A stretch of DNA of 64,000 nt, from positions 1 to 64,000 of the forward strand of contig NC_011026.1 in NCBI RefSeq assembly GCF_000020525.1. The letters are read 5' to 3'. A program made the translations under genes and the position numbers. This document shows positions 1-64,000 of this stretch, piece by piece. The notes under the pieces were generated by a model, which searched no databases, had not been told where the DNA came from, and saw only the letters and a program-made list of their open reading frames with translations. This DNA is from Chloroherpeton thalassium ATCC 35110. GTDB taxonomy: Bacteria > Bacteroidota > Chlorobiia > Chlorobiales > Chloroherpetonaceae. Within the stretch, counting starts at the first letter, position 1, and the number at the start of each line of letters is the position of its first letter.

Positions 1-1491
1 ATGCTTATGAGCGAAGGACATGACCAGCCAGGCGCTCCTGTTTCTCATTTATCGGAACAGGCTTTAGCACAAATTGCGTGGAAAAAATGCCTCGATATCA
101 TTCGTGATGGCCTTCATAACCTGCAAAGCTTTAAGACTTGGTTTGAGCCCATCGTGCCATTAAAACTTTCTGGCCAGGAATTGACCATTCAGGTGCCCAG
201 CCAGTTTTTTTATGAAATGATCGAGGAAAATTATTACTCGCTTTTAAAGCGCGCCTTGATGGAAGTGATGGGAACGGGAGCCAAGCTGCGATATTCTGTT
301 TTGGTTCAGGCGGCACAAGCTGAAACACCCGTCGTCGCTCGTATCCCCGAGAAAAAAGGCAAGCACACTCCGGCGGCGCTTCCGAAAGTCATTTCTCATG
401 CGAATGGCAAGCAGACAAAAGAAGCTCAAGACTTATTTGCAAACAATGTACACCGCTTCGAAAGCTACCTAAATCCAAAATATCGCTTCGAAAATTTCGT
501 TAAAGGCGACTGCAACGATTTGGCTCATGCGGCGGCAAAATCCGTTTCTGAAACGCCAGGAAAAAGTTCATTTAACCCATTGGTGATTTACGGCGGCGTG
601 GGACTTGGAAAAACCCATCTGATTCAAGCCATTGGAAACCATGCCCGAGAAAATAACAAAGCCAAATTCGTCATGTATGTTTCCAGTGAGAAATTTACCA
701 TCGAGTTTGTCAATGCGATTCAAAACAACCAAGCACACGAATTTTCAGCGTTTTATCGAAATGTCGACCTCCTCATCATCGATGACATTCAATTCTTTGA
801 GCGCAAAGAAAAAACACAAGAGGAAATTTTTCACATTTTCAACACGCTGCATCAAGCCAACAAGCAAATTGTACTGTCTTCCGACCGCCCAATAAAAGAG
901 CTCAAAGGCATTGAAGAGCGCTTGCTGTCACGCTTCCAGTGGGGACTGACGGCTGATCTTCAATTGCCAGACTACGAAACCCGACGCGCCATTCTGCAGC
1001 GCAAGTTGGAAGAAAATAGCGCCACGCTGGACGAGTCCATTATCGATTTTATCGCCACCAACATGACCAGCAACATCCGTGAGCTTGAAGGCTGTCTGGT
1101 CAAATTGCTGGCAACGGCCTCTCTCAATGCAAAAAGCATCGATCTGCCGTTGGCAAAAAATATTCTCCGCGATAGTGTTCGCGAACGCTCGCAAACCGTG
1201 ACCATTGAAATGGTTGAAAAAGCCGTTTGTGAATATTTTGGAATTTCGGCAAACGACATCAAAGGAAAGTCTCGGAAAAAGGAAATCGCTTTTGCGCGGC
1301 AAATGGCCATGTACAGCGCAAAAAAATGGACAAAATCCTCTTTCAAAACGATTGGATTGCATTTCGGCGGACGCGACCACTCTACTGTAATTCATGCCGT
1401 AAATGCGATCGACAAAAATGCCGATCGCTCTGAAGAAGTGCGAAATACCATTGAAGAATTGCATAAGCGACTTGAAATCATGTCGCTTTAA
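1..1491 (+). CDS. dnaA: Chromosomal replication initiator DnaA
   Basis: DnaA is the AAA+ ATPase that binds DnaA boxes at oriC, melts the origin and loads the replicative helicase. The 496-residue product has the full domain set: an N-terminal domain I, a short linker, a Walker A motif GGVGLGKTH at about residues 198-206, Walker [11 protein letters not shown] at about 257-266, and the C-terminal DNA-binding signature [10 protein letters not shown] near residue 456. The first base of the window is the A of its ATG, which suggests the sequence was numbered from dnaA. A second in-frame ATG lies at codon 3 and could be the real start, since the upstream ribosome binding site is outside the window. 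Length is normal for the family. Confidence 0.98.
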
Positions 1492-1605
1492 CATTACATT
1501 CACCGAACACTTGAATTAGCTTTCTTTTTCACATTCAAAAAACGCTCAATAGCCTCTCCCCCAAAAAACTTTTTTGCATTTTTACGCGATTTGCGTTTTT
1601 CCGCA

Positions 1606-1956
1606 TCAGGCTTTTGGCGCATCTGACGCTTTGAAAACGGTGAAATAATAGATCAGTGCCGCAACCGAAATCACCCACATGAACAGTTGGATGAAAACCA
1701 CATTCATTGAAATTTCGCCATTTGTCCCCAAAGAAAAATAGCCAGGAAGCCTTGCGCCCAGCGAAAGCACAATCAACAGGGCAGGAACGAGAACGAGAAA
1801 CTTTGCCCACGATTGCGTGCCGGAAAGTTTTGCACCAAGAATTACAAGCACGCCCATCAGCGTACCAATAAGCGAAGTGGGGCTGCCAGAAAGCATCCAT
1901 CCTGAAATGCCCAAAATGATCATCACGATGCCGTAAGCGAAGATAATCGTGTTCAT
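1606..1956 (-). CDS. Small TMEM14/UPF0136-like membrane protein
   Basis: This 116-residue protein has about four hydrophobic segments. Its first half carries a Gly-rich pattern (GISGWMLSGSPTSLIG followed by a second Gly-rich helix) resembling the TMEM14/UPF0136 family of small integral membrane proteins. The bacterial members have no firmly assigned function. It lies 41 bases downstream of ruvB on the same strand and may be co-transcribed with it, but nothing suggests a role in recombination. The family match is by eye, so I am moderately sure of it and very sure that it is a membrane protein. Confidence 0.75.
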   Translation of the reverse strand: MNTIIFAYGIVMIILGISGWMLSGSPTSLIGTLMGVLVILGAKLSGTQSWAKFLVLVPALLIVLSLGARLPGYFSLGTNGEISMNVVFIQLFMWVISVAALIYYFTVFKASDAPKA

Positions 1957-1997
1957 GGCTTTTTGATTTTTGATTTGCTGATGTAAAAATTGGTTTC

Positions 1998-3026
1998 TTA
2001 TTCCTGTTCAAATAGCGAGCTTTGCGGATCAGCTTTATCGATACCGAATCGCTCGTAAGCTAAATCGGTGGCAACGCGCCCGCGCGGGGTTCGCATGATA
2101 TAGCCTTCCTGAATCAAATACGGCTCATAAACTTCTTCAATTGTATCGGGTTCTTCACCCACCGCCATTGCCAATGTGGCAACGCCCACCGGGCCTCCCC
2201 GATATTTTTCAATTAAGGCCGAGATAAGCCGCTTATCCATTTCATCCAAGCCGTATTCGTCAATTTCAAGCGCTTCGAGCGTTCGCTTGGCGATATTTTT
2301 GGAAATGTGCAAATCGCCGTTCACTTGTGCAAAATCTCGCGCACGACGCAGCAATCGATTGGCAATTCGTGGTGTGCCTCTTGAGCGGCGCGCAATTTCA
2401 AATGCGCCATCTTTTTCTATTTCCACGCCAAAAATACGCGAGGCACGCTGAACGATTTTTTCAAGCAACTCAGCTGAATAATAATCCAGCCGCAAATTGA
2501 TGCCGAAACGCGCTCGAAGCGGCGCGGTCAAAAGCCCCGCGCGCGTGGTTGCGCCAACAAGCGTAAATGGCGGAATGGCAATCTGAACGCTTCGCGCCGA
2601 AGGCCCACTATCGAGCATGATATCCAACTTGAAATCTTCCATCGCGGAGTAAAGATATTCCTCGACGGCTGGGTTTAAGCGGTGAATTTCATCGATGAAA
2701 AGCACATCGCCTTTTTCTAAACTCGTTAAAAGCCCTGCCAAATTGCCCGGTTTATCGATGACCGGGCCGGATGTTGCTTTGATGCCAACGCCCATTTCAT
2801 GCGCCACAATGTAGGCCAGCGTTGTTTTTCCAAGTCCAGGAGGACCGGAAAGTAATACATGATCGAGTGCGTCGTCTCGTTCGCGCGCGGCGGCGATAAA
2901 AATCTTCAGATTCTCTACAATCTTTTTTTGACCGGCAAAATCCCCGAAACGCGCCGGACGGATCTGCTCCTCAAATTGAACTTCACCCGCACCCGACGCC
3001 GACGAAAGCGCTCCGTTTTTCCCCAT
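1998..3026 (-). CDS. ruvB: Holliday junction branch migration helicase RuvB
   Basis: RuvB is the hexameric AAA+ motor that, with RuvA, drives branch migration of Holliday junctions in recombinational repair. The 342-residue product shows Walker [10 protein letters not shown] at residues 61-69, Walker [11 protein letters not shown] at 107-116, sensor 1 around GATTRAG (about 158-164), a downstream Arg-rich PLRARFG segment, and the C-terminal winged helix containing [14 protein letters not shown]. Its length is typical. ruvA and ruvC are not nearby, which is common. The gene is followed by the TMEM14-like gene and preceded by a broken exporter gene. Confidence 0.97.
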
Positions 3027-3141
3027 ATTGCTTTTTGAAAATGAATGCTAACCTTACCACACAACCATGAAGGTAATAAAATCGGCGAAACCAAAAGGTG
3101 TAGAACCGCTTTGTTTAGCCAAACAAATTTTTCCCAGAAAT

Positions 3142-3366
3142 TTACGTTTTTGCCGCAAGCACAGCGCCAGTGACAATCATCGTTGTGCCAGCAGCGCGAT
3201 TTATCCGCTTTTGGTGCTTCGGCGCTTTGAACAAATCACTCGTTTTCGATGCGGCGTATCCATACGTTAGCAGCGTGGCGCCCAAAACGCCCGAAACCAC
3301 CATTACAGTGAGCAATACATCAGCGATGGAGAGCGTTCTTTTCGCAAAAGTTCGAATGATTTTTGC
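3142..3366 (-). pseudogene. C-terminal remnant of a LysE/RhtB-type exporter
   Basis: On the reverse strand, 74 codons are open between two stop codons, with no good start. The translation has one hydrophobic segment (LLTVMVVSGVLGATLLTYGY), a polar stretch, and the ending INRAAGTTMIVTGAVLAAK. That layout resembles the last transmembrane helix region of LysE/RhtB amino-acid exporters, which end in a pattern like 'inr.sG..li..G..la'. The N-terminal two thirds are missing: the outer-membrane protein gene ends about 20 bases before this stretch opens. I infer a decayed gene truncated by a rearrangement. The family assignment is by eye. Confidence 0.5.
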
Positions 3367-3385
3367 TTAAGCGCTAATAATATTT

Positions 3386-4132
3386 TTACAAGTGCATAAT
3401 AATGGAGACGTATAAATCTATCCCACTTCCATCTAATTCGCCAATTTGGTTTTTTACCTCCTCTGATAACCATTCCGTAGGAAATGAGTACCCATTACTT
3501 GAAACCCCGTCTAAATCATAAGTGACATTATAATATTTTAGGACAATACAAAATGACCATATTCCATCTTCCAAAAATTTTTCATATTCGGTAAGTAAAT
3601 GAAAGCCTACTGCGTTTTTATATTCATAAATATTATGAGCGCCTCCATATAACTTGCTGGCATCTATATCTAATTCGCCTCCCATATAACTACCGATGCC
3701 GCCGCCAATATTGATAGACGCATCATTGCTGATAGGAAGCATTAGCCTTAATGTGCCCAGCACGAATGTTCGTGAAAAGCCGCCATCAGCATTGTCCAAG
3801 CTTTCCGATAATAAGCTATATTGGGGGCCAAATTCTATGTTGGCATTAAATTGTGGGGTTAAATAGTATCCAAAACTTAGTTTTCCGCCAACACCGCCGC
3901 CCGCGCTTAGCGTTACCAAGTCCCCATCGTATTTTTGAAAGAGATCTAAATTTTTGAATCCTGCGCCAACCGCTAAACTCCCTTCCAAACGAAATTGCCT
4001 GTGCATTTCGAAATAATTGACCTCCGTTGTATCGTATGACACTTGGGCATAAACGTTTTCAAATAAGACAACGCAACAAAACATCAAAGCCAAAGCAAGC
4101 TTTGCGTATTTGGTAAATTGTTTTTTTAACAT
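3386..4132 (-). CDS. Outer-membrane beta-barrel protein, function unknown
   Basis: The 248-residue product begins with a clear signal peptide (Lys-rich start, hydrophobic core, cleavage near VYAQ at about residue 30). The rest is made of alternating aromatic and Gly-rich strands such as LSAGGGVGGKLSFGYYLTPQ, as in small OMP beta-barrels of the OmpA/OmpW/porin superfamily. It ends in an aliphatic residue rather than the usual Phe. No enzyme motif is visible. It is transcribed away from gyrA. I do not recognise a specific family. Confidence 0.75.
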   Translation of the reverse strand: MLKKQFTKYAKLALALMFCCVVLFENVYAQVSYDTTEVNYFEMHRQFRLEGSLAVGAGFKNLDLFQKYDGDLVTLSAGGGVGGKLSFGYYLTPQFNANIEFGPQYSLLSESLDNADGGFSRTFVLGTLRLMLPISNDASINIGGGIGSYMGGELDIDASKLYGGAHNIYEYKNAVGFHLLTEYEKFLEDGIWSFCIVLKYYNVTYDLDGVSSNGYSFPTEWLSEEVKNQIGELDGSGIDLYVSIIMHL

Positions 4133-4574
4133 AATGTAGATGTTTTCGATGGTTTGTATTTATGATAATATTATAGGAAAAGAGACTCATTGAGAACAAA
4201 AACATAAAATGAATTCAATATTATTACTTGGAAGATGAAATGATATTGAATTGAGATTTCTTTGGGGCTAATAAATGTTTTGATTTCAAATAAAATGGGA
4301 CTTGTGTTTTATGATTGTGGAGTTTTTGAATTATATGAATTCATATTTATAGGGCAAAGGGAGCAAAAGCCTTGTTTACCAAACGATAATAACGCTTTTC
4401 TAAAAAGGAAGCAACGCTTATTTTGTTTTTCTAACTTTAAAAATGAGTAATAAATCACGTCGTATTTTTATAGAAGAAAAGGGGATGATTTTCCCTCTGC
4501 CAACGCTCTGAGAAGTTCCGAGTTTTTTGTATCTTGCGCGGTTTTTATGCTTTGCGATATAACAATATAGATTT
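4133..4574. other. AT-rich divergent intergenic region upstream of gyrA
   Basis: This spacer separates the outer-membrane protein gene (reverse) from gyrA (forward) and must hold both promoters. It is very AT-rich. TATCTTGC at 4530-4537, 37 bases before the gyrA ATG, resembles the Bacteroidetes-type TAnnTTTG -7 element, with two mismatches. No convincing matching -33 box was found. No RNA gene or conserved short gene was seen. Confidence 0.5.
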
Positions 4575-7100
4575 ATGCAGCGAGAAAAAATTATTCCGAT
4601 CAACATTGAAGACGAGATGCGGGATTCGTATCTCGATTATTCCATGTCGGTGATTGTCAGTCGTGCTTTGCCAGATGTTAGAGACGGCTTAAAACCCGTG
4701 CATCGGCGGGTTCTTTTTGGAATGAACGAGCTTGGACTTCAAGCCGGGCGGTCGTATAAAAAATCGGCGCGCGTGGTTGGCGAAGTGCTTGGTAAATATC
4801 ATCCGCATGGTGACTCGGCGGTTTATGACTCGATCGTTCGTATGGTTCAGAATTTTTCTTTGCGCTATCCGCTCGTGGACGGACAAGGCAACTTCGGCTC
4901 GGTTGATGGCGACGCCCCAGCGGCGATGCGTTATACCGAAGTTCGCATGATGCGTATTTCGAGTGAAATCCTGCGCGATTTAGATAAAAATACGATCGAT
5001 TTCGCCCCGAACTTCGACGATTCGCTTGAAGAGCCCATCGTGCTTCCCGCTGCATTCCCCAATTTGCTTATCAATGGCGCTTCTGGCATCGCCGTTGGCA
5101 TGGCCACCAACATTCCACCGCATAATCTCACCGAAGTGATCGACGGCGTCATCGCCTACATCAATAATCCTGAGATTACGATCGAAGAATTGATGACCTA
5201 CATCAAAGCCCCAGATTTTCCAACAGCCGGCATTATTTATGGCTACAACGGCGTGCGCGATGCTTACCTCACCGGTCGCGGGAAAATTGTGCTTCGTGCG
5301 AAAGTTCAAGTAGAGGTGACGCCAAAAAATGGCCGCGAGTCCATCATTATCACCGAACTGCCTTATCAGGTCAATAAAGCCAGGCTGATCGAAAAAATTG
5401 CGGGCTTGGTTCAGCAGAAAAAGGTGGAAGGCATTGCCGACCTGCGCGACGAGTCCGACCGCGACGGCATGCGCGTGGTCATCGAACTGAAAAAAGATGC
5501 CGTTACCCAAGTGGTGATCAATCGGCTGTTCAAACTCACGCAGCTCCAAGAAACATTTGGTGTGATTATGCTGGCGCTTGTGGGCGGCATCCCAAGAGTG
5601 CTCACGCTGAAAGAAACGATTCAATATTATGTCAATCATCGGCACGAAGTCATTTTGCGCCGTACCCGCTTTGAGCTGGACGAAGCCGAGCGGCGCGCGC
5701 ATATTTTAGAAGGCCTTAAAATCTGCCTGGACAATCTCGATGAAATCATCGCGACCATTCGCCAGTCGCCCGACACAGAAACAGCTCGCGAGCGATTAAT
5801 GGCAACATTCAGCCTCTCCGACCTGCAAGCCAAAGCGATTTTGGATATGCGGTTGCAACGCCTCACCGGCCTTGAGCGCCAGAAAATTGAGGACGAATAT
5901 CTCGAGTTGCTCAAAACCATCGAAGGCCTTCGTGCGATTCTTGCCAACGAAAAACTCCAGATGCAGCTCATTAAAAAGGAGCTTTTGCAAATTAAGAAAA
6001 CCTACGGCGATGAACGCCGCACGCAAATTGTGTATGAAACAGAGGATTTCTCGGTTGAAGACATGATTGCCGAAGAAGATGTGGTGATCACCATTACGCA
6101 CCAAGGCTACATCAAGCGATTTCCGGTTTCCGGCTACCGGCGCCAAGGTCGTGGCGGACGCGGCATTTCCGGCGTTAGCGCTCGCGAGGACGATTTCATC
6201 GAACATATGTTCATCGCGTCCACGCATCACTACATTCTCTTTTTCACTTCACATGGAAAGTGCTATTGGCTCAAGGTGCACGAAATTCCTGAAGCTGGCC
6301 GCACCGCACGCGGGCGTTCCATCACCAATTTGATCGAATTTGCTACGGGCGAAAAAATCAAGGCGTCCATCAACGTGAAGGAATTCAACGATACACAGTT
6401 TATCGTGATGGCCACGAAGAACGGCACGATCAAAAAAACACCACTCAGCGAATATTCTAATCCACGCCGCTCGGGCATCATTGCTATTAACATTACCGAT
6501 AACGACGAACTGGTTGGTGCAAGCCTCACCGATGGCAGCCACCAAATCGTGCTCGCCAAAAACACGGGCTACGCCGTTCGCTTCCCTGAACAAAATGTGA
6601 GACCGATGGGCAGAAACTCCATCGGCGTTAAAGGCGCATCGATTAGCGGCGACGAGGCCATTATTTCTATGGTTTCCACGCCTCGCAACGACGCAACGCT
6701 GCTTGCCATCACCGACAATGGCTATGGCAAACGCAGCGCGATTGAAGATTATCGCATGACCAAGCGCGGCGCAAACGGCGTGATTACGCTCAAGGCCAAT
6801 GAAAAAGTGGGCAAGCTGGTCGACATGCTTGAGGTCAATGATGGCGAGGATATTATTATTATCACGAATAAGGGAATCGTCAATCGTCAGCACATCGCCG
6901 ACATTCGCGTGATGGGTCGCAATACTTCCGGCGTTCGTTTGATTCGCTTAGACGAAGACGATTTCGTTTCTGCGGTTGCTCGTGTGCCAAAAGAAGACAC
7001 GGAAGAGGAAGAAACACCGGAGGAAAACGACAATCAAATCAGCCTCCCGCTTGATTCATCCGACAACAATCCGCAGCCGGAAGACGAAGATCCCGAGTAA
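4575..7100 (+). CDS. gyrA: DNA gyrase subunit A
   Basis: GyrA is the breakage-reunion subunit of DNA gyrase; with GyrB it introduces negative supercoils using ATP. The 841-residue protein has the N-terminal winged-helix region with the quinolone-determining stretch [11 protein letters not shown], where Ser81 and Asp85 are the residues usually seen in drug-sensitive enzymes. The catalytic Tyr120 lies in [10 protein letters not shown]. The C-terminal beta-pinwheel carries a GyrA box QGRGGRG at about 524-530, which marks a gyrase rather than topoisomerase IV. The tail is acidic ([14 protein letters not shown]). A strong hairpin terminator follows the stop codon. Confidence 0.98.
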
Positions 7101-7122
7101 GCAATTGAAATACCTACCAAGC

Positions 7123-7155
7123 AAAGAGCCGCAGATTTTCGCGGCTCTTTTTTTT
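7123..7155 (+). terminator. Rho-independent terminator of gyrA
   Basis: A perfect 10-bp stem (AAAGAGCCGC at 7123-7132 with GCGGCTCTTT at 7141-7150) closes an 8-base loop and runs into a T tract ending at 7155. It lies 22 bases after the gyrA stop, between the convergent gyrA and smc genes. It may also work weakly for smc on the other strand. Confidence 0.9.
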
Positions 7156-7172
7156 GACCGATTCTCACAAAA

Positions 7173-10100
7173 TCAACCGCCCGCGTCCCGACCGTCCATG
7201 CGGACGGCGACGAGCTTGGAGACGCCTTCTTCTTCCATCGTGACGCCGTAAAGCACGCGCGAGGCTTCCATCGTGCGCTTGTTGTGCGTGACGATGATGA
7301 ACTGCGTCTCTTTGGAAAATTGCCGAAGCAGGTCGGTAAATCTGCCGACATTGGCGTCGTCCAGCGGCGCGTCGACTTCGTCCAGAATGCAAAACGGGCT
7401 GGGCTTGACCAAATAAATCGCAAACAAGAGCGAAATGGCCGTCAAGGTTTTTTCGCCGCCGCTCAGCAGCATGATCGATTGCGGGCGTTTGCCCTTCGGC
7501 TTGGCCATGATGTCGATGTTGGCGTCCAGCGGGTCGGCGGTGTCGTCAAGCATCAAATCGGCCTCGTCGCCCTCGTTAAAAAGCGAGCGGAAAATTTCCA
7601 CAAAGTTTTTGCGAATCTGCGCGAAGGTCTCCGAAAAAAGCTTTTGCGCGGTTTTATTAATTTCCTCAATGGTGTCCAAAAGCTGCTTTTCGGCGCTTTG
7701 CAAGTCGGCCTGTTGCGAGACGAGAAAATCAAATCGCTCTTTTTCCGTCTTGAACTCCTCCAACGCCAATTCATTGACCGCGCCCAAATTTTTCAGCCGC
7801 GTTTTGATTTGCCCGATGCGCTCCGTCGCCGCCGCTTGATCGAACTCGTCATCGTCCGAAAACGCCTTAATTTCAAGCGTTAAATCATATTCGCTTTTAA
7901 TAACGGATTGAAGATTTTCGATTTTCATCTCCAAGCGCGACGCCTGTTGTTGAAATTCAAAAATCATCTGCGACGTGATTTCGCGCTGCCGTTGCGCCTG
8001 TCGCAAATCGGATTCGTTTTTGTTAAAATCGCCTTTGAGCGCGTTGTAGTTAAACTCAATTTCGGCCAAAACCTTTTCGGCGGCGTCTTTTTCGTTGTAA
8101 AACCGGCGAAGGTTTTCGTTCATGGTTTCCAGTTCGCCCGTCAAGCGAAAAATTTCGGCTTGTGCGGCAGCGATTTCGTCGGTGAGGCGTTCTTGTTGGC
8201 GAGCGGCGTTTCGGCTGTCTTGGTCGTTGCGCCAAAGTTCGGTGCGGGCTTTTTCGAGCGCAAACTCGGCGTCTTTTTGCTTCAAATGCCGCTCCTGCAT
8301 GGCGTCGCGCGAGCGCACCAGCTCCGATTCCGCCGAGCGACCCGATTCCTGCGCAAGTTCCAACGCCCGATTTTCGCGCTCCAAATCCTCCGCAAGCGCA
8401 AGGAGCTGCGGCCTTTGCGCGTCCAGTTCCATTTCCAGCGCGGCTTTTTCTTCGGCATCTTTGGCAAGGCGCGAATCCAATTGCCGAATGTCGTTTTCAA
8501 ACGAGGTGAGTTCAAACTGAATTTGCGACCGATGTTTTTCGGCGTCCGTCGTCTCTTTGGCAAGCCGACGAACTTCTTTTTCAAATTCGGCAAGCGAGGT
8601 TCGGTTTAAACCGGTTTGCGCCTCCAGAAGCGCCGCCTCCGTTTTTTTGATGTCCGCTTCAATCTCGGATTTTTCGGCGGACAAAAGTTCCAGCTCTTCC
8701 TTTTTGCCGATGCGCAAGCCCTCGTCTTCCTTCACGCTACCGCCGCGCAAAAATCCCGCGCTGCGATAGCGTTCGCCGGAAAGCGTCGTAAACGAAGCGT
8801 TCGGAAGCGCCGCCGCCAATTGTTGCGCCGCCTCCAGCGACTCGGCGACATAAGCGTTTTCAAGCAAAATCGCAAGCAGCGCGCGAACGGTCTCAGGCGC
8901 ACGAATCACATCCGCCGTCCGATAAACGCCTTCGGGCAACGAGCTTTCGGGCGGCGAATTTTCCTGCTGCGTTTCGCCGCTCGTCGGTTGCAATTTTTCC
9001 AGCGCGACGAACGAGACCTTGCCCTTGCCGGCCTTGCGAAGTTCGGAAATGGCGGCGAGCGCGTCCTGCTCGGTCGGGCAGATGTAATAGGCAAGCGCCT
9101 CGCCGAGCGCAGCATTGACGGCAAGTTTGAATTTCTCGTCGGTGGCGATCATGTCGGAAAGGCAGCCGAGACCGTAGCGCGGCGCGGCGGATTTTTCCAA
9201 ATGGGCGATGCCTTCCGGCAGGCCTTCGTAGCTTTCCAAAAGCGATTTGAGAAAGGCGATGCGATGTTGGCGGGCGTTCAGGTCGGAGCGGAGTTGAAGC
9301 AGACGCTCCTTAGCGGCATCGATGGCCGAACGAAACTCCGCACGGCGCGTTTTGGCTGCTTCCAACTCCGATTCGGCCTGCTTGTGCTGAAACATCAGCC
9401 GTTCAAGCAAGGATCCGTTCTCCAGTTTTTTTGCACTTCGCTCCGAAATGTTGCGTTCGAGCAATATTTTGCGCTCCGCCGCACGTGCTAAATTTTCCTC
9501 TATATTTTCAATTTTTCCCTCGAGCGAACGCTCCCGCAGTTTCGCCTCGGAGATTTTTTTTGAAATCACGGCAAGCTCGCGGCGTTTGTCCTCGATCTCG
9601 TCGCGTTGCTCACGCAAGTTTTGTTCCAATTCCTCATGGGCTTTGCGGGCGTCTTCGTAGGCTTTTTTCTTTTCGTCATAAGCCTTGCGACGCTCTTCCA
9701 GCGAGACCTCATTTTTCTGTTTTTCCACTGCAAGCGTTTCGCACTGAAGTTCAATCTCGCGAACTTCCTTTTCGGCACGCGCAATAGACTCTTGAAGCGA
9801 ATGCAAACGCGCTTTGTTCGAAACCAGCTGCTTTTCCGTTACAACGATGTTTTCGCGCCGCGCGTTAATTTCCTTTTGACTTGTAGAACGCAGCCGCTCG
9901 ATTTCGACAAGTTTCAATTGCTGCGACTCGATGTCCGCCTCCAACTTGGCGATGAGTGCGGTGAGTTCGGATTTTTTCGTCTCGTGAATCGGCAGTTCGG
10001 CCTGAAGCGGTTTTAATTTGGCATCGAGCGCGGCGGCTTGTCGCTCGGCAAGACCGAGTTCAAGCGACAAAAGCTCATCTTTGAGCGTGCGAACTTGCGC

Positions 10101-10736
10101 GGCTTTTTTGGCCTGCCGCTCGAGCGCATTGACCTTTTTTTCCACCTCGTTCACAATATCCTCAACGCGGGCAAGGTCTTGCGAGGTCGTTTCAAGTTTT
10201 TTGTAAGTTTGCTTCCGACGCTGTTTGTATTTGGTGATGCCCGCGGCTTCCTCGAAGAGGCGTCGGCGTTCTTCGGCGTTGTCGCTCAAAATTTGCTCGA
10301 TCATCTTCAGCTCGATGACGGAATAGGCATCGCTGCCCATGCCGGTATCGACAAACAAATCCCAAATATCCCTGAGCCGACAGGGGACTTTGTTCAAAAA
10401 ATATTCGCTTTCGCCGCTGCGATAAAGTCGGCGCGTTAGGGTGACTTCGGAATATTCGGTAGGGAGAATATTTTTGGTATTTTCAATCGTTAGGGAAATT
10501 TCGGACATGCCGAGCGGGCGACGGTTTTTCGTGCCGTTGAAAATCACGTTTTCCATCTTATCAGAGCGCAAGACCGAAGTTTTCTGCTCGCCCAGCACCC
10601 AGCGAATCGCGTCGACGATGTTCGTTTTCCCACAGCCGTTCGGCCCCACAATGGCCGTCAATCCGCTGTCAAACTTCACTTGAACCCGCTGTGCGAAACT
10701 CTTAAACCCAAATAGTTCTAACTTCGATAAATACAT
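7173..10736 (-). CDS. smc: Chromosome segregation ATPase SMC
   Basis: SMC forms the ring-shaped condensin complex, with ScpA and ScpB, that organises and segregates the chromosome. The 1187-residue protein has a Walker A motif GPNGCGKTN at residues 31-39, two long coiled coils rich in Glu, Lys and Arg, a central hinge at roughly 515-680, and a C-terminal ABC signature LLSGGEKTLT near 1090 followed by Walker B ILDEVDAPLDD near 1115. Length and order match bacterial SMC. It converges on gyrA, 72 bases away. The long antisense reading frames in this region reflect its repetitive Glu/Lys/Arg-rich coding sequence. Confidence 0.97.
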   Translation of the reverse strand: MYLSKLELFGFKSFAQRVQVKFDSGLTAIVGPNGCGKTNIVDAIRWVLGEQKTSVLRSDKMENVIFNGTKNRRPLGMSEISLTIENTKNILPTEYSEVTLTRRLYRSGESEYFLNKVPCRLRDIWDLFVDTGMGSDAYSVIELKMIEQILSDNAEERRRLFEEAAGITKYKQRRKQTYKKLETTSQDLARVEDIVNEVEKKVNALERQAKKAAQVRTLKDELLSLELGLAERQAAALDAKLKPLQAELPIHETKKSELTALIAKLEADIESQQLKLVEIERLRSTSQKEINARRENIVVTEKQLVSNKARLHSLQESIARAEKEVREIELQCETLAVEKQKNEVSLEERRKAYDEKKKAYEDARKAHEELEQNLREQRDEIEDKRRELAVISKKISEAKLRERSLEGKIENIEENLARAAERKILLERNISERSAKKLENGSLLERLMFQHKQAESELEAAKTRRAEFRSAIDAAKERLLQLRSDLNARQHRIAFLKSLLESYEGLPEGIAHLEKSAAPRYGLGCLSDMIATDEKFKLAVNAALGEALAYYICPTEQDALAAISELRKAGKGKVSFVALEKLQPTSGETQQENSPPESSLPEGVYRTADVIRAPETVRALLAILLENAYVAESLEAAQQLAAALPNASFTTLSGERYRSAGFLRGGSVKEDEGLRIGKKEELELLSAEKSEIEADIKKTEAALLEAQTGLNRTSLAEFEKEVRRLAKETTDAEKHRSQIQFELTSFENDIRQLDSRLAKDAEEKAALEMELDAQRPQLLALAEDLERENRALELAQESGRSAESELVRSRDAMQERHLKQKDAEFALEKARTELWRNDQDSRNAARQQERLTDEIAAAQAEIFRLTGELETMNENLRRFYNEKDAAEKVLAEIEFNYNALKGDFNKNESDLRQAQRQREITSQMIFEFQQQASRLEMKIENLQSVIKSEYDLTLEIKAFSDDDEFDQAAATERIGQIKTRLKNLGAVNELALEEFKTEKERFDFLVSQQADLQSAEKQLLDTIEEINKTAQKLFSETFAQIRKNFVEIFRSLFNEGDEADLMLDDTADPLDANIDIMAKPKGKRPQSIMLLSGGEKTLTAISLLFAIYLVKPSPFCILDEVDAPLDDANVGRFTDLLRQFSKETQFIIVTHNKRTMEASRVLYGVTMEEEGVSKLVAVRMDGRDAGG

Positions 10737-10764
10737 ATTTTCATAAAATTATAACGAGCGGCTA

Positions 10765-10800
10765 AAAACAAAAAAAGGCCGCGTGCCCCCGACCTTTTTG
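10765..10800 (-). terminator. Second (distal) copy of a duplicated terminator hairpin
   Basis: Read on the reverse strand, an AAAAAGG-type stem with one mismatch pairs with a CCTTTTT arm around a GC-rich loop and is followed by a T7 run. It is nearly the same sequence as the hairpin at 10992-11020. It sits just upstream of smc, so it may insulate smc from transcription coming from the GH2-like gene. Confidence 0.55.
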
Positions 10801-10886
10801 ACTTGACTTTTTATAAGATAACCAAGTGTTCATAACTCAAACAACTTCCGAAAAGGAAAAAGACAAATTCGTTAATGCCGAACAAA

Positions 10887-10970
10887 GCGTTGTCATGCTG
10901 AACGCTGCGAAGCATCCATCCGCTCGGTTACCGTTGGATTCTTCGGCTAAAAAGCCTCAGAATGACATAA
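10887..10970. repeat. Intergenic palindromic repeat element, copy 1
   Basis: The element is bounded by inverted ends TGTCATGCTGA and TCAGAATGACA. On the reverse strand it shares several blocks with the element at 46974-47051: TGTCATTCTGAGG, GAATCCAACG, GGATGGATGCTTCGC and CAGCATGACAACGC. It lies between the two duplicated terminators. No reading frame is visible in it. It looks like a short dispersed, non-autonomous repeat. Confidence 0.65.
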
Positions 10971-10991
10971 GGTTGTTTGTTTGGCAAAAAT

Positions 10992-11020
10992 AAAAAAAGG
11001 CCGCGTATCCCCGGCCTTTT
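10992..11020 (-). terminator. Rho-independent terminator of the GH2-like gene
   Basis: The arms AAAAGGCCG (10995-11003) and CGGCCTTTT (11012-11020) pair perfectly. On the reverse strand the hairpin is followed by a run of Ts. It lies about 95 bases past the stop of the 11114-13699 gene. Confidence 0.75.
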
Positions 11021-11113
11021 CAAATTGAGTGGCATCATAAGCCGTATGTTTGAACCTGACAACATTGGAAATTATTTTTTGATACTGCTTTTAACTTCCT
11101 GTTTTCAAGTGCC

Positions 11114-13699
11114 TTACTGGCCAGCAACATTCCGCCAGTAGTGCATGTAGGCCGTCGTGAAATTGTATTGGTCATACAAATAGAACGAGCCGAGCAAAAT
11201 CACCAAAATCGTGACGAAACCCGCAATGTAAACCTTGTGCCGCGCTTGATTGGTGACAATCGCCAATCCTTTGAAAGTCCTAAAGAACGACATTGCGATG
11301 AACACAATCGAAACCAAGAAAATGATCAATGTAAACTTCGGACTTTCTAAGCGATCGATAAATGCGGCAATAAAAATTAGCACAATCCAGTGAACCGACG
11401 CCCAAGTCCACAGATTTAAAATCTGAGTAAATGTGACCCGTTTTTTTCCAACGAGATACAAAACGGCGTTAATCAACCAACACAGCAGACCGGAAAGCAC
11501 GAAAAACAAAATGCCATAGATGAGCGTCGCCAACGCCGGTTCAAGAATCAAAAAGTTCAACACGCTGCGCATCGAACCGCCGCCAATCACATGCGAAAGC
11601 CATTCTTCTAAAATAGGCGTATCTTTCACGCTGAATAAAATGGCCGCAAGAATTGATCCCCAAAGCAACGAAAGCAGACTGAGCAGCAAAATCGGCTCAA
11701 GCAAGGAGCTAATGCGCATGTCGCGAATATCGATGAACAGATGAAATGGCCGAACCATAGCACGCACAAGATTTTCCCGAATTCGGTGGTTTTCATTCAA
11801 AATGAAAACGAGCGCGGCGGTTAGCAAAGTGGCTACCAAAATGAGTGACGGAGAAAAATCCGGCGCAAATTTTCCAATCGGCGGATTGTAGACGCGCTCA
11901 TCGGCATAAAGCGACTTGACCATGTCGTAACTCATTTTGCGCTCTCTATCCAAGCGCGTAAGGCCATAGCTGGCCAGGTAAATATCCTTGTAATGGGTGC
12001 AGCTAATTGGCGGAATCGCATAATGATAATCGGCCAAAGAATAGACAAATGAGCCAGCAATGAGAGGTTTATTTTTATTTAGCTGCTTGAAATACTTGTA
12101 GTGATCCAGAAAATATTTGGCTTGATATTCCAACGAGCGCGGGTCGCTATATCCGTTGTGATTTCCTGGTTCGGCTGCAGCGCCGTATTCCGTGACGATC
12201 AGCGATTTATCCGACGGCAAAAATTTTGCTGCTGCATCCAACTGCTCTTGCGAAGTGCTGAACGATTCATTGAACAGCGTCGCACCAATAAAATCGCCAT
12301 ATTTATAAAGCGAGCTTTTTACAAAATATTTTGGCGAGAAAAAGGTGAAATTCTTCGAGCGCTCTTTGGCACGCCGATAGAGCTGACTAAGATACTTTTC
12401 CGTGCCTTCATGCTCCAAATCAATTCCCGTTCCGAACCCATACGCAATAACCGATGGATTAAACTTTGTGAGATCGATCAGCTCTCTTAGGTAAAGCTCG
12501 GCATTTTCCGCATAGCTTTTCTGTCCTAATATTTCCGAAGGAATGCCGGATGTGGCTTCGTCCAAAATCACAAAAATGCCAAGGCTATCGCAAAGTTTTG
12601 GCCAAATTGGACTTGGCGCTTCTTTAAACCGAATTGCATTTGCGCCCAATCCCTTTACCAGTTTGATGTCGTTCAAAATATTTTGACGAGAAAGCGCGTT
12701 GGCCGAGGTGTAACCTTCCTCGATCAAATTGACGCCTTTTAGTTCGGCGGGAATACCGTTCAAATGAAAGACGCCGTTTTGAATATCGATCTTTCTAAAG
12801 CCGGTAGCCAGCGAAATGCTATCCAAAAGACTTCCCGACTCGGAACGCAAAACAAACTCCATGCGATAGAGCGCTGGATAAGCCGGACTCCATGTTGTAA
12901 TATGTGGAACGTTAAAATGGGTGGTTTCCTGAAGAATTTGTTCTTGTTCTGGTTTGAATGTAAAAAGATTGGGCTCGTTGAGCACAACGGCTGAATCCAG
13001 CAGCATCCGAAATGAGCAGGTTACTTTTGAGTCCGCCACCATGTTTGGCGAAGAGAGCACATAGGTTTTAATCTTGACGAGCAGGTCGAGGTTCAGGGTG
13101 TCGCTCCGAATTTCATAATTGACATCGGCGTCGTCCAAAATAATTTCCGGCTCAGCCACAAGAAAAATATCCCTAAAAATACCGCCATAATTCTTTTTGC
13201 TATAAGCTTTCGCTTTGATAGGGATGGTGCGAATCGGATCTAAGCGGCTATCCGCCACAATCGTGATTTTATTTTCTTGCCCAAATCGTAAAAACTCGTT
13301 GGCAATATCGACCTGAAATGCCGCGCCGCTGACCGCATGGAACTTGATGAACTGATCATTGACAAAAATCTCGCAGTGGTTGTTAATGCCTTCGCAAATC
13401 AGCTTGAAATGCCGTTTTTCCAACGCACGAGGCAGTTCAACTTTTTTTTCAAAACGAACTTTGCCGCTAAAATCAAATGCGGAAGGAACTGAAATTGTTG
13501 CTTCAGAGCCATCTGGCAAAATAGCCCGCCACTTGCCATCAAGAGGCATCATTTCCCGTGTTTTGCTCTCTGGATAGGCCGAAGGGCTTGTTGAAGCCGC
13601 ATGTCGATTTTCATAGAACAAATACGTTTCGGCAAATCCGCTGACGGACTGGGAAAGAATGAAAAGAAGTGATAAAATGATAACTCTGCGTAATCCCAC
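11114..13699 (-). CDS. GH2-like exported protein fused to a Yip1-like membrane domain
   Basis: The 861-residue product starts with a signal peptide. It then has the three-part plan of glycoside hydrolase family 2 (beta-galactosidase/glucuronidase): a sugar-binding jelly roll (about 50-190, with NYGGIFRDIFLV), an Ig-like sandwich, and a TIM barrel from about 310. The barrel keeps the nucleophile motif VTEYGA near residue 500. Where family members have ...GNE for the acid/base, this protein reads SVIAYGFGTGIDLE, so the catalytic Glu appears to be missing. After about residue 620 there are five or six transmembrane helices resembling a Yip1 domain. A membrane-anchored, perhaps non-catalytic glycan-binding role is inferred. 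It appears to be a single gene with its own terminator. Confidence 0.8.
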   Translation of the reverse strand: MGLRRVIILSLLFILSQSVSGFAETYLFYENRHAASTSPSAYPESKTREMMPLDGKWRAILPDGSEATISVPSAFDFSGKVRFEKKVELPRALEKRHFKLICEGINNHCEIFVNDQFIKFHAVSGAAFQVDIANEFLRFGQENKITIVADSRLDPIRTIPIKAKAYSKKNYGGIFRDIFLVAEPEIILDDADVNYEIRSDTLNLDLLVKIKTYVLSSPNMVADSKVTCSFRMLLDSAVVLNEPNLFTFKPEQEQILQETTHFNVPHITTWSPAYPALYRMEFVLRSESGSLLDSISLATGFRKIDIQNGVFHLNGIPAELKGVNLIEEGYTSANALSRQNILNDIKLVKGLGANAIRFKEAPSPIWPKLCDSLGIFVILDEATSGIPSEILGQKSYAENAELYLRELIDLTKFNPSVIAYGFGTGIDLEHEGTEKYLSQLYRRAKERSKNFTFFSPKYFVKSSLYKYGDFIGATLFNESFSTSQEQLDAAAKFLPSDKSLIVTEYGAAAEPGNHNGYSDPRSLEYQAKYFLDHYKYFKQLNKNKPLIAGSFVYSLADYHYAIPPISCTHYKDIYLASYGLTRLDRERKMSYDMVKSLYADERVYNPPIGKFAPDFSPSLILVATLLTAALVFILNENHRIRENLVRAMVRPFHLFIDIRDMRISSLLEPILLLSLLSLLWGSILAAILFSVKDTPILEEWLSHVIGGGSMRSVLNFLILEPALATLIYGILFFVLSGLLCWLINAVLYLVGKKRVTFTQILNLWTWASVHWIVLIFIAAFIDRLESPKFTLIIFLVSIVFIAMSFFRTFKGLAIVTNQARHKVYIAGFVTILVILLGSFYLYDQYNFTTAYMHYWRNVAGQ

Positions 13700-13988
13700 A
13701 GTTTTTCCTGCCTGATTTTTGTGAGCGTTAAAAAAACTTTTTTTGAGTAAAAATCTATTGTTGCGAATTTTTCATGCCCAAATATGACCGATAACGAGCA
13801 CTTTCCTTAAGTTTATCGCGAAGGTTAAATATACCTGCGCTTTTGCTTTAGAACAATTTTTCAGGATTTTTTATCTGTAAATTCCCTGCATTGAACAAAA
13901 ACCACTTTACCGGAAAGCCTTCGTTTCGCAAAAGATACTTATTTTACAAGAATTTTTCCGATTCATAAGAACCTTGAGCGTGGGACAG

Positions 13989-14675
13989 ATGCCTCAATTT
14001 TTGAAGACTTTTTTGATTGGTATTTCGCTTGCCATTTTTGTTGGGCTTCTCATTTTGCTGCCCTCTTACTTCTTTGGAAATCCTTATGATTGGCGAGTTC
14101 CATTGGCGTACTTCAGCTATTTTTCGCTTTTCTCGAGTTTCCTTTTGCGATCCGTTCGCTATGGAAACCTTTCCGCAACAAAAACTGACCGACAACGCAA
14201 AACTCGCGCCGATAGTCTTTCCTACAAAATCCTTTTTTGGGGGTTAACGGTTGCGCACTGGCTGAGCATTTACGAATATTTTCATCCTATTTTGACGCTA
14301 TCGGACACGGTTGCCACAACCCTAACGCCGCTTGGGATCATATTCATGGCTGGCGCCATTTTGCTGAATCATCACGCCGCGCATACACTTGGAAAATTCT
14401 TTGACCGGCTCCACATTTCCGATGGCCATCAGCTCATTACAACGGGCGCTTATCGCTTTGTTCGTCATCCGATCTACACCAGCTATCTATGTTTGTTCCT
14501 TGGGTTTTGCTTGCTGTTCAAAAGTGCGGTGGCGTGTTTGCTTATGTTTATCGTCTGTTTCATTGGCTATCGGAGTCGCATTAAACTGGAAGAAAACATG
14601 CTCTTAGAACAATTCGGCGCGGAATATGAAGCGTATAGGAACAGCACGAAAAGATTGTTCCCTTTTTTATATTAA
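13989..14675 (+). CDS. Isoprenylcysteine methyltransferase-like (ICMT/PEMT) membrane protein
   Basis: This integral membrane protein of 228 residues has about five or six hydrophobic segments. Its C-terminal half has the signature of the isoprenylcysteine carboxyl methyltransferase/phospholipid methyltransferase superfamily: LITTGAYRFVRHPIYTSYL, followed by KLEENMLLEQFGAEYEAYR. In the family these residues bind S-adenosylmethionine. Bacterial members methylate lipids or unknown small molecules, so the substrate here is unknown. I chose the ATG at 13989; in-frame TTG (13974) and GTG (13980) lie upstream, and none has a convincing ribosome binding site. The preceding 270-base spacer shows only AT-rich sequence. 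Confidence 0.8.
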   Translation: MPQFLKTFLIGISLAIFVGLLILLPSYFFGNPYDWRVPLAYFSYFSLFSSFLLRSVRYGNLSATKTDRQRKTRADSLSYKILFWGLTVAHWLSIYEYFHPILTLSDTVATTLTPLGIIFMAGAILLNHHAAHTLGKFFDRLHISDGHQLITTGAYRFVRHPIYTSYLCLFLGFCLLFKSAVACLLMFIVCFIGYRSRIKLEENMLLEQFGAEYEAYRNSTKRLFPFLY

Positions 14676-14774
14676 AATACTAACATTAAAAATGGTTAGT
14701 TTTGCGAAATACAAACTGATTTCAGCAGTTCATTCATAAGCACCGATTTTCTCAATTATTTTTTAGGAGTTTTT

Positions 14775-15797
14775 TTGGACGAACAACAACATTTCTCTGA
14801 TGCGTTCTCAGGCGAAAATGCTCAGCCACAAGGCATTTTAGAGCGCTTGCGCATTTCTCCATTGCTGATTAACGCCACGGTTTTAATCGGGATTCTTTTC
14901 GTCTACATGTTAGCTGGCGGACTGGCAACCTTACTCGCTGCAGGCGTGAACGCTGGCTCGGTGGAATTATCAGATTTAAAACTTGCCATTAACGATGGCA
15001 ATCTGCAAATGATTCGGTTGGTGCAATTTTTAGCTCAGGTGCTCATCATTGGCTTGCCGGTGCTTTTTCTCGTCCCGTTGCACACAGGAAACTGGCAAGT
15101 TTTGAGCCAGGAAAATCGCCGATTTCTTGGCTTGGAAGTCAAAGCGTCGCCGATGGAATTCATTTACGCGGCGTTGGGAATTATCGTTATTCATCCATTT
15201 TTGGCTTACTCGGCAGATCTGCAAATCACCGCCATGGATGTGATTTTTGGCGTTGGCGATACGCTCTTGGCTGAGCGAAAAATGATGGACGAATTTATTG
15301 AGAAGCTCACCGTGATGCGCAGCCCGGCTGAATTTTTAGGCGTTGCCGGACTCATTGCCGTTACGCCTGCCATTTGCGAGGAATTGCTTTTTAGGGGCTA
15401 TGTGCTCAAAAACTTTTCGCGTTCGCTCAGCGCGGGATTGACTGTTTTTCTAACAGGTTTAATTTTCGGCGCTTATCATCTCAATGCCTCTGAAACGCTT
15501 CCGTTAGTTATTTTAGGAATTTATATTTCATTTGTGCGTTACTATTCTGGGGCGTTGAGCGTGGCCATGACGATTCACTTTGTGAATAACTTTTTTTCCG
15601 TTTCAGGTGTCTTTGTCTTGTCACATGCAGATTTTTTCCATATCAATCCATCGCTTTTGGAAAGTTTCGAATCCCGGAATCCAGATATTTCATCGGCTTC
15701 TGCAATCTTTTCTGCAGGACTTTCGCTTGCGCTTTTTTTCATTATTTTAAACTTATATAAAACTGCTGTACAAAAGCGGTTTGCTTTAGGTCAGTAA
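14775..15797 (+). CDS. CPBP family intramembrane metalloprotease
   Basis: The product is a multi-pass membrane protein of 340 residues with the CPBP (CAAX protease/bacteriocin-processing) motifs in order: EELLFRGYVL (the EExxxR motif), then GAYHLN with a conserved His, then HFVNNF. In the family the Glu and His residues bind a metal ion and cleave substrates within the membrane. The natural substrate cannot be deduced. Translation probably starts at a TTG: a clear AGGAG lies at 14765-14769, five bases upstream, and there is no suitable ATG. It sits 33 bases before the DUF2007-cdsA pair and may share a transcript with it. Confidence 0.88.
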   Translation: MDEQQHFSDAFSGENAQPQGILERLRISPLLINATVLIGILFVYMLAGGLATLLAAGVNAGSVELSDLKLAINDGNLQMIRLVQFLAQVLIIGLPVLFLVPLHTGNWQVLSQENRRFLGLEVKASPMEFIYAALGIIVIHPFLAYSADLQITAMDVIFGVGDTLLAERKMMDEFIEKLTVMRSPAEFLGVAGLIAVTPAICEELLFRGYVLKNFSRSLSAGLTVFLTGLIFGAYHLNASETLPLVILGIYISFVRYYSGALSVAMTIHFVNNFFSVSGVFVLSHADFFHINPSLLESFESRNPDISSASAIFSAGLSLALFFIILNLYKTAVQKRFALGQ

Positions 15798-15830
15798 TTT
15801 TTTTCTGAACATTAAATTCTGTGAAGTCGT

Positions 15831-16115
15831 ATGCCGCACTCATCAAATTTAGAGGAAATTGAAGGCTGGCGAGTGGTGTATAACACCAACTCGGAAATGG
15901 AAGCTGAACTGATTAAGGCTTATTTGAGCGACGCCGAAATTGAGGCGCAAGTCATGTCGCAGCGCGACCACATGTTGCCAGCCAACGAGTTTGAAACCTT
16001 GCTCGTGCATGTGCTCGTTGAGCCGGAAAATTTAGACGCAGCCCAATCGTTAATCCAAGCCTTCTTTGAAAATCGCGATTCAGCATCGCAGGAAAGCGGA
16101 GAAACGAATTCGTGA
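15831..16115 (+). CDS. DUF2007-family small protein
   Basis: The 94-residue soluble protein contains the pattern of the DUF2007 family: WRVVYNTNSEMEAELIKAYL near residue 9, then a stretch ending LVHVLVEPENLDAAQSLIQ. Members are short single-domain proteins, sometimes labelled putative signal transducers, with no proven role. Its stop overlaps the GTG start of cdsA by four bases (GTGA), so the two are very likely translationally coupled. This link between DUF2007 and phospholipid synthesis is positional only. Confidence 0.82.
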   Translation: MPHSSNLEEIEGWRVVYNTNSEMEAELIKAYLSDAEIEAQVMSQRDHMLPANEFETLLVHVLVEPENLDAAQSLIQAFFENRDSASQESGETNS

Positions 16116-16927
16116 GTTCAAATTTAGCTAAACGCATTATCATTGCGCTTCTTGGTGCTCCGCTTGTTATTTGGCTCATTGTTCTCGGCGGACATTTTTT
16201 TTTCCTGTTAGTGATTGTAATTGCATTGGCATCGATGAACGAGCTGCGCCTCATGGTGAAAGAAACCAATGCCACTACACCCGATTTTCTTTTATTTTTG
16301 GCCAGCGCCGGGCTGCTGGCTGATTTTTTCTACGGGTTTATGCCCGTATCGGAATTGGCCATTGCCATCACAATTGGCTTTAGCGCCATTGAGCTTTATA
16401 GAAATCGCGGCATTGCCACGCACAATCTTGGCGCGTCGTTCCTAACGGTTTTCTATATTTCGCTCTCTTTTGGCACGCTCTTTTGGCTGCGCCATCTCGA
16501 CGATCATGGCCTTTTTGTCATCATCACGTTGCTTAGTGTTTGGGCAGCCGATACATTTGCTTTTTTTGGCGGACATGCGTTGGGGCAAAAAATTTTTAAA
16601 AAGAAGCTTTTCGAAAGAATTAGTCCCAAAAAAACATGGGAAGGTTATCTTATGGGCGTGGCTGGTTCGATTTTCATTTCATCCTTGTTCAATGAGATGT
16701 TTCCGTTGCCACACGCCACCGAGATTGATGCAATATTGATCGGCGCGATTATAGGCGTGCTCTCGCCAATTGGCGACTTGATAGAATCCATGTTCAAACG
16801 CGATAGCGGGTTGAAAGACTCTTCAGAAATCTTGCCTGGACATGGCGGCTTTTTTGATAGGTTCGACTCGCTGTGCTTTATTTCGCCAATAATTTTTTTT
16901 TATTGCCGTTATATTATACAGATTTAA
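16112..16927 (+). CDS. cdsA: Phosphatidate cytidylyltransferase
   Basis: CdsA converts phosphatidic acid and CTP into CDP-diacylglycerol, the branch point of phospholipid synthesis in the inner membrane. The 271-residue protein has about seven or eight membrane helices. Near its C-terminus is the complete family signature, starting SMFKRDSGLKDSSEILP and continuing GHGGFFDRFD, with the KR, KD, HGG and DR pairs all present. The start is a GTG overlapping the DUF2007 gene. Length is normal. plsY and gpsA, earlier steps of the pathway, lie about 23 kb further on. Confidence 0.95.
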   Translation: MSSNLAKRIIIALLGAPLVIWLIVLGGHFFFLLVIVIALASMNELRLMVKETNATTPDFLLFLASAGLLADFFYGFMPVSELAIAITIGFSAIELYRNRGIATHNLGASFLTVFYISLSFGTLFWLRHLDDHGLFVIITLLSVWAADTFAFFGGHALGQKIFKKKLFERISPKKTWEGYLMGVAGSIFISSLFNEMFPLPHATEIDAILIGAIIGVLSPIGDLIESMFKRDSGLKDSSEILPGHGGFFDRFDSLCFISPIIFFYCRYIIQI

Positions 16928-17055
16928 AATCGCTCAGAAAATGCAAAAGGGTTTCGTATATTTCGCCCCTTGTTTTGTCACTACAGGACGATAATTAGCA
17001 GGCTTGACCAGCCGCCATGAGCGTAAACTTCTTGAACTTTAACTTGCATTTTACA

Positions 17056-17526
17056 ATGAAGCTCTCAGACCTTTTGTCCAAAGAATATATTTTACTTGGG
17101 CTGGATATTAATACAAAAGAAGGCGTCATTGAAAAAATGCTCTCTCTTGTTTCTAATCATCCCAATTTGGTGGATAATGAAAAATTAAGAGAAGATGTGT
17201 TGAAACGCGAAGAAGAAATGTCTACCGGAATTGGCAAAAATATTGCGTTGCCCCATGCAAAAACAGAAGCAGTTACTCAGCCAATTTTAGCATTTGCTTT
17301 GCTTAAAAAAGCCGTTGAATTTGACGCGATTGACAGCCAACCCGTTCGATTTGTGTTTTTGCTTGCAACACCGGAACAGATGCTTGCCCAACACTTGAAG
17401 TTGCTGAGCAGAATTTCCAGAGTTGCTAGCAAAGAAGAAATCCGAAATAGACTTTTGGAGACCAAAGACCCAGCTTCTGTGCTTTCTGTCTTTATTGAAG
17501 AAGAAAAAGCCTTCCCTGAAATTTAG
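17056..17526 (+). CDS. PTS IIA-like protein (PtsN/fructose IIA family)
   Basis: The product of about 156 residues is a single phosphotransferase-system IIA domain of the fructose/mannitol/PtsN class. The phosphorylated His lies in GIGKNIALPHAKT. No transporter EIIB or EIIC gene is nearby, which points to a regulatory PtsN-like role instead of sugar uptake, though the phosphate donor is not in the window. I prefer the ATG at 17056 (MKLSDLL) because family members begin like this. An in-frame ATG at 17017 would add 13 hydrophobic residues. hisS follows within 20 bases. Confidence 0.85.
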   Translation: MKLSDLLSKEYILLGLDINTKEGVIEKMLSLVSNHPNLVDNEKLREDVLKREEEMSTGIGKNIALPHAKTEAVTQPILAFALLKKAVEFDAIDSQPVRFVFLLATPEQMLAQHLKLLSRISRVASKEEIRNRLLETKDPASVLSVFIEEEKAFPEI

Positions 17527-17544
17527 TTGTTAAAAAAGTCCAGT

Positions 17545-18828
17545 ATGAAGTTTCAGACCATCAAAGGGACCAAAGACATCCTACCTTCAGAAATTCACAA
17601 ATGGCATTACGTAGAAAACACTGTTCGAGGCGTGTTTCAACGCTTCGGATACAACGAAATTCGTACGCCTGTTTTTGAGCAAACCGCGCTTTTTCAACGC
17701 GGAATTGGGGAGACAACCGACATCGTAGGCAAAGAAATGTACTCATTTCAGCCCGATCCTGAATCAGAATCCCTAACGCTTCGTCCCGAAATGACAGCGC
17801 CGGTTATGCGCGCATATCTACAACACAGCCTTTCTGGAACATCTCCGGCAACCAAAGTTTTCTACATCAGCGAGATTTTTCGAAAAGAGCGCCCGCAGGC
17901 TGGCCGCCAACGCCAGTTCTGGCAATTTGGCTGCGAATGTATCGGCAGCGACCAGCCCGAAGCCGATGCAGAAGTCATCTTGCTCATGACTGAAATTTAC
18001 CGGCAACTTGGCATTAAAAATTTCACCTTGCGGCTGAATAGTTTAGGCGAAACGGAATCCAGACTTGCCCACCGCGAAGCGCTCCAAACGTATTTGAAAC
18101 CTCATTTTGACCTTTTAGATGAAATTTCAAAAACGCGCTTCGAGAAAAATCCGCTTAGAATTCTCGATTCAAAAAATCCCGCTTTGGCTGAAATTATTGC
18201 TGGCGCACCGCACATTACCGAGTTTCTTGACGATGCCTCCAAAGCGCATTTTCAAACGGTGCAAACCTATCTAAAAAATGCCGGCCTCGACTTTACAGTT
18301 GACCCAACGCTCGTTCGCGGACTGGATTATTACTCCAGAACGGCGTTTGAACTCGTCAGCACCGACTTAGGAGCGCAGGACGCGCTGGCTGGCGGTGGCC
18401 GCTATGATTCGCTGGCGACTGTGCTTGGCGCTAAAAATAGCTCAGCTGCAGTTGGTTTTGCAGCCGGCATAGAGCGACTCTTGATTATCATGGAAAAGCT
18501 GGATTTATTTCAAGCCGTGCTGCCACCTGCGCCATTGCTTTTCATAGCAACGCAAAGTCCGGTTGCAAAGGAATGGGCGTTCCAAACCGTCAATCGCCTT
18601 CGCACGGAGGGAATTCATGTCGCGCTTGATTTGCTTGGCCGAAGCTTGAAAGCACAAATGAGAGAAGCCAACCGAACCCATGCGAAATACGTGCTGATCG
18701 TTGGCGAAGAAGAACTTTCAACCGGGCGCTTCCAATTGAAGCATTTGCAAACTTCGGAGCAGGTCGAACTTTCGGAAGCAGACATTTTCACGAAAATGCA
18801 AACCGAAACCACACAGGATCTCGGTTAA
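17545..18828 (+). CDS. hisS: Histidyl-tRNA synthetase
   Basis: HisRS is a class II synthetase that charges tRNA-His. All motifs are present: motif 2 region LRPEMTAPVMRAYLQH and the following FRKERPQAGRQRQFWQFG, the family-specific histidine-A loop LVRGLDYYSRTAFEL, motif 3 AVGFAAGIERLL, and a C-terminal anticodon-binding domain. I chose the ATG at 17545, giving 427 residues starting MKFQTIKGTKDILPSE, which matches how the family begins. A TTG six codons earlier, directly after the ptsN-like stop, is less likely. Confidence 0.96.
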   Translation: MKFQTIKGTKDILPSEIHKWHYVENTVRGVFQRFGYNEIRTPVFEQTALFQRGIGETTDIVGKEMYSFQPDPESESLTLRPEMTAPVMRAYLQHSLSGTSPATKVFYISEIFRKERPQAGRQRQFWQFGCECIGSDQPEADAEVILLMTEIYRQLGIKNFTLRLNSLGETESRLAHREALQTYLKPHFDLLDEISKTRFEKNPLRILDSKNPALAEIIAGAPHITEFLDDASKAHFQTVQTYLKNAGLDFTVDPTLVRGLDYYSRTAFELVSTDLGAQDALAGGGRYDSLATVLGAKNSSAAVGFAAGIERLLIIMEKLDLFQAVLPPAPLLFIATQSPVAKEWAFQTVNRLRTEGIHVALDLLGRSLKAQMREANRTHAKYVLIVGEEELSTGRFQLKHLQTSEQVELSEADIFTKMQTETTQDLG

Positions 18829-18895
18829 TTTTTTCTACAAAAATCCCCCATTTGACTTTCTAAAATCGTGCTGATCGGAAAAGACGAAGCGCTTG

Positions 18896-19717
18896 CTACT
18901 TAAGCACTTTGATCACTTTCACCTCAATCCGACGATTTTTTTCCCGACCTTCTTTTGTCTTATTTCGCGTAATCGGTTCATTTGAACCCACGCCATACGC
19001 ACGCAGCCAACTTGCAGGCACGCCACGCCGAATTAGATATTTTTTGACTGCTGCCGCTCGCTGAACGGAAAGGTTATAATTAAAACGAGAAGAACCTTTA
19101 CTATCCGTGTGGCCAACAATTTCCACCGAGAGCCGCTTTGCCAAAAGCTTCTCGGCCAGTTCGTCCAACATATCGTGCGCCGAATAGGGAAGCTCCGTGC
19201 GATTTACCGGAAACGCAATATCCAACACAATGTAATCGCCTGGGTTGAACAAGTCAGGCTGTGGCGGCGGAATTAAAGGAAGCGGCGGCTCAACGACGAT
19301 TGTCAGTTTTTGCTCGATAAATGCTTCTCCATGAAAAGCAACCAACGTGTAGGTCGTGGTGGTGGCCGGGCGGATCGTCCGCGTGCCATTCGGATGAGCA
19401 ACCGTTCCAATCTGTGGCAAAATGCCAATTTTTAGCGTATTTTCCGTTTCCCATCGCAGTGTCACCGATTCACCCACTCGAATTTTGGAGGGATGCGCCT
19501 CAAATACAAGAATTTTCGGTTGAACGTCGGCCACAGAATCTATTAGATGCGCGGCATCAGACGATAGCGCCGTAATGGCGCTATCAGAGCGATCGCGAAG
19601 GGTTTTGCCCGCTAACGATTCAGAACGCTTGATGGAATTTTTTGGGGCTAAGGCAACTGCACTATGCCAAAACACAGAACAGAAGAACATACAGCAAAGG
19701 AAAACTCGAAGTAACAT
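18896..19717 (-). CDS. OmpA-family peptidoglycan-binding outer-membrane protein
   Basis: The 273-residue protein has a signal peptide, then an Ig-like segment (about 70-145, with VGESVTLRWETENTLKIG), a Pro-rich linker and a C-terminal OmpA domain from about 165. The domain shows VEIVGHTDSKGSSRFNYNLS and ends with GREKNRRIEVKVIK, the pattern that binds diaminopimelate in peptidoglycan. It probably ties the outer membrane or a surface structure to the cell wall. There is no N-terminal beta-barrel, so it may be anchored by a partner. It converges on hisS across a 67-base gap. Confidence 0.88.
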   Translation of the reverse strand: MLLRVFLCCMFFCSVFWHSAVALAPKNSIKRSESLAGKTLRDRSDSAITALSSDAAHLIDSVADVQPKILVFEAHPSKIRVGESVTLRWETENTLKIGILPQIGTVAHPNGTRTIRPATTTTYTLVAFHGEAFIEQKLTIVVEPPLPLIPPPQPDLFNPGDYIVLDIAFPVNRTELPYSAHDMLDELAEKLLAKRLSVEIVGHTDSKGSSRFNYNLSVQRAAAVKKYLIRRGVPASWLRAYGVGSNEPITRNKTKEGREKNRRIEVKVIKVLK

Positions 19718-20292
19718 GTGCGTTGCAGCAGAATTTTGGACATCGTGAAAAAATTTGGTCGTGGGCGAAAAGGCTTTTGGCTCATCTGCGATTCAACATG
19801 TGCGTTCGATTTTCAGCCAAAACGCCACTCGGAAGCAATAATTTTTTTACATCGTGTTCGAAAAAAATCTCAGAACTTGCACACAATTCACCTTTTAGCC
19901 CATTCCAAACATGAGTTCAAAATACGAAAAAGCATTTCCTGGAAAAAGCCAACAAGTGAACCTTCATTCGCGACACCATAAAAATGATGCGAAGCAAAAT
20001 TATAGAATCAACCCTTGACTGGTTCGTTCGAAGAAGTGCTCATCAATAACTAACTTTGTAAAAAGTAGGCCTTCAAACAACCCAAAAATCAACAAATTCA
20101 AATGCAGAAAACCGCGAGAGGACGCAATTAAAACAACTTTTTGCGAAAACACCCGTACTTTTCTGCATCAAATTTGCTTTTAGCATTTATGAACAAGCGC
20201 TAAAAAAGCCTCATTTCTGCACAAAAAATTGTTTTTTTAGCGCGTTCAAATTTGTTCCGGCAAATTTTTGAAGTAACCCAAACCGAAATTAC
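19718..20292. other. 575-base divergent spacer before the secretion cassette
   Basis: The spacer separates the OmpA-family gene from the ABC exporter gene and must carry promoters for both. It has two loosely similar halves (ACATGTGCGTT occurs near 19714 and near 19797). A 35-codon reading frame starts with ATG at 19911, but it has no ribosome binding site or family resemblance. I see no RNA gene, terminator or repeat family in it. Confidence 0.4.
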
Positions 20293-22614
20293 ATGCAATC
20301 AAACAAGACTCAAGACTTAGAGACTCAATTAGAACAGCAAATCATTTCGCTTTTTGAATATTTGAACCACACCGGCGTAGAGCACCTCGCTCTCGAACAC
20401 CTCTACGAATTTCTCGAGCAAGAGCCCCTTCATCCCAGCACGCTTTTTGAACGGCTGGAAAAAAATGCGCAAGATGCAGGCCTTTCGCTTCGCAGAATGC
20501 AAATATCAGCGGATCATTTTTTTGAGAAAAAACCGGTTCATTCTCTCATTTTGCGCGCGCCTGCCGAGCTTATGCTCATTGAAGAAATTCAGCATTCCGA
20601 CAAAACCGTAAAACTCCGCTCATTTGCCACCAACGATATTGCGATCGTTCCAGCGGCCACGCTTTTTAAAAACCAAAAATCCTTAGACCTGCTTTGCTAC
20701 GATGGAACAATTTATACTTACATGACATCGGGCAAAGAGGACACCGCATTTAGAAGCAAAGCGCATTCCACTCACCAGGCGAGCGACGCTCACAAGCATC
20801 ATGAAAAAACAAGCGTTTTAAGCATTCTGGATAAACTTATTCGCCTGTTGAAAGAAGAACAGCACGATTTTTTGGTGGTGCTTGGGTATGCCATCATTGT
20901 TGGCTTGCTCTCGTTGGTTATGCCGCTTTCGGCGCAGGCAATTGTCAACACGGTGGCGCTGGGTGTGTATTCGGCGCAGCTTGTTTCGCTCTGCATTGTG
21001 GTGGGCATTGGCCTGATCATTTTAGGCGCGTTTGAAGTGATGAAGCGCTACGTAGTCGATGTGTTGCAGCGCCGTTTATTCGTGCGAACCGCGTTTGAAA
21101 TTGCGCATCGCTTGCCGAGAATCCGCACGAAAGCGCTCGAAAATGAATACGCGCCTGAACTCGTGAATCGTTTTTTTGACGTGATGACTGTTCAAAAAAC
21201 CATCGGTAAATTTCTGCTCGATGGTGTTAGCGCCACGCTTATCGCACTCAGCGGCCTCATTCTTTTGGGCATCTACCATCCGATTTTTCTGCTATTCAAT
21301 GTCTTTCTGTTGATTTTTGTCCCCGTGCTCATTTTCGTTCTTGGCCGTGGCGGCTTGGAACTCAGCATTAAGGAATCCAAGAAAAAATACGCGCTGGCTT
21401 CGTGGCTGGAAGACATTGCCCGCTGCCAAACCAGTTTCAAAATGAATGGCTCGCCGGAATTTATCTATCGACGGGTTGATGAAATCGCGACAGAATATGT
21501 GAAAGCTCGCGATAAACATTTTTCCGTGTTGATTCGCCAATTGTCCGGGTCTTATATTTTCCGCGCGTTGGCTTCGGTCGGTGTGCTCGGAATTGGCGGC
21601 GCGCTTGTTATTGAGCAGCAAATTTCGCTTGGGCAGCTTGTGGCAGCAGAACTTGTGATTGTAGCCATTACGGCTTCTTTGGAAAAGCTTGTTGAGCAAT
21701 TTGAGTTTCATTACGACTTGCTGACTGCCATTGATAAAATTTCCCATGTGACCGACAAAGAGCTCGATCCTGTTGGCGGCGAGCTGAGCCCCGATTTCAA
21801 AGGCGCTGTTTCGGTGAACTTGCATGATGTCACATTTAGCTACACCGATGGAAAAAAAGTGCTTGAAAACGTTTCACTTGAAATTCCAGCGGGCGGTCGT
21901 GTGAGTCTGGTTGGCAAAAGCGGCGCAGGGAAAACCACGCTCATGTCGCTCATTGCTGGCCTTAACGATGCCGAACACGGCGTTATCGAATTCAACGGCT
22001 ACGACATCAGCCGCATGAACCTGAAACAACTGCATCAAATTGTGGCTATTGTTCCGGCTCAAAATGAAATATTTGAAGGCACCATTGAGGAAAACATTCT
22101 CATGGGACGCGCCTTTGACTACGAGCAAATGGTTTGGGCGCTAAAAATTTCGCAGATGTACGACGACATTCGCGCCATGCCAAATCGTCTGAAAACTCCA
22201 ATTATCTCGGCTGGTCGCAATTTACCTGGCGGTCTTATCCGCAAAATCATGATTGCCCGCGCGATTATCGGCAAACCAAAAGTCCTTATTCTTGACGAAG
22301 CATTTGGCGGAATGGAGGAAAATACCAAGCTGGAACTGATTCGCTCCCTTTATTCTGAGTCGAGCTGGACGATCATCGATATCTCGCACGACGCCGAAGT
22401 TATTCGCCGCTCCGAGCCGATTTATGTGCTTCACGACAAACGCATCGTCGAAACATACATGGCCGGCGATCTTGCCACCAAAAAAGACACGCTTCTTGGC
22501 AAGCTCTTCCCTGATTTAGCCAGGCAAATTATAGAGGAGCGCAAAAATCCGGCACTTGCAAAGCCAAACATGAAAAATAATTCGGAAACGGCCTCTCGCG
22601 AACAGGCTACTTAA
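20293..22614 (+). CDS. ABC transporter, fused membrane and ATPase domains (type I secretion-like)
   Basis: The 773-residue protein has an N-terminal region of about 180 residues (possibly a degenerate C39-like docking domain without a catalytic Cys), a six-helix ABC exporter membrane domain (about 190-460), and an ATPase domain. The ATPase has Walker A GKSGAGKTT near 541, a Q-loop in VPAQNEIFEGT, Walker B VLILDEAFGG near 665 and the switch His in ISHDAEV. The ABC signature reads LPGGLIRK instead of LSGGQ. With the HlyD and TolC genes that follow, it should export a protein, peptide or other molecule directly across both membranes. The substrate is not encoded next to it. Confidence 0.9.
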   Translation: MQSNKTQDLETQLEQQIISLFEYLNHTGVEHLALEHLYEFLEQEPLHPSTLFERLEKNAQDAGLSLRRMQISADHFFEKKPVHSLILRAPAELMLIEEIQHSDKTVKLRSFATNDIAIVPAATLFKNQKSLDLLCYDGTIYTYMTSGKEDTAFRSKAHSTHQASDAHKHHEKTSVLSILDKLIRLLKEEQHDFLVVLGYAIIVGLLSLVMPLSAQAIVNTVALGVYSAQLVSLCIVVGIGLIILGAFEVMKRYVVDVLQRRLFVRTAFEIAHRLPRIRTKALENEYAPELVNRFFDVMTVQKTIGKFLLDGVSATLIALSGLILLGIYHPIFLLFNVFLLIFVPVLIFVLGRGGLELSIKESKKKYALASWLEDIARCQTSFKMNGSPEFIYRRVDEIATEYVKARDKHFSVLIRQLSGSYIFRALASVGVLGIGGALVIEQQISLGQLVAAELVIVAITASLEKLVEQFEFHYDLLTAIDKISHVTDKELDPVGGELSPDFKGAVSVNLHDVTFSYTDGKKVLENVSLEIPAGGRVSLVGKSGAGKTTLMSLIAGLNDAEHGVIEFNGYDISRMNLKQLHQIVAIVPAQNEIFEGTIEENILMGRAFDYEQMVWALKISQMYDDIRAMPNRLKTPIISAGRNLPGGLIRKIMIARAIIGKPKVLILDEAFGGMEENTKLELIRSLYSESSWTIIDISHDAEVIRRSEPIYVLHDKRIVETYMAGDLATKKDTLLGKLFPDLARQIIEERKNPALAKPNMKNNSETASREQAT

Positions 22615-22701
22615 TCCACGCAAAACACCATTTTGGATCGATTAAAAATTAACTCGCAAAAATAACTTTGAACTTATACAAGAAGTCCGCTTCATCTAAT
22701 T

Positions 22702-23976
22702 ATGATACGTAAGGAAAATCGCTCTTCAACTTCTGACTTTGAGCTAAAGCACAGCATTCCGCATTATTACACGACGGCCATGCGGCTGGCCAGAATTCCA
22801 AAAACAGCCCGCACCTTTGCGCTTTCCGTTTATGTGCTGCTCGTGCTTATTGTTCTTGGCCTGATTTTTATTCCTTGGCAACAAAACGTGATTGGCTCTG
22901 GCACGGTCACTTCGTTTGTTCCCAATGCTCGCCCACAGTCCATCGACGCGCAAATCGACGGACGCATTGTCAAGTGGTTTGTCAATGAAGGCGCGCCGGT
23001 TGCAGCGGGCGATACCATTGCTGTTCTGCGCGACATCGATACAAAGTTTTTGGATACCAACTTTGTGGAAAAAAATGCCATCATTCGCGAAAACACCGCG
23101 AAAGAGCAAGAGCTTTCCGTGATTGCCGCTGAGCAAAAAGTCATTCAAGCGCGGCAAAAACATCTTTCCGCCATTGCCCAACGTGAAAATACAAAAGTTG
23201 GCACGGCAACTGCTCGCATTCAATACAATCGGGCGCTCGCGCTCGAATCCGAAGGCTTAATTCCACGAAAAGATCTGGAGCTATCGCTGCTCAAATACCA
23301 AAAAGCCATTTCGGATTCCATTAAGGCAGAAGCTGAATTGAGCATCGCGCTGAGAACGATTTACGCGGCAGAAGCGGAACGCAACGCCAAAGAACGCAAA
23401 GCCAATGCGATAATTGCCAAAGCTGAACTCGAATTTGGAAATGTTAGCCAGCGAAAAAATGCCGGCGTTGTGATTGCGCCAATTGATGGAACGGTGGTTA
23501 GAATTTCTCAAGCAGGACCTGGCCAAACGGTGAAAAAGGGTTCGCAACTTGCCATTATCGCGCCCGAAACCGACGACATTGCGGCTGAAATTATGGTTGG
23601 CAGTTTAGATGCGGCGCTCATTTCACCTGGCCGTCCGGCGAGAATGCAATTTGCTGGTTTTCCAGCGATTCAATTTTCTGGCTGGCCAGATATGTCGCTC
23701 GGCACTTTCGGCGGAACGGTGGCGGTCATCGACGCCGTAGATGATGGCACAGGGCGCTACCGCGTGCTGATTGTTCCTGACCAAAACGATAGAGCTTGGC
23801 CGGATAGAACGTTCCTTCGGCAAGGGACGGAAGTGACGGGTTGGGTGCTTTTAAATGAAGTGCCTCTCGGCTACGAGTTCTGGCGCATCATGAATGGCTT
23901 CCCGCCAATTGTGCCAGTCAAAACAAACCCGAAAAGCCACAAAGACGCAAAAAAAACAACCAAGGGAGAAAAATAG
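22702..23976 (+). CDS. HlyD-family membrane fusion protein
   Basis: This 424-residue periplasmic adaptor links the inner-membrane ABC transporter to the TolC-like channel. It has one N-terminal transmembrane helix (about 38-58), a lipoyl-like half motif IDGRIVKWFVNEGAPVAAGD, a coiled-coil hairpin of about 150 residues, the second lipoyl half VVIAPIDGTVVRISQAGPGQ, and a beta-barrel domain. This is the standard HlyD order. It lies 87 bases after the ABC gene, and its stop is two bases before the TolC GTG start. Confidence 0.92.
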   Translation: MIRKENRSSTSDFELKHSIPHYYTTAMRLARIPKTARTFALSVYVLLVLIVLGLIFIPWQQNVIGSGTVTSFVPNARPQSIDAQIDGRIVKWFVNEGAPVAAGDTIAVLRDIDTKFLDTNFVEKNAIIRENTAKEQELSVIAAEQKVIQARQKHLSAIAQRENTKVGTATARIQYNRALALESEGLIPRKDLELSLLKYQKAISDSIKAEAELSIALRTIYAAEAERNAKERKANAIIAKAELEFGNVSQRKNAGVVIAPIDGTVVRISQAGPGQTVKKGSQLAIIAPETDDIAAEIMVGSLDAALISPGRPARMQFAGFPAIQFSGWPDMSLGTFGGTVAVIDAVDDGTGRYRVLIVPDQNDRAWPDRTFLRQGTEVTGWVLLNEVPLGYEFWRIMNGFPPIVPVKTNPKSHKDAKKTTKGEK

Positions 23977-23978
23977 CA

Positions 23979-25403
23979 GTGCTTCTGAAAAAACTTCAGC
24001 GATTCAAACCGGTTTCTTTTTTCATTACTGTTTTTTGCGTGTCGTTTTCGCCAACCGCATCTGCGCAAGTAGCCGACGACACACTTTCGCTACATGCTTT
24101 TTTATCCATTGTTTCCGAAGCGCACCCAAAAGCGATTGCGGCTACGCTCGAAAAAGATTTGGCTAATGCAGACATTTTGGACGCAAAAAGCAACTTCGAT
24201 CCGGTTATTAAAACGTCCTACAAATACAAGTCCATTGATGGGAAAGCAAAAGTCAATTATTTGAATACCAATGTAGAAGTTCCTTTACCCACAAATTTTG
24301 GCCCAAGCTTCATCGCGAAATATCGGCGCGGACTTGGCGATGGCATCGATCCTGAAAACGAAACAACGGAAGAAGGCGAAGCCGGATTTGGCATTCAAGT
24401 GCCGATCTTGCAAGGGCTCAGCCTTGATAAACGCCGCGCGCAGCTTGCAAAAGCGAAACTTGAACCAAAAGTTGCAGAAGCCTCTCAAAAGGAAACCAAC
24501 AACAATTTACTTTTGGAAGCTTCAAACGCATATTGGGATTGGGTAGAAGCTCACGCGGCACTTCAAGTGGCCGAGAACATGTTCGACCTTGCAACCGAGC
24601 GAAGCCAGGTAATTGCTACACGCGCCAGAAAAGGCGAAGCCGCCGCCATCGACACGGTAGAAGCCCTTCTTGAAATTGAAAAACGTCGCGGCGATTTGTT
24701 CAAAGCCAATCGAAAATTTGAAAAAGCGTCTATCAAACTTTCAACTTACCTCTGGCATAAAGATAGAACGCCACAAGAGCTAAACTTTTCCGCACCCGAG
24801 CTACCTGAATTGCCCGTGCTTAGCGATTCTCTCGTCATGCGCCAAAAATACAAAGCGCTTGAAAAACGCCCTGAACTGCGGCAGATGCACGTAAAACTCA
24901 AATCTGCCGGCATTGAGGTAAATCTCGCAAAACAAACGATGCTGCCCAAGCTCGACGCTGAATTTCAAACGCTCTTCTACAAGCTGGATGGCTCAAAAAT
25001 CAACGATTATCTTTTTGGAATAAAATTTTCGCAGCCGCTTTTCTTTCGGCGCGCGCGCGCAAGCGAAGAACTGGCACGGGTGAAAGTGGAAAGCATCAAA
25101 TTTAAAAAGCTGGAAACGGAGCGTAAAATTCTTGCAGAAATTGACGATGCCATTTCAGCCATTCAAGCCGCCCAAAAACGGGTTGCGGCGTCGCTGCGCG
25201 AAAATCATTACGCGTGGATTATGCAAGAAGGGGAAAGAAAAAAATATGTCGCCGGCGAAAGTTCGCTACTCTACCTTAATATTCGCGAGCGCTATGCCGC
25301 CGAAGCCAAAGCCAAACTTATCGAAGCCAAAGCTGATTATTTACGCGCCATTAGCGGTTACTTATGGACAATTGGTGCTATCGATGGCTTCTGGGTCAAT
25401 TAA
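23979..25403 (+). CDS. TolC-family outer-membrane efflux protein
   Basis: The product of 474 residues is a TolC-like trimeric channel protein with a signal peptide (cleavage near SAQVADD), long amphipathic helices, and the internal repeat typical of outer-membrane efflux proteins. It provides the outer-membrane exit for the ABC-HlyD exporter encoded just upstream. Translation starts at a GTG two bases after the HlyD stop, with GGGAGA upstream as ribosome binding site, so the last two genes are coupled. The C-terminal half contains KAIEKRPELRQMHVKL-like helices (actual text KALEKRPELRQMHVKL) common to the family. Confidence 0.92.
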   Translation: MLLKKLQRFKPVSFFITVFCVSFSPTASAQVADDTLSLHAFLSIVSEAHPKAIAATLEKDLANADILDAKSNFDPVIKTSYKYKSIDGKAKVNYLNTNVEVPLPTNFGPSFIAKYRRGLGDGIDPENETTEEGEAGFGIQVPILQGLSLDKRRAQLAKAKLEPKVAEASQKETNNNLLLEASNAYWDWVEAHAALQVAENMFDLATERSQVIATRARKGEAAAIDTVEALLEIEKRRGDLFKANRKFEKASIKLSTYLWHKDRTPQELNFSAPELPELPVLSDSLVMRQKYKALEKRPELRQMHVKLKSAGIEVNLAKQTMLPKLDAEFQTLFYKLDGSKINDYLFGIKFSQPLFFRRARASEELARVKVESIKFKKLETERKILAEIDDAISAIQAAQKRVAASLRENHYAWIMQEGERKKYVAGESSLLYLNIRERYAAEAKAKLIEAKADYLRAISGYLWTIGAIDGFWVN

Positions 25404-25461
25404 AAAGGCTTTTAGTTCGGCGGCGGCTAAAATGCATTGGGAACAACAAGCTGCTGGCTTG

Positions 25462-27825
25462 CTAAAATTTATAATACTGCCCGTCTGACTGAAAAATTGG
25501 CTTGAGTTTACTTCGCACACGATGAACTTGATCAATAATTTCTGTCACCAGTTCGGGCAGTTCATCCAAATGGGTTTCATCGCGCGCATAGAGTTCAACT
25601 TGCTTGAGCAGCTCTGCCGTTTTAGATAGGCTCATATATCCTGTGCATGAGAGAAATTTGTGCGCCGTCCTGCTCAGAAGCTGCCAATTCGAACTTTCTA
25701 ACGAAAGCCGAAGCGTTTCCAAATACTCTGTCGATTGGGATAAAAACAATTGAATCATTTCGACAACAAAGTCATCCCTGCCATTGGAGACCATAAAAAG
25801 ATAGGGCAAGTCTAAGCCCTGCTTTTGCAGCTTTCCTCTTAGCGAGTTTTCATCTAAAAAATCTTGTTCGTCCATATCATTTTGCTCCGGTGAAGTGTTT
25901 TGGAAATGCGCGGCCAACAGTTCATAGAGGCGCTCGGGATCAAACGGTTTGGAAATGTAATCGTTCATGCCCGCGTTAATACATTTTTCATCGTCGCCTT
26001 TCAACGCGCCGGCAGTCATGGCAATAATTGGAATTTCATTTAATGGCGGCGGCATTTTTCGAATCAGCCTTGTGGCTTCGTAGCCGTCCATTTCAGGCAT
26101 TTGAACATCCATTAAAATCAAATCGTATTTGGCAGCAGCCAGCCGTTCAAGCGCGACCCGTCCGTTTTCTGCTACGTCGCACGAAACTTGAAACGTCTCC
26201 AAAGTCTTTTTCGCGACAATCTGATTAAAGTAATTGTCTTCAACCAGCAAGATTCGATGCTTTGAAAAATCGCTCACCGCTTGCCGTTGAACTTGCAGCT
26301 TGGGCGTGCTGTATTCCGTTTGAGCAACTTTCAGCGGCAGCGCAAAGCTAAATGTTGCCCCTACACCCAGTTCACTTTTCACCCAAATTTTTCCACCCTG
26401 CAGTTCCACCAACTTTTTGGTAATGGCAAGTCCTAAGCCTGTTCCACCAAATTTTCTTGTCGTATCGTTTCCGGCTTGGGTAAAACTTTCAAAAATTGTT
26501 TCTTGCTTCTCAGCGTCAATGCCAATGCCCGTGTCAGATATCGAAAACAAAACGACCGAATGCGTTGGCGTGCGCCGGTCAAGCTGCACTTTCACCACAA
26601 TTTTTCCTTTTTCGGTAAATTTTAGCGCGTTCCCAACCAGGTTGACCAATATTTGATTGAGCCTGACCGAGTCGCCCATCACGCTGTCGGGGCAAGACGC
26701 ATCTAACGAAAGCGAAAGACTCAAATCCTTCTCCGACGCTTTTAGGCTAAACGTGGAAATTGTTTTTTTCAAAAGGCTGTGCAACGAAAATGGAATGCTT
26801 TCAAAAGTGATTTTTCCAGACTCAATTTTTGAGAAATCCAAAATATCGTTGATGATCACCAGCAGGTTTTCAGAGGACTGCTTAATAATATCTACACATT
26901 CAGCTTGTTCGGAGCTTAATGGGGTTCGAAGCAGCAAGTTTGTCATGCCAATGACGGCATTCATCGGTGTGCGAATTTCATGGCTCATGTTGGCTAAAAA
27001 GCGCTCTTTGGATCTCATAGACTCTTCCGCCAAAATTTTGGCTTTTACAAGCGCTTCTTCCGTCTTTTTGCGATGGGTGATATCGCGGTGAACCGAAACC
27101 CAATGTGTATAAATGCCATTTTCATCCTTGACCGGCACAATATTCACATCGTTCCAAAACACAGCACCATCTTTTTTATAACAAATTAATTCCGTGCGGA
27201 CAGATTCATTGCCCTTCATGGCTTTGCGAATTTTTACCAATTCACGCTGGCTTGTTTTTTCTCCAAACAAAACATCGGACGGCTTTTCGATGACTTCTTC
27301 CAATTCATATCCCGTTGCCAACGTAAAAGCTCGGTTGATGTAAATAACCTTCGGATAGCCTCCGCTACTTTTGCCAGTGTGCTCTGCAATCAAAACCGCG
27401 TCATTTCCATTAACGACAACGGATTCCAATAAACGAAGGCGCTCTGCAGATTTCTGATGGTGAATGGCTTTTTCTATCGAAAGCGGCAGCACTTTTAGGT
27501 AATTGCGCTCGGGATCTTTTACCAAATAGTCATAGGCGCCTGATTTCATTGCGTTAACGGCAATTTCTTCGTCGCCTGTGCCCGTTATGAAAATGACAGG
27601 CGTTTTGTGAAATTGTTCCAGCACGTCGCTTGCGGTTCCATCGCCAAGGTTGTAGTCGGTGATGATCACATGAAAATCCTCTTTCACGAGCATGGCTTTT
27701 GCCGCAGCCACAGAGTTCACCACTTTGTAATCATACGTGTGCGACTGCTGCTTGATGAGTCGCTCAAACGCAATTTGATCGACCCTGTCGTCCTCGATGT
27801 ACAAAACTTTGATCTTCTCAGTCAT
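25462..27825 (-). CDS. Hybrid sensor histidine kinase (REC-PAS-HisKA-HATPase-REC-Hpt)
   Basis: The 787-residue protein is a complete phosphorelay on one chain. It has an N-terminal receiver (phosphoacceptor Asp57 in ITDYNLGD), a PAS/PAC domain (about 130-260), a HisKA domain with the phosphorylated His in NMSHEIRTPMNAV near 280, a kinase ATP-binding domain (DTGIGID, GGTGLGLAI), a second receiver (Asp near 571 in LMDVQMPEMDG) and a C-terminal Hpt domain (His near 721 in TAHKF). No transmembrane helix is seen, so it is cytoplasmic. The output partner is unknown; the response regulator gene upstream is on the same strand, with a strong hairpin between them. Confidence 0.94.
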   Translation of the reverse strand: MTEKIKVLYIEDDRVDQIAFERLIKQQSHTYDYKVVNSVAAAKAMLVKEDFHVIITDYNLGDGTASDVLEQFHKTPVIFITGTGDEEIAVNAMKSGAYDYLVKDPERNYLKVLPLSIEKAIHHQKSAERLRLLESVVVNGNDAVLIAEHTGKSSGGYPKVIYINRAFTLATGYELEEVIEKPSDVLFGEKTSQRELVKIRKAMKGNESVRTELICYKKDGAVFWNDVNIVPVKDENGIYTHWVSVHRDITHRKKTEEALVKAKILAEESMRSKERFLANMSHEIRTPMNAVIGMTNLLLRTPLSSEQAECVDIIKQSSENLLVIINDILDFSKIESGKITFESIPFSLHSLLKKTISTFSLKASEKDLSLSLSLDASCPDSVMGDSVRLNQILVNLVGNALKFTEKGKIVVKVQLDRRTPTHSVVLFSISDTGIGIDAEKQETIFESFTQAGNDTTRKFGGTGLGLAITKKLVELQGGKIWVKSELGVGATFSFALPLKVAQTEYSTPKLQVQRQAVSDFSKHRILLVEDNYFNQIVAKKTLETFQVSCDVAENGRVALERLAAAKYDLILMDVQMPEMDGYEATRLIRKMPPPLNEIPIIAMTAGALKGDDEKCINAGMNDYISKPFDPERLYELLAAHFQNTSPEQNDMDEQDFLDENSLRGKLQKQGLDLPYLFMVSNGRDDFVVEMIQLFLSQSTEYLETLRLSLESSNWQLLSRTAHKFLSCTGYMSLSKTAELLKQVELYARDETHLDELPELVTEIIDQVHRVRSKLKPIFQSDGQYYKF

Positions 27826-27977
27826 AAAAGCTCTGGATTTATTTTGGGGAACTGGGAAAGTTTCGAGTCCTCATCAAAGCGGCTGCACCATGAAAAATGC
27901 GCGCTTTTTGCCAGATACTGAACTTCTTGCTAAAGATTGAGAAATAACGGGTTTGGGAGAACCCTCTCTACAAATAC

Positions 27978-28014
27978 GCGCGAAACCTGTATGGAAAACC
28001 GTATAGTTTCGCGC
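27978..28014. other. Strong hairpin between response regulator and hybrid kinase genes
   Basis: GCGCGAAAC (27978-27986) pairs perfectly with GTTTCGCGC (28006-28014). Inside, TATGG and CCGTA can pair around an AAAA loop. Neither strand has a T tract after the stem, so it is not a typical terminator. It sits in the 243-base gap between two same-strand signalling genes and could act as an RNA processing or stability element. Confidence 0.6.
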
Positions 28015-28068
28015 CTGTGCAATGATTTCTTGTGTAACACTTTTTCTACACAGAAAAATTCACTGCCA

Positions 28069-28479
28069 CTAAGGCATTTCGCTTAAACTCCAATACATAT
28101 CGATTGTTCGCATAACTTCGACAAATTGCAGGTAATCCACCGGCTTGATCATATAACCCGCTGCGCCTAAGTCAAAGCTTTGAACGCGATCCCAATCATC
28201 GCGAGAAGTTGTTAGCACAATGGTTGGAATTCGCTTGATTTCTTCATCATTTTTAGCCACTTTCAAAAATTCGATGCCATTCATTTTTGGCATATTGATA
28301 TCCAAAAGAATAATCGCAGGCCGCTCGTTGCTTGGCTCATGAAGAAATGTCAGCGCTTCCTCACCGTTTCCAACAACATAAACTTTATTGGTAACGCGAA
28401 TTTCCTTAAGTGCACGCTTTACCGTCATCACATCAACCTTGTCATCTTCAACCAAAAGAATAGACTTATCTGATTTCAT
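28069..28479 (-). CDS. Single-domain response regulator (CheY/Rcp1-like)
   Basis: The product of 136 residues is one receiver domain with acidic residues in LLVEDDK (residues 8-14), phosphoacceptor Asp60 in LLDINMPKMNG, a conserved Thr in VLTTS, and Lys in MIKPVDY. It resembles the Rcp1 class of regulators that pair with large multi-PAS or phytochrome-type kinases. It has no DNA-binding domain. It starts 23 bases after the stop of the multi-PAS kinase gene, so the two are surely an operon and very probably cognate partners. Confidence 0.93.
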   Translation of the reverse strand: MKSDKSILLVEDDKVDVMTVKRALKEIRVTNKVYVVGNGEEALTFLHEPSNERPAIILLDINMPKMNGIEFLKVAKNDEEIKRIPTIVLTTSRDDWDRVQSFDLGAAGYMIKPVDYLQFVEVMRTIDMYWSLSEMP

Positions 28480-28502
28480 TTTTTTCTTTTTTCTGAAGTT
28501 AG

Positions 28503-31500
28503 CTATGCGCCTAAATTCAATAATTTTGGCAGTTCAATCCAAAATGTTGTTCCTTTACCCATCGTAGATTCCACAGCAATCGTTCCGCCGTACATTTCAA
28601 TAATTTTTTTCACGATGGTTAAGCCAATGCCTGTGCTTTCATGCTCGTCGCGAGGTGCCAGCGTTTGAAAGATCTGGAAGATTTTTTCATGGTACTTTTC
28701 ATCGATACCGGGGCCATTGTCTTTGACATAAAACTGCCAAGTTTCTCCATTTTCAACATGCCCAATGCTAATTTCGCCGTGCTCTTTATCATTGTACTTC
28801 ACTGCGTTGCTAATCAAATTTTGAAAAACTTGCATCATGCGTGTTTTCTCGGCGATTATGTTGGGCAACGAAGTGTCCTTCACAACGGAAATATGCTTGG
28901 GGATCGATAGAAAATCAACAATTTCGTCGATGAGCAGATCAAGCTCAATCTCCACAAACGCTTCTTTGATGCGGCCAATTCTTGAATATTGCAGAATCCC
29001 TTCGATCAAATCGTGCATGCGTTTCACGCGGCCAACCAGAAGCGAAAGCGTTTCTTTTCCTTCTTCATCTAAACGATCGACATAATCAGAGTAGAGCCAA
29101 CTCGAAAGCGAGCCAATAGCGCGAAGCGGCGCTTTCAAATCGTGCGAAACAATGTAAGCAAAATCTTTTAGCTCGCGATTTGCTTTTTGTAAATCGTGAG
29201 CAAGCAAGCGATATCGCTGCTCTTTTTCCAAAATATCTTGCTCGTATTTTTTTCGCTCGGTGATGTCGCGCATCGAGCCAACCAATTTGTACGGCTTTCC
29301 GTTCAAGTCATACTGAAGTCCAATAATGAACGAGCCCATTTTGGATGACCCGTCTTTATGGGCAAACACAACTTCATAATCTACCAATGAGCCTTTTTGA
29401 GATAACTCTTCCACCATTCGGTCGCGAGCCGTTGGATCTTTGTAAAGTGTTGACGTCTTTTTTCCCAACAAATATTCGCGCGAATAGCCCGTAAAGCGCT
29501 CGATCGATGGCGTGATTTCCAAAATGGAGCCATCTAAGGCCACTTCGGCATACACATCTTGAATCGTATTGAAAATAGCTTTGTATTTTTCTTCGCTCTT
29601 TCGAATGTTCTCTTCCGCTTTTTTTCGATCGGTGATGTCGCGCATCGATCCCACTATTTTTTTTGGCTGCCCGGAACGATCCAAAATCACGCTAACGGTA
29701 AAAGAGCAAGTTCGCACCGCGCCATCAAGGTGGCGGAGTTTTACTTCGTAATCATTCAGGTATCCATGCTTGAAAAGCTCCTTGCGCAAGTTCTCGCGCT
29801 CAAGTGGGTTGGAATAAAAATGGTAAATATTTTTCCCCAGCATTTCTTGCCGAGAATAACCACTAATTTTTTTGATCGATGGGGAAATTTCCAAAATGGT
29901 TCCGTCCAACGCCACTTCGGCATAAACATCTTGAATCGTGTTGAAAATGGCTTTGTACTTTTCTTGGCTTTTTCGAATGCGCTCTTCCGCTTTTGTTTTA
30001 TCGGTGATGTCGTAATTGATGCCGGTTAAACGAACCGCTTTGCCGGCTTCGTCTTTCAAGGCGCGACCGTAGGTTTTTAGCACGCGCTTCTCTCCAGAAG
30101 GCCATATAATCTCAAACGACATTTCAAAATCATTATCTGATTTTGATGCTATCGTCGATTGAATGATGGGGTCCATTCGTTCGAATTCTCCTGGCGCCAA
30201 CGCGCTTTTCCAATCAGTAAAATTACCATGAAAGGCTTCCTTCGGCTTCTGATAGAGCTTGAACATCCATTCGTCCCAAATCATCCCGCCCGTTACCAAA
30301 TCTAATTCCCAAACGCCAATACCGGCTGAATCCGCGGCAATGGAAAAGCGCTGCTGATTTTCTTCCAAAGCTTTCTGTGCGTTTTTCAGTTCAGTGATGT
30401 CTACAAAGGTTTCTAAAAAAACATCCTCGCCTTCAAACACAATTTCATTGACGGTTTTCAAGATGTGAATGTCTTGGAAACGATTCTCGCACTTGCTGTC
30501 GCTGATTCCATATTTTAGAATGGGGCAAAGGTTTTTTTCTCCATTGCAAAAATAATCGGAGCAACTTCTTCCAACGAGGGAGTCGGTTTCCTTCAATCTG
30601 GCCATGCGCTTAACGGTCTCGTTTGTCCAACGAATTCGTTGATCCTGCCCAACCACAACCACACCAAATGGCGCTGTTCTCATAATCACTTTCAAATTAT
30701 CATGCGCCTGACGGATTTCTTTTTCCGCACGCTTGCGCATCGTAATGTCGCTAATCACACAGATGATTTCTTCAATTTCGCCAGTTTCATGGTTTAGAAA
30801 CGGAGATGCTGCATCTTCAAGCCATATCAAATCGCCTTCCTGGGTTTCGACGCGCAGCTGAATGGTTACAGGTTCGCCTTTTCGCAAACAGGCGTCGCGC
30901 AGATCCAAAATATGGCGATCGTCGGGATAAATGAACTCGAACCATGCTTTCTCGCTCACTTCGTTTGGCAAAAAACCTAAGTTGCTATAAAAACCGCCAA
31001 CCATGAGCCATTTGAAATCAAACTCGCCATTTTCCAAAGGAATAAGCCGATAAGCATAATCCGAAATGAGCTGGGAAATTCGCCGGTAAATTCTTTCCGA
31101 ATTCTTTAACGATTCTAATGCTTGCACCTGCTTGGTTGAATCCATCATCGTGCCAAACAGGCCAATAATGTTTCCTGGCTCATCGCATCGCGGCAAAAGC
31201 ATCAGTTCCACCCAACGCAAGCTGCCGTCACATGTTTTCAGCTGCATGGTCTCATAAAATCGGGGGATTTTTCCCTCCAAAATACCTTGACCGATTTCTT
31301 TGAAATGCGGGTTCTTTTCGTTTCCAAAAAAGTCAAACAGGTTTTTGCCCAAACATTCTTTTTGCGGCTTGTATCCCGTAATTCGCTCCCACGCCTCATT
31401 GATGAATTCACATTTTCCTTCTCTATCCACTTGGAAAATGACCTCCTCAATATTCTCAACCACCGATTTGTATTTTGCTTGACTTCGCAGGAGCGCTTTC

Positions 31501-32501
31501 TGCGACCTTTCTTTATCAATCGCGCCGCCAACGCTCGCGCCAACCGATACCAAAATGGCTTCTTCGCTTTCCGTCCACAGCCGCGCAGTTGTGCAATCAT
31601 CAAAACCAATAAAGCCCCAAAACTCCGTTCCAATCATAATCGGGACAACCATAATCGATCGAATGTTCTGCGCTAAAAGAATTTCGCGAACATCGTCATC
31701 GGGCATATTTTCCACAATGCCTTTGACGGAATACCCAGATGAAAGCCGCTCTTTCCAATAGGCCAATCCGCCCAAGTAAGGCATATTCTGTAAATCAGGA
31801 TTATGAATTTCTTGAGAAATTCCCGCCAAAGTCCATTCGTATCGTTGGCTGGTTAAAAGCACGCCGGTTTCTTGACATATATGATTTTCAAAAAGATAAA
31901 TTCTATCGACATGCGTGCTTTCTCCCAAAATTTGTAGGCTTTTTAAAAGGGCTGAGCGAAAATCTTGGTTCGTCAAGAGCTCGCGATTTGCATTGGCAGC
32001 CGCTTTCAATAACTCGCTTTTCTGTTGTGCAACTTTTTCCGCCATGGGATAGCGAAAAAGATGAATCGCCAATTCTTCCGATGAAGGCTCTGGGCGAACA
32101 ATCGCATGAAGAAAAACCGATGCGCCATTTACGTGGCGCAGCTGAAACGGGCTGCAAAAAATGCCGTCCGGCTTTTTCTCTCCACACGCCAAATGCTGAA
32201 GATCTCGATTGAATTGCGCCACATCATTTGGCTCAAGCAAGCTTCGAAAGGAAACTTCTTGAGCAAGCAAGGCTTCTTTTGAATAACCCAGCAGCGTTTG
32301 AAAGCGCTCACTAATCGAAGTGATGCTCAGGTCGGTAAGATTTTTCACGTGTATCGTGATGATTTCTTCCGGCTCATTGTGCTCCAGGTGGCTATTCTGC
32401 GCACGGCTTGATTTCTGACTTTGCGCCGCCGCTTCTCCGGTTGAAATCTTGTGATTTAATTCTGCGGGTTCTGTTTTTGAGGCGATGTCCTTCTGCGTCA
32501 T
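28503..32501 (-). CDS. Large multi-PAS/GAF sensor histidine kinase
   Basis: About 1332 residues long, this soluble sensor kinase has, in order, a PAS domain, a GAF domain (about 170-315), then about six PAS/PAC domains and a HisKA domain with His in VSHDLKAPLRAIG near 1117. A HATPase domain with DNGPGID and STGIGLTIVKK follows. The HDLKAPLR box is typical of kinases that pair with Rcp1-like regulators, such as the one directly downstream. The last two PAS domains are near copies (KYKAIFNTIQDVYAEVALDG in both). The ligand or signal is unknown. I chose the ATG at 32501; an in-frame TTG at 32561 would add 20 unlikely residues. Confidence 0.93.
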   Translation of the reverse strand: MTQKDIASKTEPAELNHKISTGEAAAQSQKSSRAQNSHLEHNEPEEIITIHVKNLTDLSITSISERFQTLLGYSKEALLAQEVSFRSLLEPNDVAQFNRDLQHLACGEKKPDGIFCSPFQLRHVNGASVFLHAIVRPEPSSEELAIHLFRYPMAEKVAQQKSELLKAAANANRELLTNQDFRSALLKSLQILGESTHVDRIYLFENHICQETGVLLTSQRYEWTLAGISQEIHNPDLQNMPYLGGLAYWKERLSSGYSVKGIVENMPDDDVREILLAQNIRSIMVVPIMIGTEFWGFIGFDDCTTARLWTESEEAILVSVGASVGGAIDKERSQKALLRSQAKYKSVVENIEEVIFQVDREGKCEFINEAWERITGYKPQKECLGKNLFDFFGNEKNPHFKEIGQGILEGKIPRFYETMQLKTCDGSLRWVELMLLPRCDEPGNIIGLFGTMMDSTKQVQALESLKNSERIYRRISQLISDYAYRLIPLENGEFDFKWLMVGGFYSNLGFLPNEVSEKAWFEFIYPDDRHILDLRDACLRKGEPVTIQLRVETQEGDLIWLEDAASPFLNHETGEIEEIICVISDITMRKRAEKEIRQAHDNLKVIMRTAPFGVVVVGQDQRIRWTNETVKRMARLKETDSLVGRSCSDYFCNGEKNLCPILKYGISDSKCENRFQDIHILKTVNEIVFEGEDVFLETFVDITELKNAQKALEENQQRFSIAADSAGIGVWELDLVTGGMIWDEWMFKLYQKPKEAFHGNFTDWKSALAPGEFERMDPIIQSTIASKSDNDFEMSFEIIWPSGEKRVLKTYGRALKDEAGKAVRLTGINYDITDKTKAEERIRKSQEKYKAIFNTIQDVYAEVALDGTILEISPSIKKISGYSRQEMLGKNIYHFYSNPLERENLRKELFKHGYLNDYEVKLRHLDGAVRTCSFTVSVILDRSGQPKKIVGSMRDITDRKKAEENIRKSEEKYKAIFNTIQDVYAEVALDGSILEITPSIERFTGYSREYLLGKKTSTLYKDPTARDRMVEELSQKGSLVDYEVVFAHKDGSSKMGSFIIGLQYDLNGKPYKLVGSMRDITERKKYEQDILEKEQRYRLLAHDLQKANRELKDFAYIVSHDLKAPLRAIGSLSSWLYSDYVDRLDEEGKETLSLLVGRVKRMHDLIEGILQYSRIGRIKEAFVEIELDLLIDEIVDFLSIPKHISVVKDTSLPNIIAEKTRMMQVFQNLISNAVKYNDKEHGEISIGHVENGETWQFYVKDNGPGIDEKYHEKIFQIFQTLAPRDEHESTGIGLTIVKKIIEMYGGTIAVESTMGKGTTFWIELPKLLNLGA

Positions 32502-32744
32502 AGTACAACTAAAATGAGGGATTACTGGGATTTTCTTTGAAACAACTACTTGCCGAAACAAAATCCTTCGCGCCAGCGCATTTTTCCAGATTGAACTTTC
32601 GACAGGGATTAGCAGGTTGGGAACACCGAAGAATAAGAATATCGTGCTAAATTGTAAAGCGCCGTTTTAGAAAAAACACTGATAATTGCGCAAATTAGAA
32701 CACAATAGATGTTATTTTGTTCATCGCTCAATTTCTGAATAATC

Positions 32745-33167
32745 ATGCAACGCTGCATTCACTTACTTTTAATTGGAAGCTTGTTCGCTTTTTCATTTTC
32801 CTGCAAACCTGATGATCCCAATAAGATTTCAGCCGACGAGGTTCTGAAAAAAGCACAAGAAACGATGGAAATTTCAACAAAATTCGTGCTTCAAGAAAAA
32901 GAGGCTTTCGAGAAAAACTCGGAAGCGCGACTCAAAACCATCCGCGGCGATATCGAAGACATGAAAGCCGCGCTGAGCACCGCCAATGAAACGGCCAGCG
33001 AAATTCAAGCGCAGCTCAACGCTATCGAGAAAAAAGAAGCCGAGCTTGAGGCTTGGCTTGAAAAAATGGAAACCGACGATGCGCTTCAAGGCGCACAACA
33101 GGGATTTCATGCGGCGATGGCGGAACTTGAAAAAGCCAAAGAAAATCTGGAAAAACGCTTGAAATAA
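32745..33167 (+). CDS. Coiled-coil lipoprotein
   Basis: The 140-residue product begins with a lipoprotein signal: hydrophobic core, then lipobox FSFSC with the acylated Cys near residue 20. The rest is a charged, Glu/Lys/Ala-rich region predicted to form one long coiled coil, in the style of Lpp or small periplasmic spacers. No family is recognised. It precedes the WG-repeat lipoprotein by about 100 bases and may share its promoter. It is divergent from the multi-PAS kinase gene. Confidence 0.75.
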   Translation: MQRCIHLLLIGSLFAFSFSCKPDDPNKISADEVLKKAQETMEISTKFVLQEKEAFEKNSEARLKTIRGDIEDMKAALSTANETASEIQAQLNAIEKKEAELEAWLEKMETDDALQGAQQGFHAAMAELEKAKENLEKRLK

Positions 33168-33270
33168 CGCCAATTTAGCCTACTTATTTGCAATTTCTTT
33201 GCATTTCTACGATATTCAAACCGTTTTTTTTACTGCTATTTACTTTTTTATAATTGAATTTTTGCTACTC

Positions 33271-34368
33271 ATGAAAGTTCTTCGCTGGTTGATTTTTGGC
33301 ATTTTCCTTATGTATATGGGCGCTTGCTCCCAAAACAATCCTCCAAAATCAGATGTCCCTGTTGAAAAACGAAACTTGTTTGTCGCAAATGTAGATGAAC
33401 TTTACGGTTTTATAGACGAGCAGGGCAACATGCTTATTCCGCCAAAGTTTGACATTGCCTATCGATTCAAAAATGGGTTTGCGCCCGTTAGAGTGGGCGA
33501 CAAATGGGGATTTATTGACAAGTCAGGCGCGTACTTGATAGAACCGACTTACTCACAAGTAACGCCCTTTCGCTATGGATTTGCCCGCGTTCAAGTGGAT
33601 GATAAATGGGGTTATGTGGATTCGACAGGCAAGCTGGTATTTCAGCCAATTTATGATGTTGCCAATCAGTTTTCCGAAGGACTTGCGGTGGTTTGCCTCG
33701 ATGGAAAATTCGGCGCGATTAACCGCAATGGAACGCTTGTTATTCAACCAAAATTTGAAAAAGCCTATCATTTTTTGCAAGGCATGGCCGTGGTTAGGCT
33801 TGATGGCAACTGGGGCTACATTGATTCCACAGGAAAAATGGTTGTGCCGGCTAAGTTTGAAAAAGCTGAAAATTTCAGTCAAGGCCGCGCAATGGTGCAA
33901 TTGGGTGATAAATGGGGATTTATTGATAAGTCGGGAGCATTTATTGCCGAGCCTCAGTACGACGACGCCTGGATTTTTCTTGATGGGCTCGCCCGCGTGA
34001 AAAAAGATGGCAAATGGGGCTATATCGACTCCACCGGAAACATGGCTATTCAGCCGCAGTTTGAACAAGCCTTGAACTTTACGAACGGGACGGCTCGAAT
34101 CGCAGAAAATGGCAAATGGGGCTACATTGATAAATCTGGCAAAGTGATCATCCAACCGCAGTTTGAGAACGCCATGCCATTTAGCGAAGGACTTGCACAA
34201 GTGATGGTTGATGGCAAATGGGGCTACATTGATTCCACAGGAAGCATGATCATTCAGCCGCAATTTGATAAAGCATCAAATTTTGAGGAAGGCGTGGCGC
34301 TCGTCATCACCGATGGCGTCTCCGGCTACATTCAAAAATCCGGCAACTATATTTGGCACGGGAAATGA
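33271..34368 (+). CDS. WG-repeat lipoprotein
   Basis: The product of 365 residues is a lipoprotein (signal ending MGACSQNNP) made almost wholly of WG repeats of about 34 residues, each with the core WGYIDSTG or WGFIDKSG followed by a QPQF-type motif. I count nine full repeats and one short C-terminal repeat. WG repeats fold as beta structures and are thought to bind proteins or surface ligands. No enzyme motif is present. I chose the ATG at 33271 because it directly precedes the signal peptide; the longer frame from 33199 would put 24 extra hydrophobic residues before it. Confidence 0.88.
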   Translation: MKVLRWLIFGIFLMYMGACSQNNPPKSDVPVEKRNLFVANVDELYGFIDEQGNMLIPPKFDIAYRFKNGFAPVRVGDKWGFIDKSGAYLIEPTYSQVTPFRYGFARVQVDDKWGYVDSTGKLVFQPIYDVANQFSEGLAVVCLDGKFGAINRNGTLVIQPKFEKAYHFLQGMAVVRLDGNWGYIDSTGKMVVPAKFEKAENFSQGRAMVQLGDKWGFIDKSGAFIAEPQYDDAWIFLDGLARVKKDGKWGYIDSTGNMAIQPQFEQALNFTNGTARIAENGKWGYIDKSGKVIIQPQFENAMPFSEGLAQVMVDGKWGYIDSTGSMIIQPQFDKASNFEEGVALVITDGVSGYIQKSGNYIWHGK

Positions 34369-34500
34369 CATGCTGAAGCGGTTCAGAATTTTTACCGCAC
34401 CGATAAAAAAACAATTTCGAAGCGGCTGTTTAACGAATTTTCAATTTTTTCCGATTTTTGATCGGAAATTCTGTTACAAACGCAAGTGATTTTTAAGGCG

Positions 34501-35304
34501 ATGCGCAATTTTCAGATTTTCTTGGTCATTTTTTTCTGCTTGACACAAACGGCACAAGCCGGCGACAAAAGCGTCGGCGAAACGCTCGGCGACGACGCAA
34601 CAGAATATTACAAAGATATGAAGCGCATTTTTTCCTCTCCCGCGCGCTTCAGCACAACGCAGTGGCTTGTGCTGGGTTCAGCACTTGGCGCAACGGCTTC
34701 GGCGTATTTGGTTGAAGAAGATGTTCGCGCGTTCGCTCAGGAAAACCACACGCCGTTTTTAGACGCGTTGATGCCCGTTGGCGATTACTATGGCCGAATG
34801 GTGAGCAGCACTGCGCTCAGTTCCGTGATTTACCTTGGTGGGTTGACGTTTGACGATCGCGAAACGCGCCTGACTGGACGCGCTGCCATCGAAGCCGTAA
34901 CCTTCTCGCTGGCGATTACCGGCGTGATGAAAGTGCTCTTTGGCCGCAGCCGACCTTACACGGAGCATGGCCACGCACAATTCAATTGGCTTGAGACGCA
35001 AGAACAATTTCTGTCGTTTCCCTCAGGACATTCCACCGCAGCTTTTGCGCTCTCTTCGGCGCTCAGCGTGCGCATCGACCGGCCTTGGGCAACCGCCGGC
35101 CTTTACAGCCTTGCTGCGATCACGCTGCTAAACCGCATGTATGACGATAAACATTGGCTTTCAGACACCGTTATGGGCGCTGCGATTGGCACGGCTATTG
35201 GCATCGCCGTTGGGAAAATGGTCAACAAAGAAGCGGAGCAAACCGGCGACGAAAAAGTCTCGGGTGCTCCGCTTGAAGTTCCGATTGTTTCGGTTTCTTT
35301 TTGA
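34501..35304 (+). CDS. PAP2-family membrane phosphatase
   Basis: The protein of about 267 residues has a signal peptide (cleavage near AQAGD) and membrane segments with the three PAP2 motifs: KVLFGRSRP (KxxxxxxRP), FPSGHST (PSGH) and SDTVMGAAIG with the preceding HWL (SRxxxxxHxxxD type). Members dephosphorylate phosphatidic acid, undecaprenyl diphosphate or related lipids on the periplasmic side. Which of these is used here cannot be told. A GTG at 34486 is an alternative start. It ends 18 bases from the end of convergent hemL. Confidence 0.88.
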   Translation: MRNFQIFLVIFFCLTQTAQAGDKSVGETLGDDATEYYKDMKRIFSSPARFSTTQWLVLGSALGATASAYLVEEDVRAFAQENHTPFLDALMPVGDYYGRMVSSTALSSVIYLGGLTFDDRETRLTGRAAIEAVTFSLAITGVMKVLFGRSRPYTEHGHAQFNWLETQEQFLSFPSGHSTAAFALSSALSVRIDRPWATAGLYSLAAITLLNRMYDDKHWLSDTVMGAAIGTAIGIAVGKMVNKEAEQTGDEKVSGAPLEVPIVSVSF

Positions 35305-35322
35305 AGAACCGACTACAACATC

Positions 35323-36621
35323 TTACTTGCCGTAAGCCAATTTAAGCGCGTTGTAGTTCGCCTCGATGGTCTTCTGAAGATCTTCTTCCGTGTGCATCGT
35401 TGAGATGAACATGGCTTCGAACTGAGAGCAAGCAAGATAAATGCCGCTTTCAAGCATCGAGTTGAAGTATGTGGCAAACTTCGCCGTGTCGGAGCTATTC
35501 GCAGTTTCAAAATCAACCACTTCTTTGTCGGTGAAGAAGAGGCAAGACATTGAACCCACGCGGGTTTGGCAAAGGTTGAGGCCAAGTTTTTCAAGGTTGC
35601 TCTTGAAGCCTTCTTCAATTATCACGGCTTTTTTCTCAAGTTCAGGATATGGATTTTCCTCAGCCAAAATCTTGATGGTTGCCAAACCGGCGCTCATGGC
35701 AAGCGGGTTGCCGGAAAGCGTGCCAGCCTGATAAACCGTGCCGACCGGAGAAACATGCTCCATGATTTCTTTCTTGCCGCCGTAAGCACCCACTGGAAGA
35801 CCACCGCCGATGATTTTACCCATAGTGGTAAGATCCGGTGTAATGCCATAAACTTCCTGTGCACCGCCGAGTGCCACGCGGAAGCCAGTCATGACTTCGT
35901 CGAAAATCAACACAATGCCTTCTTTGTCGCAAAGCTCGCGAAGTGCAACCAAGAACTCTTTCTTGGAAGGCACCACACCCATGTTGCCGCCGACAGCCTC
36001 GATGATAATCGCCGCGACGTTGCCTTTGTTGCTGTCAACAAGAGCGCGAACGGATTCGATGTCGTTGTAAGTGGCATTGAGCGTATCTTTTGCGGTGCCT
36101 TCGGTCACGCCAGGGCTGCTTGGCGCGCCAAGTGTCAATGCACCAGAACCGGCTTTGATGAGGAAGCTATCGCCATGACCGTGATAGCAGCCTTCAAATT
36201 TGATGATTTTTTCACGCTTGGTGTAGCCACGAGCCAAACGAATCGCCGACATGGTGGCTTCTGTTCCGCTATTTACCATGCGAACCATTTCAACGGAAGG
36301 AACAACTTTTATGATCAGCTCAGCAAGCTCGATTTCCAATTCGGTTGGTGCGCCGAAGCTTGTACCGTGCGCTTTCATGGTGCGCTCGATAGCTTCAATA
36401 ACGCGTGGATGTGAATGGCCTAAAATGAAAGGCCCCCATGAACCGACATAATCAATGTAGCTATTGCCGTCTACGTCGATCATTCTGGCGCCTTCGCCTT
36501 TGGTAACGAAAACAGGTGTGCCGCCCACAGAATTGAATGCGCGAACCGGGGAGTTGACACCACCAGGAATTACTTTCTTTGCTCTTTCAAAGAGCGCTGC
36601 TGAAGTTTTCAAATTTAGCAT
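35323..36621 (-). CDS. hemL: Glutamate-1-semialdehyde 2,1-aminomutase
   Basis: HemL converts glutamate-1-semialdehyde to 5-aminolevulinate, the last step of the C5 route to heme, bacteriochlorophyll and cobalamin. The 432-residue protein is a full-length PLP fold-type I enzyme: [18 protein letters not shown] near residue 118, [10 protein letters not shown] near 239, and the PLP lysine in [13 protein letters not shown] near 268. No other tetrapyrrole gene lies close by. The long antisense frame over it (35566-36414) looks like a shadow of this gene. Confidence 0.97.
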
Positions 36622-37079
36622 GTTTATAGAAGGTCTTTTTTTTAGAGATATGCTATCAGAACAAATTTTGGTTTTTCATGTTGGCAAGCAGACGCGCTTA
36701 ATATATGCTATCATTAAAATTGCTGCGAAAACAGCCCTTGCACCTACTGCAAACTTGCCTCATTTAAAACGCACTGAAAATAGAGAGAAAGTATTACAGT
36801 CGCAAGCCCTTGCACAGCGTAAAAACATTTCTTTTCAGGTTCTTTTTTTGCGTGCAAAACGCATCCTGAAGCTGAATTCGGCAAGGTTAATTGTTCTTAA
36901 GGAAAATCATTGAAAAATCATTAATTTGATTCAACATTATAGATCACCACATTATCAAACACACCGCGCGCCCCCTGCGCAACCGACAAAATGAGGGAGA
37001 ATGGCGTCAATCGATGATGACATTTAGATATAATGATTTATGAGGAAATAGCATGGTAGAATTTTAGTAGAGAACAATC
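36622..37079. other. 458-base divergent spacer between hemL and the TPR gene
   Basis: The region must hold promoters for hemL (reverse) and for the TPR-GGDEF gene (forward). A forward reading frame runs through it from inside hemL, but it has no ribosome binding site or family pattern. A weak GGGAGAATGG occurs near 37000. No RNA gene, terminator or repeat was seen. Confidence 0.4.
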
Positions 37080-38798
37080 ATGAAAATCTCAACTACACAG
37101 TCAAAGATCGATAATATTAAGAAACGGCTGGATTCCAACATCGATGAAAAAGAGCGCGTAGACTTGCTGGTTTCTCTTGCCGAAACGATTCACATCACCA
37201 ACACGCAATATGCACTTGACTTAGGAAAACGCGCCTGCGATCAGGCCAAAGAATTGTGCTACAAAAAAGGTCAAGCCAAAGGCTTGTGCATTATTGGCAA
37301 ATGCCTCTGGCGGCTTTCGAACAATGAAGAAGCCCTCACCCACTTACTCGAATCCCTTTGGACATTTGAAGAAATCGGCGAACGCACCGGCGAGGCCAAA
37401 GCCCTTATGGCAATGGGCGTTGTTCTAAAAAGCCTGAGCGATTTCGAACAGGCCATCGGCTATTTTTTCCAAAGTCTTCGAATTTTGGAGGAAGTCAACG
37501 ATAAAGTTAGCCAAGCCGAAGTGATGAACAACATCGGCAACGTGTTTAAAAATCTGAACAATTACTACGAAGCGCTGCCCTATTACCAACAAAGTTTAGC
37601 TATTCTCGAGTCCGCAAATGAAAAACATGGGATGGCACTTGCTCTTAACAACATCGGCTACGTGCACTACGCGTTAGGCAAATATGATGAAGCGTTGCCC
37701 TATTTTCAGCAAAGTATTAAGTATGCAAAAGAAATCGGCGATGCCATTGCAGAGTCTGAAGCGCTGAACAACATGGGCATGGTTTATGAAAAAATTGTTG
37801 ACGACCAAACGGCGCTGGATATTTATTTCAAAAGCCTTTTGAAATCGCAGGAAATCGGCGATCGCTATGGAGAAGCGCGCGTGCTGCTTTCCATTGGGAT
37901 GCAGTACGCCAAAAATAAAGACATTGAAAGCGCAGAGCAGTATTTGCAAGAATCGACCTTGATTGCGGAGGCCGTTAAAGCAAGAAGCATTATGTGCCAA
38001 GCGTATCGCGCCCTTGCCAATGTTTATGAGCAGAAAAAAGATTTTGAGCGAGCGTTAGGCTACTATAAGGCGTTCGATAGCATCAAAGAAGAGCTTTTAA
38101 GTAAAGACATCACGGGAAAAATCAACGCACTTAAGCAGAATTTTGAGCTTCACACCGTTCAAAAAGAACTCGAGCTATTCCGCACCAAAAATGAAGAGTT
38201 GATAGGCGCTTTTCGCGACTTGCAATCGCTCAATATTTCACTTCAAGCCGAGCTTGATTTAAAGACACGCGTTGTGAATGAACTTCGTTCTAAAAATGAC
38301 GCAAAAGATGCTGAACCACGAAAAGACTTTTTAACAAACCTTTACACCCTGCGCGCCGTTTCTCCAAAGTTGAAACATTTGTTTGATTCTGCCAAGCGGC
38401 AAGGAAAAGAGCTAAGTATAGCAGTTATTGAAATTGACTTGTTTAAACAAATCAACAGCCGCTATCCAAGCCAAATCATGAGTGAAGTTTTAAAAAAAGT
38501 GGCCCAAATTCTAAAGGAGCATATCCGAACAGAAGACATTTTGGTACGCTATCTTGGCAGTTCTTTTGTGCTACTGATGCCCGATTTGCCAGCTGTTCGT
38601 GCTTTTATTATTTGTGAAAAAATGCGCCAGGCCGTTGAGTCGTTTCGCTGGGGCATGCTGGCTTCTGGACTAAAAATAACCGTGAGTTTCGGCTTAGCCG
38701 ACGATCTAAAAGTGCCGAGCTATGAAAAGCTCATTCGCTTAGCCGAAATGAAGCTTCAACAAACCGAGCGCTCAGGCGGCAACCAAGTCAGGAGCTAA
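37080..38798 (+). CDS. TPR protein with a degenerate GGDEF domain
   Basis: The 572-residue cytoplasmic protein has about seven or eight tetratricopeptide repeats (residues 15-350, with repeated ALNNIGYVHYALGKYDEALP-type units), a coiled coil (about 355-405), and a C-terminal domain with the GGDEF fold: VIEIDLFKQINSRY then RYLGSSFVLLMPD near 490. In active diguanylate cyclases that second motif reads RYGGDEF; here it is LGSSF, so cyclic-di-GMP synthesis is unlikely. The fold also resembles the output region of class III-like nucleotide cyclases. A scaffold or sensor role is inferred. Confidence 0.85.
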   Translation: MKISTTQSKIDNIKKRLDSNIDEKERVDLLVSLAETIHITNTQYALDLGKRACDQAKELCYKKGQAKGLCIIGKCLWRLSNNEEALTHLLESLWTFEEIGERTGEAKALMAMGVVLKSLSDFEQAIGYFFQSLRILEEVNDKVSQAEVMNNIGNVFKNLNNYYEALPYYQQSLAILESANEKHGMALALNNIGYVHYALGKYDEALPYFQQSIKYAKEIGDAIAESEALNNMGMVYEKIVDDQTALDIYFKSLLKSQEIGDRYGEARVLLSIGMQYAKNKDIESAEQYLQESTLIAEAVKARSIMCQAYRALANVYEQKKDFERALGYYKAFDSIKEELLSKDITGKINALKQNFELHTVQKELELFRTKNEELIGAFRDLQSLNISLQAELDLKTRVVNELRSKNDAKDAEPRKDFLTNLYTLRAVSPKLKHLFDSAKRQGKELSIAVIEIDLFKQINSRYPSQIMSEVLKKVAQILKEHIRTEDILVRYLGSSFVLLMPDLPAVRAFIICEKMRQAVESFRWGMLASGLKITVSFGLADDLKVPSYEKLIRLAEMKLQQTERSGGNQVRS

Positions 38799-38860
38799 GC
38801 TTTTTATTGACAAATTGCCAAATTGATTGGGAAAAAAAGTTTTTTTGAATAATTTAATTT

Positions 38861-38888
38861 TTGACAGTTGTATGTATATGGCTATGGT
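38861..38888 (+). promoter_or_regulatory. Possible promoter and long leader before plsY
   Basis: TTGACA (38861-38866) and TATGGT (38883-38888) are spaced 16 bases apart, close to a sigma-70 consensus. If used, the transcript would have a leader of about 260 bases before the plsY ATG at 39153. The rest of the 354-base spacer shows nothing else I can name. This lineage often uses different promoter elements, so confidence is low. Confidence 0.3.
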
Positions 38889-39152
38889 TGTTTTAGAACT
38901 TTTGAGTTAAAAATGCGTATGTTAGGCACGAACTTATCCATTACGAACACTTCCCCAAATTGTAAATTAAAACCAGTTATTTGCTGCTTGAAGGCTAATT
39001 TCCGAAAAGTAGTATTGTTTTAGCTGTTAGGTTAAAAGCAGCTCTATTTAAGATAGGTGCGCAAACGAAGCAGCGAGCGCCAAGCAAAAGTATTGTATTG
39101 TTAAACATGTTTATTATTTAGAAATCACGCGAAATCAAAAAGAGTTATTATT

Positions 39153-39866
39153 ATGCTTTCAGTTATCACTATTCTTGTTGTAAGTTATTTGATAGGGTCG
39201 ATTCCGACAAGCATTCTTGTTAGCAAATTTGTGAAGGGAATTGACATTCGCGAATTTGGGAGCGGCAATGCCGGCGGCACGAACGTGTTTCGTGTGTTGG
39301 GGTGGCAAGCCGGTTTATTTGTCACCCTTTTTGATATGCTCAAAGGCGTAGCCGTTGTTTTGTGGGTTGTCGCCTATTTTGAACTGAATCAATTAGACCA
39401 AATGCCTGACATCAATCGCGTTGCGCTTCAATTGCTTGCAGGCATTAGCGCCATGATCGGGCATGTTTATACTATTTTCGCTGGATTTAAAGGAGGCAAA
39501 GGCGTTAGCACGGCTGCCGGCATTATGATTGGCATCGCACCGGTTACCATGCTAATCGTTTTGGGCGTTTTCTTCACGGTGATGCTCAGCTCGCGCTACG
39601 TGTCGCTTTCTTCCATGATTGCTGCGCTCAGCTTTCCTGTTACCATTGCGATTCGCAAGTATATTTTTGAGCTTGGCAACGGGTTAGACTATTATGTCAA
39701 TATTTTCGGCACAAGCCATCACATTCACGACAGCCTCGATTATCATCTCATGATTTTCGGAGCACTTGTCGCCTTGACGATTGTCTACACCCACCGCGCA
39801 AATATTCAGCGATTGCGACTCGGGACGGAAAATCGCGTGAATTTATTTAGCAAAAAAGAAAAGTAA
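39153..39866 (+). CDS. plsY: Glycerol-3-phosphate acyltransferase PlsY
   Basis: PlsY transfers an acyl group from acyl phosphate to glycerol-3-phosphate, giving lysophosphatidic acid at the inner membrane. The 237-residue protein has the family motifs [30 protein letters not shown] and [13 protein letters not shown], with several membrane helices. It is slightly longer than the typical 200 residues owing to an extended last cytoplasmic loop (about 170-205). gpsA, which supplies its substrate, follows after a 200-base gap containing an inverted repeat. Confidence 0.96.
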
Positions 39867-39898
39867 CGTGTAGCTTAAAAGCTCCGATTAATTTTCGC

Positions 39899-40041
39899 AG
39901 CAGAGATTTAGGTTATCTCAAAAGCAAAGTCACCCAAGAAGCATTTGCTCAAAAATGGAAGCGCGTAAAAAAGCACTTCTGGCTTGAAAAAGCTTCGTTT
40001 CGTTCGAACTTAACGGCTTTTGAGATAGCCTTTTCTCTGCT
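39899..40041. repeat. Long imperfect inverted repeat between plsY and gpsA
   Basis: The left arm (39899-39925, AGCAGAG...TCTCAAAAGC) matches the reverse complement of the right arm (40016-40041) at about 22 of 27 positions. The arms enclose about 90 bases. No reading frame is present. It could be a short MITE-like element or a large RNA hairpin in the gpsA leader, ending 25 bases before the gpsA ATG. Confidence 0.55.
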
Positions 40042-40065
40042 TTTGAATTGATAGACACGATCAGG

Positions 40066-41068
40066 ATGAATATTTCAGTTCTTGGCGCAGGCAGTTGGGG
40101 AACCACGCTTGCCGTGCTACTCGCCAAAAAAGGCTTTCCGATTACTACTTTGGGCTTATGGCGCTTCGTTCGCAGAAAAACTCCAACGCGAACGCGAAAA
40201 CACCGTTTATTTAAAAGGCATCCCTTTTCCTGAAAATATCCAGATAACCAATAGTGAGGCGCTCGCTGCGGAAAGCGCGGACATGCTTGTGGTTGCCACA
40301 CCGGCACAAGCCGTTAGGGAAACGCTACACCGAATTCATCAAACAGCGTTGTCTGGCAAAACACTCGTCAATCTCTCCAAAGGCATCGAAGTAAAAACCG
40401 GCTTACGAATTTCACAGGTCATTCGTCAGGTTCATCCAGAAGTTCAGGATGAGCAAATTGCGATTCTCTATGGGCCGAGTCACGCCGAAGAAGTTTGCAC
40501 GGAGCATCCTACCACGGTTGTAGCCGCGTCGACGTGCCTGGAAACAGCAAAGCTTGTTCAAGATACTTTTATAACACCCATGTTTCGAGTCTATGTAAAC
40601 GACGATGTCATTGGCGTGGAAATCGGCGGTTCGGTCAAAAATATCATGGCCATTGCTGCTGGAATTAGCGACGGATTGGGTTTTGGCGACAATGCCAAAG
40701 CAGCCATTATCACGCGCGGCATAGCTGAAATTTCTCGTTTGGGTGCTCGCCTTGGTGCCAATCCGCTCACTTTTGCCGGACTTGCCGGCATTGGCGATTT
40801 GGTGGTTACCTGCTCCAGTCGCCATAGCCGAAACCGCTATGTTGGCGAAATGATTGGCAAAGGCAAAAGCTTGGACGAAATTATTCAAAGCATGGAGATG
40901 ATCGCCGAAGGCGTTGAAACTACCCGCGCAGTGGCCGCGCTATCCAAAGAGCTGAATGTAGACATGCCAATCACGCAAAGTGTTTATGAAATGCTTTTTG
41001 AAGGCAAGCCGGTCAAGCAAGCCGTCTATGAGCTCATGACGCGCGATCCCAAGTTTGAGCTTAGCTAA
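40066..41068 (+). CDS. gpsA: Glycerol-3-phosphate dehydrogenase, interrupted by a +1 frameshift
   Basis: GpsA reduces dihydroxyacetone phosphate to glycerol-3-phosphate for phospholipids. The reading frame from the ATG at 40066 encodes the Rossmann start [20 protein letters not shown] but then derails. From about 40145 the next frame continues with [13 protein letters not shown] and runs to the stop at 41068 with all later motifs, including [21 protein letters not shown] with the catalytic Lys, and [10 protein letters not shown]. Removing one base within about 40141-40152 would restore a normal protein of about 333 residues. The longest single frame (from a TTG at 40082) lacks the NAD-binding loop. 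This is either a sequencing error, a real mutation, or recoding. Confidence 0.9.
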
Positions 41069-41347
41069 ACGCCTTTCTGCCAACACATTTCCCCTACTTC
41101 AAAGACCGGATTTGCTGGATTGCTCCGCCATTTTGCCTGATTTTTTTCTTTTCCACATTTCCGACCGCCGCGACCCAACCACACAAAAACACACAGCAAC
41201 CATGAGAAAAGCGCTTCGCTTTTAATGCGCGCAGCCGTGAAATTCTCACCTTAGATGAAAAGGCTATCGCATGGCAATGGATTTCTTTCAAAGAGAAGCT
41301 ATCTTCCTCTGAAAATTGTAGAACAGGTGAAATTTAACCCTTAGCAC

Positions 41348-42292
41348 ATGCGCAAGATTTTTACCGTGCTCTGTGGATTGCTTTTGCTGGCAACGCCACT
41401 TTTTGCTCAAGATAAAGTTTATGATTTTCTAAATTTAGAAAGAAGTGCCAAAGTTGCAGCGCTGGGCGGAAACAGCGTTTCGTTTATCGGCGACTTAAAC
41501 GCATTTTTTCAAAATCCAGCTGTTTTGAACAGCAACACCAATCGGCGTGGGGCATTTAGTTTTCAAAAGCATTTGATGGATATCAATTCCGGTTTTGCCG
41601 TCTACGGACGCTCCATTGAATCGATTGGCGATTTTGCCGCAGGCGTTTCTTATGTAAACTACGGCAGCTTCGACGAAACCGATGAGCTTGGCAATATTAT
41701 CGGATCATTTGCCGCGCAAGATTTGGCGTTGCAGATTGGCTATGCGTTTGATTTGGAGGAGTATGATTACGGCTACTTGCGCGCCGGCATTTCGTTAAAG
41801 TATATTTATTCCAACATTGCGGACTACACGTCTTCGGCGTTGGCGTTAGACGCAGGCATCGTTTTAGTCATTCCCGAGAGCGATGTTGAAATTGGCTTTG
41901 CCTTGACAAACTACGGCTGGCAACTTGCAAAATATGACGCAGCATCAGAGGATTTGCCTACCGATATGCGCCTTGCCTTGACAACACGCCCGGAAGGCCT
42001 GCCGCTGGCACTTACAATCGGCCTTGTCCAACTCAACAACGATTTCAGCTTGACGGAAAAAGTGAAAAATTTCACCATTGGCGGCGAATTTTCTTTTGGG
42101 GAATTTGTTAGGTTTCGGTTAGGATTTAATAATGCCCTTCGCAACGATGTCAAAAGCGGAGAGAACGCCGGCATGGTGGGCGCATCTGCGGGCTTAGGAA
42201 TCTTGTATCGCGATTTTCACTTTGATTATTCCTACTCTTCATGGGGCTCGATTGGCGCGCTGCATCAATTCTCTATTTCCACAACATTGTAG
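41348..42292 (+). CDS. porQ: PorV/PorQ-family type IX secretion outer-membrane protein
   Basis: The 314-residue protein has a signal peptide (cleavage near LFAQD) and then the typical opening YDFLNLERSAKVAALGG with FFQNPAVLN, the pattern of PorQ and PorV beta-barrels in the outer membrane. In Bacteroidetes these accompany the type IX secretion system, used for protein export and gliding motility. The rest is made of amphipathic strands and ends in FSISTTL. No other type IX genes are next to it, which is usual because the system is scattered. The choice of PorQ over another PorV-like protein is by eye. Confidence 0.8.
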   Translation: MRKIFTVLCGLLLLATPLFAQDKVYDFLNLERSAKVAALGGNSVSFIGDLNAFFQNPAVLNSNTNRRGAFSFQKHLMDINSGFAVYGRSIESIGDFAAGVSYVNYGSFDETDELGNIIGSFAAQDLALQIGYAFDLEEYDYGYLRAGISLKYIYSNIADYTSSALALDAGIVLVIPESDVEIGFALTNYGWQLAKYDAASEDLPTDMRLALTTRPEGLPLALTIGLVQLNNDFSLTEKVKNFTIGGEFSFGEFVRFRLGFNNALRNDVKSGENAGMVGASAGLGILYRDFHFDYSYSSWGSIGALHQFSISTTL

Positions 42293-42574
42293 ATTTATCA
42301 GGCATTTTTGCTCGTCAACTGCAAAAAAAACAAAAAAAGTGACCGCAAAACACCTTACAAACAGGTCGCTCATCGCATTCTAAGTTGTGCTAAAAATTCA
42401 GCGCAACTTTACCAGCAAGATTTCAAAAAAACCCACGACTTTTTCTCGAATTCCCTTTCCTAAAGTTCTAAAAACAAAGCTTTTCTCAGTAAATTGATGG
42501 TTGATGTTCTTCTCATGTGAGTCTGTTGTCTATGTGTTAATGAATTTGTTTTGTGTAATGAAAAATAAACGGAA

Positions 42575-44311
42575 ATGGTTGCTGACCTATCAAATCGTGG
42601 TAAGGGAAAAGATGAACTTCCCGCAAAGATAACGGACGCTACTTTTGCGGTTGTTGATTTGGAAACAACTGGTGGCTTAAAACCGGAAAATCGAATTATT
42701 GAGATTTGCGCGATCAAGTGCCGTAATGGCCAAGAGGTTGGCATGTTGGAATCGCTGGTTAATCCAGAGCAACAAATCTCGTATTTCATTTCGCAATATA
42801 CCGGCATTACGAACAGCATGGTCGACAATGCGCCGGTGATTCAAAGCCTCTTGACGAAAGTCTCTGAATTTTTTCAGGAAACCATTTTTGTTGCGCACAA
42901 TGTCCCGTTTGATATGGGATTTATCAACATGGAGCTCGAGCGCAACGGCTATGCGAAACTGACGAACCGCTGGCTTTGCACATTTCGTTTGGCGCGGCGA
43001 CTGCTGCCAACGCAGCAAAAGAAAAATCTTGGCGACCTGGCCAAATATTTCGGCATCATAGTTGAAAATCGACACCGAGCTCGCGGCGATTGCGAAGCCA
43101 CCATCAAGTTGCTCGCCGAATTGATCATTCTTGCTCAAGAGCAACACGGTGTTGAAACCGCCGAGGAGTTGCTTTCCCTACAATTCAAAGCGATCCGCAA
43201 TTTTAAGCGCGAACCCCGACACTTTTCCAAAATTCGCAATACCGTTCTAAACAAATTCCCGACAAAGTCTGGCGTGTATTTGATGAAATCAGCCAAAGAC
43301 GAAGTGCTTTACATCGGCAAATCGAAAAATTTGAAATCGCGCGTGTCGTCGTATTTCAATCAAAATATCGATCGTTCGGAAAAGGTTGTGGAGCTCACCC
43401 ATCATGTTCGCAAAATTGATTACACGCTGACAGGCTCGGAGCTTGAAGCGCTGCTTTTGGAATCAAAATTGATTAAGCAATACAAACCGCGCTTCAACAC
43501 GCTGCTAAAACGCTATCGTTCATATCCTTTTTTGACTTTTTCGGAGCATGAATTTCCAAAGTTAGAAATTGCGCTGGATGTTGAGGATGGCGATAAAGAA
43601 TATTTTGGCCCTTTTCCATCGTTAGAATTGCTTCAGCATGTTGTAGAAATTTTGGAGCGCTATTTCAAAGTTCGCAAATGCTCCGATCACGATTTTTCGC
43701 GGGCGCGTTTTTGCATATACTTCGATCTGGATCGCTGCTTTGCGCCGTGCAAACATCCCAAGCATTATAAAGAGGCCTACATCAAAGAGTTGGATCAGAT
43801 TCGAGCGTTTCTTTCCGGCAAAAATCCTGAAATTATCAATGTGATGATTCGGGAAATGAAAGCGCTGGCCAGCGAAAACCTGTTCGAAGAAGCCGCCGAC
43901 TTGAAACAAAAAATTCATAGTTTGCAGAAAGTTTTCTTTCGCCAGTCCGATATCGTGAATTCGGTTAATGAAAACAATGTGATTGCAATTTTGCCTTCCG
44001 AAAATTTTTCCGACTGCTGCAAAGAATATGTGCTGCTCTTTGTTCGGTTTGGAAGATTAATCGATCAGAAAAAAGTTTTTGAGGACGAAACGGAAAGCCT
44101 GGTGCCGGTTATTGCGTCGGTTTATCACAATGGCCACAGCTCGCCAACGCCATGCCGAAAGGAGGAAATTGACGAGATGCAAATTCTATCCAATTGGATT
44201 TATCAGAATAAAGACTCGCTTCATTGCTTTTACGTGAAAGACGCTTTGACAACCGAACAAATTCACGAAACGCTGCAAAAACGCCTGAAAAGTCTTTCGG
44301 AAACACGTTGA
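42575..44311 (+). CDS. DEDDh exonuclease fused to a UvrC-like GIY-YIG nuclease
   Basis: The 578-residue protein joins two nucleases. The N-terminal part (about 20-185) is a DnaQ-like 3'-5' exonuclease: VVDLETTG (DxE), VAHNVPFDM and HRARGDCEAT give the Exo I, II and III motifs. Next comes a GIY-YIG domain (GVYLMKSAKDEVLYIGKSKN from about 231, with its Arg and Glu), then a UvrC-type region with four Cys (KCSDHDFSRARFC, DRCFAPC), which in UvrC can hold an iron-sulfur cluster, and a UVR motif (FEEAADLKQKI). The UvrC RNase H and HhH domains are absent. It resembles Cho/UvrC-like repair proteins; a DNA repair role is inferred. Confidence 0.9.
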   Translation: MVADLSNRGKGKDELPAKITDATFAVVDLETTGGLKPENRIIEICAIKCRNGQEVGMLESLVNPEQQISYFISQYTGITNSMVDNAPVIQSLLTKVSEFFQETIFVAHNVPFDMGFINMELERNGYAKLTNRWLCTFRLARRLLPTQQKKNLGDLAKYFGIIVENRHRARGDCEATIKLLAELIILAQEQHGVETAEELLSLQFKAIRNFKREPRHFSKIRNTVLNKFPTKSGVYLMKSAKDEVLYIGKSKNLKSRVSSYFNQNIDRSEKVVELTHHVRKIDYTLTGSELEALLLESKLIKQYKPRFNTLLKRYRSYPFLTFSEHEFPKLEIALDVEDGDKEYFGPFPSLELLQHVVEILERYFKVRKCSDHDFSRARFCIYFDLDRCFAPCKHPKHYKEAYIKELDQIRAFLSGKNPEIINVMIREMKALASENLFEEAADLKQKIHSLQKVFFRQSDIVNSVNENNVIAILPSENFSDCCKEYVLLFVRFGRLIDQKKVFEDETESLVPVIASVYHNGHSSPTPCRKEEIDEMQILSNWIYQNKDSLHCFYVKDALTTEQIHETLQKRLKSLSETR

Positions 44312-44413
44312 GGAAAAGGGATTCAGAACTCAAAAGCTGATTTGCTCTGTCCTGTTTTGCGTCGTAACTTGCATTTTTATAGCAAGTCCATTGCATTTTC
44401 AAATTGCGATTAA

Positions 44414-45169
44414 TTGATTTTTCCATTGACAAGTTCAACAACAACGACACTCGAACCTGCACTTTATATTGTGGCTACGCCTATCGGCAATTTGGAAGAC
44501 ATGACGTTTCGCGCAGTGACAACCTTGCGAGCCGCCGACTGCATCGCTTGCGAAGACACGCGCCAAACGCGCAAATTGCTCCAACATTTTGCCATCGATT
44601 CGAAAACACTTCTCAGCTACCATAATTTCAACGAACGCACGGCTTCCGCCAAAATTCTGGAATTTTTGCAATCGGGAAAAAGCGTGGCGCTCGTGAGCGA
44701 TGCCGGCACGCCCGTTATTTCCGACCCGGGATTTTTTTTGGTTCGCGCAGCTCGCGACGCAGGGTTTCGGGTTGTTCCCATTCCAGGCGCAAGTGCGCTG
44801 GCAGCGGCAGTTTCGGTTTCGCCTTTGCCGGTAAATCGTTTTTATTTTGAAGGATTTTTGCCCCAAAAAAAAGGCCGCCAAACGCGCTTGCAATATCTTG
44901 CGGAACTTGAATCGAGTGTTGTGCTCTACGAATCGCCTCATCGTATCTTGAAATTGTTGGATGAACTTTCAGCTCATTTTGGCGATCGGCAAATCATGCT
45001 TGCACGCGAGATGACAAAAATCTACGAGGAGTTTCTTTTGGGAACGATTGCTGAGGCGAAAGCAAATTTGCAGGAAAGGAAAATTCAAGGCGAGTTTGTC
45101 GTGATTGTTGAAGGAAAAAACGCGAAATCCAAAAACGAGACGTACGAAAACCAAGATGAAAATTATTGA
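44414..45169 (+). CDS. rsmI: 16S rRNA 2'-O-methyltransferase RsmI
   Basis: RsmI methylates the 2'-hydroxyl of C1402 in 16S rRNA, using S-adenosylmethionine. The protein of about 250 residues has the tetrapyrrole-methylase fold with LYIVATPIGNLEDMTFRA near its start, CEDTRQTRKLL, VALVSDAGTPVISDPG, PGASALAAAVSVS and YESPHR. No ATG precedes the conserved core; the candidate starts are TTG at 44414 or TTG at 44426. The last 14 bases overlap the start of panC, suggesting translational coupling. The tail is Lys/Asn/Glu-rich and variable. Confidence 0.93.
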   Translation: MIFPLTSSTTTTLEPALYIVATPIGNLEDMTFRAVTTLRAADCIACEDTRQTRKLLQHFAIDSKTLLSYHNFNERTASAKILEFLQSGKSVALVSDAGTPVISDPGFFLVRAARDAGFRVVPIPGASALAAAVSVSPLPVNRFYFEGFLPQKKGRQTRLQYLAELESSVVLYESPHRILKLLDELSAHFGDRQIMLAREMTKIYEEFLLGTIAEAKANLQERKIQGEFVVIVEGKNAKSKNETYENQDENY

Positions 45170-46010
45170 GACGGTTTCTGAAATGCAGCACTTTTCCGAG
45201 TCGCTTCGGATTGCAGAAAAACGGCTTGGCGTGGTGCCAACCATGGGCGCTTTGCACGACGGTCATTTAAGTTTGGTAAAACTTGCTCTTAAGCACGCCG
45301 ACGTGGCGATTATGACTATTTTCGTCAATCCGCTGCAATTTGGCCCAAGCGAAGATTTTGCAAAATACCCACGCACATTTGAACGCGATGCCATGCTTGC
45401 CGAAAAAGCAGGCGTTTCGTGCATTTTCGCGCCAACCCCCGAGACGCTTTATCCGAGTGGGTTTCAAACACACGTCACGGTCGATGAGATTACCCAAGGA
45501 TTTGAAGGCGAGCTCCGACCAGGACATTTTCGCGGCGTCACTACGGTGGTTGCAAAACTTTTCAACATCACCAAACCGCACGTGGCCGTTTTTGGCGAAA
45601 AGGACGCACAGCAACTGGCTGCGATTCGAAAAATGCAAAAGGATTTGAATTTTGATGTCGAAATTGTTCCCGCGCCGATTGTTCGCGAAACCGATGGCTT
45701 AGCCAAAAGCTCACGAAACATTTACCTCAACCCGGCGGAACGCAAGCAAGCTGTGGTTCTCAACGAATCGCTTGAAATTGCCAAAAGTGCCATACAACAT
45801 GGCGAGCGCAATGTAAAAACGCTGCTCGAGGTGCTAAATCGCCACATTCAAAGCGCGCCGCTTGCTGAGCCGGATTACATCGCGATTGTTGATGCCGAAA
45901 GCTTTCAGCCTGTACAAGAAGAACTTCTGGCAGAGGAAACCTATCTTGTTTTGCTTACGGTTCGTTTCGGGTCAACGCGTTTGCTCGATAACTGCCGAAT
46001 TGAGCTTTAG
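45156..46010 (+). CDS. panC: Pantothenate synthetase
   Basis: PanC joins pantoate and beta-alanine with ATP to make pantothenate, the coenzyme A precursor. The 284-residue protein has the nucleotidyltransferase motif VPTMGALHDGHLSL (MGxLHxGH), VNPLQFGPSEDFAKYPRT, GHFRGVTTVVAKLFNI, FGEKDAQQLAAI and SSRNIYL. The ATG at 45156 lies inside the end of rsmI. A longer frame from 45105 exists but only adds the coding shadow of the rsmI tail. panB and panD are not adjacent. Confidence 0.97.
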   Translation: MKIIETVSEMQHFSESLRIAEKRLGVVPTMGALHDGHLSLVKLALKHADVAIMTIFVNPLQFGPSEDFAKYPRTFERDAMLAEKAGVSCIFAPTPETLYPSGFQTHVTVDEITQGFEGELRPGHFRGVTTVVAKLFNITKPHVAVFGEKDAQQLAAIRKMQKDLNFDVEIVPAPIVRETDGLAKSSRNIYLNPAERKQAVVLNESLEIAKSAIQHGERNVKTLLEVLNRHIQSAPLAEPDYIAIVDAESFQPVQEELLAEETYLVLLTVRFGSTRLLDNCRIEL

Positions 46011-46156
46011 CCAAAATGCTTCGGCGAACGGATTTTCAAGCCTGGACTTTTTTCCGATGCGATGAAAAATCAGATTCGAAGATTTTGAAAAGTACGCAAA
46101 TTGATTTACTTAAGCGGGGTAACATTACCGGAGTTAAAACTTTTATTTTCAGCTAA

Positions 46157-46942
46157 ATGAACATTGCACTTCAAGAAGAAGTTGTTCGTTTCACAAGAAA
46201 GGTCGCGGAGCACGGCTTTGTGGCCAGCTTTGACGGCAACCTTAGCCTAAGAAGTTCGGAAGGCATCTACATTACCGCAACCCGCACGCTCAAATCCGAT
46301 GCCACCACCAGCGATATTTGCCTCATTGACCTTGACGGAAATCTTTTGGAAGGTGAACGCAAGCCATCGAGCGAAACCTTGATGCACCTTTTGATTTATC
46401 GCGAACGCCCGGATGTGATGGGCGTGGTTCATACGCACGCACCCTATGCCACGGCGTTTGCGTCCGCTCGCCAACCGCTCGACGCAGCCGTTTTTCCCGA
46501 AGTCATTTTGGACATCGGTCCTGTTCCACTCGCCGAATACGCCACGCCCAGCACAGAAGACGTGCCAAACTCGCTCAAACCTGCCATCGCTTGGGCAAAT
46601 GGCATTTTGCTTGCCAATCATGGGCTTGTTTGTATGGGAGGCTCGCTTGCGGAAGCCTTTTTTCGAACGGAAAAATTGGAGCATGCTGCAAAAACCCTGA
46701 TCGCTGCACAAACGCTCGGAGGCGCCGTGCCACTCAAGCGCTGCGAAGTGGATTATCTTTACGAAACGCACCAAACCTTTAAACGGCGCGGTGTTTTGAT
46801 GGATTGCGAATCGCTTGACCATCCTTCGTGCAGAACTTCCGACGATAGAGAAAAGCTCGTTTGCCATCCAAGTGATAAAAATTGCCGTGAGGAATTTATT
46901 TCGAAAACCGCTCACGCCGTTTTGAAACGCTTGAAAGGTTAA
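46157..46942 (+). CDS. Class II aldolase/adducin-family protein with Cys-rich tail
   Basis: The 261-residue protein resembles L-fuculose-1-phosphate aldolase and relatives. It has a zinc-ligand HTH in VVHTHAPYATAF (about residues 95-106), a Glu in PSSETLMH, and a third His in ILLANHGLVCMGG. The family signature near the start reads SFDGNLSLR, where many members have NISVR. Members cleave or epimerise phosphorylated sugars; the substrate here is unknown. Unusually, the last 60 residues hold five Cys (around RCEVD, DCES, SCRT, VCHPS and NCREE), suggesting an additional metal site or disulfides. Confidence 0.82.
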   Translation: MNIALQEEVVRFTRKVAEHGFVASFDGNLSLRSSEGIYITATRTLKSDATTSDICLIDLDGNLLEGERKPSSETLMHLLIYRERPDVMGVVHTHAPYATAFASARQPLDAAVFPEVILDIGPVPLAEYATPSTEDVPNSLKPAIAWANGILLANHGLVCMGGSLAEAFFRTEKLEHAAKTLIAAQTLGGAVPLKRCEVDYLYETHQTFKRRGVLMDCESLDHPSCRTSDDREKLVCHPSDKNCREEFISKTAHAVLKRLKG

Positions 46943-46973
46943 GCTTGGAGGCTAAATATTTTAAATTGGGTTT

Positions 46974-47051
46974 ATGTCATTCTGAGGGAATCCAACGTGA
47001 CTGGATGAATGGATGCTTCGCCAAAGCCAGCTCAGCATGACAACGCGCCGT
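46974..47051. repeat. Intergenic palindromic repeat element, copy 2
   Basis: The element runs from TGTCATTCTGAGG to CTCAGCATGACAACGC, its ends being inverted copies of TGTCAT.CTGAG. Blocks GAATCCAACG and GGATGCTTCGC inside it are shared with the copy at 10887-10970 in the opposite orientation. It sits in the spacer upstream of gatC, which otherwise shows nothing identifiable. Confidence 0.65.
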
Positions 47052-47179
47052 TTGTCAGTGAACCATTCATCTGTTCGCGCGTCAGAAAAAAATACCGGCT
47101 CAGCCCAACATGAATTCACTTCAATTCATTGGGGATTTAAGACTGAAGTTTTTTCCATAAAATCTTATTCCATAGCATT

Positions 47180-47467
47180 ATGTCCGTTACCAAACAAGAC
47201 GTCGAATACATCGCCACGCTTGCGCGTCTTTCTTTTTCCGAAGATGAAAAGGAAAAAATGACGAAAGAGCTCAACACCATTTTGCATTATGTTGAAAAGC
47301 TCAATGAACTCGATACAGAAGAAGTTGAAGCGCTCAACAACATGAACGAGCGCCACAATGTGCTCCGCCCAGACGAAATTGTAGCGTCAATCGAAAACAG
47401 CAAGGCGATCAAAAATGCGCCTGATAGCGTCGAGCGGTTCTTCAAAGTGCCGAAAGTAATCGGCTGA
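47180..47467 (+). CDS. gatC: Aspartyl/glutamyl-tRNA amidotransferase subunit C
   Basis: GatC is the small linker subunit of the GatCAB complex, which converts Glu-tRNA-Gln and Asp-tRNA-Asn to the correct amidated forms. The 95-residue protein has the family pattern VEYIATLARLSFSEDEKEKM at its start, HYVEKLNELDTE in the middle, and a late Arg-Pro-Asp (NVLRPDE) with FFKVPKVI at the end. Length is typical. gatA and gatB are elsewhere. A DUF167 gene follows after 24 bases. Confidence 0.93.
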   Translation: MSVTKQDVEYIATLARLSFSEDEKEKMTKELNTILHYVEKLNELDTEEVEALNNMNERHNVLRPDEIVASIENSKAIKNAPDSVERFFKVPKVIG

Positions 47468-47491
47468 GCCGAAACGCTTACGGACAATCAT

Positions 47492-47785
47492 ATGATCTCG
47501 TGCTCCGAAAAAAATGGCGCGGTGGATTTCAGTGTGCGCTTGCAACCGCGAGCTTCAAAGAATGAAATCGTTGGGGAATACGACGGCGCATTGAAAATTC
47601 GAATTGCCGCGCCACCTGTGGAAAACGCCGCAAACAAAGCCTGCATTGAGTTTTTAGCCAAAACATTTGGCATTGCGAAAAGTCAAGTTGAAATTCTTTC
47701 GGGCGATACTTCGCGCAACAAGCTCATTCGGATTTATGGAATCGATAAAACGACGCTGTTAGCCAAGTTTTATAGTAAATCCTGA
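47492..47785 (+). CDS. DUF167/YggU-family protein
   Basis: The 97-residue protein carries the DUF167 (YggU) core: VRLQPRASKNEIVGEYDG, then LKIRIAAPPVENAANKACIE and SGDTSRNKLIRI. Members are small soluble proteins found in most bacteria and in plants, with no established function. It follows gatC closely and may be co-transcribed with it. Confidence 0.85.
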   Translation: MISCSEKNGAVDFSVRLQPRASKNEIVGEYDGALKIRIAAPPVENAANKACIEFLAKTFGIAKSQVEILSGDTSRNKLIRIYGIDKTTLLAKFYSKS

Positions 47786-47819
47786 AAATAGTGATAGGAA
47801 ATTATGCAAAAATATGCCC

Positions 47820-47884
47820 GTGTCACCCTGAGCGGAGACGAAGGGGGCAACAAATACAGGCTTCGCCTCCGCTTAGCCCGACAC
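47820..47884. repeat. Intergenic palindromic repeat element, copy 3 (related)
   Basis: GTGTCACCCTGAGCGGAG (from 47820) and CTCCGCTTAGCCCGACAC (to 47884) are inverted, with four mismatches in 18. The left end TGTCACCCTGAG resembles the ends of the elements at 10887 and 46974. It lies between the DUF167 gene and the shared terminator. Confidence 0.55.
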
Positions 47885-47963
47885 ATCCTAGAATTTCCCT
47901 CAATTATTAATTTTTGATTCTACTACAGGCGCGGCGTCTCTGAAAAGTATTTTAGAAAAAAAT

Positions 47964-48000
47964 AAAGCTCCCGAAGTTTTTTGGGAGCTTTGCTTTTTAT
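47964..48000 (+). terminator. Terminator between DUF167 and YfhO-like genes (may act both ways)
   Basis: AAAGCTCCC (47964-47972) pairs perfectly with GGGAGCTTT (47983-47991) around a 10-base loop, with a T run afterwards on the forward strand. On the reverse strand the stem is followed by an A/T stretch, so it may also stop the YfhO-like gene that converges on it. Confidence 0.8.
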
Positions 48001-48061
48001 CGTCCGAAAAATGCTCATTTTCCACCGCTGCCAATTTTGCTATTCGGGGAAAATTAGCGGC

Positions 48062-50674
48062 TTACTTTTCTGTGGGCGCTTCTTTATTTTTTTCACCGCG
48101 ATTTTTCACCCAATCAAAGGCCAAAAATCCGAGCACGAGAACCAAGAAAATGTTGGAAAATAGCGCTAAGTATTTACCAATGGCAAATGAAGTCGGCTCA
48201 AATACAAATTTCACCTCATGCGCGCCAGCGGGAACAATCACGCCGCGAAAAGCAAAGTTTGTGCGGAGAATCTCGGTCTCATTCCCATCAATCAAGCATT
48301 TCCAGCCTGCCGGATAGAACACTTCGCTGAGAAAAAGAAAATGCTTGCCAGTCGTTTTTACCGCTAAATCCAGCTGATGCAGCCCGGAATTCGTGATTTT
48401 TAGATTTGTTTCGGCGCTTGGCGCATCAATGCCTTCAGGCGCTGGCGAGGAAAGAAAAGCCGTTTCACGCGGATTAAACGACGAGCTTTGAATCGCCTCG
48501 ATGATTTCCTTATCCGATTTCTGTTCGACATTTTTTACGAACCAAGCCCGAGGCGCCCAATTGTTGCGCTCCAAAATGGTCTTTGAGCCCGAAAAAACGA
48601 TGGTAAAACCAGGAATTTCTGCGGCGCGACTTAAAATTATGTAGCGCAAATTTAGCAAATCCATCATGGCTGGGCTGTTGTAGAACGACGGATGCTCGGT
48701 TGAACCGCCGCCAACCGTCGCGATTAAATCCTGATAAAGCTGCATTTTGGCCGCGTGATAACCGCCAACCGATTCCAGCTTGAAGTACGCATACCAGTTC
48801 GATTTTCTATCCGCAACCAGCGGCAAAATTCTAAACTTTTCGGATTCGGCTTTTTCTTGAAGAAACTTCACTTCATCTGTCGCTTGAAAATATTGCTGCT
48901 GCTCCTGAGCAGATTTTACCCCGTCGAGCAGTCTTGCATCGGCGCGCCAAAAATCCACGATCACCAGAAGCATCACGCCAACTTGAAACACCACCGCCGG
49001 CACTTTTCGCTCGATAAACATGAAAATGCCAACCAAAAGAAACATGGCAAGCATCATCGAAATGAAAAGGTCTGTCTTCATCATTTCAAAAATCGGTTGG
49101 CCAAACTGCGCAATCACATTGGGAACTTCGCGTCCGTAGCGAGCCAAAATTTGCTGACCGATGTCACTTTTCGATAGGCCTTCAAAGTAACTGGTTTTGC
49201 AACCGGACACGCCAACGACCGAAGCCAGAAAAAGTACCGACGAGCCAATGGCAGCAAAACGAAACGGCACGCGCTCGGATTCATTTTCATCAGCTGCCCG
49301 AACTTCAAACACCGCTTTCAAGCCATAACCCGCAAGCACACAAGCCGAAATTTCCAGCAAAACCAAAATCATCGATGGCGCACGAAATTTGTTGAAAAAC
49401 GGCAAATGGTTGAAAAGCGGATCGAATAGCAAGGGAAAATATTTTCCAAAAGAAATCAGCAACGCAAGCACGCCAACCACAGCAAGCGCCTGCACAAAAG
49501 CTTCTTTGCGATAATAGATCAGCCCAACGATGGCTAAAATGAGAATGCTCGCTCCAAAAAAGTTTGGCGAGTGCGTGAAAATTTGCGGTCCCCAATAGGT
49601 TTGATCGCCATAGCCGTAGTACGATGGCACAAAAAACGTGATCACTTCAGATGGAGCAAACGACCAGTTTGTGGCATAATCGTAGCTCAGACCAGTTCCT
49701 GAAGTGGGCTTGGAATCGGCAGATTCAGGCGCGAGTTCGGGATAGGTTTTGGTGATGCTCTCCGCCCCACGAATCGAGTGCGAGGAATATTCCATGACGG
49801 AAAGATAGGTGTCCGCCGACATGAGCACGCCAATTAAAAACGCAATCAGAAATCCAGCAGCACTTTGCAACCAACGCTGCACAGGCTCTTTTTTGGACAA
49901 AGTGGCGATCAATTCAAAAAGAAAATACGCGCCAAAAGCCATAACCGCGTAGTAAATCATTTGCACGTGTGTAGAGCGAACCAGCACGTGCAAAACCATC
50001 GCAAGCAATGCGCTATTCAAAAGAAATTGCTTCCAGCCTTCTTTTTGACGCAAACGTTCGGCAAACAGCAGCGCGTAAGGAATCATCGCAACGGCCACCA
50101 CTTTTGTATTGTGCCCAACCGTTACCCAAACCACCGAAAGCGTTGCAAAACTGCCACCAAAAGCGCCTACAAGCGATTGAAACGCCGTAGCCGATTTTTG
50201 CCGCAAAAGCGCATAAATGCCTGCGCCAAAAATGAAATAATACAGCACGATCCAACCGGCCTCTTTGCTCATGGGCAAAACAAATAGGCGAATTGCGCCT
50301 TGCCATAAAACATACAAAAAGTCAAAACTGCGATCGCCGGTTGCAAGCAAACTGCCATAAGACGGCATTCCGCTAAAAATGTAAGGAATCCAAAGCGGGA
50401 AGAGGCCTTCTTTTTTGGCTTCCTCCAGAAAAGTGCTGATGCTCAGCGAAGCGGTGTTATCGGGAACAAGAAAGACTTTTCCGCCGAAAAGAACCGGCCA
50501 AAAAAAGAAAACGATGGCGACCCATAAAAATCCTAATGCCAAAACATCTTCATATTTTTCTGGAATAAATGATGAGTCTTTTTGAAGTGGCTCACGAAGT
50601 GTTTTTTTGCCAAGAATGGCGCTGGATTTGGCTGATTTTTTATTGCGCGTGGCTTTCGCTGATGCTTTTGACAT
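48062..50674 (-). CDS. YfhO-like multi-pass membrane protein
   Basis: The 870-residue protein has a long hydrophilic N-terminus (about 60 residues), about 12 to 13 membrane helices, a large soluble region (about 590-820) and a final helix near the C-terminus. The Pro/Gly motif IPYIFSGMPSYGS and the architecture match the YfhO family, which belongs to the GT-C glycosyltransferase-like membrane proteins and is linked to wall or lipoteichoic-acid glycosylation in Firmicutes. Its substrate in this lineage is unknown. It appears monocistronic. Confidence 0.85.
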   Translation of the reverse strand: MSKASAKATRNKKSAKSSAILGKKTLREPLQKDSSFIPEKYEDVLALGFLWVAIVFFFWPVLFGGKVFLVPDNTASLSISTFLEEAKKEGLFPLWIPYIFSGMPSYGSLLATGDRSFDFLYVLWQGAIRLFVLPMSKEAGWIVLYYFIFGAGIYALLRQKSATAFQSLVGAFGGSFATLSVVWVTVGHNTKVVAVAMIPYALLFAERLRQKEGWKQFLLNSALLAMVLHVLVRSTHVQMIYYAVMAFGAYFLFELIATLSKKEPVQRWLQSAAGFLIAFLIGVLMSADTYLSVMEYSSHSIRGAESITKTYPELAPESADSKPTSGTGLSYDYATNWSFAPSEVITFFVPSYYGYGDQTYWGPQIFTHSPNFFGASILILAIVGLIYYRKEAFVQALAVVGVLALLISFGKYFPLLFDPLFNHLPFFNKFRAPSMILVLLEISACVLAGYGLKAVFEVRAADENESERVPFRFAAIGSSVLFLASVVGVSGCKTSYFEGLSKSDIGQQILARYGREVPNVIAQFGQPIFEMMKTDLFISMMLAMFLLVGIFMFIERKVPAVVFQVGVMLLVIVDFWRADARLLDGVKSAQEQQQYFQATDEVKFLQEKAESEKFRILPLVADRKSNWYAYFKLESVGGYHAAKMQLYQDLIATVGGGSTEHPSFYNSPAMMDLLNLRYIILSRAAEIPGFTIVFSGSKTILERNNWAPRAWFVKNVEQKSDKEIIEAIQSSSFNPRETAFLSSPAPEGIDAPSAETNLKITNSGLHQLDLAVKTTGKHFLFLSEVFYPAGWKCLIDGNETEILRTNFAFRGVIVPAGAHEVKFVFEPTSFAIGKYLALFSNIFLVLVLGFLAFDWVKNRGEKNKEAPTEK

Positions 50675-50896
50675 AAAATTAGCTGCGGTTCGGTTTTTTG
50701 GTAAATGGTAAAATTTACTAAACCCACATTAAACATAAAATGAATAAACGCAGGCCTGGCTCACACCGCTCGCGCTAACGCCCAAGCAACCCGTTTGCGT
50801 TAGAAAAGAAGAAATTGGGAGGAGACCGCGCACGAAAATCGCCGCCTATTTTTCATGCGCTCATGCTATTTCCGCGCAAGTTTTTCACAACAAAAG

Positions 50897-51775
50897 CTAA
50901 CCTTGATTTTTCGCATAAATCTGCGTTGTAGAAATCATGCCGTGACGCATTTTGCGCTGAATTTCCTCAAGCGAGAGTTTATCGCGTTCCAGCCAAAGTT
51001 TTGCCGCCGTGTGGCGCAAGCTATTTGCGGTGATGTTATCGCGCAAAACGCCAGCCACTTCTAACCAATGTTTAATTCGATAACGCATGGCGCGCGTTGT
51101 CATTCGCTGATTGCTAACGCGACGGCTATGACTGGCCAGCAACGGCGATGACTGGGTGACGTTTTCGCGGCGCAAAAGATAGCGCTCGATCTCTTGACCT
51201 AACGCTGCAGGCATTTCCACAATCTCGCTTTTTGATTTTTTCCCTTTGCCTTGCACAAATAAACGATAACCGCCAGCCGATTTTTGAAAATCCATCACAT
51301 TGGCTTTAACGAGCTCATGCTCCGACGCGGCGCATTCCAACATTAACCGAATGGTGATTAAATCGCGATGATCTTGGGGTTTTTCGGTCGCAAGAACGTT
51401 CAGCAACTTTTCAGCTTCGGCTTCGCTGAGCGTGCCTGCCGTGTGAGCAGTAGGCCGACGGTTTCCTTTCACTTTTTTGGCTGGATTGGTTGCCAATTTT
51501 CCTTTTGCCACCAAATAGTCGAGCAGCCGGCGAATCGAAGTCAAATAAGTGGAAACCGAAACCTGCGAAAGCTTCTTATACTGGGATAAATACAGCTTGT
51601 ATTGCTCAATATCCTGCGTGCGAAAGCGAAACCAGCTATGCGCCACCGTGTAATAGCGCTGAAATTCGCGAAGCGCCCGTTGATAGGTGCCACAAGTTTC
51701 CTCACTTTTATCTTTCAGATATTCTGAAAGAAACATCTGAATTTCATGCTCAAGCTCGCTGTGTGAAAAATGCAC
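50897..51775 (-). CDS. Tyrosine recombinase (phage integrase/Xer-like) lacking two catalytic residues
   Basis: The 292-residue protein has an N-terminal SAM-like core-binding domain (about 8-95) and a C-terminal tyrosine-recombinase domain. It keeps the beta-hairpin Lys region GKGKKSK, Arg254 in NSLRHT, His278 in MRHG and the nucleophile Tyr287 in TTQIYAK. Where XerC-type enzymes have GLRxSEL, it reads CAASEHEL (Ser151 at the first Arg), and the first catalytic His is Asn251. It may be inactive, need a partner, or be a DNA-binding relic. No phage genes, tRNA or attachment sites flank it. Translation starts at GTG 51775, after an AAAGG-containing stretch. Confidence 0.85.
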   Translation of the reverse strand: MHFSHSELEHEIQMFLSEYLKDKSEETCGTYQRALREFQRYYTVAHSWFRFRTQDIEQYKLYLSQYKKLSQVSVSTYLTSIRRLLDYLVAKGKLATNPAKKVKGNRRPTAHTAGTLSEAEAEKLLNVLATEKPQDHRDLITIRLMLECAASEHELVKANVMDFQKSAGGYRLFVQGKGKKSKSEIVEMPAALGQEIERYLLRRENVTQSSPLLASHSRRVSNQRMTTRAMRYRIKHWLEVAGVLRDNITANSLRHTAAKLWLERDKLSLEEIQRKMRHGMISTTQIYAKNQG

Positions 51776-51870
51776 TTTTACTTCAACCTTTATTTTTAAT
51801 GAACCGAAACGCGCTTCTGCATCCGATTTCGGCTATCACAAAGAAAATTCTTATGCCTTGTTACAAAATA

Positions 51871-51905
51871 AAAAAGGCATTATGAAAATATCACAATGCC
51901 TTTTT
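51871..51905 (-). terminator. Terminator of the TlpA-like gene
   Basis: AAAAAGGCATT (51871-51881) and AATGCCTTTTT (51895-51905) pair perfectly around a 13-base loop. On the reverse strand the hairpin comes 20 bases after the stop of the thioredoxin-like gene and ends in Ts. Confidence 0.8.
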
Positions 51906-51925
51906 AAAAACTTTTCTGGAGAAAC

Positions 51926-52480
51926 TTATTTTTTAAGCGCATCTTTAATGGCGGCCTCAAAAGCTTCTTTGCTGCGAGCGCCCACAAAATGACCGAGAAT
52001 TTCACCTTTGGTGCTAATCACAAAAGTGGTTGGAATGCCGCGCATGCCGCCTTCAATGAAACGCCCGTAGTCATCTGTAATGGCATTGTTACCCATAGCA
52101 ACCGGATAGTTAATGCCGCTATTTTCAACGAAACGCTTCACACGCTCCAACTGATCGCCAACGGCAACCCCAATAAAGGTGAAGTTTTCTCCGCCATATT
52201 CTTCTTGAAGCTCAATCATATCTGGAATTTCAGCGCGGCAAGGCGGGCACCAAGTCGCCCAAAAGTTCAAAATAACCGCTTTGCCTTTATAGTCAGATAA
52301 ACTTAATTTTTTACCATCGATGGTTTCCAAGTCAAAATTTGGGGCGAGCTTACCGTCATCTTTTAGCGCGATAGCTTGGCCGTTCATGGTAGATTCCGGC
52401 TGGTTCATGGTGTAGGCCGTAAATGCACCGGTTGCGATCATTAGCGCAAGTAACAATATGATTCCTTTTTTTTGCTTCAT
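51926..52480 (-). CDS. TlpA/ResA-like membrane-anchored thioredoxin
   Basis: The 184-residue protein has an N-terminal membrane anchor or signal peptide (KKGIILLLALMIATGAF) and a thioredoxin domain of the TlpA/ResA/AhpC-TSA type with the redox motif FWATWCPPCRAEIPDM, a cis-Pro in MRGIPTTFVIS, and the opening APNFDLETIDGKKLSLSDYK. These proteins reduce disulfides in the periplasm, often during cytochrome c maturation. No cytochrome genes are near. It has its own terminator. The gene is divergent from serB, 394 bases away. Confidence 0.92.
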   Translation of the reverse strand: MKQKKGIILLLALMIATGAFTAYTMNQPESTMNGQAIALKDDGKLAPNFDLETIDGKKLSLSDYKGKAVILNFWATWCPPCRAEIPDMIELQEEYGGENFTFIGVAVGDQLERVKRFVENSGINYPVAMGNNAITDDYGRFIEGGMRGIPTTFVISTKGEILGHFVGARSKEAFEAAIKDALKK

Positions 52481-52874
52481 ACTTTTTTGTGATGTTCAAA
52501 TTAATAGATGAAAATTTTGGATGCACCCAGTCTGACTGGCGTCAAGATAATATGGTTTAAATATCAAACTTAAAACAAAACTTCCGGCTTTTTTGACACG
52601 ATGATTTCCTAAAAAACACCCAGCCATTCTGCGGCGTTCATTTGCTGCACGCCAACATCGTCATAATTTTGTTGCGATTCCTCAAGTTATGGCCAGCGCT
52701 CACCATATTGCTGTCTGCTAATTTTTTTTATCTTGACTCACCGCAATTAAAAGAAATGTGTTTTTTCAAAATCGATCTTTTTAATCGGTTGGAAGCTGCC
52801 ATCAGTTGAAACTGAAACATCTTAAAAAATCTGCGCTTAGCCAATTGCTCAGCAAAGAAAAATAAACCACACCA
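52481..52874. other. 394-base divergent spacer with a possible gene remnant
   Basis: The spacer holds the promoters of the TlpA-like gene and serB. On the reverse strand, from about 52689 to a stop at 52609-52611, codons read LEESQQNYDDVGVQQMNAAE and then WLGVF before the stop. This looks protein-like but has no start codon at its beginning, so it may be the tail of a lost gene. No RNA gene or terminator was seen. Confidence 0.3.
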
Positions 52875-54086
52875 ATGAGAGAAATCATCCTTTTATCTTT
52901 TACGGGAGAAGACAAACCGGGGCTTTCCTCGTCCATTACCGAGATTTTAGCCAAATATCGAATCGACATTCTCGACATCGGGCAAGCCGTAATTCATAAC
53001 GCGCTTTCGCTTGGCATTTTGGCACAAGTTCCCAAGGAGTTCGAAGCCTCGCCTGTTTTAAAAGACATTCTGTTTCGCTCGCATCAGTTGGGCATACAGG
53101 TTCGATTTTATCCAGTTGAAGAAGCCACCTACGAAAACTGGGTTGCGCAGCAAGGCAAACCGCGCTACATCATTACCTTGCTTGCACGCAAAATCACGGC
53201 TGAGCATATCTCAAAAGTAACGGCCATTATCGCCGCCAATAACCTCAACATTGATCAAATTAGCCGACTTTCCGGTCGAATTCCATTGCAAGAAACGTAC
53301 ACCCAAACGCGCGCGTGCATTGAACTTTTCGTTCGCGGCGAACCGATCGATAAAAATAAAATGCGCGCCTCGTTTCTGGACATTACCGATGAGCTCGGCG
53401 TCGACATTGCATTCCAGGAAGATGACATTTTCCGTCGTTTCCGGCGGCTGGTTGGTTTTGATATGGATTCGACTTTGATTGAAGTAGAAGTTATTGATGA
53501 GCTGGCCAAAGCGGCAGGCGTGGGCGATAAGGTTTCGGCCATTACAGAAAAAGCCATGCGCGGCGAAATTGATTTCACTGAAAGCTTCAGACGCCGTGTA
53601 GGCCTTTTAGAAGGGCTGGATGAATCGGTTTTGGCTGGCATTGCCGAGCGGCTGCCCATCACCGAAGGCGCAGAGCGGCTCTTTGCCATTTTAAAAACGC
53701 TGGGCTTTAAAACGGCGATTTTGTCAGGCGGATTCACCTATTTTGCACGTCATCTTCAAAAACGGTTAGGCATAGATTACATTTACGCCAACGAATTGGA
53801 AATTGAAAACGGCAAAGTTACCGGTAAAGTTACCGGACAAGTCGTCGATGGAAAACGCAAAGCCGAATTGCTTCAAGAAATTGCGAAAAAAGAAGGGATT
53901 CGGATGGAGCAAGTGATTGCTGTCGGCGATGGCGCCAACGATTTGCCAATGTTAAGCGTGGCAGGACTTGGCATTGCGTTTCGTGCAAAGCCCATCGTAA
54001 AAGAATCTGCGGAACACTCCATTTCCACATTAGGCTTAGATGGTATTCTCTATTTGTTAGGTTTTAGAGATAGAGAAGTGGCATAA
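52875..54086 (+). CDS. serB: Phosphoserine phosphatase with N-terminal ACT domains
   Basis: SerB hydrolyses phosphoserine to serine, the last step of serine synthesis. The 403-residue protein has two ACT-like domains (about 1-80 and 98-175), likely for amino-acid feedback, and a HAD phosphatase domain: motif I VGFDMDSTLIE near 193-203 (nucleophile Asp in DxDST), motif II LSGGFTYFA, a Lys in KRKAELLQ, and motif III AVGDGANDLPML. The two-ACT plan is that of the longer SerB class found in mycobacteria and others. A hairpin terminator follows the gene. Confidence 0.95.
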   Translation: MREIILLSFTGEDKPGLSSSITEILAKYRIDILDIGQAVIHNALSLGILAQVPKEFEASPVLKDILFRSHQLGIQVRFYPVEEATYENWVAQQGKPRYIITLLARKITAEHISKVTAIIAANNLNIDQISRLSGRIPLQETYTQTRACIELFVRGEPIDKNKMRASFLDITDELGVDIAFQEDDIFRRFRRLVGFDMDSTLIEVEVIDELAKAAGVGDKVSAITEKAMRGEIDFTESFRRRVGLLEGLDESVLAGIAERLPITEGAERLFAILKTLGFKTAILSGGFTYFARHLQKRLGIDYIYANELEIENGKVTGKVTGQVVDGKRKAELLQEIAKKEGIRMEQVIAVGDGANDLPMLSVAGLGIAFRAKPIVKESAEHSISTLGLDGILYLLGFRDREVA

Positions 54087-54120
54087 TCAGCGAACCCGAT
54101 TCCAAAATAATCCCAATAAA

Positions 54121-54150
54121 AAAGGGCTTGCCGAAACAAGCCCTTTCCTT
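54121..54150 (+). terminator. Terminator between serB and glnN (bidirectional)
   Basis: AAAGGGCTTG (54121-54130) pairs perfectly with CAAGCCCTTT (54137-54146) around the six-base loop CCGAAA. Both sides are A/T-flanked: preceding AATAAA gives a T run on the reverse strand. It can serve both convergent genes. Confidence 0.85.
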
Positions 54151-54190
54151 ACAATTAAGGAGACATCACCAAAGAAAGAACATGAGAAAA

Positions 54191-56380
54191 TTAATATTTG
54201 AAGAGCAAGTCAATGTATTTCGGCATTGGCCATATTGAACCATCTACTTGACCCTCAAGTCTATCTACCACTTCGCGAACCGCGAGAGAAGTAGGAAGCA
54301 CTTCATAAGCACAGAACTTTGCTTTTGCTGTTTCGCCATCTTTGGTTTCCATTTCCTCAAGTTTCGCCTCAAGCGTAGCCGTGCGCTTCATGAGCAAGGA
54401 AATATCTTCAGCAATGGCTTTCAAATGAGCAGCTTGTTCTTTCAGAACATCTTCTGCTAAACCAAGATCTTTGCTGAGATGAGCAATGCTGCCATAAGCA
54501 TGGCCGAGCGTGCCTTGATATTTTACACAAGCAGGAATGATCATTGAATTGACCATCAAAATCATGGTGCGAACTTCAATATCGATCGCCTTGATGTACT
54601 GCTCAATGCGGATGTTGTAGCGAGAAGTGATTTCGTCTTCTGAAAGCACGCCAAGCGAGGTGAAAACACTGCGATTGCTCTCATCCAAAAGCATATCAAG
54701 CGCATCTGGTGTGTTTTTCAGATTCGGCAAGTTGTTCTTTCTGGCATATTCTTGCAACTCTTCGCTGTAGTTATCACCTTCGAAGCGAACGCCTTTGGTT
54801 TCTTTAATGGCTTTGCGAACGACTTCAAGAACCGCTGCATCTAATGCTTTGCCGCCGTCCAACTCAGCTTTGAGCGCATCGGCAACTTCGTTGATGGCTT
54901 CAGCCATAACGGTGTTGAGAACGGTGTTCGGAATGGCAATTTGCATAGAAGAAGGCACGGCTCTGAACTCGAACTTGTTGCCAGTAAATGCAAATGGAGA
55001 AGTACGGTTACGATCGGTTGAGTCTTTGCTCAGAACCGGCAAGTGAGAAAGGCCAAGGTTCAAGAATTGCTTTTCGCTTGCTTTGGTTACGCTGCCGTTT
55101 TCAATTTCGTCCAAAATGCGAGTGAGCTCATGACCAAGGAAAACGGTCATTACGGCTGGCGGCGCTTCATTTGCACCAAGACGATGGTCGTTGCCAACGC
55201 TTGCCACACCAGCACGAACCAAGCCACCACGCTTGCGAATACCCTTCAAAATGGAAACAAGGAAAAGCAAGAAGCTAAGATTTGATTCCGGTGTTTTGCC
55301 TGGCTCAAGGAAGTTTTCACCATCCACGCTGGCGATTGACCAGTTGTTGTGCTTTCCTGAACCGTTGATACCAGCAAATGGCTTTTCATGAAGCAAGAGC
55401 GCCAAACCTTTTCGGTCAGCCACTTTTTCCATGATTTCCATCACCAATAGGTTGTGGTCAGCTGAGATGTTAGTTTCACGGAAAATCGGAGCAATTTCAA
55501 ACTGATGCGGTGCAACTTCGTTGTGACGCGTTTTTGCTGGAATGCCAAGTAAGTAAAGCTCTTTCTCAACTTCTTCCATGAAATCGAGCGCACGATCCGG
55601 AATTGAGCCGAAATAGTGATCTTCAAGCTGCTGACCTTTCGGTGGCAATTGACCGAAAAGCGTGCGACCGCTCATAACGAGGTCTGGGCGCTGTTCATAA
55701 AGACTTTTGTCGACAAGGAAATATTCTTGTTCAGCACCAAGGTAGGTGGTCACTTTTTTCACGTCTGTTCTGCCCATCAAGCCAAGCAAACGAACTGAGG
55801 CATCGCTTAGTGCTTTGATCGAACGATACATCGGTGTTTTTTCATCAAGTGCTTCACCATTATAAGAAATGAACACGGTTGGGATGCTCAATGTGGTGCC
55901 ACTCGGCGTTTTCATCAAGAAAGCCGGGCTGGTTGGGTCCCAAGCGGTGTAGCCACGAGCTTCAAAAGTGGTGCGCATGCCGCCCGATGGGAAGCTGGAC
56001 GCATCTGGCTCTCCTTGAATCAACTGATCGCCAGAAAAACGCTCGATAACAGAACCATCTTTATCAATGCTGATAAACGCATCATGCTTTTCAGCAGTCG
56101 CGCCTGTCATTGGCTGGAACCAGTGGCAGTAGTGAGTTGCGCCATGATCAAGTGCCCATTCTTTCATGGCATGAGCGACAACGCCAGCAATTTCCGGAGC
56201 CAGTGCTTCTCCGGCTTCAATGGTTTTTTTCAATGAATAGAACACTTCTTTTGGAAGCTTTTCGCGCATCACATCCATGTTGAATGTCATGCTGCCGAAT
56301 GTGGAGGCAATTGATTTGTCGTGAACCGGTGCATTTCCATTCACTTTTGGTGCAGAGTCTTTTGGGCTGGTAGTTGCCAT
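54191..56380 (-). CDS. glnN: Glutamine synthetase type III
   Basis: GlnN makes glutamine from glutamate, ammonia and ATP. The 729-residue length and the sequence (FGSMTFNMDVMREKLPKEVF at the start, THYCHWFQPMTGATAEKHDA) identify the large GSIII class found in Bacteroidetes and cyanobacteria, rather than the 470-residue GSI. Catalytic-core elements include GAEQEYFLVD, EVAPHQFEIAP, NGSGKHNNWS and the nucleotide-site NRTSPFAFTGNKFEFRAVPS. The C-terminal 200 residues are helical, as in the class. An Lrp/AsnC regulator gene is 70 bases upstream on the same strand. Confidence 0.97.
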   Translation of the reverse strand: MATTSPKDSAPKVNGNAPVHDKSIASTFGSMTFNMDVMREKLPKEVFYSLKKTIEAGEALAPEIAGVVAHAMKEWALDHGATHYCHWFQPMTGATAEKHDAFISIDKDGSVIERFSGDQLIQGEPDASSFPSGGMRTTFEARGYTAWDPTSPAFLMKTPSGTTLSIPTVFISYNGEALDEKTPMYRSIKALSDASVRLLGLMGRTDVKKVTTYLGAEQEYFLVDKSLYEQRPDLVMSGRTLFGQLPPKGQQLEDHYFGSIPDRALDFMEEVEKELYLLGIPAKTRHNEVAPHQFEIAPIFRETNISADHNLLVMEIMEKVADRKGLALLLHEKPFAGINGSGKHNNWSIASVDGENFLEPGKTPESNLSFLLFLVSILKGIRKRGGLVRAGVASVGNDHRLGANEAPPAVMTVFLGHELTRILDEIENGSVTKASEKQFLNLGLSHLPVLSKDSTDRNRTSPFAFTGNKFEFRAVPSSMQIAIPNTVLNTVMAEAINEVADALKAELDGGKALDAAVLEVVRKAIKETKGVRFEGDNYSEELQEYARKNNLPNLKNTPDALDMLLDESNRSVFTSLGVLSEDEITSRYNIRIEQYIKAIDIEVRTMILMVNSMIIPACVKYQGTLGHAYGSIAHLSKDLGLAEDVLKEQAAHLKAIAEDISLLMKRTATLEAKLEEMETKDGETAKAKFCAYEVLPTSLAVREVVDRLEGQVDGSIWPMPKYIDLLFKY

Positions 56381-56450
56381 AATTCAAAAAAGTTTTGTTT
56401 ATGATTTATTACCGTGTTATAAGAAAACTGTGTTAGCTGAACTTGTCTAT

Positions 56451-56969
56451 TCAAAGTCTTTTGGTTGTAGTGCTCTCCTCAAACCTGATTTTTTCAATAT
56501 CCTTAAAGGCCTTTTCCGCTGGCACATTAAACGAATGCTTTAGCGTCGAAAGTACAAAACTTGTTTCTGTACCGATAACGCCCGGCCAGGATTGGATGCG
56601 CGCAAGCAGTTTTTCAAGTGAAGAAGTATTTTGTGTTTTCACTTTCAATAGATGCGAGCCTTCTCCAGTCACCGTATAGCACTCAAGAATTTCATCTTCC
56701 TTTTGAACGTGTTTGGAAAGCGCTGGGTAGTGTTTTGAGGATTCCATTCGCACACGAATGTATGAAGTAATGTCAAACCCTAACTTTTTCTCGTCGATTA
56801 AAACTGTATAGCCGGTGATGACACCTCGTTTTTCAAGCTTTTCAAGCCGTTCGCTGACCGATGGAATGGACAGCCCAACAGCTTCTGCCAGCTCATTGCG
56901 CCGAATCCGGCCTTGCTCGTTGAGCAAGTCCAGCAGCTTCAAATCAATTTTGTCGATGTGCCATGTCAT
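56451..56969 (-). CDS. Lrp/AsnC-family transcriptional regulator
   Basis: The 172-residue protein has an N-terminal winged helix (IDKIDLKLLDLLNEQGRIRR, GLSIPSVSERLEKLEKRGVI) and a C-terminal RAM/ACT-like ligand domain (YTVTGEGSHLLKVKTQNTSS). This class forms octamers and senses amino acids. Lying directly upstream of glnN with a 70-base gap, it is likely to control that gene and itself, probably sensing glutamine or another amino acid. This is positional inference. Confidence 0.93.
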   Translation of the reverse strand: MTWHIDKIDLKLLDLLNEQGRIRRNELAEAVGLSIPSVSERLEKLEKRGVITGYTVLIDEKKLGFDITSYIRVRMESSKHYPALSKHVQKEDEILECYTVTGEGSHLLKVKTQNTSSLEKLLARIQSWPGVIGTETSFVLSTLKHSFNVPAEKAFKDIEKIRFEESTTTKRL

Positions 56970-57093
56970 ATTTGTGTACTTGGTGATGTCGTAATGTAAT
57001 GTAATGCGTGAAAGCCTAAAACAAGCCCTTATAAAGTAAGGTAATATAATTGATGAATTGAAAAAAGTTAGGAAATAAGCCCCAATTTGCCAA

Positions 57094-57114
57094 ATACTTT
57101 CTACAATAAAGTAT
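57094..57114. promoter_or_regulatory. Palindrome upstream of lrp, possible operator
   Basis: ATACTTT (57094-57100) and AAAGTAT (57108-57114) form a perfect seven-base inverted repeat with a seven-base spacer. It lies about 125 bases upstream of the lrp start in the 390-base divergent spacer, which also holds a TAATGTAATGTAATG tandem next to lrp (about 56990-57004) and a TAAATTTG at 57185-57192 that could be a -7 promoter box for the gene at 57360. It could be a binding site for the Lrp-like regulator; this is only suggestive. Confidence 0.35.
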
Positions 57115-57359
57115 GATTTGCATCAAAAAATAGACCAAAGTGACTTTTTTGGTAAAATGCTTGGATTATAAGTGGCGGTTAGGGTAAATTTGCGCTAAGT
57201 TTCGTTTGTATCGTATTTTCGCTTAAAAATCTTCGTTTTTTGTTCAAAACTGTTTTCACGCTATGGCAGCTTTTTTCAACAGTGCCATTTTGAACAGCAA
57301 ATCAGGAAATTTTAGCAAGTTTATTCATTCAACATATTAGCGTTAAAGGAGATATCATT

Positions 57360-57635
57360 ATGGCCGAACCATTAAAAAGACCGACACCAACGGCAAAAGT
57401 TGCTCCAAAAGAAGCACCTAACGCACCTGCTGCACCGGCCGCGCCGGCTGAACCAAAAGCTGCTGCATCAGCTGCCGCTCCATCTCAAGGCAATTTTGTT
57501 AGCGATCGTGCAAATTTTGACCAAATGAGCGCCATTGAACATGCTGAGTTTGTGATTAAAACGGTTCTGTCCGTTCCTGTTGCCACACTTAATATGGCAC
57601 GCGACTCGTTTAAGCGGCTCACCAACCAAATCTAA
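57360..57635 (+). CDS. Ala/Pro-rich small protein of unknown function
   Basis: The 91-residue product has an N-terminal half that is a low-complexity Ala/Pro/Lys linker (residues 1-42). Its compact C-terminal half, NFVSDRANFDQMSAIEHAEF and then about 25 residues ending FKRLTNQI, is probably two amphipathic helices. It has the best ribosome binding site in the window (AAAGGAG, about nine bases before the ATG) and its own strong terminator, so it is likely to be abundant. I do not recognise a family. Small abundant proteins of photosynthetic or storage structures can look like this, but I have no sequence evidence for that. Confidence 0.8.
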   Translation: MAEPLKRPTPTAKVAPKEAPNAPAAPAAPAEPKAAASAAAPSQGNFVSDRANFDQMSAIEHAEFVIKTVLSVPVATLNMARDSFKRLTNQI

Positions 57636-57663
57636 TCCGTCTTGTTTCTCTTGCAGAAAAACT

Positions 57664-57693
57664 AAAAGCCCACAACAATGTGGGCTTTTTTTT
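57664..57693 (+). terminator. Terminator of the 91-residue protein gene
   Basis: AAAAGCCCACA (57664-57674) pairs perfectly with TGTGGGCTTTT (57679-57689) around a four-base loop and runs into eight Ts ending at 57693. It lies about 30 bases after the stop codon. Confidence 0.92.
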
Positions 57694-57816
57694 CTGGCTC
57701 GTGTTTTGACCCAATTTCTTTTTAAATACCAATGATTTGCTTTTTCAGGACAAATCACTATTATGTTGTTTCTTTGTTTGACAAAAAAGCTTCAAGTTTT
57801 AAAATCAGCTGATTGA

Positions 57817-58239
57817 ATGCAACAGGCTGCTTACATAAAAAAACAAACGCATAAAATTTTGGGCGCGTCTCCTGCGATGACCGTCGGCGTGCTGTTTTTG
57901 TTTGTTAGCTTGCTTTCTTTTAGTGCGTTTCACTTTCATCCGCTACAAGGTCGCCATAGCACCTGCGCATTTTCCTTCAACGATGAGCATGGCAACGGCC
58001 AAAACGACAAACCGGAAAATCACTGCCCGATTTGTCAATTCAAAGCTGCGCTCTCGCAAACCACTGTTCCTGCACTATTTGCACTTGAAGCCCCGCTGAA
58101 TATTTCATATAGCATCTACTGCGAATTTGAATCCTCTGTTTTTTCCCTTCGTCGCATTCGGCCACGACTTCGCGCCCCACCAACTCCGTTTCGGTTACAT
58201 ATCTCTTCAGCATCACTTTTGATCAGAAAGGACGCCTGA
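57817..58239 (+). CDS. His/Cys-rich membrane protein, DUF2946-like
   Basis: The 140-residue protein has one hydrophobic helix (about 22-40) followed by a His-rich segment (FHFHPLQGRHSTC, DEHGNGQNDKPENH) and a CPICQFKAAL motif. A single helix, His residues and a CxxC pair suggest a periplasmic metal-binding protein, as in DUF2946-type proteins often found beside copper or zinc TonB receptors. The ending is Arg/Pro-rich and unlike known families. It is the first gene of the receptor locus. I am fairly sure it is a gene and unsure of the family. Confidence 0.65.
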   Translation: MQQAAYIKKQTHKILGASPAMTVGVLFLFVSLLSFSAFHFHPLQGRHSTCAFSFNDEHGNGQNDKPENHCPICQFKAALSQTTVPALFALEAPLNISYSIYCEFESSVFSLRRIRPRLRAPPTPFRLHISSASLLIRKDA

Positions 58240-58352
58240 GCGTTTCCTTTTTTAGGATGCTTTTTTAGTTCAACAAAAAATGGCAATCTCGCGCGAAGTG
58301 AGATTGCACAGAGAAAAACTATTTCAAATTTTAACCGATTTTCGGAGGCATT

Positions 58353-59312
58353 ATGAATTTCAAATCACGTTTTCATATAAAATTTTTGGTTTTTGCCCTT
58401 GTTTCTGCGCTGTTTTTCACCACCGCTTGCGACGACGACGATGACGGTATGTCGCCAAACTCTGAGCATTTTGAAGCTAACGGCGTCTACATTTCCGATG
58501 GCGGAGTCAAGGTTTTTGATTATTTCGGACCGAATCTACCCAATCGCGATGTGGTGTTAGGCCCGATTGAAATAAATGCCGGCGATAACGGCCATTGGGA
58601 CGTGAATTTTTACAATGAATCTGAGCAAGTCGTCGAAGGCCCAATAAATGAATCGGATAAATTTTTGGTCATTGAAATCAAAGATACCTCCGTCGTTGAA
58701 GTCTGGGATGCTCATAATGAGGTCAAACAAACGCTTAAAACAACCGAAGGTTGGACTCAATATCAATTTAACACCGGTGTTTATGGCGTTCATATCAAAG
58801 GCTTAAAGCCGAATGAGGAAACTCGTATGAAAATCAAGGTTTATCACATTGACCATAACGATTTTACGTCGCCTGAGATAAAAGTTCGGGTTAGAAATCA
58901 AGTTGGGACAAACCTTGTCAAACTTTTTGAAGGCACAACAAAACGTACACACGCTTACTTAAACGATGCAAGTGTGAATTCTTACTATAGCTCAACGTTC
59001 GGCGATACGCTCAATCTGAACACAGGGGAATCTAAATCGCTGGAAGCAAAGTTTTTCCAAGCAACCATGGTGGAAAAACAAGCTGGTTATGAGATTACCG
59101 AAGGCGACCAATTCACACCGTCCGTGCCACTACATAGCTTGAACGTTATCACTAACAATGATGTAATTGCCAGCATTGATCAGGAAAACATGGACACTTG
59201 GGAGTTTAAACTAACAGGTGAAAGTGCAGGCACTTGCACAATTACGGTGCAAATTTACCACGATGGCCATCTTGGAAAGGCTTTTCACAGCATTCCAGTA
59301 AAAATTCAATAG
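58353..59312 (+). CDS. Lipoprotein of unknown function in a receptor locus
   Basis: The product of 319 residues is a lipoprotein: lipobox TTAC near residue 27, followed directly by five Asp residues, a common linker. The mature part is beta-rich with two related halves. The first has VYISDGGVKVFDYFG and IEINAGDNGHWDVNF; the second includes GDTLNLNTGESKSLEAKFFQ. No enzyme motif is seen. It lies four bases before the TonB-dependent receptor gene, so it is probably its surface or periplasmic partner, perhaps binding the ligand first. Confidence 0.8.
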   Translation: MNFKSRFHIKFLVFALVSALFFTTACDDDDDGMSPNSEHFEANGVYISDGGVKVFDYFGPNLPNRDVVLGPIEINAGDNGHWDVNFYNESEQVVEGPINESDKFLVIEIKDTSVVEVWDAHNEVKQTLKTTEGWTQYQFNTGVYGVHIKGLKPNEETRMKIKVYHIDHNDFTSPEIKVRVRNQVGTNLVKLFEGTTKRTHAYLNDASVNSYYSSTFGDTLNLNTGESKSLEAKFFQATMVEKQAGYEITEGDQFTPSVPLHSLNVITNNDVIASIDQENMDTWEFKLTGESAGTCTITVQIYHDGHLGKAFHSIPVKIQ

Positions 59313-59316
59313 TATC

Positions 59317-61552
59317 GTGCAAAGGTTATTGAAACTCACGATAAGCCGCCTGCTCGTTTGGGCGGCTTTCCTGTTTTTCGCCGCCGCGCCGCAAAGTTTT
59401 GCGGCGGAATTTTTAAGCGAAATAACGGGAAAAGTGATCGATATGGAATCGCATGAGCCTGTTGAAGACGCGACAATCCACGTAAATGCGCTCGATTGCA
59501 ATTGCAAAAGCGGCAAAGACGGCTCATTTGTCCTCAAAAATGTCACGGAAGGCACGCTGGTGATTTTGGTTACGCATCCGGCTTATCAATCGAGTCGGGA
59601 ACGAATCGCCATACAAAAAAAACGAGTCCAAGACATTTTATATTTTGTTAGAACCGAAGGTTTTCACAAGCGACCCGATTATTGTGACCTCCAAGCACAC
59701 ACACAACAAATTCGAGGAAATCACGGAAAAATCGAGCGTTTTGGAGGGGCAGGCGCTGCAAAAGGAACTGAGCCAATCGCTGGCGGCAACGCTGAAAAAT
59801 GAGACCGGTCTTGCGATGCGTTCAATGGGCCCCGCACCGTCGCGCCCCGTCATTCGTGGCCTTGGCTCTGACCGCGTGCTCATTAGCGAGGACGGCAACC
59901 GCACAACTGACCTTTCCAGCACCTCGCCCGACCATGCGGTGACCGTTGACCCGTTCACGATCGAGCGCCTGGAAGTGATTCGCGGTCCAAAAGTACTATT
60001 GCAAAGTCCCACGACCATTGGCGGCGTCATCAATGCGGTGCGCCATGAAATTCCGCAAGAACTTCGCGAAACGGTTTCCGGCACGCTCGGCGCGTATGGC
60101 GAAACGGCCAATAGCGGCTACCTAACGGCTGCGACCCTTGAAGTTCCGCTCAACCCGTTTATGATTCGCGGAGAAATTAGCCGTCGCAAAACCGGCGACA
60201 TTTCCACACCGATAGGCACGCTCGGAAATTCGGAATCGGAAAATCTTAATTACAGCGTTGGCGGAAGCTACATTTGGGACTACGGCTTTGTAGGTGCATC
60301 CATGCGCGACTTCAATCTTGATTATGGCATTCCCGGCGGATTTGTCGGCGCACATCCTAACGGCGTCAGTATTGAGATGCAAAAGCAAGTCCGAAATGTC
60401 AAGTCGCGCATTAATCTGAATATGGAACGACTTGAAAATATTGAAATTCACCTCACAAATTCATATTACCGCCACAAAGAATTGGAGTCGAATAATTCGG
60501 TTGGCGCAGATTTTCGCATTCGCAATAATTATGGGTTTGTGAATCTGAACCATTTGGCACTTGGCTTTTTGGAAAAAGGAACGGTTGGGTTTTGGATGGA
60601 CAGCCGCGATTTTGACATTGGCGGAAATGTATTTACGCCGTCGTCTAAGTCGCTGCATTTGGCGGGTTATGTCTATGAATCGTTTACCTTGAATCGAGTC
60701 AATCTTGAATTTGCCGCGCGCTACAATTTTGATAACATCCGCCCCGATGCGGAAGACCCGGATTCGCGCATCGGCAATATTCGCGAGCGAACTTTTCACA
60801 CCTACTCGCTTTCGTTTTCGGCGCTCTATCAACTTACCGAAACGTTTTCTTTTGGCGGAAATCTGAGCAAATCCTCCCGCGTGCCGACCATCGAGGAGCT
60901 TTATTCGGAAGGACCGCACCTTGCCGCTTATTCCTACGAAGTCGGCAATCCAGATTTGGATGCTGAAAGTGGCGTTGGCTCGGAGCTTTTCATGTACTAC
61001 AAATCCGCTTCGGTTTATGTTTTGGGAACGGCATTCCTGAATTACCTTTCCAGCTACATTATTCCGAGAAATACGGGAGAAACAAATTGGCGACTGATTT
61101 TACCCGTGTATCAAACCTACGGCGTAGATGCGCTCTTTTTTGGCAGTGAGTTCGATTTGGAATGGTATTTAAGTCCAAAATGGACTTTCCAAACGTCCGC
61201 AAGCTATACGAATGGCTCGTTCGCTTCTTCCGGCAAACCGTTGCCATGGATTCCGCCGCTAAAGGGAAAAGTTGGAATAAGCTATTCGAACGCCCCAATC
61301 ACGTTGAATTTGAATACCGAATGGGCGGCAAATCAATATCGCGTGGATGAATTTGAAGATCCGACGGACGGCTATGCGATTCTTAACGCTTCGGCGCTTT
61401 ACGCCTTAACGCTCGGCAAGCAAGTGCATCATTTTTCACTCTCGGCAGATAATATTTTCGATACCGAATATCGCAATCATCTCTCGCGCGTGAAAAGCAT
61501 CATGCCGGAAGCTGGACGCAATTTTCGATTTACTTATAAGATGTTTTTTTAA
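59317..61552 (+). CDS. TonB-dependent receptor, interrupted by a +1 frameshift
   Basis: The gene encodes an outer-membrane TonB-dependent receptor in two frames. The first (59317 to about 59655) has a signal peptide and a CarboxypepD-regulatory-like domain (ITGKVIDMESHEPVEDATIH). It then drifts into meaningless sequence. The next frame picks up at about 59645 with DPIIVTSKHTHNKFEEITEK (TonB-box-like start), the plug (VIRGLGSDRVLISEDG, ERLEVIRGPKVLLQSPTTIG) and a 22-strand barrel ending NFRFTYKMFF, closing in Phe as expected. Deleting one base near 59641-59652 would restore one protein of about 745 residues. The substrate may be a metal, judging by the upstream His/Cys-rich protein. Confidence 0.88.
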
Positions 61553-61581
61553 ACTTCAGGGATTTTTCTCCAAAATCATTG

Positions 61582-61621
61582 CACATGGCACTTTCATTAG
61601 TTAAGTGTTAAGTGTCATGTG
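61582..61621. repeat. Inverted repeat downstream of the receptor gene
   Basis: CACATGGCACTT (61582-61593) and AAGTGTCATGTG (61610-61621) pair with one G-T mismatch around a 16-base loop that also contains the tandem TTAAGTG. There is no T tract, so it is not a clear terminator. The rest of the 61553-61813 spacer shows nothing else. Confidence 0.45.
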
Positions 61622-61813
61622 TCATATGATTCATTACGCTTTTTCTGTTCCTCGCATTTCTGCTGACTGACAAACGATTCAAGCCATTTACGCCCAACCA
61701 AAAATTGAAAATTAAGAAATAATATCGTTTGTAGCTTGAGCGGAATCCGTTATCTTTTCAAGAAGTTTTCAACAAATAAGGGCTCAACTAACAAAAGCAA
61801 TTCGGGGATTCCC

Positions 61814-62803
61814 ATGACTGTTCTTATTACAGGCGGCGCGGGCTACATTGGCTCCCACGCAGTGCGCCGGCTTAAGCAAGCAGGCTACAAAACGTTGGTT
61901 TTAGATAATCTGGTTTATGGACATAGCGAGTTCGTGGAAGCTGACGAGCTGATCATCGGAGATTTGGAAAACACGAAATTGCTGAACCAAGTCTTTTCCA
62001 AGCATAAGATTCAGGCCGTGATGCACTTTGCCGCGTATGCTTATGTCGGCGAATCGGTACAAAATCCAGCAAAATATTACCGGAACAATGTTGCAAGCAC
62101 GCTCAACTTGCTTGATGCGATGCTTGCGTATAAAGTAAAAAAGTTCATATTTTCATCCACTTGCGCCACTTACGGCGAACCAGATGAAATTCCAATTACC
62201 GAAACTCACCCGCAAAGACCGATTAATCCCTATGGCCAATCCAAATTGATGGTTGAGAAAATTTTGGATGATTATGACCATGCCTATGATTTGCGCTCGG
62301 TGCGGCTTCGCTATTTCAACGCGGCAGGCGCTGACCCAGACGGCGGCATCGGCGAAGACCACGACCCGGAAACCCATCTCATCCCATTGGTTTTAGACGC
62401 CGCGCTGGAACGCCGCGCTCACATCTCCATGTTTGGAACAGATTACGACACGCCCGATGGCACTTGCGTTCGCGATTATATCCACGTGACCGATTTAGCC
62501 GAAGCGCATGTGCTTGGCCTGAAATATCTTGAAAATGGTGGGAAAACAGATTTCTTCAACTTAGGCAATGGCAACGGTTTTTCGGTTAAAGAGGTCATTG
62601 AAACCGCGCGAAAAATCACAGGAAAAGAGATTCCCGCAAAAATAGCCCCTCGCCGCCCAGGCGACCCGGCAAGCTTAGTTGGAAGTTCGGAAAAAATAAA
62701 ATCAGCGTTAGGCTGGAAACCTCAATTTCCAGATTTGCCAGCCATCATCGAGACGGCATGGCAATGGCACAAAACCCGCTTTGGCCGGACTGCACAGACA
62801 TAA
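61814..62803 (+). CDS. galE: UDP-glucose 4-epimerase
   Basis: GalE interconverts UDP-glucose and UDP-galactose, using tightly bound NAD. The 329-residue protein begins MTVLITGGAGYIGSHAVRRL (GxxGxxG), and has FSSTCATYGEP (catalytic Ser/Thr), the YxxxK pair in NPYGQSKLMVEK (Tyr near 140), LRYFNAAGADPDGGIGEDH, and the late TCVRDYIHVTDLAEAHVLGL. A longer frame from a TTG at 61736 exists, but the ATG at 61814 fits the family start. It probably supplies sugars for the cell envelope. Confidence 0.95.
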   Translation: MTVLITGGAGYIGSHAVRRLKQAGYKTLVLDNLVYGHSEFVEADELIIGDLENTKLLNQVFSKHKIQAVMHFAAYAYVGESVQNPAKYYRNNVASTLNLLDAMLAYKVKKFIFSSTCATYGEPDEIPITETHPQRPINPYGQSKLMVEKILDDYDHAYDLRSVRLRYFNAAGADPDGGIGEDHDPETHLIPLVLDAALERRAHISMFGTDYDTPDGTCVRDYIHVTDLAEAHVLGLKYLENGGKTDFFNLGNGNGFSVKEVIETARKITGKEIPAKIAPRRPGDPASLVGSSEKIKSALGWKPQFPDLPAIIETAWQWHKTRFGRTAQT

Positions 62804-62837
62804 TTTTTTATAAGTTCAAAAATATCAGAAGTTAGTT

Positions 62838-63272
62838 ATGCAAATACCGGCGCGTAAACTTGAAATTGTTAAAGAACACGCGATTCAATCGTTTCCCGAA
62901 GAATGTTGCGGGCTTTTGGCTGGAAAAGTTGAGTTAAGCCATGATGGGTTCTACGAAAACGTGATTTATGAGGTGGCGCCTTGCCGAAATGTTTTGACTT
63001 GGGACAGGCAATTTGGCTTTGAAATCTCCTGGCCTGAAATCTGCGAAGTGGAATCCGAAGCCAGAAGCATGGGCTACGAAATTCTCGGCTCGTATCATTC
63101 TCACACCAACGCTGAGGCCGTTCCATCAAATCACGACTACGAAAATTCGACACCTAACCACTCGATGTTGATTCTTTCGGTCAAAGGCAATCTTGTTCTT
63201 CAAACACGCTGCTGGACACGGCAAAATGGCAATTATTTTCATGAAGAAAGAATTCATGTCAGACGTTGGTAA
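62838..63272 (+). CDS. JAMM (Mov34/MPN) metalloprotease
   Basis: The 144-residue protein is a bacterial JAMM-domain zinc protease. It has the Glu in FPEECCGLL (residues 19-27) and the complete metal-binding motif with His87, His89, Ser97 and Asp100 (HSHTNAEAVPSNHD, the HxHx7Sx2D pattern). Bacterial members cut peptides from sulfur-carrier proteins. In mycobacteria the Mec protease frees cysteine from CysO, using CysM. A cysteine synthase gene follows 94 bases later, which fits that role. No sulfur-carrier (ThiS-like) gene is visible in the window. Confidence 0.92.
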   Translation: MQIPARKLEIVKEHAIQSFPEECCGLLAGKVELSHDGFYENVIYEVAPCRNVLTWDRQFGFEISWPEICEVESEARSMGYEILGSYHSHTNAEAVPSNHDYENSTPNHSMLILSVKGNLVLQTRCWTRQNGNYFHEERIHVRRW

Positions 63273-63366
63273 AGCTTTTCCAAACGAATTTTTCCTTGCG
63301 TTAGGCGGTTTATCTGAAAACTCCTCTTTAGGCAATGGGTCGTGGGACTCTAAATATAATAGGCGC

Positions 63367-64000
63367 ATGTTAGTTACTCATCAAGCTGTAGTTGAAAAGC
63401 ACATTTTTTCCCTGATCGGAAACACGCCACTCATTCGCATCAAAAAATTGGCACGCGAGTGGGGCATTAACGACAATGTGGAAGTTTATGGAAAAGCGGA
63501 ATGGATGAACCCGGGCGGCAGCGTTAAGGATCGCGCGGCACTGAATATCATTGAAACAGCTGAAGCTCGCGGCGATTTGACTCACGATAAAATTTTGCTT
63601 GATGCCACCAGCGGAAATACCGGCATTGCCTATGCCATGATTTGCGCCGTGAAGGGCTACCGTGTCACGCTTTGCCTTCCTGAATCTGCCTCAAAAGAGC
63701 GTAAAGAAATTTTGCAAGCTTATGGCGCAACGCTGGTCGAAACGCCGGCATCCGAGTCGAGCGATGGTGCGATTCTGAAAGCCATTGAGATGTACAAGAA
63801 CAACCCTGACCTTTATTATTATGCCGACCAATACAGCAACGATGCGAATTGGCAGGCGCATTACCACTCGACTGGCATTGAAATTTATGAACAGACTCAC
63901 GGGAAAATCACGCATTTCGTCACGGCAATTGGCACAAGCGGGACATTCGTGGGAACAACCCGCCGGTTGAAAACTTACAATCCTGATATAAAATGCATCG
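63367..64000 (+). CDS. Cysteine synthase (CysK/CysM family), partial
   Basis: The reading frame is open to the end of the window, giving 211 codons. It is a PLP fold-type II enzyme that makes cysteine from O-acetylserine (or O-phosphoserine) and a sulfur donor: SLIGNTPLIRIKK near residue 15, the PLP lysine Lys54 in MNPGGSVKDRAA, the phosphate/substrate loop TSGNTG at 81-86, and GTSGTFVGTTR near 195. The same frame is open back to an ATG at 63256, overlapping the JAMM gene, but the ATG at 63367 fits the family start better. CysK versus CysM cannot be decided from the fragment. Confidence 0.93.
   Translation, partial: MLVTHQAVVEKHIFSLIGNTPLIRIKKLAREWGINDNVEVYGKAEWMNPGGSVKDRAALNIIETAEARGDLTHDKILLDATSGNTGIAYAMICAVKGYRVTLCLPESASKERKEILQAYGATLVETPASESSDGAILKAIEMYKNNPDLYYYADQYSNDANWQAHYHSTGIEIYEQTHGKITHFVTAIGTSGTFVGTTRRLKTYNPDIKCI

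Follow-up and report, generated by a model that had tools for sequence, protein, structure and literature searches.

The open reading frame at positions 11114 to 13699 (minus strand, GTG start) of the Chloroherpeton thalassium window encodes an 861-amino-acid protein that a domain search calls a GH2 glycoside hydrolase; judged by its residues, it appears to be a non-catalytic membrane protein. The window, the whole stretch of DNA analysed, is the opening 64 kb of a single-contig genome of 3,293,456 bases. The protein belongs to a usually single-copy family found across the Chlorobi/Ignavibacteria side of Bacteroidota. As far as the literature searched shows, this family is undescribed: no relevant paper on a GH2-Yip1 fusion was found, and none on this protein in Chloroherpeton. 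The reading favoured here, and held to be somewhat probable as a whole, is that of an inner-membrane protein whose functional core would be a six-helix Yip1-like module together with an invariant, cytoplasm-facing juxtamembrane segment rich in Arg and Asp. The periplasm-facing GH2 module would have retained its fold and lost hydrolysis, and would serve a housekeeping process in envelope biogenesis or the cell cycle, as a rigid platform for binding or for a partner.

The protein displays a signal peptide, a three-domain GH2 module and six hydrophobic helices, in that order (all coordinates are on the minus strand). The N-terminal signal peptide or export helix (residues 1-22; 13634..13699) is hydrophobic and is modelled as a helix over residues 2-20. 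The GH2 N-terminal beta-sandwich, a sugar-binding-type fold (residues 46-184; 13148..13564), matches Pfam GH2_N (PF02837, 4.8e-10). It is followed by the Ig-like domain (residues 186-303; 12791..13144; PF00703, 1.6e-6), whose strands span residues 186-299 in the model, and by a catalytically degenerate TIM barrel with eight model strands (residues 304-605; 11885..12790; GH2_C, PF02836, 3.4e-13). Pfam, AlphaFold2 and Foldseek all place the three domains in GH2 order. Modelled by AlphaFold2 with 70 homologues, the protein has high confidence over its full length (pLDDT 92.4, pTM 0.88), and the model also shows the C-terminal helices. Its best Foldseek matches are GH2 beta-glucuronidases (8dhe, E 3.5e-42; 6ncw, TM-score 0.85 by target length). 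Sequence comparison with the PDB matched GH2 beta-glucuronidases and beta-galactosidases, which are also best by phmmer.

The six helices, at residues 617-636, 667-690, 721-749, 769-784, 787-816 and 820-846, are of membrane-spanning grade. The first (11792..11851) is a model helix with a hydropathy of 2.31 over 19 residues. Directly after it is a positively charged segment, the conserved juxtamembrane motif of the type RRFRExxxRALxRPYNFFADIRDQRI (residues 637-664; 11708..11791), which is predicted to be cytoplasmic. This succession of helix and charged segment suggests, from hydropathy and model helices, that the GH2 part is periplasmic and the juxtamembrane segment cytoplasmic. The five further transmembrane helices comprise the Yip1-like bundle (residues 665-846; 11162..11707), assigned from Pfam matches of relatives, the model and hydropathy. 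The initial annotation had described a signal peptide, a complete three-domain GH2 module and membrane helices; Pfam, AlphaFold2 and hydropathy confirm this plan, with the helices numbering six.

The fusion to a membrane domain was also correctly recognized. Full-length relatives are found in ∼80 of 296 phylum genomes, so that the GH2-membrane fusion is not due to chance; the 80 loci were retrieved through one motif, and lineages that keep this motif are therefore over-represented. The search for other fusions of this type thus uncovered a family across much of the phylum and not an isolated case. Its full-length members are mostly on contigs named Ignavibacteria, Kapabacteria, Kryptoniota and Chlorobiota. 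Among the families sampled from the window's order, all but one (f2) have full-length relatives; none of the f2 genomes listed has one. A profile of the membrane module only, termed A3, gives strong matches in ∼110 of 394 phylum genomes sampled, nearly always in one copy and within a full-length protein of 820-930 amino acids. It also gives weak matches in shorter proteins. No other GH2 barrel was found in the protein's own genome.

A phylogenetic tree groups the family in a single clade, separate from canonical GH2s, with support 1.0. The sole interloper, L169 (G043:C1:1991800-1995000), is a family member whose frame is split into overlapping open reading frames. It sits in a complete genome, and the break represents either a frameshift or a sequencing error. 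A clear family member is also present on a contig titled Armatimonadetes (L075); it has neighbours in common with a Chlorobiota contig (L076), and the assembly is probably mislabelled.

The catalytic positions set the family apart from GH2 enzymes. On alignment with a solved GH2 protein, the acid/base strand YGFGTGID (residues 420-427; 12419..12442) pairs with W-G-L-H-N-E-V, and the nucleophile strand VTEYGA (residues 502-507; 12179..12196) pairs with LTEYGA. Alignment to solved GH2s places Gly425 at the position of the acid/base Glu, as the initial annotation had held in calling this residue lost, and Thr424 at that of its partner Asn. Column statistics from 132 non-redundant relatives give Glu at column 425 in 9 and Glu at nucleophile column 504 in 39; the preceding Asn is present in 4 and the Asn-Glu pair in 1. 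Both catalytic Glu residues together are found in none, which supports the earlier proposal of a modified, non-hydrolytic protein. By these residues the family would represent an apparently non-hydrolytic pseudoenzyme. The retention of the nucleophile segment, to which attention had also been drawn, holds for this protein, where Glu504 is present, but it is probably not meaningful: the nearest relatives (40-45% identical) have mostly G, H or S at column 504. VTEYGA was for this reason rejected as a sign of function.

Catalytic columns of 70 relatives were also compared with those of 21 canonical GH2s encoded in genomes of this phylum. The canonical proteins retain Asn424, Glu425, Glu504, His326, Tyr360 and Trp553 in 17-19 of 21 cases (Asn424, Glu425, Glu504 and Trp553 in 17), whereas the family does not. 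The fold residues W270, P275, D293, N354 and G374 do not vary within the family and vary little among canonical GH2s. The likeness to GH2 beta-glucuronidases and beta-galactosidases (8dhe, 6ncw, 3fn9) lies in the three-domain fold, the Pfam domains and the structural residues; the family differs in that the acid/base Glu and Asn are gone, the nucleophile is unconserved, the protein is membrane-anchored and the gene neighbours are of the housekeeping type. The dN/dS ratio is 0.05-0.18 in the sandwich/Ig, barrel and membrane parts alike. Together with the degenerate catalytic columns, these values are those of a selected, apparently non-hydrolytic pseudoenzyme family, not of one odd protein. Selection acts on the ectodomain as it does on the other parts, so where present the ectodomain is not dispensable.

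The membrane module had been termed Yip1-like. This finds support in relatives, 13 of 21 of which match Pfam Yip1 (PF04893) at E<=0.01 (best 5.9e-7), and by a relative that consists of the module alone (L173; Yip1 32.8 bits against a Pfam cut-off of 28.6), but no Pfam Yip1 match was obtained for the window protein. When the module was compared directly with the Yip1 protein encoded in the same genome (L172), the result was 0.3%, so that membership is based on the Pfam matches of relatives. In the model and by hydropathy, the five helices after the first transmembrane helix display a Yip1-type five-helix bundle. The family differs from Yip1 in having an extra N-terminal helix with the juxtamembrane motif, and the GH2 ectodomain. 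Transport or receptor roles have been suggested for prokaryotic Yip1 relatives, with no function reported (2019 review, PMC6682643).

Shorter module proteins, about 460-670 amino acids, have no sandwich domain and a much diverged barrel. One such eroded-barrel protein was modelled (pLDDT 86), and its best matches are GH2 glucuronidases and a galacturonidase (E 1.9e-10). These proteins are found in 106 of 146 genomes of one class, here labelled Rhodothermia-like by inference, the weakest matches being partial only. By hhalign, their module and A3 are homologues (99%, E 1.7e-18). In 10 of the loci read, the gene encoding the eroded barrel and module is immediately downstream of ftsZ (L174, L178, L179, L180, L216-L219, L225, L226); in most of these it ends a murC-ftsQ-ftsA-ftsZ run. 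A Pfam scan of two of the ten ftsZ-adjacent genes gave no match. In one genome the module occurs alone, directly upstream of smc (L173).

A further resemblance of the membrane module is to DUF4271 (PF14093), a membrane protein of Bacteroidia. Profile alignment of A3 with DUF4271 gives hhalign 94% and E 1.2e-7 over 174 columns, the E-values being pairwise; three unrelated membrane families used as a control score 0.2-0.6%. The Rhodothermia-like module aligns weakly with DUF4271, at 25%. Given this value and the pairwise nature of the E-values, the link between the module and DUF4271 is a lead, not proof. DUF4271 has no GH2 part, and its gene neighbours differ. Of 40 Bacteroidia-type genomes, 36 carry it once, and the DUF4271 genes (L235-L264) usually adjoin a hemD-like gene, named by eye. 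Nothing functional on DUF4271 was found in the literature.

The family travels with smc, lpx, rodA, hrcA-grpE-dnaJ and ftsZ genes. As in the window, where smc is at 7173..10736 (minus strand), smc follows the gene in 25 of 76 relatives. Genes after smc encode a HAD phosphatase, a PEMT/ICMT-type methyltransferase, LpxB, a DUF374 protein and LpxK. Other lineages have hrcA-grpE-dnaJ or purC-rodA downstream (hrcA in 12 and purC in 11 of the 76). Upstream neighbours are sprA, which is divergent (14), tpiA (8) and a PAP2 phosphatase gene (7). The names lpxB, lpxK, hrcA, grpE, dnaJ, purC, rodA and tpiA were assigned by eye from sequence. Neither recurrent sugar- or polysaccharide-utilization genes nor a constant second membrane-protein neighbour was found among the neighbour clusters of ∼76 relatives. 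Conserved linkage to long housekeeping operons may arise passively, and it is from such neighbours that function is argued here; an envelope role in particular is deduced from them. The module is kept everywhere, the ectodomain is dead by its residues and, in some relatives, also eroded, and the neighbours are housekeeping genes. The membrane module is thus likely the working part, with the GH2 part likely a non-catalytic periplasmic accessory.

Conservation in the family peaks at the juxtamembrane motif (RRFRE...RPYNFFADIRDQRI) and not at the sugar site. This motif carries a mean information of 2.7 bits per residue versus 1.3-1.9 elsewhere, and Arg646, Asp657 and Arg659 are invariant. Two loops on the active-site face of the barrel, after strands 2 and 7, are also conserved (2.4 and 2.0 bits), with the family-specific residues P362, P387, N513, G516 and Y517. 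The second of these is part of a family motif seen in the alignment, N-x-NGYSDPxSxExQA (residues 513-527; 12119..12163), which forms the loop and helix after strand 7; Gly516 is invariant among 70 members, and Asn513, Tyr517 and Ala527 are family-specific. Because of these conserved loops, the main rival to a non-catalytic platform is a periplasmic sugar or glycan receptor. Its pocket would bind an envelope glycan or oligosaccharide, and the first helix would relay binding to the juxtamembrane segment, which would signal or gate the bundle; the conservation of this segment, the highest in the protein, is compatible with such a scheme. Conservation is low in pocket loops 4, 5 and 6, however (0.5-1.0 bits), and the family lacks the His that canonical GH2s have at 326. 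Bacteroidota hybrid two-component and other sugar sensors provide the comparison: by Pfam, the window protein and 21 relatives have no known output domain, and the neighbourhoods of the ∼76 relatives have no recurrent sugar-utilization genes. Moreover, in related proteins that share the membrane module, little or nothing of the GH2 part is left. The sugar-sensor role put forward in the initial annotation therefore finds no direct support, and a receptor is considered unlikely.

Membrane-bound pseudo-glycosidases are a known kind of protein, to which this family may be likened. The 4F2hc and rBAT proteins (SLC3) of animals have GH13-like pseudoenzyme ectodomains that no longer cut sugars and support a membrane transporter. 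A dead glycosidase fold serving a membrane protein makes them the nearest working analogy, but they differ in that the fold is GH13 and not GH2, there is a single membrane helix, the partner is a separate transporter and the proteins are from animals. In a strict version of this analogy, the GH2 module would be a chaperone or anchor for a separate membrane partner encoded elsewhere. The similar plan, a dead glycosidase ectodomain plus a membrane part, and the retention of fold with loss of catalysis are consistent with this; a multi-helix domain is nevertheless present in the same chain and no second membrane-protein gene is a constant neighbour, which makes the strict version improbable.

A modified enzyme is more doubtful still. 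Such an enzyme would catalyse another reaction, with an acid/base residue supplied by a nearby loop (D427 or E429) or with Glu504 as nucleophile in a transfer reaction. In its favour, Glu504 is present here, and 30 of 70 members have Asp or Glu at column 427. Most Chlorobi-type relatives, however, have G, H or S at column 504. Column statistics, used to look for a substitute acid/base residue, revealed no conserved Asp or Glu near strand 4. E380 and D557 are at positions conserved in canonical enzymes as well. That the gene is a former secreted GH2 on its way out, as the lost catalytic residues and the frameshifted copy in G043 might indicate, is hardly credible and was rejected, since purifying selection acts on all parts, frames of 820-930 amino acids are open in ∼110 genomes over many families, and an 832-amino-acid copy persists in a 1.7-Mb genome (L183).

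A wider scheme can be put forward tentatively, one that is plausible and yet slightly more doubted than believed. It consists of one family ancestral to Bacteroidota, about one per genome, that would represent an unrecognized general component of envelope growth or division. It would exist in four states. Chlorobi, Ignavibacteria, Kapabacteria and Kryptonia would have the full GH2 pseudoenzyme with the module, and Rhodothermia-like genomes an eroded barrel with the module, in many cases behind ftsZ; one lineage would have the bare module upstream of smc, and Bacteroidia would have DUF4271. The relatives described above form a readable series in which an enzyme fold wears down and its membrane anchor is retained, and they open the function of bacterial Yip1-like and DUF4271 proteins to testing. 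The residue analysis also removes false GH2 counts from sugar-use predictions in Chlorobi and Ignavibacteria.

The intergenic region between the gene and smc in the window has features of its own. Intergenic gaps in relatives are mostly 0-30 bases, versus 381 bases here, and terminator-like hairpins are present between the two genes, which weighs against assuming their joint transcription. Two of these, near-identical and 222 bases apart (window 10772-11021), flank an insert carrying TTCTTCGGCTNAAAAGCCTCAGAATGAC, and this insert may account for the longer gap. The TTCTTCGGCTNAAAAGCCTCAGAATGAC element has 56 copies in the genome, compared with 0 in a reversed control, and some copies are in tandem at a spacing of 100-200 bases.
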